Shown here in pieces: positions 1-30,718 of a stretch of 30,718 nt of DNA (its first letter is position 1; every line of letters starts with the position of its first letter). The notes beneath the pieces are model-generated. The model was not told the DNA's origin and did not search any database. It saw nothing but the letters and a program-made list of their open reading frames with translations. The stretch is from a virus. The position numbers and the translations under genes were made by a program. The stretch covers positions 1 to 30,718 of IMG/VR virus record IMGVR_UViG_3300021957_000185; one strand, written 5' to 3'.

Positions 1-142
1 TAGTTCATCAGTTCCACATACATTGCCCCGTCGCAAAAGTGAAAGGGGGGGTATTTACAACATCTGATATAAGGAGCTGACATTGATGGGGTTTTCCGCC
101 TTTCCGTTGGCTAGTATTAAGGGGAGACAAGATTGCCAACGC
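1..142. other. Unassigned stretch downstream of terS, at window edge
   Basis: No complete gene is visible. On the minus strand the reading frame that follows the terS stop codon stays open, without a stop, to the window edge. A possible start for the next gene is an ATG at 23-21 preceded by a G-rich stretch; the terminase large subunit would be expected next, but too little is visible to say. The stretch also holds a run of seven G at 45-51 and an inverted repeat at 105-141. Confidence 0.4.
105..141. repeat. Inverted repeat beside terS
   Basis: Two perfect 7-base arms, CGTTGGC (105-111) and GCCAACG (135-141), are separated by 23 bases, immediately downstream of the terS stop codon. Packaging-recognition sites (cos or pac) often lie beside or inside terS, so a packaging role is possible, but an arm of seven bases can occur by chance. 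No tract of T follows, so it is not a convincing terminator. Confidence 0.3.
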
Positions 143-634
143 TTAACCCTTTGTATTTTTTTGCTGCATCTTCTTTGATACGAGTTGTTCCCCTTCTTCA
201 TCTGCTTTAGCTAAAGGGTTTATTTCTTTTGCATCGATTACATTTGTCATAGAACCGCCGATCCTGGTTTTTGCTCCATTTATTACATCGTTTAAATTAA
301 TTGATGCGTTCACAACTTCTTGACGATCTTTCCATTTATTGGAATCTGTATTTTTTAAGTAAAATTGTATTGCTTGAAAATTGCCCTCATCAATTTGTTC
401 CATTAATCTGAATGTAGCTTTTTCCAGTCCCCTTGCTCTCCCCCTCTCATAAGCATCCGATAATTCCGTTTTACGTTTACGATTTTTATTGAAAACATCC
501 CATCCAAATCCCATCGTACGGCAAATTTCCATGACTCCCATATTTTGCGAGGCCAGCTCTTCAACTTTTGCAATATCAATATTAATAGGCTTTCTGCCTC
601 GCTTTTTAGGTAGTTTTTGTTCTTTATTGTCCAT
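143..634 (-). CDS. Terminase small subunit (probable)
   Basis: 163 residues. The small terminase subunit recognises phage DNA and recruits the large ATPase/nuclease subunit for packaging. The N-terminus is a basic patch (KKRGRKP, about residues 10-16), followed by a helix-turn-helix-like segment (about 24-55: VEELASQNMGVMEICRTMG). A helical region with YERGRARGLEK and the FYLKNTDSNKWKDRQEV motif near residues 91-108 follows; this type of motif is typical of small terminases. The length fits the family. The start is supported by the AAGGGG ribosome site 5 bases upstream. It would be the first gene of the minus-strand late block, which continues beyond the window edge. Not proven without finding the large subunit next to it. 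Confidence 0.7.
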   Translation of the reverse strand: MDNKEQKLPKKRGRKPINIDIAKVEELASQNMGVMEICRTMGFGWDVFNKNRKRKTELSDAYERGRARGLEKATFRLMEQIDEGNFQAIQFYLKNTDSNKWKDRQEVVNASINLNDVINGAKTRIGGSMTNVIDAKEINPLAKADEEGEQLVSKKMQQKNTKG

Positions 635-657
635 TAATACCCCTTTTATAAGCCGAT

Positions 658-687
658 TTTATATGAAAAACCGCCCTTTTTATACAA
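658..687 (-). promoter_or_regulatory. Candidate promoter for terS/late genes
   Basis: On the minus strand TTGTAT (687-682) and TATAAA (663-658) are separated by 18 bases, ending about 24 bases before the terS start. An imperfect palindrome, CTTTTTATACAAAAAG (676-691), overlaps the -35 element and could be an operator. The region is very AT-rich, so chance matches are likely. Confidence 0.3.
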
Positions 688-738
688 AAAGACCACTTTT
701 CTGCCCTTACTTGGTATCTTTCGTGATGTTTTATGATG

Positions 739-744
739 TATAAT
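739..744 (+). promoter_or_regulatory. Candidate -10 box for the rightward small-gene operon
   Basis: A consensus TATAAT lies 42 bases before the first plus-strand gene, with TG directly in front of it. No good -35 hexamer sits 16-18 bases upstream, so activity would depend on an activator or on the TG contact. It is the only consensus -10 in the divergent terS/early intergenic region. Confidence 0.35.
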
Positions 745-786
745 TCTTATGTAGCCAATAAGGGTTACACATTAGGAGAGAGAGAA

Positions 787-1080
787 ATGGATACATATAA
801 GCAATTAAAAGAACTTTCAAAGACAAGAAAAAGAAAACTTGCAAACAATACCTATTTAGTAATTAGGGATGATGGCGGTTTAGCTGTAAGACTACACAAT
901 ACAGAAGTAGTTATTCACTATAAAGATAAGATTATTCTTAATACTAATGGATGGTATACAAACACAACAAAAGCAAGAATAAACGAATTTTCGCCTTTTT
1001 CTGTTTACCAAAGAAATTATGAATGGTTCATTGATGATGGAATACCTTTTAAAGATAACATTATCTTAAAGGTTGCATAG
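787..1080 (+). CDS. Conserved phage protein of unknown function (LANNTYL type)
   Basis: 97 residues from the ATG at 787, which has a GGAG ribosome site; an in-frame ATG at 733 has no such site and is disfavoured. The sequence has the pattern LANNTYLVIRDDGG, VRLHNTEVV, ILNTNGWYTNTTKARIN and a C-terminal WFIDDGIPF. From memory this pattern recurs in small early proteins of unrelated phages, but no function is known to me. It looks soluble, is basic at the N-terminus and probably folds as a small alpha/beta domain. First gene of the plus-strand array; separated from the rest by a structured 90-base spacer. Confidence 0.8.
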   Translation: MDTYKQLKELSKTRKRKLANNTYLVIRDDGGLAVRLHNTEVVIHYKDKIILNTNGWYTNTTKARINEFSPFSVYQRNYEWFIDDGIPFKDNIILKVA

Positions 1081-1084
1081 CTAA

Positions 1085-1130
1085 CCCCCCCCCACGATCT
1101 AACGCCCAGCTTTATGTTGGGCTTTCGTGG
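1085..1130 (+). terminator. Nested hairpins between two early genes (attenuator or weak terminator)
   Basis: Directly after the stop of the 787-1080 gene there is a run of nine C (1085-1093). An outer stem CCACGA (1092-1097) pairs with TCGTGG (1125-1130). Inside it GCCCA (1104-1108) pairs with TGGGC (1118-1122) around a 9-base loop. Only three T follow the inner hairpin, so termination would be weak. A regulatory RNA structure or an RNase processing site is equally possible. Confidence 0.4.
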
Positions 1131-1134
1131 TATA

Positions 1135-1152
1135 GCAATCAATTAAGATTGC
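1135..1152. repeat. Palindrome upstream of gene 1172
   Basis: A perfect 6-6-6 dyad, GCAATC-aattaa-GATTGC, ends 19 bases before the ATG at 1172 and just upstream of its GGAGAG ribosome site. It could be an operator or a translational control hairpin. It follows the nested hairpin at 1092-1130 within a few bases. Confidence 0.4.
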
Positions 1153-1171
1153 GTATTTTAGGAGAGAGAGG

Positions 1172-1513
1172 ATGGAAAATATATATACCGAAGATTTTTC
1201 AGAGTTTGGTTTTAGAGAACTAAACGAGGCAGGAAAATTATTAACAGCCATTAAAAACGGCCTACCAGATGATTTTTATGATGACGGCATAAAAGTTGGA
1301 TTTAATAGAAACTCTGGTTATGTATTCTTAACTAACTCAGATTATCAAGCAGCAATGCTAGATGATGACGGAAAGCTATATAGTTTTTATAACACCCCAT
1401 ACGAGGGCAGAGAAGGAAGTTATGAGGAACTTATAGAAGAATATGACGATATGCACCCAGAAGATCAAGAGTACATGAATGATCTTAAACAATTCTACAA
1501 GGTGAGCCAATGA
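1172..1513 (+). CDS. Conserved acidic phage protein of unknown function
   Basis: 113 residues, strongly acidic. The N-terminal half reads FRELNEAGKLLTAIKNG, then FYDDGIKVGFNRNSGYVFLTNSDYQ, followed by an acidic C-terminal region (YEELIEEYDDMHPEDQEYM). The motif 'KVxFNxNSGxVFLTNSxYQ' is familiar from small phage early proteins with no assigned function. A GGAGAGAGAGG ribosome site precedes the ATG. Its stop codon overlaps the start of the next gene (ATGA at 1510-1513), so the two are translationally coupled. Confidence 0.8.
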   Translation: MENIYTEDFSEFGFRELNEAGKLLTAIKNGLPDDFYDDGIKVGFNRNSGYVFLTNSDYQAAMLDDDGKLYSFYNTPYEGREGSYEELIEEYDDMHPEDQEYMNDLKQFYKVSQ

Positions 1514-1650
1514 AAGACTATGCACACAAATTACACAAACCAAGAGAGCCAAAACCTTGGCACGATGTAGCTAGAGAGATAACAGAAAATCTGATCTTTG
1601 TTGCTCTCATGGTTTTTATAACAATCATAATTGCAAAGGCGGTGATCTAA
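1510..1650 (+). CDS. Small single-pass membrane protein (46 aa)
   Basis: The ATG at 1510 overlaps the previous stop codon (ATGA) and its own stop TAA shares its last base with the next ATG (TAATG at 1648-1652), which strongly supports a real, coupled gene. A charged N-terminal half (MKDYAHKLHKPREPKPWHD) is followed by one hydrophobic helix, about residues 28-46 (LIFVALMVFITIIIAKAVI), ending at the C-terminus: a tail-anchored or N-in topology. Function unknown; small early membrane proteins of phages can act in exclusion of other phages or in altering the host envelope, but nothing here shows it. Confidence 0.7.
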   Translation: MKDYAHKLHKPREPKPWHDVAREITENLIFVALMVFITIIIAKAVI

Positions 1651-1907
1651 TGAGTAGAGATTTAATTATTGATATGCAAATAAGCGTAAATGTATCGAGA
1701 GACTTTTATAAAAAGTTATCTAACATGACTAATGAAGAGTTAGCAGAATATATATCTAAATCATGCTTTAAGAACAACAATAGGTTCTTGATGAATTACC
1801 AAATAGTAAATGGTGATGCAAACAGATTTAAACAAGTTGATTTAAAAGACTGGTTTAATGATCTTAAAAATCAAGAGAATTATTATCTTAACGAGGAGGT
1901 GATCTAA
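1650..1907 (+). CDS. Hypothetical small protein (85 aa)
   Basis: Starts at the ATG sharing a base with the upstream stop and ends in a TAA that shares a base with the next ATG (1907). A GGCGGTGATC stretch upstream serves as ribosome site. The sequence has a beta-like start (LIIDMQISVNVS) and a helical middle (YKKLSNMTNEELAEYISKS). The end, DWFNDLKNQENYYLNEEVI, includes the next gene's GAGGAGGTGAT ribosome site. Not recognised as a named family. Confidence 0.7.
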   Translation: MSRDLIIDMQISVNVSRDFYKKLSNMTNEELAEYISKSCFKNNNRFLMNYQIVNGDANRFKQVDLKDWFNDLKNQENYYLNEEVI

Positions 1908-2071
1908 TGGCATTAATGAAACTACAAGTAACAGAAAAAGATAAAGAAGTTTTAATCAAGGCACTCGCTGACTTAGGCAAGCCATTGGTTAAGAAACCAA
2001 AGCCAACGACTGAGGAAAAGAAAACCTTAGTAGCAATAGAAAATTTAATAAAGCAAATAGCATTTCAATAG
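1907..2071 (+). CDS. Hypothetical very small protein (54 aa)
   Basis: The ATG at 1907 shares its A with the preceding TAA and is preceded by a strong GAGGAGGTGAT ribosome site. It encodes MALMKLQVTEKDKEVLIKAL, then a KPLVKKPKPTTEEKK linker and a C-terminal helix (LVAIENLIKQIAFQ). Predicted to be mostly helical and soluble. No recognised family. It is too short for routine gene callers, but the overlap and ribosome site support it. Confidence 0.65.
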   Translation: MALMKLQVTEKDKEVLIKALADLGKPLVKKPKPTTEEKKTLVAIENLIKQIAFQ

Positions 2072-2083
2072 GAGGAACTAAAA

Positions 2084-2278
2084 ATGGCATTATTTGAAAT
2101 AGATAAAAGATCAGACGAGTGTGCGTATATAACCATGGGAAATTTAACTGTCTATCTTGACAACTCAACAGGCGAACAGATTATCCATATTTGGAAAACT
2201 GTACCCAATACAGGACAAATGACAGATATTTATGACTCATATTTTGATATTGAAAAACAAAAAAGGGTGAAAGCATGA
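2084..2278 (+). CDS. Hypothetical small protein (64 aa)
   Basis: Preceded by an AGGAGG ribosome site and coupled to the next gene by an ATGA overlap (2275-2278). The sequence looks like a short beta-sheet domain (CAYITMGNLTVYLDN, then GEQIIHIWKTVP) with a basic C-terminal tail (IEKQKRVKA). Not recognised. Part of the plus-strand array of micro-genes. Confidence 0.65.
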   Translation: MALFEIDKRSDECAYITMGNLTVYLDNSTGEQIIHIWKTVPNTGQMTDIYDSYFDIEKQKRVKA

Positions 2279-2469
2279 CACAGCATAGCGACAAAGTAGA
2301 AGAACAACGCCAACGCTTAGACAAAGAACAGCTTGACGGACAAATAACCATGATCGATATTCGCAAAGGTAGAATTCAAACACGCTTTGCAAGTGGTCGA
2401 GTTGTTACAGAGTACCCAAGAGATAAGCGAAGAAAAACCAAAATAGAGAATATAGGGGGTGAATTGTGA
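2275..2469 (+). CDS. Hypothetical small basic protein (64 aa)
   Basis: The start overlaps the preceding stop (ATGA) and the stop overlaps the next start (GTGA at 2466-2469). The first half is a charged, probably coiled helix (SDKVEEQRQRLDKEQLDG). The second half looks like a small beta unit with a basic RDKRRKTK stretch, which could contact nucleic acid. Not recognised. Confidence 0.65.
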   Translation: MTQHSDKVEEQRQRLDKEQLDGQITMIDIRKGRIQTRFASGRVVTEYPRDKRRKTKIENIGGEL

Positions 2470-2657
2470 GTAAAATAATAATTACTGAAACAAGACTTGA
2501 AAAAGTTAATTATTCTTACGAGTGTGATGGAACTATTGAGCAAGCTAAAAAATGGTTTGTTGATAATGGTTGTTATGCAAATGCAGAAGGTGAAAGAGAT
2601 ATGCAAGGCGGTAGTGAATTGTTAAGTGTTGACTATATCAAAGCCAAAAATGATTGA
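2466..2657 (+). CDS. Hypothetical small protein with GTG start (63 aa)
   Basis: Initiates at GTG 2466, inside the previous stop (GTGA), with an AGGGGGTGA ribosome site. It has a beta start (KIIITETRLEKVNYSYEC), then a helix (TIEQAKKWFVDNG) and two cysteines (residues 19 and 36 by count). Not recognised. The last codons overlap the start of a membrane peptide gene at 2650. Confidence 0.65.
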   Translation: MSKIIITETRLEKVNYSYECDGTIEQAKKWFVDNGCYANAEGERDMQGGSELLSVDYIKAKND

Positions 2658-2751
2658 GATACTAGGCTTTATCTTCGGTATAGGTTTCTTACTTTGGCTA
2701 ACAGTCGTAATCGCTGTTTATATAGCTGTTCGACACTTTGAGAACTTATAA
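2650..2751 (+). CDS. Very small single-pass membrane peptide (33 aa)
   Basis: The ATG at 2650 lies 8 bases inside the end of the preceding gene. Almost the whole product is one hydrophobic helix (IEILGFIFGIGFLLWLTVVI and on), ending in the short polar tail AVRHFENL. The stop codon abuts, with no spacer, the stop of the convergent gene ending at 2752. Together with the 46-residue peptide at 1510 this is the second single-helix product in this array. Function unknown. Confidence 0.55.
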   Translation: MIEILGFIFGIGFLLWLTVVIAVYIAVRHFENL

Positions 2752-3174
2752 CTAACTCTCCTCGGACAGCATAACGCTTAAACCAACAGGTAAAAAGTGC
2801 TTATGCTGTTTCCCCCTCTCTAACTTCGTTAGCATTACCCTCTCACCCTCTATCGCACACCAAATAATCTTTGCATCCATCAACTTTTGTATCGCTTTAT
2901 TAATCGTGTTTCTATGGCTACCTAGCATCAAGGCAATATAACCACCGCTATCGTGCGATGAAAAAGACCGCATTGAATATCGCTCCAGCAAACACCACAA
3001 AACCATTTTCTCCCTAAGGCCAATATCCCGCCTATCGATCTGTTTTCTATACCACTTCCAGCTAACGTGTTTGAGCTTCCCGTAATTCTTCTCATATCTT
3101 TTGCTAACCGCAAAAGCAACCAAACCACTTTCCTTTTCTACTGCATCCGTTGTAATCCACCAGTAAGCATCCAA
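2752..3174 (-). CDS. Winged-helix DNA-binding protein (possible replication initiator)
   Basis: 140 residues, starting at TTG 3174; an AGGAGG site 8 bases upstream, overlapping the end of the preceding gene, decides this start, and no ATG fits in frame. The middle region (about 50-115) follows the HTH_36/phage replication-organiser pattern: GLREKMVLWCLLERY, then GGYIALMLGSHRNTINKAIQ as turn and recognition helix, then LMDAKIIW as the wing lead-in. The N-terminal part is Trp/Tyr/Lys-rich. It is the last gene of the minus-strand early operon, paired with a second winged-helix protein and downstream of three 22-bp repeats. This resembles initiator-plus-iteron arrangements, but a role as a transcription regulator fits equally. 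Confidence 0.6.
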   Translation of the reverse strand: MDAYWWITTDAVEKESGLVAFAVSKRYEKNYGKLKHVSWKWYRKQIDRRDIGLREKMVLWCLLERYSMRSFSSHDSGGYIALMLGSHRNTINKAIQKLMDAKIIWCAIEGERVMLTKLERGKQHKHFLPVGLSVMLSEES

Positions 3175-3540
3175 CTAAGCAACCTCCTTGAGACTAACCG
3201 CCCTCTCTTTAAACCAATCATCTAATAACTGCATTGCACCAGGGCAAATACTGTAAACGCGTTTTCGCCTATCTCTTCCTACGTTCTTGCAAAGATACTT
3301 ACGTTGAACAAAATCATCCAATACATAACCAATCGTTGATCGACTTCCTAAACTATAAGGCAATAGCTTAACCAACCTCTCAAAGTTTAGCCTGTCTCCC
3401 CCTAATTCTGCTATCGCGATTTCTAAGACTAAAATAATATTAAGTTGGCTTGTTAGCCACAAGGATATAAACCCCTTTTTTCTCTTTGCTCTTCCCATCA
3501 CCTCTCGCATATTTATCATCCGATCTCTTAACTGTTTCAT
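3175..3540 (-). CDS. Winged-helix DNA-binding protein
   Basis: 121 residues from the ATG at 3540, chosen because a GAGGGGAAC site precedes it; an upstream GTG at 3573 would add 11 residues without a ribosome site. The core reads as a winged helix: a helix around SQLNIILVLEIAIAELG, a second helix (NFERLVKLL), a recognition segment (SLGSRSTIGYVLDDFVQRKY) and a basic wing (CKNVGRDRRKRVYSICP). The product is strongly basic. Its stop codon directly abuts the TTG start of the next winged-helix gene. The three 22-bp repeats lie 133-198 bases upstream of its start, making them likely targets. Not assignable to a named family. Confidence 0.6.
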   Translation of the reverse strand: MKQLRDRMINMREVMGRAKRKKGFISLWLTSQLNIILVLEIAIAELGGDRLNFERLVKLLPYSLGSRSTIGYVLDDFVQRKYLCKNVGRDRRKRVYSICPGAMQLLDDWFKERAVSLKEVA

Positions 3541-3619
3541 TGTTCCCCTCTTTTTTGCGATTGCCTTATACACAATTACACATTAAATTTATCCTTAAAC
3601 TTTACCTATACTTTCCTCC

Positions 3620-3648
3620 AGAGATTTGACGCTTTAGCGTCAATCTCT
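3620..3648. other. Strong hairpin upstream of the winged-helix genes
   Basis: TTGACGC (3626-3632) pairs with GCGTCAA (3637-3643) around TTTA. The stem extends outward by AGAGA (3620-3624) with TCTCT (3644-3648) past a single bulged T, giving about 12 base pairs. No T-tract follows on either strand, so it is not a standard terminator. It could be an operator, a 5'-UTR hairpin or part of an origin. Confidence 0.55.
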
Positions 3649-3672
3649 CTAGTTTATAGATCATAGGATGTA

Positions 3673-3738
3673 TGCACACCCATATGCTTTTTATTGCACA
3701 CACATATGCCATTTAATGCACAGGCATATGCCGAATTA
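3673..3738. repeat. Three tandem 22-bp repeats (iteron-like)
   Basis: Three direct repeats with an exact 22-bp period: 3673-3694, 3695-3716 and 3717-3738. Each begins TGCACA, then two or three variable bases, then CATATGC, followed by an A/T-rich spacer. The third copy holds the perfect palindrome GGCATATGCC. Two helical turns of spacing put every copy on the same DNA face, as in iterons and cooperative operators. The third copy overlaps the stop codon of the 3736-3861 gene; the rest lies in the spacer before two winged-helix genes. Confidence 0.75.
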
Positions 3739-3861
3739 CTTAGCATCTTTTTTGGTCTTTTCAGCGTCTTTTTGCTTCTTCTTTTTACCAAAAATACGTT
3801 CCCAATTATCCTTATACTCTTGGGAATAAGATCCAGGTCTTGGCATATCTCCCTTACCCAT
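3736..3861 (-). CDS. Small conserved-looking phage protein, MGKGD type (41 aa)
   Basis: The ATG at 3861 lies within the end of the upstream zinc-finger gene (8-base overlap). The product starts MGKGDMPRPGSYSQEYKDNW, continues with ERIFGK and ends in a highly charged Lys/Asp/Glu tail. From memory, small proteins starting MGKGDxPRP with a central 'NWxxIFGK' occur widely in phages; no function is known to me. The stop codon lies in the third 22-bp repeat. Confidence 0.7.
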   Translation of the reverse strand: MGKGDMPRPGSYSQEYKDNWERIFGKKKKQKDAEKTKKDAK

Positions 3862-4042
3862 GATGTTCACCACTTCGCCTAATAGCTTCATCTAATAAAT
3901 CGTCTTTAGGTGGATAAGCATTAACGACAGCTCCACATTCTGCACAACTAAAACTAAGCTTTAAATCAAAACAATTATTGTATCGACTAATATTCTTTTC
4001 TCTGTCCAACTTCATATTGGCATTACAATTAAAACATTTCAT
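3854..4042 (-). CDS. Small zinc-ribbon protein (62 aa)
   Basis: Two Cys pairs, C3-x2-C6 at the N-terminus (MKCFNCNANM) and C33-x2-C36 (SFSCAECGAVV), form a likely zinc ribbon. A charged C-terminus with the DLLDEAIRRSGEHHG end follows. It starts 14 bases inside the end of the methyltransferase gene and overlaps the next gene by 8 bases, so it belongs to the same translation-coupled chain. A nucleic-acid or protein-binding role is plausible but not shown. Confidence 0.65.
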   Translation of the reverse strand: MKCFNCNANMKLDREKNISRYNNCFDLKLSFSCAECGAVVNAYPPKDDLLDEAIRRSGEHHG

Positions 4043-5138
4043 TTTTTACCTCCTTGTTAATTCTTTCTTTAGCTAAATCTATGTATTCTTGGTTCAACTC
4101 TAACAGGACTGCATTTCTATTATGTTGTGCTGCAACAATCCCTGTTGTCCCAGAACCACCGAATGGATCTAAAACTGTACCAGCTTTTGTTTCATTGGTT
4201 TGGCAATCACATTGTTTTTGCAAACCTAAATCTTCATAAATATTTTGCATTGAGCTTTGACCCTCATGCGGTGAACCTTCTGCTGTTGCTATAGTTTTTG
4301 ACCAACGCCTTTGAAATTCACCAGTTTTTTGCATTTGTCTTTTGTAAGGTGTCCCACACTCGCAACACATTTTTTCAGGACAACCAGCTAATACACATGG
4401 TTCTATTAAGTCTTTTGGAAAGGTGGCAAAATGTGCGCCTTTAAATGGTTTGGTTGTGACTGTCCATACAGATCTTTTGTTCTTTTTGGCAAGAGCTCCT
4501 ATCTTTGACAGACCACCTCTAGTATCCATACCAAACTCGCCTTTGCCTTTCTTAATACTTTTAGGTGAGTTAGGCCCTTGTGGATACTTAGCATCTTCTT
4601 TGATTGCCTCATGGTCGTAATAATATTTAACATTTTTACTTAATAAAAATATATATTCATGTGCCTTAGTGCATCTATCTCTTACACTCTCTGGCATTGG
4701 GTTAGGTTTGTGCCAAATAATATCCTGGCGTAAATACCAGCCGCCGTCTTGCTGTAAAGCTAATGCAACTCGCCAAGGTATGCCAATTAAATCTTTTGGC
4801 TTGATTCCTTTACTTGGCTTTGGTCTAGTAACTCCATACTCTTTATCACCACGCAACGATTGATTGGTTGTCGTTGTCCTTCCACCACTTGAATAACTAT
4901 CACCAAGATTAAGCCAAACAGTTCCGTCATCTCGCAACACTCGTTTTACTTCTCTAAATACATTAACCAAGTTCTCTACAAACTCTTCTGGTGTATCTTC
5001 CATGCCTAGCTGCTTGGATTCATCGTTGTAATTACGCAATCCCCAATAAGGCGGAGATGTAATGCAGGTGTTAATAGATTGATCTTCTAGTTTCTTTAAT
5101 GATTCAATGCAATCGCCTTGTAGTATTTCAATATTCAA
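4029..5138 (-). CDS. DNA methyltransferase, N4-cytosine or N6-adenine
   Basis: 369 residues. Transfers a methyl group from S-adenosylmethionine to an exocyclic amino group in DNA. Catalytic motif IV is TSPPYW (27-32) near the N-terminus and the AdoMet-binding motif I is DPFGGSG (324-330) near the C-terminus, the order of beta-class enzymes. SPPY is more common in N4-cytosine enzymes, but some N6-adenine enzymes also carry it. A Cys cluster (C258, C259, C261, with C310 and C312) suggests a zinc-ribbon insert between them. No partner nuclease is adjacent, so it is a solitary methylase, probably protecting phage DNA against host restriction. Target sequence unknown. Confidence 0.9.
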   Translation of the reverse strand: MNIEILQGDCIESLKKLEDQSINTCITSPPYWGLRNYNDESKQLGMEDTPEEFVENLVNVFREVKRVLRDDGTVWLNLGDSYSSGGRTTTTNQSLRGDKEYGVTRPKPSKGIKPKDLIGIPWRVALALQQDGGWYLRQDIIWHKPNPMPESVRDRCTKAHEYIFLLSKNVKYYYDHEAIKEDAKYPQGPNSPKSIKKGKGEFGMDTRGGLSKIGALAKKNKRSVWTVTTKPFKGAHFATFPKDLIEPCVLAGCPEKMCCECGTPYKRQMQKTGEFQRRWSKTIATAEGSPHEGQSSMQNIYEDLGLQKQCDCQTNETKAGTVLDPFGGSGTTGIVAAQHNRNAVLLELNQEYIDLAKERINKEVKNEMF

Positions 5139-5277
5139 TTCCTTTCCCCTTACTTATAATTTCAAAATGGTTGATCTCATTGTTCTCAACCGCCTCTTTA
5201 AACTTCTCCTTCAACTCATCTTGGCTAAGATTAATTGCATCTTCGATAAATATTACTGCTTTGACTGTATCGCTCAT
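5128..5277 (-). CDS. Hypothetical small protein between the methylases (49 aa)
   Basis: The start is placed at ATG 5277, which overlaps the stop of the upstream C5 methylase (ATGA); an earlier in-frame ATG at 5322 lies deep inside that gene and is disfavoured. The sequence is MSDTVKAVIFIEDAINLSQD followed by a charged helix and a short beta end (EIISKGKGIEY). It overlaps the next methylase by 11 bases. Not recognised. Confidence 0.6.
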   Translation of the reverse strand: MSDTVKAVIFIEDAINLSQDELKEKFKEAVENNEINHFEIISKGKGIEY

Positions 5278-6224
5278 GCTTCCATGTTCTTTAAGATGTG
5301 AGCAATAACTTCTATAGTCCAACCATTGCCAAGCATTTTATAACGCTGAGTGTTGCTCACATGGTTCGTGTAATTATCTGGAACAGTTTGCAATCTCTCG
5401 CACTCTAAGGGTGTGAGCTTTCTATACAAACATTTATCATAAACATTGGGGTGTATTTTGTTTGTCTCACAAACTGGCACCATTGTTCTTTGTTTGCGTT
5501 CAATAGAGTTCCAAGCTACAGCACTATTATATGAGTGTGTTAGTGCATAAGCCTTGCCTTGTTTATTTGCTGATTTGTTTTTTAATGTAACAGATGGAAT
5601 ATGACCACCACCTGCTGCGGTTCTGATTGTTACAGACTTGTCTGTATGCACTCTTGGTTTTTTTTCTCCAAAACCGCCATAAATATTTGATAGCATTGGT
5701 TCTTCAGCATCATCTTCTAATATGTCTTTTAAAAATATATTTCTGTCTTTGGGCTGCTCAACATTAGGAATGTTAGTCCAATAATATCTCTGTCTTGACT
5801 GAGCAGAAACCAAAGAGCTGTTAATAAAGATTGGCTCGACACCCATGTACTCAGAAATAATATCCAAGTATTCCTTTTTCATTCTTACATTTTCCAATAA
5901 AAAATATTTCGGCTGTAAGTATGAGATAGCTTTGTGAAACTCAAAGAACAATGCTGACCTAGGATCATCAAAGGCCAACTGTTTACCTGCAAAGCTAAAT
6001 CCTTGGCATGGACTACCACCCATCACCAAATCAATCTTCGGTAATGTTGATAAATCTAACTTGGTAATATCACCAACATGAATAATATCTGGGTAATTGG
6101 CTTGGCTTACTTGGATTGCATACTTATCAATCTCACTGGCGTAATAATTATCAACTTTGATGCCTAAACGATCTAAAGCAATCATTCCGCAACTCATTCC
6201 GTCAAACAAACTTAATACATTCAA
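5274..6224 (-). CDS. DNA cytosine-C5 methyltransferase, DNMT3-like
   Basis: 316 residues, a complete enzyme that methylates carbon 5 of cytosine using AdoMet. Motifs in order: I LFDGMSCG (6-13), IV GGSPCQGFS (69-77) with catalytic C73, VI ENV (111-113), VIII QSRQRYYW (142-149), X GNGW (299-302). The spacing and side motifs (LGIKVDNYYASE, ALFFEF, VSAQSRQRYYW) resemble the DNMT3 branch more than M.HhaI-like enzymes. The target-recognition region between VIII and X (about 155-275) is short. The start has an AAGGAGAAAGG ribosome site. A candidate promoter lies about 35 bases upstream. No cognate nuclease is seen; likely anti-restriction or regulatory methylation. Confidence 0.92.
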   Translation of the reverse strand: MNVLSLFDGMSCGMIALDRLGIKVDNYYASEIDKYAIQVSQANYPDIIHVGDITKLDLSTLPKIDLVMGGSPCQGFSFAGKQLAFDDPRSALFFEFHKAISYLQPKYFLLENVRMKKEYLDIISEYMGVEPIFINSSLVSAQSRQRYYWTNIPNVEQPKDRNIFLKDILEDDAEEPMLSNIYGGFGEKKPRVHTDKSVTIRTAAGGGHIPSVTLKNKSANKQGKAYALTHSYNSAVAWNSIERKQRTMVPVCETNKIHPNVYDKCLYRKLTPLECERLQTVPDNYTNHVSNTQRYKMLGNGWTIEVIAHILKNMEA

Positions 6225-6258
6225 TTTCCTTTCTCCTTAAATTATCGCTAAGTCTAAA

Positions 6259-6287
6259 ATTGTAAATCACGAACAATCACAAAGCAA
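6259..6287 (-). promoter_or_regulatory. Candidate internal promoter for the methylase/regulator genes
   Basis: On the minus strand TTGCTT (6287-6282), a 17-base spacer, then TACAAT (6264-6259), in the gap between the primase-helicase and C5-methylase genes. The spacer contains a direct repeat of AATCAC (plus strand 6265-6270 and 6275-6280), which could be a regulator site. The -35 hexamer is identical to that of the candidate promoter before the excisionase gene. Confidence 0.5.
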
Positions 6288-6294
6288 CTTGCGA

Positions 6295-8163
6295 CTAATT
6301 CCATTCAAACGCTTTGCTTCCGTCTAAGATTTCCAATACTGCATCTTTGCGAATCAAAGTTTTGATTCCGTAATCCACGTTACCTGAATTACTTTTTACT
6401 AATGCAGCTTTAACAACTGCCATTCGGTTAAAGTCTATGCCTTGTTCTGCACAAATTTTTTCACACGTTTCTTCATCAGCCAACCACATGGCAATGGCAT
6501 AACGTACTGAGTCGGTGATGGACGAGGCTCCCCGGATTTCCATACGATGCGACATTGCATCGTCAGAGTCATTCGTTAATGCACCTTTATTGAGATGATG
6601 AACTGTTAAAGTGCTACAACCAATTCTGGCACTTATGTTCGCACAATAAGAACCCCATAATTGGCCCACCTCGTTAGAGCTAGAAACATTTCCTGTTGTA
6701 AATGCCTGGAGAGGATCAAAACAACACAGCTTCAAGTTTGGAATCATCTTTAATTCATCGACCAACTCTTGACCAATAGGAGTAATGCCTTCTTCTCTTA
6801 ATAAGATCATCGGCTCTTTTTGTTCAGGAATAGGAAAAACATAAACATCGTAAGGTGAATCAAACCTCTCGCCTTTTGGGTCGAGCAAATCTATTCTCCT
6901 GTGGATCTCACTTAAATCATCCTCGGCTGCAAAGATTACGCTGTTACCTTGTTGCAGTATTTTCTTTCCCCACCAACTCCCACCTGTTGCAATACCCAAT
7001 GCTAATTGAATAACGCTTAGACTTTTACCAACGCCACCTACCGCAGCAATAATTCCGGGTTTAGAGAGGGGAATGAACGATTCTACTAACCACTCGGTCT
7101 GAGGAGGAGAGTTTACTAGATTCCGAATGGCGTATTGCCGAATGTTAAACTTGGAGTCTAACAGTTCGAGCTTTACTTGCTCATTCCCCTGTTGTCTTGC
7201 TAAATCATTGTAATCACCAATGATGCTTGGAAGTCTGGTTACACAATTTACAACTGCTGTCGCAACTTCGTTGGCCTTAGTATTGCCTACTTGGTTCTTG
7301 TCATTGTCTAACGCTAAAATAAATTTACAGTTACTACCAATTATTTCTCTTAATCTGCTGAGAGCTGGCAAACAAAAGTTTGCACTAAATACCACCAGGC
7401 AAGGAACACCTGTGCTTTCATAGATCGATGCTGCTGTCGCATACCCCTCACAGACGATTAGATTTGGTAGGTGCAATAGATCATTCACATCGCAACCAAT
7501 GAGGTTCACGTTGCCCCTCACAGCTCCCCCACCAACAAATTTCTTATCTCCATTTGGAGAGATATATTGGAGCGACTTTATCTCTTTTGCTAATGTTCCT
7601 GTATTAGTTTTAGTGATAGAATGCACACCGACAAGCAGATTACCATTTACTTGTTTTAGACCATAACTTTTAACACTTTTTACATCCAAATACTTATGTT
7701 GAACCACCTCTTCAGCCGACTCAAACTTTTCCTTGGCATATACAGCAACTTCTTCTTGTTGCTTTTCTTTAGCTTCCTGTCTCCTGTTATTAGCCTCCTC
7801 CAACTTACGCTGTAGGTCTTGCTTTTCTACAGGTGTTAAATCATTGGCTGAGTAACTAAGAAACTTCCCTTCAAAAGAACTTCGCCAATTACCAAAGACG
7901 CAAACAAATTTTTCGTGGTCGATCTGATTAAAAACATAATAACCAGATGCCTCGCCTACTTTATCAGGTCTACAGTTTGCAACTGCTCCTACCTTGCAGC
8001 GTACTAACTCGCCACTCATGTCTATGTAATCAACCAACAAACCATGCGTCTGCATTTCGTTGATTAAGTCTTGAATACTTTTACCTTTATTGGCAAAAGC
8101 AAAATTAGGATCTATCGCTAGGCCCTCTTCTCCAAAAAATTGTGTTAGATCAGTCATCGACAC
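6295..8163 (-). CDS. Toprim primase-helicase fusion
   Basis: 622 residues. An N-terminal region (1-150) with a charged coil (113-140) is followed by a Toprim primase domain: catalytic Glu in VCEGYA (E239) and DND (286-288). A RepA/AAA_25-type helicase domain follows: Walker A GGVGKS (376-381), Walker B-like CCFDP (D483) and VHHLNKG (521-527). It would make primers and unwind DNA at the phage fork. No DNA polymerase is seen in the window, so it presumably recruits host polymerase III. It overlaps the upstream gene by 14 bases; a second in-frame ATG two codons later is also possible. Confidence 0.88.
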   Translation of the reverse strand: MSMTDLTQFFGEEGLAIDPNFAFANKGKSIQDLINEMQTHGLLVDYIDMSGELVRCKVGAVANCRPDKVGEASGYYVFNQIDHEKFVCVFGNWRSSFEGKFLSYSANDLTPVEKQDLQRKLEEANNRRQEAKEKQQEEVAVYAKEKFESAEEVVQHKYLDVKSVKSYGLKQVNGNLLVGVHSITKTNTGTLAKEIKSLQYISPNGDKKFVGGGAVRGNVNLIGCDVNDLLHLPNLIVCEGYATAASIYESTGVPCLVVFSANFCLPALSRLREIIGSNCKFILALDNDKNQVGNTKANEVATAVVNCVTRLPSIIGDYNDLARQQGNEQVKLELLDSKFNIRQYAIRNLVNSPPQTEWLVESFIPLSKPGIIAAVGGVGKSLSVIQLALGIATGGSWWGKKILQQGNSVIFAAEDDLSEIHRRIDLLDPKGERFDSPYDVYVFPIPEQKEPMILLREEGITPIGQELVDELKMIPNLKLCCFDPLQAFTTGNVSSSNEVGQLWGSYCANISARIGCSTLTVHHLNKGALTNDSDDAMSHRMEIRGASSITDSVRYAIAMWLADEETCEKICAEQGIDFNRMAVVKAALVKSNSGNVDYGIKTLIRKDAVLEILDGSKAFEWN

Positions 8164-8545
8164 TCAAACCTGTTTCAGCCACAGAGTGCTGGTGATTCAG
8201 ATAAGAGCGTACAAGAGAATGGACAAACGCCAACCTCTGTTCTTTTGACCACTTGTGTAATTCAAATGATCCTGTTTCTTTTTTTGTATCTAAATAAATG
8301 TCTCTACTTTTCCCCAAAGCATAATCAAGTCCTTCCTCAGAAACTTGAGCAAAATTTTTTATGTCTTGCATCTTCTCTCCTCGTTTAATTTTATCCAGGT
8401 GATCTAGTGAACACCCCCCAAACATCTTATCTCCAACCATGACAAACATCGGGGAAGCCAAGTCTCTGCAATAACCGCAAAGACTGGGCCTCCGATATTT
8501 AAGGTCATGACTAGAAGGGGATGTTCTCGCTGTGATCTGTATCAT
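8150..8545 (-). CDS. Hypothetical Cys-containing protein of the replication operon
   Basis: 131 residues. A CGYC pair (about 23-26) and a GGCS cysteine some 20 residues later, with SLDHLDK after it, suggest a small N-terminal zinc site. A helical C-terminal half follows (YALGKSRDIYLDTK, then WSKEQRLAFVHSLVRSYLNH). It overlaps the SSB gene upstream by 35 bases and the primase-helicase downstream by 14. A loader or primase accessory role is suggested only by position. Not recognised as a named family. Confidence 0.65.
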   Translation of the reverse strand: MIQITARTSPSSHDLKYRRPSLCGYCRDLASPMFVMVGDKMFGGCSLDHLDKIKRGEKMQDIKNFAQVSEEGLDYALGKSRDIYLDTKKETGSFELHKWSKEQRLAFVHSLVRSYLNHQHSVAETGLSVDD

Positions 8546-8978
8546 CAGCTTTCTCTTCTACTTTTGGCTCAGACTTAGCTGCGCCAACTACTTCCCAAGT
8601 TTTACCAAACTGCTCATTTATTTCTAAATAACCAGACTCAGCCCTAACTAACTCTGCTGATACTGCTTTGCCTACTAGCTGGTCAGTATTTTTCATAGAG
8701 TTAAGTCCGACTGCGTTCATAAAAAGCATCAGAGAGTTTTGCCCTATGTCTACTGCTTTAGGATTGTCAGACCCCATAGTAAAAGTGTTGCTGACATTAA
8801 TAGTAGTTCCGTCAACTTCAAAAAGCATCTTTAATGCTTTCCAGTTGTTCTTCCCTTCTATCATATCTGAACCAGCATAATGCAAAGTGTAACGACCTGG
8901 TTCTAAAGAACTTCCGCCACTCCCATTTGAATTAGCTGTATCAAACGCCTCACCGCCATTAAATTGTGTTAAATCCAT
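8511..8978 (-). CDS. Single-stranded DNA-binding protein (DUF669-like)
   Basis: 155 residues. The core (about 25-130) has the beta-rich pattern of DUF669 phage proteins: EPGRYTLHYAGSDMIEGKNN, LKMLFEVDG, TFTMGSDNP, and the helix QNSLMLFMNAVGL. The C-terminus is a disordered acidic tail ending DDTDHSENIPF. This closely matches the acidic tip with terminal I-P-F by which bacterial SSB recruits partner proteins, and supports an SSB function. It is preceded by a strong GGAGGTAATT ribosome site. It lies between the Sak4-like ATPase and primase-helicase genes. Confidence 0.8.
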   Translation of the reverse strand: MDLTQFNGGEAFDTANSNGSGGSSLEPGRYTLHYAGSDMIEGKNNWKALKMLFEVDGTTINVSNTFTMGSDNPKAVDIGQNSLMLFMNAVGLNSMKNTDQLVGKAVSAELVRAESGYLEINEQFGKTWEVVGAAKSEPKVEEKADDTDHSENIPF

Positions 8979-9013
8979 AATTACCTCCGTAAAAAATTAA
9001 CACTAAAAAAAAC

Positions 9014-9211
9014 TTATCCGAGATCGTACTCTTCAAAGCTACCTGTACGATCAATTAGTTCGGACAAGTCCTTGGTAATTTCTACCAACTCTTTGTTACC
9101 GCCAATGGGTAGGAGATGATCGCGTTCTCCATTCTGTTCTTTGACATGATCCAATAAAATTTTAGCCCTATTCAGGTAAAAAATAGTTTGGTCATGGTTA
9201 AGAATTGCCAT
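9014..9211 (-). CDS. Hypothetical small helical protein (65 aa)
   Basis: The ATG shares its first base with the stop of the ATPase gene (TAATG at 9211). The protein is mostly helical (QTIFYLNRAKILLDHVKEQN, then NKELVEITKDLSELIDRTG) and acidic at the end. Not recognised. Its position between recombinase and SSB genes suggests an accessory role only. Confidence 0.65.
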   Translation of the reverse strand: MAILNHDQTIFYLNRAKILLDHVKEQNGERDHLLPIGGNKELVEITKDLSELIDRTGSFEEYDLG

Positions 9212-9996
9212 TAGGATTTATTGATTAACTTACCAATCTCAGCCCAAGTATTTTCAGCTCTGACAATAAAGTCATCGCCTTCTTCAACGACTGGTATTTC
9301 CTCTGGTAAACCATATCTGTTTTTAGCAACCGCAGCAGGTGATTCAGTTGTAACTAAAATTCTGCCTGATTGAACAGTTTTGCTAGTCAGACCTTTATTG
9401 CCCTGAACCTTAACAGTTCCTTTTTTATAATTAAGGAACAAACACATATCACTAGCTTCAAGAACTAATGCTGATGCGTGTTTATTAAGCTTAAGTTCGT
9501 GGCGGTCATAACTTTCAGTAGATGGATCATGAAATGTTTTAATCTGATTGTGTGCAATCAAACATATTCTCATGCTGTGTTCATTTCTTAATCTGTTCAC
9601 CAGGTCAAGAAACTCTCTCCAATACTTAACTGCCTCTACATAACCACGACCATAACCAAACGACTCAATAGATTTTTGATTATGTACTTCACAAGTCTTA
9701 GCAAAAATAATTGGTTCTAACCAATCTAAGCTGTCGACCACTAGAGATGAATAAGGCAACTCCTTTTCATCAACTAAAGATTTTAGATAACCAATAAAAG
9801 TATCGTAATCTTTTGCCAATGGAAAATGAGGAATGTCTCTGTTCTTGGTTAAGATACCTAGACCTTCTTCTGTTTGCAAAACTATTGGATCTTTTGAGCC
9901 AACAGCAAGTGTGGTTTTACCAAGACCAGATGGCCCATAGATAATCACAATGCTTGGTTTTGCTTTCGCTTTCTTTTGTATTGCAGCTAAACTCAT
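9211..9996 (-). CDS. Sak4/AAA_24-type RecA-like recombination ATPase
   Basis: 261 residues. Walker A is GPSGLGKT (21-28), Walker B LVVDS (85-89), and a sensor-like strand ICLIAHNQ (144-151). The order and size match the AAA_24 family that includes phage Sak4, a minimal RecA-like protein that promotes single-strand annealing with its SSB partner. Neighbouring genes encode an SSB and a Cas4/RecB-like nuclease, a usual partnership. It overlaps the upstream gene by 4 bases (9993-9996). Confidence 0.85.
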   Translation of the reverse strand: MSLAAIQKKAKAKPSIVIIYGPSGLGKTTLAVGSKDPIVLQTEEGLGILTKNRDIPHFPLAKDYDTFIGYLKSLVDEKELPYSSLVVDSLDWLEPIIFAKTCEVHNQKSIESFGYGRGYVEAVKYWREFLDLVNRLRNEHSMRICLIAHNQIKTFHDPSTESYDRHELKLNKHASALVLEASDMCLFLNYKKGTVKVQGNKGLTSKTVQSGRILVTTESPAAVAKNRYGLPEEIPVVEEGDDFIVRAENTWAEIGKLINKS

Positions 9997-10283
9997 TTTT
10001 TCACCTCATCAACGCCATGTATTTTTACTGGCTTTTTGTAAGGCGGTAATGCTGCCTCAAGTTTCTCTAACGCATTTCTAATGTTCTTACGAACCGATTG
10101 CATATGGTGCATGACTTTGGTTGCCTCGTTAAATGTTGGGGCAAGCTCTTCCTCTGCTTTTAAATCCTGTTGGATTTCTTCCACCAAAGGTTGCACCTTT
10201 TCTGTCAAATCTTTGTTAAAGATTTGTCTATTGTTTCCGTCTTTATCTTCAAAAGATAATAACGCTTTCTCTTCTTCTTTCAT
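9993..10283 (-). CDS. Hypothetical acidic helical protein (96 aa)
   Basis: Highly charged and helical (LTEKVQPLVEEIQQDLKAEE, then KVMHHMQSVRKNIRNALEKL), probably a coiled coil, ending in a KKPVKIHGVDEVKK tail. Coupled on both sides: its start overlaps the nuclease stop by one base, and its end overlaps the ATPase start by four. Not recognised; perhaps an accessory factor for the nuclease or ATPase. Confidence 0.65.
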   Translation of the reverse strand: MKEEEKALLSFEDKDGNNRQIFNKDLTEKVQPLVEEIQQDLKAEEELAPTFNEATKVMHHMQSVRKNIRNALEKLEAALPPYKKPVKIHGVDEVKK

Positions 10284-11020
10284 TATTTAACCTCCAGGTT
10301 ATTTTGAAATGTTACACAGTCAGGTTTGTATGCACAAAACCGACACCAATCTCCAGCGTTGTAGGTTGGATCTTCACCCAATGCTTCCTCACACGCTGGC
10401 TTTAAGATATTAAAACCCCAATCGACTAGATCGACAGCTTGAATATCAAAACTTCTAATAGGCCCATCTTTATGAAAAGATTTTTTACTTGGTTGGATGA
10501 TCGTCATTTCTATGACTGTGTTTTCATTTCCCCACCGAGTCAATGCGCCTAAACTATATGTCATTAATTGTTCGTTAAAATTTACATCGACTGGAAAATT
10601 ACCAGACTTTAAATCTGCAACCACCATACGATTGTGTTCACCTAAGATAACTGCATCACTTGTTCCCCAGCAGTCATCGCTAATTTCATTCATGTAGAGC
10701 TTCTCTTCTATTAAGAGTTTGCCATTGAGTTCTTCAGTTCTTTGATTAATGTAGTTGACGTAAGTTTCTGCTATGTCTATTTCTTCTTGGCCTATCTCTA
10801 TAGCAAAGCCTTCTAGCTCTACTGTTTTGCCTAGCCAATAATCAGACAAAGTAATTCCATCTAATCTGTTTTTTAATAACTGCTCACACATCTCATGGAT
10901 TGCAGTACCTCGTGCAGCAGGTAACGAAGATGTGTTTGGTGCTTCAGCATTAGGTATCGCTGAACCTGGACATCTAATAACTCTACTTATACTACTCGGT
11001 GCTAATTTCGCGTGTGCCAA
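10283..11020 (-). CDS. Cas4/RecB-like nuclease (DUF2800 family)
   Basis: 245 residues. The PD-(D/E)XK core is visible: GTAIHE (38-43, H42), WGTSDAV (D122), ADLKSG (D136, K138) and QLMTYSLG (from 151). One cysteine near the start (C17, VIRCPGS) and three at the end (C226, C229, C235) match the pattern of the iron-sulphur cluster in Cas4 and AddB nucleases. It would resect DNA ends to expose single strands for the Sak4-like annealing protein and SSB. It overlaps the resolvase-like gene by 29 bases. Confidence 0.85.
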   Translation of the reverse strand: MAHAKLAPSSISRVIRCPGSAIPNAEAPNTSSLPAARGTAIHEMCEQLLKNRLDGITLSDYWLGKTVELEGFAIEIGQEEIDIAETYVNYINQRTEELNGKLLIEEKLYMNEISDDCWGTSDAVILGEHNRMVVADLKSGNFPVDVNFNEQLMTYSLGALTRWGNENTVIEMTIIQPSKKSFHKDGPIRSFDIQAVDLVDWGFNILKPACEEALGEDPTYNAGDWCRFCAYKPDCVTFQNNLEVK

Positions 11021-11414
11021 TGTTGTACTCCTCTCTCATTATTGCAGCCCACAGTTCAGTTGACATAACCGAAGCAATGTTAAAATCTTCTATGGGAAAT
11101 AAATTGTTCTTATGTGCGTAGACATCTGGTATGGCTACCTTCCAATCTGCTCTGTCTGCTCGAAACCAAAGGCAAGGTAACAGATCAACTTTAAGTGCTT
11201 GCTTAACTGCTTGATCCCACCAATTTTTTAGATCGGCTTGTGATACTGCTCTGCGTCTTTTAACTTCAATGGCATAACCAGGACAACCAAGTAAGTCGTG
11301 TCCACCACCGAATGATTGGCTGTAATTAACTTCCAATTTTATTCCCAACAGTTGTTCTATTTGCTGTATGCACTCAAGCTCTCCCCTTCGGCCTTTCGAC
11401 CTTGCATTAACCAA
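10992..11414 (-). CDS. Holliday-junction-resolvase-like PD-(D/E)XK nuclease
   Basis: 140 residues. Motifs: GRRGELE (E12), GGGHDLLG (D40), YAIEVKRRR (E50, K52), then SQADLKNWWDQAVKQA, the layout of archaeal-type Hjc and related small nucleases. It would cut branched intermediates before packaging. The start is a TTG at 11414, directly after the stop of the HTH gene; no in-frame ATG exists near the start, so translation depends on coupling. Confidence 0.7.
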   Translation of the reverse strand: MVNARSKGRRGELECIQQIEQLLGIKLEVNYSQSFGGGHDLLGCPGYAIEVKRRRAVSQADLKNWWDQAVKQALKVDLLPCLWFRADRADWKVAIPDVYAHKNNLFPIEDFNIASVMSTELWAAIMREEYNIGTREISTE

Positions 11415-11606
11415 TTAACTTGCGACTGGTTCGATAGTTGATTTAGTTTCTTCCTGTTCTATGACCTGAAGATCATAAAGAACCTTGCCACCCATTTTAG
11501 AATAGGTTGGGCCTTTGCCTTGCGCCCGATAATTTGCCAATGTTCTCGGAGACTTTCTCCATCTCTCTGCTAACTCTTCTTGTGTTAGCCAAACTTTATT
11601 ATTCAT
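11415..11606 (-). CDS. Excisionase-like HTH protein (HTH_17/AlpA type)
   Basis: 63 residues, MerR-like winged helix: WLTQEELAERWRKSPRTLAN as helix-turn-helix, then YRAQGKGPTYSKMGGKVLYD as wing. Members of this family act as excisionases (recombination directionality factors) or as transcription regulators. It is the first gene of the long minus-strand operon, and an integrase lies 0.5 kb away. A candidate promoter lies 30-59 bases upstream. Whether it is Xis or a regulator of the early operon cannot be told from sequence. Confidence 0.7.
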   Translation of the reverse strand: MNNKVWLTQEELAERWRKSPRTLANYRAQGKGPTYSKMGGKVLYDLQVIEQEETKSTIEPVAS

Positions 11607-11635
11607 AAATATTACCTACTGATCACGTTTGTGTT

Positions 11636-11665
11636 ATTCTAACCTATGCTTTTTTAATAAAGCAA
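11636..11665 (-). promoter_or_regulatory. Candidate early promoter for the leftward operon
   Basis: On the minus strand TTGCTT (11665-11660), an 18-base spacer and TAGAAT (11641-11636), in front of the excisionase-like gene. This is the best sigma-70 match in the divergent spacer and would drive all genes to 2752. Confidence 0.5.
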
Positions 11666-11689
11666 GTGAACTGGAGAAAATATTGTAAA

Positions 11690-11695
11690 TATAAT
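11690..11695 (+). promoter_or_regulatory. Candidate -10 box for the DUF3310 gene
   Basis: A consensus TATAAT on the plus strand, 71 bases before the ATG at 11767. The hexamer at the expected -35 position (TGAACT, 11667-11672) is a weak match. It lies back-to-back with the leftward promoter at 11636-11665, so both could share regulation. Confidence 0.35.
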
Positions 11696-11766
11696 TTAGA
11701 AATTTTCTTTACAAAAAGATTCACGAAATTTTACATTTAATATTTAAAGATAATTAAGGAGCAAAA

Positions 11767-12036
11767 ATGTCTATAGATAACGCAACACCAGAAGAATGGA
11801 ATCAAGCAATGAAAGGGGAAAAAGATATGGTTAATAAACCAGCACACTATCAGGGTGCAATAGAATGTATCGACTTAATAAAAGATCGTGTCGGTTCAAA
11901 TAATTTTCCATCTTACTTAGAGGGAAACATTTGGAAATACTTTTATCGTTACAAAGACAAAGAAGAAAATATCCAGGACTTAGAGAAAGCTGCTTGGTAT
12001 CTCAACAAATTAATTGAGCATTATAAAGAGCTGTAA
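11767..12036 (+). CDS. DUF3310 family protein
   Basis: 89 residues. The family signature is clear: VNKPAHYQGAIECIDLIKD near residues 22-40, then YLEGNIWKYFYRYKDKEE and DLEKAAWYLNKLIEHY. DUF3310 proteins are widespread in phages and thought to act near nucleotide or DNA metabolism, but no biochemical role is established to my knowledge. An AAGGAG ribosome site precedes the ATG. It is the only plus-strand gene outside the early micro-gene array and is transcribed divergently from the excisionase-like gene. Confidence 0.85.
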   Translation: MSIDNATPEEWNQAMKGEKDMVNKPAHYQGAIECIDLIKDRVGSNNFPSYLEGNIWKYFYRYKDKEENIQDLEKAAWYLNKLIEHYKEL

Positions 12037-12080
12037 ACCGCATAACTTCGTTAAGGGTAAACCTTGGGTTGGGTCAACAA

Positions 12081-12114
12081 AACGCCTTAGAGAGCATCTC
12101 AGGAGGTCGTTTTT
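12081..12114. terminator. Probable bidirectional terminator between DUF3310 and integrase genes
   Basis: Imperfect hairpin: outer AACG (12081-12084) with CGTT (12108-12111), inner GAGA (12090-12093) with TCTC (12097-12100), joined by C/G pairs with bulges. Five T follow on the plus strand (12110-12114); on the minus strand the hairpin is followed by TTTTG. It separates two convergent genes. A further palindrome, GGTAAATTTACC (12126-12137), covers the integrase stop codon. Confidence 0.5.
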
Positions 12115-12132
12115 CTCTAAAGCCAGGTAAAT

Positions 12133-13167
12133 TTACCCATTCATAATAATCTTCTGAATATGGTCGCCAATCTTCTGTGCGTTCTCAACTGACACCTTTT
12201 CATGGATATGTGCATAGCGTTGAGTCGCTGCAATATCTCTATGGCCCAACAAGTTACCGACCATACTTAGGTTCATATCCAAACCAATACCAAAAGATGC
12301 GTAGCTATGTCGAAGATCATGCAATCTTAAATCTGGTGCATTGATTTGTTTTCTAATTCCATCCCAAAATTTTCTAGGACTACCGATCCCAACTATCGTG
12401 CCACTTGTTCTTGGCAAAGCATTAATAATGTTCATGGCTTGTTTAGATAAATAAATAACTCTGTCATCTCCATAACGCATTGTCTTGTGGTTTTTTAATG
12501 TAAGTTTATTGTCTTGCAAGTCTGACCATTTAGCACCAGCCACCTCACCACACCTTGCACCTGTTAATATCAACAACCAAATAAATGCAACTGAGTTAGC
12601 TAGTTCTGGTATCTGCGATTTAGAGTTTAATATTCTTACAACACTATTCAGTTCTTCTTCGGTTAGATAGCGTTTACGTTTAGCCTCTGGGTTCTTTTCT
12701 ATTCCGTCTATTGGGTGGTCTTTAATCTTGGCATGACGATAAGTTGCTTTTAATACTTCCAGGCATTTGTTAGCTGCTATTGGCGCACGTTGAGTTACCT
12801 TGTCATGTAGTGTTTGTATCTCGCTGTCAGAAATCTCATCTAAATGTTTATGACCAAATTGTTTCTTAATATCCTTTTCATAAATGGAGATATATTGCTT
12901 TGCACTATTTGATCCTTTGTTGGTAAGTTTTTGCACATAGTTAGCAAACGCCTCATCTAGTGTTAGCTTGTTCTTCTTATCCATTGGATCAATGCCAGTA
13001 GCCACTAGGCCCAAGTTCTTTTGTGCTAGGTTTCTTGCTACCTTGATGGGTAAGTCCAGAGATCCTAACTTCATACTTCTACGCTTACCATTAATTCTGT
13101 AGTAAACGTAATAACCAGTTGGATATATTTTAAGTGCTTGTATCTGTGTGTCGTTCTTGTATTTCAT
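12133..13167 (-). CDS. int: Tyrosine-family phage integrase
   Basis: 344 residues from ATG 13167, chosen for its GAGGAG site 7 bases upstream; an ATG at 13215 lacks one. Catalyses site-specific recombination between attP and the host tRNA gene. An N-terminal arm-binding domain (about 1-60: YYVYYRINGKRRSMKLGSL), a core-binding SAM-like domain (about 67-150) and a catalytic domain are visible, with R205 (TGARCGE), K228, H283 and R286 (LHDLRHS), H309 (GHRD) and nucleophile Y318 (QRYAHI). All catalytic residues are present. It overlaps the upstream DUF1289 gene by 38 bases, and attP lies about 385 bases upstream of its start. Confidence 0.95.
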   Translation of the reverse strand: MKYKNDTQIQALKIYPTGYYVYYRINGKRRSMKLGSLDLPIKVARNLAQKNLGLVATGIDPMDKKNKLTLDEAFANYVQKLTNKGSNSAKQYISIYEKDIKKQFGHKHLDEISDSEIQTLHDKVTQRAPIAANKCLEVLKATYRHAKIKDHPIDGIEKNPEAKRKRYLTEEELNSVVRILNSKSQIPELANSVAFIWLLILTGARCGEVAGAKWSDLQDNKLTLKNHKTMRYGDDRVIYLSKQAMNIINALPRTSGTIVGIGSPRKFWDGIRKQINAPDLRLHDLRHSYASFGIGLDMNLSMVGNLLGHRDIAATQRYAHIHEKVSVENAQKIGDHIQKIIMNG

Positions 13168-13417
13168 CTTTGCTCCTCGTTTGTAGATGTCTAATGTCGT
13201 AATGTTCTGAAGCATTACGCAAGTTAATTATTTTTTTCTCTGTGTCAGAGAAAGTTCCCCAATCCCTTATTTCGGTTTGTGTTCTTCCACACCCCTTACA
13301 TCGATCATCACCGAACTGTGTGGTTGAACAAATGCCAATACAAGGACTGTCTGCAACGCTCACACATCTCCCTAAAGTTTTAGATAGATCTGTAAATGTT
13401 CCAGTTTCAGTTTTCAT
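13130..13417 (-). CDS. DUF1289 family zinc-type protein, co-transcribed with integrase
   Basis: 95 residues. Four cysteines in the DUF1289 pattern: SPCIGIC (C26, C30) and CKGCGRT (C40, C43), followed by EIRDWGTFSDTEKK, a typical family signature. DUF1289 proteins are small presumed metal-binding proteins of proteobacteria with no established function. The C-terminal third (HYDIRHLQTRSKDEIQERHT) is charged and overlaps the integrase start. Two palindromes and a promoter precede it, so it heads the integration operon. It could have been taken from a host; a regulatory role is guesswork. Confidence 0.8.
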   Translation of the reverse strand: MKTETGTFTDLSKTLGRCVSVADSPCIGICSTTQFGDDRCKGCGRTQTEIRDWGTFSDTEKKIINLRNASEHYDIRHLQTRSKDEIQERHTDTST

Positions 13418-13435
13418 TTGTCATACATTTGACAA
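13418..13435. promoter_or_regulatory. Palindrome directly before the DUF1289 start codon
   Basis: Perfect dyad TTGTCA-tacatt-TGACAA ending at the base before the ATG (13417). It sits where a ribosome site would be expected, so a bound protein or an RNA hairpin here could block expression of the DUF1289-integrase operon. Part of the arm (TGTCATAC) recurs in the promoter spacer upstream. Confidence 0.5.
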
Positions 13436-13465
13436 CAGTTATGTGTTGTTTGTGTATTTATAGTA

Positions 13466-13497
13466 TTGATAATGAATCAAGTATGACACTTTTGCAA
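13466..13497 (-). promoter_or_regulatory. Candidate promoter and operator of the integrase operon
   Basis: On the minus strand TTGCAA (13497-13492), a 17-base spacer and CATTAT (13474-13469). The -10 is covered by a perfect palindrome TTGAT-tcatt-ATCAA (13466-13480). This is a typical repressor-controlled layout, 52 bases before the DUF1289 start. Confidence 0.45.
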
Positions 13498-13551
13498 GCG
13501 TTTCTCTGAATTAATGATGTATAGTGATTTGCGGTGATGTGTATTTATATT

Positions 13552-13590
13552 GGTGTAAACGAGATGCTCTACCAACTGAGCTAAACACCC
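13552..13590 (-). other. attP: Phage attachment site (attP): 5' half of tRNA-Val(UAC)
   Basis: On the minus strand 39 bases match the 5' half of a tRNA gene. They are acceptor strand GGGTGTT, TA, D stem GCTC, D loop AGTTGGTA, GAGC, A, anticodon stem TCTCG, loop TTTACAC with anticodon TAC, plus one more matching C. The match then stops; no 3' half is present and the anticodon stem cannot close. A tRNA fragment 385 bases from an integrase gene, inside phage sequence, is the expected signature of attP. Carrying the 5' rather than the 3' half is unusual: after integration the phage-borne half would complete the host tRNA from its 5' side. Confidence 0.85.
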
Positions 13591-13613
13591 AAACGGCTGT
13601 TTTAAGCCAAAAA

Positions 13614-14087
13614 CTAGCCTATTGCAACCAATGAATTTTCGTCAAATAGATCCACATTTGTCATATGTCTGTCAGTATTAATCCATGCAATGCTATCCAT
13701 GGCCCCCTGCAAACTATCTAACGAATTAAGATTTTTCATAATTTCATCTGATATACAAATTGATTGTTTTTTGCAATTATTAAAAGGTAAGAAGTAAATA
13801 GTATTATATGGAACAGAGATAAGCGCAAAAACATCCAACGTGTTTTCTTGGTATTTTCTATTTTTGGTGTTAGCTCCTCTGCGTAAATCAAACCGCCAAG
13901 ACACTCCACCTTTCTCAATGTTGTTTCTTGTTTTGACTTGGCACTTAATTAAATGGTTGTTCCACTCAAAGATGACATCGGCTTCGGCTGCGTGAGGTAA
14001 GACTGTAACTGTATCGGAGACTTTAGCTAGAACTGAAGCGGTCAAGAACTCGCCACTACGACCAACCCTTTCCGTTTTTCTGGACAT
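13614..14087 (-). CDS. PD-(D/E)XK endonuclease-like protein (PDDEXK_5/group I intron type)
   Basis: 157 residues. The nuclease core near the N-terminus reads GRSGEFLTASVL (E13), EADVIFEW (D37) and IKCQVKTRN (Q50, K52), a QxK variant of the PD-(D/E)XK site known from group I intron-associated endonucleases. The C-terminal part (INTDRHMTNVDLF) is not recognised. It is the last gene before attP, on the late strand, 6 bases after the 670-residue ejection-type gene. As a gene at the attP edge it may be a late-acquired extra (moron), a homing-type nuclease or a DNA-defence gene. No intron is seen. Confidence 0.65.
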   Translation of the reverse strand: MSRKTERVGRSGEFLTASVLAKVSDTVTVLPHAAEADVIFEWNNHLIKCQVKTRNNIEKGGVSWRFDLRRGANTKNRKYQENTLDVFALISVPYNTIYFLPFNNCKKQSICISDEIMKNLNSLDSLQGAMDSIAWINTDRHMTNVDLFDENSLVAIG

Positions 14088-14093
14088 GGTTTA

Positions 14094-16106
14094 TTAATTC
14101 AGTAAACCACCGACAGGTTCTATATATTTATTTGATGCTTGTGAAACGCCTTGAGCTAAAGGTTGAATAGTTGATGCTGTTCCAATACCTACTACATTAG
14201 GATCAACAATAGTTCTTCCAATAGCTGTTCCTAAGTTTGGTATATATTTTTGTAATATGTTTTTAGCAAAACCTTTTTCTGCAACTTCTTTTCTAATTTG
14301 TTCTAAGGCTTTTGGATTAGTTTCAGTAAGCATTTGTGCAAGTTTGTTTGATGCTGCAATTTGTGCTTCCTCTGAAAGTTCTGCAAAATCAGATTTAAAC
14401 AAACCATATATTATTCCAACTGGACTTAAATTTTGAAAATCACCTGGAGCAATAGTATTTTTTATTTGAGATACTGCTTCAGCTCTACCCATAGTTGCGC
14501 TGTTACCAATAACTTGATTTGAAGTAGATTTAATTTCAACTTCATCACTTAAGTTTCGTATAAATTTATCAAATGTTTTTTGTCCTTGTGGAGTTTCAGG
14601 AAAAGTTAATCTTAATAATTTTACGTTTTTTGGTTTTTTAATAATATTAAAAGCCAAATTAGAACCTCTGCCAGAAACAGGATCAAAAACAGATGACTCC
14701 ATTTGATCAATTATTGTATTCATTACACCATTTCTAAATGCTAATTTTTCAGACTGAGCCATCTTTGCAACTTCTTCAGCTAACTCATCTATGTTTGTAC
14801 TTGGTTTAAGTATATTTCTTCCCATATCCATAGCATCTAATATTGCAGATTTTTCCGCCCATTGATTTCTAGCAGCTTTGTATGAAGAATTGTTAGAATC
14901 TAAATAATCTAAAAATTCATTTTTGATTTGTGTATTAGCTCTAAGCAAAGTTTTACCAACACCGCTTGTTGGTAATTTAGATGTATAGATAGTGTCATCT
15001 AAACCAAGTTTCATGTAATGAAGAAACTTAGTATCTATGTCTGTTACTAATTGATTTTTGTCAGTAAGAAGTTTTCCATTAACAATTTTTAAATTTGGTA
15101 ATTTAATTTTTTGTGCGTTTGCTATTTTGTAAGCCTTCCCCAAAGCCTCTTGCATTACGTCTGTTCTTAATAAAGATGTAAGTTCATCTGTTGCTGGTAC
15201 TTTTGTTTCAAATGCTTTGTTATACATTTTTGTACCAGATGCTTTTCTCACAGACTCAATCGCTTTGTAAGTGTCAAAGAACGATCCTTGTTCGCCAAAG
15301 GCATCGGTAAGATCGCTTTTAATTCTATTTAAAGTTCCTGAGTTTCTTTTTGTTAAAAAATCAAACGCTGTTGTTTTGCCTGGCCCAGGCAATACGTTTA
15401 CTGCATCTAGGTAAGCTCTTGAGTTAGGGCCAATATCAGCTAAAGAATACTGTTTGTCTGATCTATCTAATATGTATTTAATCGCTGAATTTATGTCTGT
15501 TTTGTCATATTCTATTGCTTGTTTAACCAACTTAACTGCTTCAGCTTGTCCTTTTTTAGCTGGCGATGTAAATGCTTCTTTTATCGTTTTACCAATTTTT
15601 GCTACTGGCTTGGCTAGAACTGTAGTTGCTGCACCTGCTATTCCAGAAAAAGGAGCTGTTACAGCTCCTTGTGTTAGTTTGTCTTGCAATCCCTCTCCAG
15701 CACCAGTTCCATAAGCAAAGCCTGATCCTGCTGCTTTTAATGCAGTTGTTCCAACTTTAGCAGTAGATAATGGTGTTGAAGCACCAAAAGTTGCAATGGC
15801 TGGTGCTACAGCTCCACCCATTTCATATCCAAGAGATTGTATTGGATTTTCTTTTTGATATTTTTCTAAAGCTCTTCTTTCTAGCTCTATACCTTCTTTC
15901 ATTGTAAGGTTTGGATCTACCGCACCTCTCAAACCACCTAGTACTTCATCTTGGAATTGAAAAGTTGCACCGCCAAGTGTACTAGCAACTGGCCCTGATA
16001 AAATGTTTGCTTTCCAACTATCTTGACTAGATGGATCTCCACCTTTGTAAAGATATGAACCCTCTTTATTGCTAAAGGTATAGACTTTTCCTATTTCGTA
16101 TTTCAT
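14094..16106 (-). CDS. Large internal virion/ejection-type protein
   Basis: 670 residues. After a short N-terminal segment there is a Gly/Ala-rich hydrophobic region (about 95-165: MGGAVAPAIATFGAS, AAGSGFAYGTGAGE, IAGAATTVLA) suited to membrane insertion. Long helical stretches follow. This resembles ejection proteins of short-tailed phages, which leave the particle and form a channel across the host envelope. Last structural gene of the late operon; it overlaps the previous gene by one base. No lytic transglycosylase motif is recognised. Function inferred from composition and position. Confidence 0.5.
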   Translation of the reverse strand: MKYEIGKVYTFSNKEGSYLYKGGDPSSQDSWKANILSGPVASTLGGATFQFQDEVLGGLRGAVDPNLTMKEGIELERRALEKYQKENPIQSLGYEMGGAVAPAIATFGASTPLSTAKVGTTALKAAGSGFAYGTGAGEGLQDKLTQGAVTAPFSGIAGAATTVLAKPVAKIGKTIKEAFTSPAKKGQAEAVKLVKQAIEYDKTDINSAIKYILDRSDKQYSLADIGPNSRAYLDAVNVLPGPGKTTAFDFLTKRNSGTLNRIKSDLTDAFGEQGSFFDTYKAIESVRKASGTKMYNKAFETKVPATDELTSLLRTDVMQEALGKAYKIANAQKIKLPNLKIVNGKLLTDKNQLVTDIDTKFLHYMKLGLDDTIYTSKLPTSGVGKTLLRANTQIKNEFLDYLDSNNSSYKAARNQWAEKSAILDAMDMGRNILKPSTNIDELAEEVAKMAQSEKLAFRNGVMNTIIDQMESSVFDPVSGRGSNLAFNIIKKPKNVKLLRLTFPETPQGQKTFDKFIRNLSDEVEIKSTSNQVIGNSATMGRAEAVSQIKNTIAPGDFQNLSPVGIIYGLFKSDFAELSEEAQIAASNKLAQMLTETNPKALEQIRKEVAEKGFAKNILQKYIPNLGTAIGRTIVDPNVVGIGTASTIQPLAQGVSQASNKYIEPVGGLLN

Positions 16107-17209
16107 TAAAAAGGACTATCTTCATTGGTTGATATAACTTTACCACCAGATTGATTTAAAAGTAATTCATCGTAGGCTTGTTGTAAGCTGGTTGATGTAT
16201 ATAGTTCAGGGTTGTCATTCATGTGTTTTTTAAATTCAATGTTTCTTTGCTGAATTGATGCGTTTGGATTATCTAAATAAAATTGATCATCAAAATTAGC
16301 TTCATCTATTTTTCTGTTTTGTGAAAGTCTTAAAGCAGTTATCATTATTTTGTTACCAGCTTCAGATTTGCTTAACTCGATTGCACCTGTTTTAACAAAG
16401 TCTAAGTCTTTGTCGGTTGGGTTTACACCAAGTTGTTTAACAAGAGGTAAAATAAGTTTAGTTGTTTCTGCTACAAAAACTTCTCTTCCAGCGATTTCTT
16501 CAACTTTATAATCTTCACCAAATAAAGTTTGTCCGACTCTTTGTAAGCCAAGGCCAAACCCTGCACCAAAACCTGTATCAACACCTTGTTGTAATAAATT
16601 ATCAAGCGTATCTAAACTGGTATTAATAACTCTTGCGTCTTTTGCTGCAGCTTGAACATCATTATAATTATCAACAGCAGATTTTTGGAAACCACTTATG
16701 CCTGTATTAATGTTTGTTGTTGCTTTTTTAGAATTTAAAAATTCTTGAAATGATCCTTCATAACCATTCTGTTGAGCGTATTGAAACTCCTGTATTGATG
16801 CTGTTGGATTTGTACCCTTAAAAACTGAAGCTGGAACGCCAACTTCTAATGCGTTTAACATATCAACCATGCCTGGGTTATTTTTTTTGAATTCTTCTCG
16901 TTTCTGTTTTTGTTCTGCCAATAATTTTCGTTGAGCAATTCTGTCAGCGATAACATTACCAGCACCTACATTGCCTGACTTGTTTGCATTAATCATGCGG
17001 AAAGTATCAGCTAGGTTTTGCAGTTTTCTTTGTTGATCTAATCTTTTTCTTTGTTGTTGTTCTTCATCTATTTTCTTTTGATTAATAGCTTGTTGAACTT
17101 GAGCTTGATCGATGTTGAACAAATTTGGAGTACTGTCGTATGTTATAGGCATAGACGCTGTACCTGGAACTCTAGGTTGAAATAAGTTTGGGATATTATT
17201 TATTGCCAT
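16106..17209 (-). CDS. Internal virion-type structural protein
   Basis: 367 residues. The N-terminal third is rich in Gln, Lys and Arg (INQKKIDEEQQQRKRLDQQR) and likely a long coiled coil; the rest is mostly helical with many Asn, Thr and Gly. It lies between two other ejection-type genes. A structural role is likely by context; no enzymatic motif is seen. It starts at ATG 17209 after a 2-base spacer. Confidence 0.5.
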   Translation of the reverse strand: MAINNIPNLFQPRVPGTASMPITYDSTPNLFNIDQAQVQQAINQKKIDEEQQQRKRLDQQRKLQNLADTFRMINANKSGNVGAGNVIADRIAQRKLLAEQKQKREEFKKNNPGMVDMLNALEVGVPASVFKGTNPTASIQEFQYAQQNGYEGSFQEFLNSKKATTNINTGISGFQKSAVDNYNDVQAAAKDARVINTSLDTLDNLLQQGVDTGFGAGFGLGLQRVGQTLFGEDYKVEEIAGREVFVAETTKLILPLVKQLGVNPTDKDLDFVKTGAIELSKSEAGNKIMITALRLSQNRKIDEANFDDQFYLDNPNASIQQRNIEFKKHMNDNPELYTSTSLQQAYDELLLNQSGGKVISTNEDSPF

Positions 17210-17211
17210 AA

Positions 17212-18066
17212 TTACCCTGTGGTTGGGAAAAATCCTTTAACAGCATTATAGGTATCTATTCCGTCTGCAATTCTGCCAAATGTTCCCTGTTTATTGGATG
17301 TAGATTGTATTTCGCTTGGAGTCATACCAAAGACAGCTCCAGATAATAAACCAAGTTGTTGAGGGCCATAACCTAATGCTCGTAAGAACTCGTTGTAACC
17401 AGCATCCATTCCTGCTTGTTGCAGACCTTGTTGCTGAGTTCCAATACCAGATAACAAACCAAGGTTTCTGTATTGATCGCCTAGTAATCCTGATTGTATG
17501 CCACTTCTAAAGTTTCTATCTTGCATGGCTGCGTTAAGAGAATTGTTGTAACCAGATTGTCTAAGATTGCTTGATGTTCTAGCTGCTGCATCAGCAAAGT
17601 TTCTGTTGGTTTCAGCTTCCAATAAAGCAGAACGAGATCCACCAAATGCACCAGCTCCGATTGCTCGGTCTTGATCGCTTTGTAATCTTATTTGCCTTGC
17701 TCTATCTAAATCATTTAATGATTGGTCAATGACTTGTGTGTTGTAAGGATTTTGAAATGATTGAATGTCTAATGGTTGTGTACCCATGTCAGATAATAAC
17801 CCTCTTGGGTTATAAGACATAGAATCTTGAAACGAACCTCTAGCTGAATCAAAACCTTGTAATTGATCTGGATTAAATCCTGCTACTCTTGCACCCGTAT
17901 AAGGTACAAAAGGCTGTCCTGCTATGCCCTTGGCTCTACCATATAAGTCATCGTACCTAGCTTGTGTTGCTGGATCAACTTGATTAGTAACAGTTTGTTT
18001 ATCGCCACCACCTTTTGATGCGCCATATAAACTTACTGCTGCTGGTATTATTGTTTCCCATCCCAT
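17212..18066 (-). CDS. Gly/Gln-rich virion protein, ejection-complex candidate
   Basis: 284 residues. A hydrophobic N-terminus (MGWETIIPAAVSLYGASKGG) suggests a membrane-inserting or signal-like segment. A Gly/Gln/Asn-rich body with PFVPYTGARVAGFNPDQLQG and repeated GLLSG/GLLGD turns follows. The pattern 'PFVPYTG.RVA.F.PDQ' is familiar in proteins of short-tailed phages of unknown or DNA-transfer function. First of three consecutive large genes of this kind. Function inferred. Confidence 0.5.
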   Translation of the reverse strand: MGWETIIPAAVSLYGASKGGGDKQTVTNQVDPATQARYDDLYGRAKGIAGQPFVPYTGARVAGFNPDQLQGFDSARGSFQDSMSYNPRGLLSDMGTQPLDIQSFQNPYNTQVIDQSLNDLDRARQIRLQSDQDRAIGAGAFGGSRSALLEAETNRNFADAAARTSSNLRQSGYNNSLNAAMQDRNFRSGIQSGLLGDQYRNLGLLSGIGTQQQGLQQAGMDAGYNEFLRALGYGPQQLGLLSGAVFGMTPSEIQSTSNKQGTFGRIADGIDTYNAVKGFFPTTG

Positions 18067-18068
18067 AA

Positions 18069-18494
18069 TTATAATTCCTTCTTGACTGTGTACTCTTGTT
18101 CAAAGCCAAGATGTTGTAGTTTTCTTATCCAACCCTTACGACCACCGCCATAAAGGTATTTGCACTCATGTTCTTTTGCAAAAATTTCTATGCTTTTAAG
18201 CATTTCTTCTAGCTCGTTGTAGTCTCCGCCACATAGAAATAAGTTTAAAACTCTATATTTAGGAAATTCACCAAAGCTAGATACATAAAAAGCATCTTTA
18301 CCAGACCAAATGTGAAAAAGTCCTTGTCTGATTTTTTCTTTAATATCACTTAGATTATACCTATCTTGATACTTTAATGCACTAATAATGTGTGGCTCAA
18401 GCCTATCAAACTCTATTTCCCAGTCCTCTTTATGCGACTTGGGTGGTAGAGAGGTTTCCGCTATTATCGACTGTGATTCTATACTTAGTTCCAT
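18069..18494 (-). CDS. Hypothetical virion-region protein (GNAT-like C-terminus?)
   Basis: 141 residues, acidic helical first half (DWEIEFDRLEPHIISALKY) and a second half with alternating strands and helices ending CKYLYGGGRKGWIRKLQHLG, which resembles the closing segment of GNAT acetyltransferases (strand-helix-'GF'). The acetyl-CoA loop is not clear, so the resemblance may be only structural. It overlaps the upstream 75-residue gene by 65 bases, an unusually long overlap; no later start retains a sensible length. Confidence 0.55.
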   Translation of the reverse strand: MELSIESQSIIAETSLPPKSHKEDWEIEFDRLEPHIISALKYQDRYNLSDIKEKIRQGLFHIWSGKDAFYVSSFGEFPKYRVLNLFLCGGDYNELEEMLKSIEIFAKEHECKYLYGGGRKGWIRKLQHLGFEQEYTVKKEL

Positions 18495-18657
18495 TTGGAC
18501 TCACTAAAACGACTTCTGTTTGATCGCCACCATTGGCTTCAATTCGTTCGCCTTTTTTAAAACTCAAACCATCTCGGTACTCTATTTCTGTTACGAGATA
18601 GCTTTGGTATGAAGCATCATAATTTTCACCAGGCTTGGTTAAGGCTCGTCTTGCCAT
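18430..18657 (-). CDS. Hypothetical small structural-region protein (75 aa)
   Basis: 75 residues. The C-terminal half looks like a small beta-barrel (EVVLVSPNGTKYRITVDNSG), the N-terminal half a loop and strands (SYLVTEIEYRDGLSFKKGER). Its start overlaps the stop of the large upstream tail gene by one base. Possibly a tail or head-tail accessory protein. Not recognised. Confidence 0.6.
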   Translation of the reverse strand: MARRALTKPGENYDASYQSYLVTEIEYRDGLSFKKGERIEANGGDQTEVVLVSPNGTKYRITVDNSGNLSTTQVA

Positions 18658-20162
18658 TACCTGCGCCCTCTGTTGCGTAAATTAAGTCTTATATTACCAA
18701 CTTTAAAATCTTGTGTGGTAGTTCCTGTAACTGTCATAGATACTTGTCTACCTGTAAATCTTGCGTCTGTGTAGCCATCACTTTCAAAAGTAAATGATCC
18801 AAAGTCTTGTTCAGCTCCCAATGGAGTAAATCGACCTTTAAAACTAATAGTTACGCCAGGCAATGTATTGGCTTCTTCATCAGGAATAATCTGATTACAT
18901 TGCACATAGTTATCGCCATTGCCTATTTCTATTGGCCCACTCTTTGCAAACGGAACAGCAGCACCAATGTTTGTTGAGTTACTTAATGTTGTACTTTCGT
19001 GTTGATACACAAAACCATCAGCATCACAAGCAATCGGATAATCAAACACGCCTTGGTCAATCCAACAACCTCTGTCCATAGATCCTATAGACCAAGTATT
19101 CTCTGCGTAGTTCCATATAACATATTTACTAGGCGTTGAGAAAGAAGTTGGAAAGAACCACCAAATTTCATTAAAGTTTGAGTTATGTCCACCACATGAA
19201 ACCCTGCGGAAGTTATATTGTAAGTTGTCATATACAAAGTCATGGGTTTCGCATGGTATTTCTCTAACATTACCATCGTAAATAAAGAAAGCGTTTTCAC
19301 CCATCCATGCTAAGAAGTTACCAGCCGAGACAACTGTTCTTGGTCCAGTTACACGACAGTTAGTTCCAGCATCTTGAATACCATAAATAAAAGGTGATCC
19401 AGCGTAATAGACTCTAGCAATACCTGTGTCAGTAAATATGACTATGTCTGTTTGCCATTTAATACCACTTAGGATTTTACCGCCTGTTGGTATTTGTAAA
19501 TCACCAGCAGTATTAGTAGATGCTGCTGTCCATGTTGTAGTAGTTTCTCTTGATGACCAAGCAATCTTTCTTGGATCGCCACTTGCACCTAATGCGATAA
19601 CGTGTCGTTCATTACTAACCAATACACCAGCACAATTAATTGGAGCATTAGTTAGAACAATACCTGTTGCATCGGGTGAGCCTGAACCTGAGTCTGGTCG
19701 CCATTTATAGATCTTGCCATCACTTGCACAGCAAAAGAGCAAGTGTTCGCCAAAGTTATCAAAAGACCAAGACTGAGAATCAAAGAATAAACCTGATTGA
19801 CTTCTTGCATCTCCGTAATCTTCTTTGCCATATTGATATGCACCAAATCCTAGCGCATCCTCTGATGCGTCAGTTACAAAACCTGATGGTGTAATGTCAT
19901 ACCAAGTATCATCAAATAAAACATAAATCTTTTGTCTTGTGCCAACAGCCAAAACTCTTTTACCCGCATTTGTTTTATAGGCATACATTCCTGTTGGAGT
20001 GCCAGTAAGAGCTGTGTCTTTGAGTTTTTCCCAACCACCGATAGGTTTAAGTGAACCATTTTGGAAACGAATAAGATCGCTGTCTACCCAACGCCCTTTG
20101 TTTGAGTAATCAGTTCCGTTGGTTACGATTCCTGGTGGTGGAGTTACGGGTAGTAACGCCAT
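18657..20162 (-). CDS. Tail/connector structural protein (beta-propeller-like)
   Basis: 501 residues. The opening MALLPVTPPPGIVTNGTDYS, then RWVDSDLIRFQNGSLKPIGGWEK, is familiar from large structural proteins of marine and other short-tailed phages. Repeated short blades such as GTRQKIYVLFDDTWYDITP, CASDGKIYKWRPDSG and WMGENAFFIYDGNVREIPC suggest a beta-propeller, consistent with a tail hub or P22 gp10-like stopper. It lies between fibre genes and the ejection-type block. Exact role not resolved. Confidence 0.6.
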   Translation of the reverse strand: MALLPVTPPPGIVTNGTDYSNKGRWVDSDLIRFQNGSLKPIGGWEKLKDTALTGTPTGMYAYKTNAGKRVLAVGTRQKIYVLFDDTWYDITPSGFVTDASEDALGFGAYQYGKEDYGDARSQSGLFFDSQSWSFDNFGEHLLFCCASDGKIYKWRPDSGSGSPDATGIVLTNAPINCAGVLVSNERHVIALGASGDPRKIAWSSRETTTTWTAASTNTAGDLQIPTGGKILSGIKWQTDIVIFTDTGIARVYYAGSPFIYGIQDAGTNCRVTGPRTVVSAGNFLAWMGENAFFIYDGNVREIPCETHDFVYDNLQYNFRRVSCGGHNSNFNEIWWFFPTSFSTPSKYVIWNYAENTWSIGSMDRGCWIDQGVFDYPIACDADGFVYQHESTTLSNSTNIGAAVPFAKSGPIEIGNGDNYVQCNQIIPDEEANTLPGVTISFKGRFTPLGAEQDFGSFTFESDGYTDARFTGRQVSMTVTGTTTQDFKVGNIRLNLRNRGRR

Positions 20163-20165
20163 GTT

Positions 20166-20741
20166 TTACTCCTCTGGTGGAGTTGGCCATTCACCTAATG
20201 GTCTAACAGGTGGCGTAGCATCGTTGTATACATACAAAGCTGCTAACTCATCCACTGTGGTACAAGCATCAATTTTGCTTTGCATATCTGCTGCTGTACT
20301 TCTCACGCCTGATCTAAAAGTAGACCAGTCAGCAGGAATAGCAGTGCCTGCTTCTTGCTCTCTTACCACATACCAATCATTAGGCTGCAATAAACCATAG
20401 GCTTGATTGATAATCACTTGATCGTGATTCCATTTAAGACCATGAGTTACATCACCAGTATCGGGATTAGTTGTATCGTCTAATTCTTTAGCTGTAGCTG
20501 TACCATAAGATGCAGTGACTGTACCACTTGCAAACGCAAAGGTTTGATTGGTATTTGTGTAATACTCTTGGTCTTTAAAGTTTGAGTTGTCTATGACAAC
20601 TGCATAAATCCCTATGGCTTCTAGCTCAGAGCTAGTCCAAAGCATAAAAATATTACTAGGATAATTTACATCACCTACTGTTATTGCTTTAGGTCTGGTA
20701 TAAACCTTGGTTACGTTATTTGATTCTACTAATGCCCACAT
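20166..20741 (-). CDS. Tail-fibre-associated or assembly protein (probable)
   Basis: 191 residues. A beta-rich N-terminal domain (MWALVESNNVTKVYTRPKAI, GDVNYPSNIFMLWTSSELEAIGI) resembles the N-terminal part of phage tail-fibre assembly chaperones. The C-terminus has a helical WSTFRSGVRSTAADMQSKID segment. It follows three fibre-like genes in the operon. Function inferred from context and this general resemblance. Confidence 0.5.
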   Translation of the reverse strand: MWALVESNNVTKVYTRPKAITVGDVNYPSNIFMLWTSSELEAIGIYAVVIDNSNFKDQEYYTNTNQTFAFASGTVTASYGTATAKELDDTTNPDTGDVTHGLKWNHDQVIINQAYGLLQPNDWYVVREQEAGTAIPADWSTFRSGVRSTAADMQSKIDACTTVDELAALYVYNDATPPVRPLGEWPTPPEE

Positions 20742-20756
20742 ATTATTATCTTACCT

Positions 20757-21836
20757 CTATCTTGCTGTTGTTGGAATACCTGTTGATGTTACGAATGGAT
20801 TTTCTGCAAATGCCATGTAGATGTATGTTCCACCGCTTGTATTCATAGATCCACCATGAAACCTTATTTTGAAACCATTTGATGTAAATTGTATTGTGTT
20901 ATTTGTACCACTTGTTTCAGCACTACTACTATTTGGATACAGTCTATAAACCGCAGGATCGTAGCCTGCTCTTTTGTTGTCAAAAATTAACCAATCATCT
21001 ACAGCACTTGTTTTTTTAATAATAACGAAAGCAGGAGAAAAACCAGTATAGATAAATGGTCCATTTGTATTTGGTGAAGCATCACTTGCACCATTGCCGA
21101 CATACTTGCCAAACTTGCTGTAGCCTTGAACATTATTAAAACAATAAGCTACATAATCATTACTTGCTGTGGCTGTATTACCTGACTGCATACCAAAGAC
21201 TGAAGATGTAACTCCTGCACCCCAAGCGTTAGCGTAACTTTCTTCTGCATCAGTTCTATTTAAGGATAAAAGATAGCTAGTGTTACTCGTTCCCCCTGTT
21301 AAATCTTTATGCCATGTATACCATTGACCTGTTCCTTCTCTATTTTTTGTAATAATCATTGCAGGTTGTACGCCTAGTCCATGACCTACTGAAAAGTTAC
21401 CTGAAGAAGCTGAGTCAAATGTAACAATACTAAAACCTGCATCTTGATTAACTTGTACTGTAGAAGTTACAGAACCATCTGAGTTTGAAGCTGTCGTACC
21501 ACCATTGGCTTTCCACTGCCATGCTACAAAAGGTTCGCCACTTGCATTAAATGCTCCTGATGAACTTTCTACTGTAAAACCATCGGTATCAAAAGAACTT
21601 AATCTATTGGCTAAAGTTGTTTCAGCAGAAGTGAGTTCACTTCCAAGAATTTTATCTACTCCCCTAGTGCTATCTAAGAGTTGATGTCCGTTGTCATAGT
21701 CTCGTCTTTTTATCCAAAGAAAGTCTGGTTTTAAATCACTATTACCATCATTTGTTAATGCATTACTGTTGTTTGTACCAGTATAAGTTTTAGTTTGAAA
21801 ATATGCAGAAGGGTCGTCTATATTTGTATAAGCCAT
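20757..21836 (-). CDS. Tail fibre/receptor-binding protein, DUF7483-like
   Basis: 359 residues from ATG 21836, which shares its first base with the upstream stop (TAATG); an in-frame ATG at 21866 lies in the upstream gene. The signature 'DPSAYFQTKTYTGT..., LKPDFLWIKRRDYDNGHQL, DSTRGVDKIL, FVAWQWKANGG' matches a family common in marine phage tail regions. A second, similar beta-sandwich follows (FIYTGFSPAFVIIKKTSA, WLIFDNKRAGYDPAVYRLYP, YIYMAFAENPF). Likely displayed on the fibre to bind cell-surface glycans. Confidence 0.7.
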   Translation of the reverse strand: MAYTNIDDPSAYFQTKTYTGTNNSNALTNDGNSDLKPDFLWIKRRDYDNGHQLLDSTRGVDKILGSELTSAETTLANRLSSFDTDGFTVESSSGAFNASGEPFVAWQWKANGGTTASNSDGSVTSTVQVNQDAGFSIVTFDSASSGNFSVGHGLGVQPAMIITKNREGTGQWYTWHKDLTGGTSNTSYLLSLNRTDAEESYANAWGAGVTSSVFGMQSGNTATASNDYVAYCFNNVQGYSKFGKYVGNGASDASPNTNGPFIYTGFSPAFVIIKKTSAVDDWLIFDNKRAGYDPAVYRLYPNSSSAETSGTNNTIQFTSNGFKIRFHGGSMNTSGGTYIYMAFAENPFVTSTGIPTTAR

Positions 21837-23251
21837 TATCCTAGCTCCGAAAGATTGCGTGAACACAAGGCGTAGAAGCCTGATGGGGGTGCAAATTCAA
21901 AAGCTCCGTAGCCTGAAGAATCACTTGCCGCACTTGAGATTGCAAAAGATGAATAACCGCCAGTATTTGTTTCTCCACTAGTGCTGCCGTTATAAGTAGA
22001 ACAAGCAAAAAAGTATGGTTCATCATTTATAGCACTTCCGTTACTACCAGCAGCAGGGTCAGCACTGTTCATATAAGTTCCGTTTTTATGCCAATATGCT
22101 TTATTGTTATCTATATCTACAGCAACACCAATAATATCTCCTGTTGAAGAACTTACTCCACCACTACTACTGCCTTGCCAATAAATTTGCCCGTTAGCCA
22201 TATAATATCCAATACTTCCATCACTAGCTTGACCTGTATAATAATTTTGTGCAGCACTTGAAGTTGTCCTTGCCACAGGAGTAAGACCAAAAAATGTATT
22301 ATCACCTGTGCTGTAATTCTTAAATTCCATGTACCACTTTCCATTTGTCATAGCTATGTTGGTATAAGCGGTTGTCCATGATGTTGAGCTTCCTTTGCTA
22401 AATTTTGTACCACCTTCAGAAAAGGTTATATTATTTGTACCTGAATTAAATAGACTTCCATCAGAAAGAAAGGTTTGAAAATTATTAGTAGGTGTATCAG
22501 TTGCTTGGTCGGCTGATGTAATGTTGTTTAAAGTAAAATCTGTACCATCACCTGCTGAATTATTGCCTAATGCTGAACTATCACTAAAGTCTAAATAATA
22601 TCCACCAGTTCCATAAGAACCTGCATAGGCTTTAGGTTTCCAAATACCACTATCTTCATCAAATTCACCAAACTCTGTTTGTGCTACTTGTGAACCATCT
22701 ATGTAATGACATTCAGCAATGTAACCACAATATCCTGCATATCCATCTGTATCATTATAAGCACCATGTCTGTGTTTGGCACTTGATACTTCCATTGCAA
22801 AATTTTGTGCGGGGTTAGCCCTAGATGCAAAGGTAGTTATTAAATTACCATTTAAGTATAGTTTAAATCTATCTGTATCTGTTGATTGCGTTGTATCAAC
22901 TGCAAGAACTACATGAAACCAAGCTGAAGTGTCTCTTAGTAATTGAGATGTATAACTTCTGCTATTGGTACTACTTCCACCAATATCTACTTGTAAAGCA
23001 TCATTAGTTTCAGTTGATGTTCTTAAAAAAACACCTTCGTTTCCTGCAACTCCTCTCATATATAAAAGCTGTGAAGCACCTAACTCAGTCCGTTTAAACC
23101 ACATTGAAACTGTAAATTTTGTAGTGCTTGTACTAGCGTTTAAAGCACGATATAAGTTTTCAGTATTATCATCTTCTAACTTCAAAGAATTATCAATATC
23201 ATACCCAGTAGATATGCTTCCTCTATTCGCTGTTCTTTGTAGAACTTCCAT
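21836..23251 (-). CDS. Tail fibre protein with LamG-like and SPRY-like domains
   Basis: 471 residues. The first domain (about 20-190) is a LamG/concanavalin-type sandwich: FTVSMWFKRTELG, WFHVVLAVDTTQS, FKLYLNGNLITTF, AGYCGYIAECHYIDGSQVAQ. The second (about 290-430) has SPRY features: GKWYMEFKNYSTGDNTFFGL, IGYYMANGQIYWQG, IIGVAVDIDNNKAYWHKNG. Both domain types bind sugars or proteins, fitting host recognition. It is coupled to the DUF7483-like gene by a TAATG overlap. A real surface-binding role is inferred. Confidence 0.75.
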   Translation of the reverse strand: MEVLQRTANRGSISTGYDIDNSLKLEDDNTENLYRALNASTSTTKFTVSMWFKRTELGASQLLYMRGVAGNEGVFLRTSTETNDALQVDIGGSSTNSRSYTSQLLRDTSAWFHVVLAVDTTQSTDTDRFKLYLNGNLITTFASRANPAQNFAMEVSSAKHRHGAYNDTDGYAGYCGYIAECHYIDGSQVAQTEFGEFDEDSGIWKPKAYAGSYGTGGYYLDFSDSSALGNNSAGDGTDFTLNNITSADQATDTPTNNFQTFLSDGSLFNSGTNNITFSEGGTKFSKGSSTSWTTAYTNIAMTNGKWYMEFKNYSTGDNTFFGLTPVARTTSSAAQNYYTGQASDGSIGYYMANGQIYWQGSSSGGVSSSTGDIIGVAVDIDNNKAYWHKNGTYMNSADPAAGSNGSAINDEPYFFACSTYNGSTSGETNTGGYSSFAISSAASDSSGYGAFEFAPPSGFYALCSRNLSELG

Positions 23252-23252
23252 A

Positions 23253-24173
23253 TTATGTTTGTGCTAGGTTTTGAACTCTACCAATTTCTTGCCAGACTGA
23301 GCCGTTGTATCTAAAACTAAAGATGTCAGTCTTGTTAGCTGTAGCAGTCACTGTAGGAGCTGTGCTTGCTGCAAATTCAAAGACTGTGTTCCAACCGATT
23401 GTTCTTGCTGTACCGCCTTGTGCTATCTCTACAGAAATAATTGCACCTTCTACAGCATTTGATGGTGCTGAGAAAGTCGTATTTTCTGTGGTTACATGAT
23501 AAGCATTGGCTGCTGCTGCTGAATCCCATGCAACTGCATTAGAGCTTGAAGTAATTGCAACTTGAGTTATTTTTGCTGAAGTTGCTGCTGTAACTACACC
23601 TGAAAAAGATGCTGTTGCAAAAGTTGTTGGTGTAATGTTTGCTGTTCCATCAAAACTTACGCCACCAATAGTTCTTGCGGTTGCAAGTGCTGTGGCTGTA
23701 GCTGCATTTCCTGTGGTAGAACCTGAAGATCCTGAACAGTTACCTGTAACATTTCCTGTTAATGGCCCTGCAAAAGCATCTGAGGTTACAGTTCCGTCAA
23801 AGTAAGCATTTTTAAATTCTAATGAAGCTGTACCCAGGTCAACATCGTTGGTTGTAATGGGTGCGATGACTCCGTCTGCAAAAGTTACTTGACCAGTTCC
23901 GCCTGCTGTAAATGCTAGTGTATCTGCTGCGCTAAAATATAAACCACAGTTAGTATCGCCTGTATTAGTAAGTGCTGGAGCTGATGCAGATCCATCTGTT
24001 ATAGAAACCACTCCACCAAAAGTTACTGCACCCATTGATACAGCAGTTCCACCTGATGCAAAAATTGCATCAACTGTATCTAAGTCAGTATTTATCTTTG
24101 TTCCCCAGGTATCAGTAGATGCACCGACCTCGGGTTTGGTTAAGTTTAAATTCGTTGTAAATGTATCTGCCAT
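23253..24173 (-). CDS. Tail fibre protein with trimeric-fibre composition
   Basis: 306 residues rich in Ala, Thr, Gly and Val. The start [20 protein letters not shown], followed by [18 protein letters not shown], is a widespread phage fibre N-terminus. Repeated short blocks ([40 protein letters not shown]) are typical of triple beta-helical fibres. The C-terminus ends in a compact domain ([19 protein letters not shown]). Likely the distal or adaptor fibre. Confidence 0.75.
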
Positions 24174-24188
24174 AAAAAATTACCTGTT

Positions 24189-24962
24189 TTAAGCTGCTAT
24201 ATCAGTCCAATTCGTTGTTGATGGTGTCTGATTTGTCCAAGTTGTTGTAGCTGGAGTTTGATTAGTATAAGTCGTAGTCGCTACAGTCTGGTCATTCCAT
24301 TTTAAGCCACCTTCCGCCGAAAATCCACTTAATTCTGCTATGGTTGATGCTCCGCCATGTGTTTTATTTGCATTGGCACTAAATGCACTTGTCTGTGCAA
24401 TCGTTGCAAAACCAGCCAATGAGAATACTGGAACACCACTCATACCAGAAGTTTGCGCCAGGGTTGCAGAGCCTAAATGGATTAGAACACAATCAGCACT
24501 AAACCCACTTGTCTGAGCTAGGGTTGCTGATCCGTCTTTTACTATTTCTCCAGCACTTGTCATACCAGAGGTTTGAGCAATCGTTGATGCTCCTAAATGT
24601 AAGATACCACCTGTAGCAGTAAAGCTAGAGGTTTGCGCTATGGTAGCTGATGCCAGGTCAATTAATTGTGCTGATGCACTAAAGCCTGATGTTTGTGCTG
24701 ATGTGGCTGAACCAAGAGATACAATTTGACCTGCTGCGCTAAACCCACTTGTTTGTGCAGATGTTGATTGGCCAAGTAATACTAAAGTACCAGTAGAAGT
24801 AAATGCGCTGGTTTGTGCTGATGTTGCAGACGCATTAAAAAGAACGCTAGATGAGGCTGTTACACCTGATGTTTCAGCTATTGTTGCGGATGCAGTTTCG
24901 TATTGAGGATTGCCATATGCAGCTATCCCGTAGTTATAAGCACCATAGCCTACTGAGGCCAT
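24189..24962 (-). CDS. Repeat-rich virion protein (ten 20-residue repeats)
   Basis: 257 residues. After a short Tyr/Gly-rich head (GYGAYNYGIAAYGN) come ten tandem 20-residue units at about residues 25-224. Each starts near SAT-x-AQTSGFSA; the short hydrophobic stretch that follows (such as LVLLG or LIHLG) is present in most units, but not the first, ninth and tenth. Three 10-residue units ending TTTYT/TTTWT/TTNWT (about 227-254) close the protein. Regular spacing suggests a beta-solenoid or extended fibre. Lies between fibre and connector genes; likely a fibre shaft or tail decoration. No family recognised. Confidence 0.65.
   Translation of the reverse strand: MASVGYGAYNYGIAAYGNPQYETASATIAETSGVTASSSVLFNASATSAQTSAFTSTGTLVLLGQSTSAQTSGFSAAGQIVSLGSATSAQTSGFSASAQLIDLASATIAQTSSFTATGGILHLGASTIAQTSGMTSAGEIVKDGSATLAQTSGFSADCVLIHLGSATLAQTSGMSGVPVFSLAGFATIAQTSAFSANANKTHGGASTIAELSGFSAEGGLKWNDQTVATTTYTNQTPATTTWTNQTPSTTNWTDIAA
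24291..24890 (-). repeat. Ten tandem 60-bp coding repeats
   Basis: The DNA coding residues 25-224 of the repeat-rich protein is ten degenerate 60-bp units, most with the amino-acid core AQTSGF or a close variant. The DNA has diverged more than the protein, so the protein pattern is under selection. Confidence 0.75.
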
Positions 24963-24966
24963 GTTA

Positions 24967-25362
24967 TTAAGCTAAAGTTACGTCTAGTTCACCAGCATTG
25001 AATCTGAAAACATCACCACTTGTTACTGCTTTTGATGTTGTCAAAGCGGCCCAAGCCATTAAGTTTCCACTTGATGATGCGTCAAAAATTCCAACATGAG
25101 TTACAGTTCCCCAAGATCCAGTAGCAGTTACAAATTCTACTGCTGCGCCATTGGTTGCTGTTGTTGGAGAAGTTCCTGATACAGTCATTGCTGCCATGCT
25201 TTTACGAGCATAAGAACCGCCAGAACACTCTGTTCCACCGCCTGTATCTGAAGGTGCTGATGTATATAAACCAACATATAAAGTGGTTGGTGCTGTATAA
25301 GCAGTACCACCAAATACATGATCTAAAACTTTATCTTCTAAATAATCACTAAATCCTGCCAT
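24967..25362 (-). CDS. Small phage structural protein (131 aa), tail or head-tail joining
   Basis: 131 residues, beta-rich. The signature 'FSDYLEDKVLDHVFGGTAYT, PTTLYVGLYTSAPSDTGGGTE, VTHVGIFDASSSGNLMAWAA, ALTTSKAVTSGDVFRFNAGE' belongs to a widespread small phage structural family without a defined role, usually near tail-fibre or connector genes. A GGAGAA ribosome site precedes the ATG. Likely virion component. Confidence 0.75.
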   Translation of the reverse strand: MAGFSDYLEDKVLDHVFGGTAYTAPTTLYVGLYTSAPSDTGGGTECSGGSYARKSMAAMTVSGTSPTTATNGAAVEFVTATGSWGTVTHVGIFDASSSGNLMAWAALTTSKAVTSGDVFRFNAGELDVTLA

Positions 25363-25375
25363 TCTATTCTCCTAA

Positions 25376-26026
25376 TTAATTGTTCGCCCAGTAATAAGTT
25401 CTTTTACCAGCTTTTCCGTAAGTTTTTCTTCTCTGCATTAAAGAGCCTTTTCCAAATGCAGCCTTTTCTTGTTCTAATCTTATTTCTTCCAATGCTTTTT
25501 CAAACTGATTGGTAAATAAAGGGATTCTGTCATCTTCCATTAAAAATATACTGGCGTGTTTTAATGCACCATATAAATAAACGTCTGGATGATCCGTTGA
25601 AACAAAGTTAGTTGTATTAGAATCACTTAACGCATTTATTTTAGCATAGTAAGTGAGCTGTAGGGTATAAGAACTGTCAGGAGTTGGTGCTAATTCAATT
25701 GAGTCATCTACCATTGCATAGTAGACAGGTTGACCAACTGCATTGTTATTTGCTTTTCTATAAACATCTAAACTTTCGATAGATTGTTGAAACAATGGTG
25801 AAAAGTTATTAGATGTAATTTCTATGTTGATGGCTTCTTGCCAATCAGTCGGTACAGTTAAATATTGGCTATCTGCTGTTGCAGTAGCTCTTTTAATCAT
25901 TTCTTTTGTGCGTAATCTTCTATTGAGTTCAGCTTCGGTGCTGTCAATAAAGGTGTCAATGTATGACGTTAAATCTGAACGATTTAAGTAATTTGCGATA
26001 TTAGTTTTTAATTCTGCATAAGTCAT
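25376..26026 (-). CDS. Head-tail adaptor-like protein
   Basis: 216 residues, helical N-terminus (MTYAELKTNIANYLNRSDLT, then IDTFIDSTEAELNRRLRTKE), a beta middle and a helical C-terminus (LFTNQFEKALEEIRLEQEKA). The pattern and the position right after the capsid genes match phage gp4-type/head-tail adaptor proteins of podoviruses. Coupled to the 99-residue gene by an ATGA overlap. It should form a ring below the portal. Confidence 0.7.
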   Translation of the reverse strand: MTYAELKTNIANYLNRSDLTSYIDTFIDSTEAELNRRLRTKEMIKRATATADSQYLTVPTDWQEAINIEITSNNFSPLFQQSIESLDVYRKANNNAVGQPVYYAMVDDSIELAPTPDSSYTLQLTYYAKINALSDSNTTNFVSTDHPDVYLYGALKHASIFLMEDDRIPLFTNQFEKALEEIRLEQEKAAFGKGSLMQRRKTYGKAGKRTYYWANN

Positions 26027-26322
26027 ACTTTACCTTGCCAAGTTCTAAATACATTATTGTCTGGGTTGTTTAGCCACTTCTTCCACGCTGCTCTGTCTCT
26101 ATCCCAGCCCTCTCGGACTGCTTTTTGATAAACGACCATTGGAACTTCAGCGATGTGTCGCATATCCTTTCCAGGCTTAGGTGTATTATCTCTAAGTTTC
26201 TTAACGTGGTCAATGACGGGATTGACATCTTGAGTTGTGTGGTAAACAAGCTTGTCATCTTCGGTAATAAACTCTGACTTATAGCCAGTTTTATGATCGG
26301 TAACAGTTCGTTTTATTGGCAT
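26023..26322 (-). CDS. Conserved virion-operon protein (99 aa), unknown
   Basis: 99 residues, basic. Signature at the C-terminus: VYQKAVREGWDRDRAAWKKW, then LNNPDNNVFRTWQGKV, a pattern I associate with a small conserved gene beside the capsid gene in marine phages. No function known. No clear ribosome site: the ATG is immediately preceded by the T-tract of the terminator that follows the capsid gene. Confidence 0.7.
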   Translation of the reverse strand: MPIKRTVTDHKTGYKSEFITEDDKLVYHTTQDVNPVIDHVKKLRDNTPKPGKDMRHIAEVPMVVYQKAVREGWDRDRAAWKKWLNNPDNNVFRTWQGKV

Positions 26323-26323
26323 A

Positions 26324-26354
26324 AATAAAAAGGCGGGTGGCTTTTACACCACCC
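26324..26354 (-). terminator. Intrinsic terminator after the capsid gene
   Basis: On the minus strand GGGTGG (26340-26335 complement side) pairs with CCACCC around an 8-base loop, followed by GCC and a T-rich tract (TTTTTATTT). The perfect 6-bp G/C stem and the T-tract make it a standard rho-independent terminator. It ends at the start codon of the next gene. Partial read-through would leave the capsid mRNA most abundant. Confidence 0.8.
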
Positions 26355-26368
26355 TAAATCTAACTAAC

Positions 26369-27304
26369 TTATGAAGTTGTTAAATCAACGACCGCTCCAT
26401 GAGCAGCTTCGTTGCTCACTTCGAGACCATACTCAACAACAAGGAGCTTAGTGACAGCGTCACCTATTGTTCCAATGTCAATTGCTTCGAAGTCTCTTAG
26501 GTAAGAAACTTTTGCAAAGTCAGGATCTACTAATAATAGTGATCTTTCTCTGCTGAAGTTAGATGGAACGATTTTTAGCTCTCCAAAGTCTGAAGAATAA
26601 ATAGAAACACTAGCTTCTACTGTAGTAGCGTCAACAAACTGTCTTGCTTGTGATCTACCAGTAAAACCTGAGATTTTTCCTTTATTAACAGGCCCACAGA
26701 TTGCCATTGAAGGCTCTCCACCATTAGAGAAACAAGACTGTAAAGCAGTTTTTAAAAGTGCTTCAGTCAAAGCTCTTTGAGTTCCGTCTGTTGGAGCTGT
26801 TCCACCGCCAGTAGGAGTTGATCCTGCTGCGTTGTCAACATTAGAACTTACCCAAGACTCAAAACCACCAGTTACACGAGCTGCTGTTGCAGAACCAGTT
26901 GTTTTTGCGCCTTTTTGACAGAGAGCTGTTTCCATATCTCTTTTAAGTGCTTTAGACATAATAGCAAGTTGATGAGCCATTTCTGACTTTTTACCTGCTG
27001 GATCACTAGCTTGTTGAGAGCCAGTTACAGTTGCGTCTCTTTTAGAGATCATTGCTACGTTGCTATTTCTAACAGTAGCAGTTGATGCTGATCTTGATAG
27101 TTCAAAACCCTCAAGATTACCAGCTCCGCTTGGAGTTGGTAGAGATTCAGTTTGCCAATCAAAAACTACGTTCTTAATTGAGTTTTTTCCGATTGATGAC
27201 ATAAACGGAGTTGTCTGAGGAGAGATGTTATAAATAACATTACTTAACTGTTCTCTATCAGAGGTTGCTGTATATGTATCAAAAGCATTAGTTACTTTCG
27301 CCAT
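26369..27304 (-). CDS. Major capsid protein (DUF5309/SU10-type, HK97 fold)
   Basis: 311 residues. The N-terminal pattern AFDTYTATSDREQLSNVIYN, then PQTTPFMSSIGKNSIKNVVF with FDWQTESLP, and later the Lys/Arg-rich central region with MAHQLAIMSKALKRDMETAL, match the DUF5309 major capsid family. The mid-part GGEPSMAICGPVNKGKISGF and the C-terminal SYLRDFEAIDIGTIGDAVTK fit as well. The protein builds the icosahedral head. A TAGGAAA site precedes the ATG. It sits between scaffold and connector genes, and a strong terminator follows. Confidence 0.88.
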   Translation of the reverse strand: MAKVTNAFDTYTATSDREQLSNVIYNISPQTTPFMSSIGKNSIKNVVFDWQTESLPTPSGAGNLEGFELSRSASTATVRNSNVAMISKRDATVTGSQQASDPAGKKSEMAHQLAIMSKALKRDMETALCQKGAKTTGSATAARVTGGFESWVSSNVDNAAGSTPTGGGTAPTDGTQRALTEALLKTALQSCFSNGGEPSMAICGPVNKGKISGFTGRSQARQFVDATTVEASVSIYSSDFGELKIVPSNFSRERSLLLVDPDFAKVSYLRDFEAIDIGTIGDAVTKLLVVEYGLEVSNEAAHGAVVDLTTS

Positions 27305-27327
27305 GATATTTTCCTATATTAAAAAGT

Positions 27328-28332
27328 TTAAATTATTTGTTCAAATAGTTTAGCTGCATCCTGGACTTTTCCAGTTTTAGCTAAAGTTTGACGCGCTCTT
27401 TTCAAAGGTGCTGAAGTTTTTGGTGCATTTGAAGTGCCAGGTCTTGCTGTACGAGCCACTGCCTTCTTTTCAGTCGGCTTTTTCTTGGTCGCTTCTACTG
27501 TCTTTTGTTGTAACCAAGCATTTCTTAAACCGAGTAAAACTCGATAATCATATACTGAGTCCATCTCTTGGGCTGAATAGCCTAAGACACTAATCCCATA
27601 TTCACGAATTGCTAGTTTTTCTTTTCCAGCTACTTCGTTATTTTGCCATTCTGGAATTTGTTGTAGCAACTGTTGGTTTCCGTAATCAACAAACTCTGCG
27701 AGTTTCTTTTGCTGTTCAACTTGGGCTTCTTGTTTAGTCCTTTGTTGTTCAGCTTGTACGGATTGCAACTTTTGCTTCTTCTCATTCCAAATGTCCTTTT
27801 CTCGGACATAAGCAATAGGATCTGCTTCGTATAAAGCGTTCCAATCTGGTTCGTTAGCTAACTCACCCTTCAATGTTGCCTCTAACTTTGGCAGCAACTG
27901 AGAATAAATTGCGTCTTTTTGCGCTAACTCTTGTTGTTGGTTCTCAATAGTTTTTCTCTGTTGAGCCAATTCTTGCGTTTTGCGCGTATAGTCTTGTTGT
28001 CGACTGTATCCACTTTGGAGTTCTTCGAGGGTAACGTCTTTATCTTCACCATTAACACTAATGGTGTAGAGTTGAGGTTCTTCGGACTCCAAGCTTTCTA
28101 CTTGATCTTCCTCTGACTGTTCTTCTTCTTCTTCGTAGTCGTTATCCTCAGATTCATCTTCCTCAATCAATTCTTCGATTTCTTGGTCGATTTGTTCTTC
28201 AGTAACTTCTACTGGTGCTTCTTCTTGTGATTCTACTGGTACTTCTTCTTGAGGAGTCAGTAGAGCTTCCATTGAATGAGCTGCTTTTTCCATGTTCGAT
28301 TGTAAAGCAGTCGGTTTTTCCGTTGTTGCCAT
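27328..28332 (-). CDS. Capsid scaffolding protein (probable)
   Basis: 334 residues, highly acidic (about 32-85 dominated by Glu and Asp) followed by a long coiled coil rich in Gln (EELQSGYSRQQDYTRKTQEL, then LAQQRKTIENQQQELAQKDA) and a basic C-terminus (KKPTEKKAVARTARP). Acidic N-terminus, coiled coil, basic capsid-binding C-terminus and position directly upstream of the capsid gene are typical of scaffolding proteins. No protease domain is seen. Confidence 0.75.
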   Translation of the reverse strand: MATTEKPTALQSNMEKAAHSMEALLTPQEEVPVESQEEAPVEVTEEQIDQEIEELIEEDESEDNDYEEEEEQSEEDQVESLESEEPQLYTISVNGEDKDVTLEELQSGYSRQQDYTRKTQELAQQRKTIENQQQELAQKDAIYSQLLPKLEATLKGELANEPDWNALYEADPIAYVREKDIWNEKKQKLQSVQAEQQRTKQEAQVEQQKKLAEFVDYGNQQLLQQIPEWQNNEVAGKEKLAIREYGISVLGYSAQEMDSVYDYRVLLGLRNAWLQQKTVEATKKKPTEKKAVARTARPGTSNAPKTSAPLKRARQTLAKTGKVQDAAKLFEQII

Positions 28333-28375
28333 GATTTACCTAAAATGTTAAAAACTTAATTTTATCAGCTTTTTT

Positions 28376-28388
28376 GTGCAAATTGCAC
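28376..28388. repeat. Short palindrome in the gap before the scaffold gene
   Basis: GTGCAA-A-TTGCAC, flanked on both sides by T- or A-rich tracts, in the 61-base gap between the 86-residue gene and the scaffold gene. In the direction of late transcription the hairpin is followed by A, not T, so it is not a standard terminator there. It may be an mRNA-processing site or an operator. Confidence 0.4.
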
Positions 28389-28393
28389 ACTTT

Positions 28394-28654
28394 TTACACA
28401 ACTTTATGTAATCTGCTGAGTTGAGATTTTGTGATCTTGCCTTTCTCTATAATGATGCGTAGATGTTTTTCTACTTCGGGAAGCAATTTGATTGCTTTGT
28501 GGAGTGCTTCTCTGTCGGTTACATCTTCTGCTTTGGTTAACAACCAAATATTAATGTATTCGTCTTTGAGGTGTTCTATAGCGTTTTTGAATGTTTCGCT
28601 ATTTAAAATTAATTCAGCTTCGTTGGATTTTAAGATTTCTTCTTGTGATGCCAT
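28394..28654 (-). CDS. Hypothetical helical virion-operon protein (86 aa)
   Basis: 86 residues, helical throughout (EEILKSNEAELILNSETFKN, then EYINIWLLTKAEDVTDREAL) with the end EKGKITKSQLSRLHKVV. Its start overlaps the stop of the upstream proline-rich gene (TAATG). It lies just before the scaffold gene. Similar small helical proteins sit at this place in many short-tailed phages, with no known role. Confidence 0.7.
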   Translation of the reverse strand: MASQEEILKSNEAELILNSETFKNAIEHLKDEYINIWLLTKAEDVTDREALHKAIKLLPEVEKHLRIIIEKGKITKSQLSRLHKVV

Positions 28655-30090
28655 TATCTTAGAAAACTTCTGACGTTATTATAACCACCAAAGTTTTGTA
28701 TTGGTGATGAAACAGGTGTTGGATCTAAAATTTCTTTTATTAACTGATCGTTATAATCTTGCATTGAAACTGATGGCATTGGCTCATTTGGAATAAATGG
28801 CATACCAATTGGAGTTGTCGGCAAGTCTTGTAAAGATACAACTGGAGTTTCAGGTACAAAATAAGGTGGCATTGGATCAACTGGTACATCTACTGGTTGA
28901 GGTATTGGATCAATCTCTGTTGGTGCATAAGGTGTTGATCCTGGTGTTGGCGCATAAGGCGTTTGATCAGGCGATTCTTCTCCTTCGGGAGTGCTTGGTG
29001 TATTTAATGGATTTGAAGGAAAATCAGGAATAGGAACTTCATCAAAAGTACCTGTTTCTTGATTCCATACTTGCATTGTGGTTTGTGGTTCTGAGGGTGC
29101 TGACGGAGTTGGTGCAGGTTGATCTATGGCATATTTGCTATATACCTCATTTGCAAACATTTCTTCAATGGTAGGTCTTGCATCCCCTTCTTGATAAGGT
29201 GTGTATGCCCCACCAGTTCCAATAACACCAAACATATTGTATAGCTCTTTAAATCTAGCTTTCTCTTGTTTTATTCTTTCAAATTGTTCAGGAGATGGTT
29301 GAGCAATTCTGCCATAATCTGCACCTCTTTGCTGCAATTTATCAAATAAACTTAAATACTCGTCGTATTGACCTTGAAGTGCTTGTTGCCTTTTAGGACT
29401 ATCGGTGTACATTGATACGCCTGTTGCATCAGGATTTATTACATTTAAAAATCCAGTTGATGCTGGAGCATTTGGTCTAACAAAATTTGGATCAAAATAA
29501 GGTTCTAATACAGCATTTGGTGTTGTATCTACTGGTATATCTACTGGTATATCTACATTCTGATTAGGCGTAAAAGGATTGAATGAAAAATCTATGGCTG
29601 ATGATCCTGTGCTTGGTAAATTGTTTGCTGGTGGAGTAAATGGAATATCAAATAAAGTTGGCTGTAAATCATCTATTGCCATAGGTTCACCATCAATAAA
29701 TGGATCAAATGAAACGCCCATATTATTAGGTAAGTTTGCATTAAATAAGTCTGATAAGTTTTTAAGAGACTCTGCATTTGTAATCATTGGTGTGTATCTT
29801 TCTGGTGTGGTTACTCCTGGTGGAGCATAGGGCATTTGATTTTCTATTGTTAATGGATTGCCTTGAGTCGGTGCGCTTGGCATAACTGGTACTGGCCCAG
29901 CATTGTAAAACGGACTTTGTGTATAGCCTTCTGGTCTTTCCATTGAGTAACTTACGCCTGGTGCAATCATACCTGGTACGTTTTGACCACCAGCGATTGA
30001 TTGTGCGTATTGTTGACCGCTTGAATAACCCATGCCTTGGTTAGCATTGCCACCAATCATATCTAAAAGGTTTTGTAAGTCTTGGTTCAT
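28654..30090 (-). CDS. Proline-rich putative structural protein
   Basis: 478 residues with many Pro, Asn and Thr and almost no predicted fold: repeated turns such as PVDIPVDTTP, TPYAPTPGSTPYAPTEIDPIP and PVDVPVDPMPP. Only the centre (about 228-290: QQALQGQYDEYLSLFDKLQQ, then FERIKQEKARFKELYNMFG) is helical. The gene is coupled to the lysis gene upstream (ATGA) and to the 86-residue gene downstream. It may be a portal-side or internal virion protein, or a linker; no family recognised. Confidence 0.5.
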   Translation of the reverse strand: MNQDLQNLLDMIGGNANQGMGYSSGQQYAQSIAGGQNVPGMIAPGVSYSMERPEGYTQSPFYNAGPVPVMPSAPTQGNPLTIENQMPYAPPGVTTPERYTPMITNAESLKNLSDLFNANLPNNMGVSFDPFIDGEPMAIDDLQPTLFDIPFTPPANNLPSTGSSAIDFSFNPFTPNQNVDIPVDIPVDTTPNAVLEPYFDPNFVRPNAPASTGFLNVINPDATGVSMYTDSPKRQQALQGQYDEYLSLFDKLQQRGADYGRIAQPSPEQFERIKQEKARFKELYNMFGVIGTGGAYTPYQEGDARPTIEEMFANEVYSKYAIDQPAPTPSAPSEPQTTMQVWNQETGTFDEVPIPDFPSNPLNTPSTPEGEESPDQTPYAPTPGSTPYAPTEIDPIPQPVDVPVDPMPPYFVPETPVVSLQDLPTTPIGMPFIPNEPMPSVSMQDYNDQLIKEILDPTPVSSPIQNFGGYNNVRSFLR

Positions 30091-30326
30091 AAGTTTAATA
30101 GTTTATCAATTTTTTCGTCTATTTTGTCGAATCTATCAAAGATTCTATCCATGTCTTTGTGTAGCTCTGCTTTGGTTACATACTTAGTTGGCAACTCTTC
30201 TCTTGTTTTATTAACAAGAATATCAACTCTTTTAACTTCTTGAGAGTTAGACCTAATATTTGTAATGATTGGTATATACACCAATGTTATGAGGGCGTTC
30301 CACAAGATCCATGGAGAGAGTTCCAT
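30087..30326 (-). CDS. Holin- or spanin-like membrane protein with coiled coil (79 aa)
   Basis: 79 residues from the ATG at 30326, which overlaps the stop of the upstream micro-gene (TAATG). An ATG at 30359 is also in frame but lies inside that gene and has no ribosome site. One hydrophobic helix near the N-terminus (WILWNALITLVYIPIITNI) is followed by a charged coiled coil (HKDMDRIFDRFDKIDEKIDK). One membrane helix plus a coiled coil, two genes after an endolysin, suggests a lysis role; a tail accessory role is possible. Confidence 0.55.
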   Translation of the reverse strand: MELSPWILWNALITLVYIPIITNIRSNSQEVKRVDILVNKTREELPTKYVTKAELHKDMDRIFDRFDKIDEKIDKLLNL

Positions 30327-30433
30327 TAGTTTTTTATTAGCTTTTTTAGAGCTTCCCATCTGTCAGGTTGGAAGTGTCTAATACATAGACCTGTTCCTGT
30401 TACTATTATTACTGTCCAAAATAAAAATTCCAT
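30326..30433 (-). CDS. Very small membrane protein, possible holin (35 aa)
   Basis: The ATG at 30433 has a TAAGGAAAC ribosome site and lies 10 bases after the endolysin stop. The product MEFLFWTVIIVTGTGLCIRH has one hydrophobic helix, followed by a basic tail (FQPDRWEALKKLIKN). Its stop overlaps the start of the next lysis gene (TAATG). Position and make-up suggest a small holin or pinholin; not proven. Confidence 0.55.
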   Translation of the reverse strand: MEFLFWTVIIVTGTGLCIRHFQPDRWEALKKLIKN

Positions 30434-30443
30434 AATTGTTTCC

Positions 30444-30718
30444 TTAATAACTCCATATCCAAGGTCTAGGTCTTGTTACTTGATGTGTCGATACATCTAA
30501 ATGAATAAACCTATTGTCGCCTTTTTGTGCGACACCTATGCCTGTAAAACCAAACTCACTTGCCTTGGCTATCACTTCGTATGCTTTATGACCTCTGATT
30601 GATATGTCAGCAGCGAAGCCATCTCTGTGTGCGCCTGGATTAACTTTTTTCTTTTCTATCGGGTGATCTTTACAACGATAACCAGATGTAATTACGAAAG
30701 GAAAATCAAGTTCCGTTC
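30444..30718 (-). CDS. Endolysin, zinc peptidase M15 family (5' end missing)
   Basis: 90 complete C-terminal residues are visible; the start lies beyond the window end. M15-type metallopeptidases cut peptide bonds in peptidoglycan stems and open the wall for release. The zinc-site pattern is present: TSGYRC, then GAHRDGFAAD (His and Asp ligands) and the third ligand in RFIHLDV, ending RPRPWIWSY. The length of the full protein is probably 130-150 residues. A small membrane gene and a holin/spanin-like gene follow, forming a lysis cassette. Confidence 0.85.
   Translation of the reverse strand, partial: TELDFPFVITSGYRCKDHPIEKKKVNPGAHRDGFAADISIRGHKAYEVIAKASEFGFTGIGVAQKGDNRFIHLDVSTHQVTRPRPWIWSY

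What the first reader, a model, noticed from the sequence alone, without database searches (positions are those of the whole stretch)
13552..13590. attP carries the 5' half, not the 3' half, of a tRNA-Val gene
The minus strand holds 39 bases of tRNA-Val(UAC) from position 1 to the end of the anticodon loop, then diverges. Most tRNA-targeting integrases use attP cores from the 3' half so that phage DNA restores the tRNA end. Here phage DNA would supply the promoter-side half of a host tRNA. The tRNA would then be read in the same direction as the phage late operon that ends 23 bases upstream, so tRNA-Val supply in a lysogen may depend on transcription from the phage side.
Basis: partly seen in the sequence, partly recalled or inferred. 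Interest (0 to 1): 0.6.

Follow-up and report, generated by a model that had tools for sequence, protein, structure and literature searches.

The report
Phage attP carries tRNA front half
This marine phage, predicted to infect SAR11 bacteria, carries a copy of the front half of a host tRNA gene next to its integrase, together with a conserved promoter-like stretch, so that on insertion the phage, and not the host, would supply the control end of an essential tRNA; related phages carry the usual back half of the same gene.

Summary
The minus strand at 13590-13552 is identical to positions 1-39 of the SAR11 (Pelagibacterales) tRNA-Val(UAC) gene. It sits in a complete attP: a tyrosine integrase and an excisionase lie nearby, and arm-type repeats stand 106 bp and 134 bp either side of the anticodon loop. 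Sixteen viral contigs carry the same left arm plus 5' half. In two more contigs a related integrase carries the 5' half of tRNA-Pro(UGG), again ending at the anticodon loop. A phage whose integrase is 46% identical carries the usual 3' half of the same tRNA-Val gene, and another carries the 3' half of tRNA-Pro. The two versions overlap only at the anticodon loop, which places the crossover there. All 5'-half phages have a ~43-bp promoter-like cassette directly before the tRNA half. In IMG/VR its core was found only there. The 5'-half type follows the left arm (nuclease plus cassette), not the integrase tree, so the half carried has switched within this integrase family. The target is single-copy and followed by tRNA-Asp, so a lysogen would depend on phage-side transcription for both. 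No lysogen of this family was found, but one SAR11 genome holds an unrelated integrated element with the same 5'-half layout. Promoter activity is inferred.

The parts
13552..13590 (-). 5' half (positions 1-39) of SAR11 tRNA-Val(UAC): common core plus tRNA-restoring sequence of attP
   Evidence: Exact match to 81 host tRNA-Val genes; conserved in 16 viral contigs with two variants
13553..13559 (-). Inferred 7-bp crossover (overlap) region: anticodon loop TTTACAC
   Evidence: The phages with 5' halves (L141 ends at position 38, the window at 39) and the phage with the 3' half (L095, starts at position 31/32) share only this loop
13591..13633 (-). Conserved promoter-like cassette of the left arm. 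TTGCAA at 13622-13627, 17-nt spacer, TAAAAC at 13599-13604
   Evidence: 86% identical to L141 while flanks on either side are 22-35%; its core pattern hits 11 IMG/VR contigs, each directly before a 5' tRNA half
13655..13665 (-). Left arm-type integrase site TATGACAAATG
   Evidence: Direct repeat of 13415-13425; the motif changes in both arms together in L141, L196/L197, L194 and L199
13415..13425 (-). Right arm-type integrase site TATGACAAATG
12133..13215 (-). Tyrosine integrase; start codon probably inside this ORF (344-aa form in relatives)
   Evidence: PF00589 E 4e-14, Arm-DNA-bind_3; phrog_1 integrase E 6e-55; R221, H299, R302, H325, Y334 invariant in the alignment
11415..11606 (-). Excisionase-like helix-turn-helix protein
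   Evidence: HTH_17, phrog_7735 excisionase E 1e-7
13130..13417 (-). DUF1289 protein gene between attP and integrase
   Evidence: PF06945 E 1e-13; also present in the L196 locus, no such gene between attP and int in L130
13614..14087 (-). PD-(D/E)XK nuclease-like gene, last gene before attP, reading towards the tRNA half
   Evidence: PF11645; homologues at the same place beside attP in 5'- and 3'-half phages

Best explanation
The feature is the core of a tyrosine-integrase attP for the single-copy SAR11 tRNA-Val(UAC) gene. Crossover takes place in the anticodon loop. Because the phage carries tRNA positions 1-39 on its left arm, integration leaves a dead host 5' half joined to the integrase side. 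It rebuilds the intact tRNA at the other end of the prophage, as phage 5' half plus host 3' half followed by tRNA-Asp. The host promoter region is cut off, so tRNA-Val and tRNA-Asp must be transcribed from phage DNA, most likely from a conserved promoter-like cassette directly before the half (13591-13633). Shown: the sequence identity, the attP anatomy, conservation, the sister phages with the opposite half, and a reconstructed junction that reads as a complete tRNA. Inferred: actual integration of this phage, the exact crossover, and promoter activity.
For: 39/39 identity to 81 SAR11 tRNA-Val genes. In 80 host loci tested with ARAGORN, tRNA-Val is found in 80 and a tRNA-Asp follows within 200 nt in 78, 3 nt away in 74. 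A terminator-type hairpin directly precedes tRNA-Val in 78 of 79. No genome shows more than one match for the tRNA-Val 38-mer or for the tRNA-Asp pattern. Sixteen viral contigs have cassette plus 5' half. The 5' half of tRNA-Pro(UGG) sits at the same place in L196 and L197, and their half matches a real SAR11 variant in G011. The opposite half of the same tRNA-Val gene is in L095, whose integrase is 45.5% identical over 358 aa, and the 3' half of tRNA-Pro is in L214/L215. Arm-type sites have conserved geometry and change together in both arms. In-silico attR gives tRNA-Val plus tRNA-Asp, while attL and attP give none. The cassette core is found in IMG/VR only before 5' tRNA halves and not in 162 SAR11-order genomes beyond two 2-mismatch hits. 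An integrated 5'-half element exists in a SAR11 genome: L042 has 41 nt of tRNA-Asp from base 1 duplicated, with the intact copy at the far end.
Against: No integrated member of this family was found in 162 SAR11-order genomes or at the junctions searched for in IMG/VR and GTDB contigs, so integration itself is unobserved. The -10-like TAAAAC lacks the usual final T, and the stricter promoter scan does not report it. The -35-like hexamer decays to ATGTAA in one subgroup (L120). Two phage half variants (L112, L118/L140) have no exact host match in the genomes sampled.
Confidence: 0.8

Rival explanations
1. The rebuilt tRNA is transcribed by read-through from the phage late operon, and the conserved stretch before the half is only a hairpin or spacer.
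For: The late operon and nuclease read in the right direction and end 23 nt before the half. The stretch folds into a hairpin at -12 kcal/mol in the window.
Against: Late genes are normally silent in a lysogen (general phage knowledge), so an essential tRNA would be starved. The stretch is conserved as non-coding DNA in phages whose nuclease gene stops about 70 nt earlier (L006, L010, L118, L140, L141). The hairpin is weak in other members (z -0.66 to -1.66) and no terminator is called.
Confidence: 0.2
2. The conserved cassette is a binding site for integrase, excisionase or a host architectural protein rather than a promoter.
For: The 17-nt spacer is as well conserved as the hexamers and holds two GGCT(T) repeats; left arms of attP commonly hold such sites (general knowledge).
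Against: Related integrases with 3' halves (L095, L214, L194) have no such stretch in the left arm, although their arm-type sites have the same organisation.
Confidence: 0.25
3. The half tRNA is a relic of an imprecise excision or host DNA capture with no role.
For: No lysogen of the family has been seen.
Against: The half is 97-100% conserved between phages whose flanks are about 30% identical, stops at the same structural positions in two different tRNAs, and is flanked by paired arm-type sites.
Confidence: 0.03
4. The phage uses tRNA-dependent lysogeny: the host tRNA is destroyed and a complete phage-encoded tRNA replaces it.
For: That strategy exists in mycobacteriophages (PMC10865867).
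Against: No complete tRNA in the window, and the shared core is 39 bp, not about 10 bp; the reconstructed junction is an intact tRNA. The record is linear and may lack part of the genome.
Confidence: 0.02

Closest known systems
tRNA-targeting islands and prophages with a 5' tDNA fragment (159 of 3919 in Islander, PMC4383910)
   Same: Tyrosine integrase, element supplies the 5' part of the tRNA, displaced 5' fragment left behind
   Different: Here the half is linked to a conserved promoter-like cassette, and sister phages carry the opposite half of the same gene
Archaeal pTN3-like integrases (PMC8371274, PMC5495485)
   Same: attB is the 5' half of a tRNA gene up to the anticodon; the rebuilt tRNA is separated from its own promoter
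   Different: In pTN3 the attP lies inside the integrase gene, which is split on integration; here attP lies outside the integrase, which would stay intact
HTVC019P-type pelagiphages and uv-Fonsiphage-EPL (PMC6811365)
   Same: Phages of SAR11 that integrate into a host tRNA (tRNA-Leu)
   Different: Different phage group and different tRNA; described as carrying their own replacement tRNA-Leu
tRNA-dependent lysogeny of mycobacteriophages (PMC10865867)
   Same: Survival of the lysogen depends on phage-side expression of an essential tRNA
   Different: There a whole phage tRNA replaces a destroyed host gene; here a hybrid gene is rebuilt

Membership tests
Tyrosine recombinase integrase | Catalytic domain with R, H-x-x-R, H/W and Y | tested here: met
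   PF00589 E 4e-14; R221, H299, R302, H325, Y334 invariant among three relatives
Tyrosine recombinase integrase | attP with core flanked by arm-type sites | tested here: met
   TATGACAAATG at -106 and +134 from the anticodon loop; motif changes in both arms together in relatives. Binding itself not tested
tRNA-gene integrating element | Shared sequence restores an intact tRNA at one junction | tested here: met
   ARAGORN calls tRNA-Val in reconstructed attR, none in attL or attP; in silico only
tRNA-gene integrating element | Observed integration in a host chromosome at this site | tested here: inconclusive
   No family member in 162 SAR11-order genomes of unstated completeness
Islands with 5' tDNA fragment | The element supplies the 5' rather than the 3' part | tested here: met
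   Positions 1-39 in attP
Archaeal pTN3-like integrases | attP inside the integrase gene, gene split on integration | tested here: not met
   Core lies over 330 bp upstream of the integrase ORF
tRNA-dependent lysogeny | Complete phage tRNA of the same isotype and a core of about 10 bp | tested here: not met
   No tRNA in window, 39-bp core
Sigma-70 promoter (the cassette) | Transcription start downstream of the hexamers | not testable with these tools
   Hexamers and 17-nt spacing seen in sequence only; the strict scan does not call it

The most novel reading that the evidence does not exclude
A portable left-arm module (promoter-like cassette plus 5' tRNA half) has moved between phages with different integrases and different tRNA targets. 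It puts an essential single-copy tRNA pair (Val-Asp) of SAR11 under prophage transcription, so the choice of half is an evolvable trait separate from integrase specificity.
Probability: 0.5. Interest if true: 0.75.

Novelty: new variant of a known kind. Interest (0 to 1): 0.62.

Why it matters
tRNA-targeting elements nearly always carry the 3' half, which leaves the host promoter in charge. Here one integrase family offers matched pairs: the same tRNA gene, the same crossover loop and the same integrase orientation, but opposite halves, for two different tRNAs. That allows a direct test of what it takes to carry the 5' half, and the cassette found only in the 5' types suggests the answer is a promoter. 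If so, a prophage would hold the control of an essential tRNA operon in SAR11, one of the most abundant bacterial groups in the ocean.

Tried and rejected
Rfam gathering scan of the window: no hits. A whole phage tRNA: none. Integrated relatives by integrase in the SAR11 family and order: only matches of about 30% identity or less, not this family. Junction search in IMG/VR with the host 3' half: no attR of this family, but it revealed L095. Exact host matches for the L112 and L118 half variants: none in the 162 order genomes; for L112 none among 385 class genomes, nearest one mismatch away. Origin of the cassette from the SAR11 tRNA-Pro promoter: the alignment is in register for L197 but only at about the 1% level of random SAR11 60-mers, so left open. 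The cassette as terminator: weak and inconsistent folding. HTVC106P, the closest SAR11 phage isolate by capsid (42%), has no annotated integrase. The chromosomal loci L244-L246 share only the integrase domain with the window. A first regex count of tandem tRNA-Asp gave a false zero and was replaced by ARAGORN. Williams 2002 (PMC100330), the classic survey, is not held.

Full report
What is there. On the minus strand at 13590-13552 the window holds 39 bases identical to the start of the SAR11 tRNA-Val(UAC) gene, from base 1 through the anticodon loop and one base beyond. ARAGORN finds no complete tRNA in the window. The window is a virus record of 30,718 bases with integrase, excisionase-like, recombination, terminase-small-subunit, scaffold and major-head genes, so it is a temperate-type phage with an internal attP. 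The exact 39-mer lies in 81 contigs of the GTDB species collection, every one a complete tRNA-Val. Those followed up fall in one order, which holds genomes titled Pelagibacteraceae, so a SAR11 host is the likely reading. In 12 IMG/VR contigs it is a truncated half with phage flanks.

The host site. In host genomes the tRNA-Val gene follows the 3' end of a gene whose translated end looks like the DNA-binding protein HU (judged from memory, not tested), with a strong terminator-type hairpin directly in front of tRNA base 1 in 78 of 79 loci. Of 80 loci tested, 78 have a tRNA-Asp behind tRNA-Val and 74 have it 3 nt away. Both patterns occur at most once per genome in the genomes searched. Integration inside tRNA-Val therefore separates both tRNAs from the host upstream region.

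attP anatomy. A repeat TATGACAAATG lies 106 bp to one side and 134 bp to the other side of the anticodon loop. In relatives the repeat sequence changes in both arms together: ATGACAAC in L141, TGGCGGAT in L196/L197 (two copies 11 bp apart in each arm), GGGAC[CG] in L194, GGTACG in L199. This is the pattern expected of integrase arm sites and shows that the fragment is the core of a working kind of attP. Relative to the loop, the left sites lie at -103 to -114 in 5'-half phages and at -64 to -75 in 3'-half phages; the right sites are similar (+112 to +158 against +142/+153).

Relatives. Sixteen viral contigs have the same left arm plus 5' half. Two half variants occur: L112 with two changes and L118/L140 with one. 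The most distant tRNA-Val relative, L141/L130 (integrase 73% identical), shares 100% of the 38-nt half and 86% of the 43 nt before it, but only 22-35% of the sequence on either side, measured without gaps. A profile search of the integrase found more distant members. L196 and L197 carry the 5' half of tRNA-Pro(UGG), ending at the anticodon loop, with the same cassette in front and the gene order nuclease - attP - DUF1289 - integrase; the half matches SAR11 genome G011 exactly. L095/L198/L199 carry the 3' half of the same tRNA-Val gene, L214/L215 the 3' half of tRNA-Pro, and L194 the 3' half of a tRNA that reads as Met(CAT) by eye. In all of them the integrase lies on the 3' side of the core and reads in the direction of the tRNA, so integration polarity is the same and only the end at which the tRNA is rebuilt differs.

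Crossover. The 5' half ends at position 38 (L141) or 39 (window), while the 3' half in L095 begins at position 31/32. The only sequence common to both kinds is the 7-nt anticodon loop with one or two flanking bases, which is where tyrosine integrases that target the anticodon site exchange strands (PMC8371274). This is an inference from identity boundaries.

Which part determines the half. In the integrase tree the tRNA-Pro 5'-half phages group with the 3'-half phages (3'Val,(5'Pro,3'Pro)), with supports 100/99 and 95/89, away from the window's clade. In the tree of the neighbouring nuclease all 5'-half phages group together (81/89), mixing Val and Pro types. The 5'-half trait thus follows the left arm, not the integrase. 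The support for the nuclease grouping is moderate, but the two trees disagree clearly, which points to exchange between phages at attP.

The cassette. Directly before the half lies GGTTGCAATAGGCTAGTTTTTGGCTTAAAACAGCCGTTT in the window. It contains TTGCAA, 17 nt, TAAAAC; L141 has TTGATT-17-TAAAAC and L197 TGGTTT-17-TAAAAC. Searching all of IMG/VR for its core gave 11 contigs, each directly before a 5' tRNA half. In 162 SAR11-order genomes only two 2-mismatch hits exist. In five contigs the nuclease gene ends about 70 nt earlier, yet the cassette is kept, so it is not conserved as coding sequence. SAR11 tRNA-Pro genes have a conserved TTGTTT and TATAA[C/G] at a similar distance, and most host tRNA-Val genes have TTGC followed at 16-17 nt by TAACAG. 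I read the cassette as a promoter that replaces the host one. The call is inferential: the strict scan does not report it, and a hairpin or protein-binding role is not excluded.

Working model. Integration joins the phage left arm and 5' half to the host 3' half and tRNA-Asp, and joins the host upstream region and 5' half to the integrase side. In silico the first junction reads as tRNA-Val plus tRNA-Asp and the second as nothing, also for the three other attPs tested. The prophage then supplies the start of transcription for two single-copy tRNAs that are presumably essential.

Integrated precedent. In SAR11 genome G007 (L042) a decayed 2.06-kb element sits in tRNA-Asp. A 41-nt 5' fragment of tRNA-Asp remains next to tRNA-Val, and an intact tRNA-Asp stands at the far end, with no identity upstream of base 1 and an integrase remnant beside it. 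This is a different element, but it is the predicted layout in a real SAR11 chromosome.

Limits. No integrated member of the window's family was found in 162 genomes or by junction searches.

Compared with what is known. Elements that supply the 5' part of a tRNA are rare but described: 159 of 3919 islands in Islander (PMC4383910) and the archaeal pTN3 type, where the rebuilt tRNA is separated from its promoter (PMC8371274, PMC5495485). The variant here is the pairing with a conserved cassette and the switching of halves within one integrase family. I found no description of either in the papers that could be searched; most subscription papers are not held.

Noticed in passing
L042:228-268 and 2291-2367 (G007, contig CACKNC010000001.1): A decayed 2.06-kb element in a SAR11 tRNA-Asp gene, with a 41-nt 5' fragment at one end, the intact tRNA at the other, and an integrase C-terminal remnant at 2003-2185: an integrated 5'-half case with a different integrase.
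   Followed up: partly
L201-L210 loci: Integrases of the same family (45-48% identical); the two read here (L201, L207) are only 282-290 aa, overlap or abut the nuclease gene and have no tRNA fragment found beside them. They may lack the arm-binding domain and use another kind of site.
   Followed up: no
window 13130-13417: A DUF1289 gene sits between attP and integrase in the window family and in L196 but not in L130; L118, L119 and L009 start a further small ORF there.
   Followed up: no
SAR11 tRNA-Val loci, e.g. L022:3453-3490: A strong terminator hairpin directly abuts base 1 of tRNA-Val, with TTGC(A/G)C at its upstream edge and TAACAG 16-17 nt on; terminator and tRNA promoter may be superimposed.
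   Followed up: partly
window 4029-6224: Two adjacent ORFs match DNA methyltransferase families (phrog_67, phrog_116).
   Followed up: no
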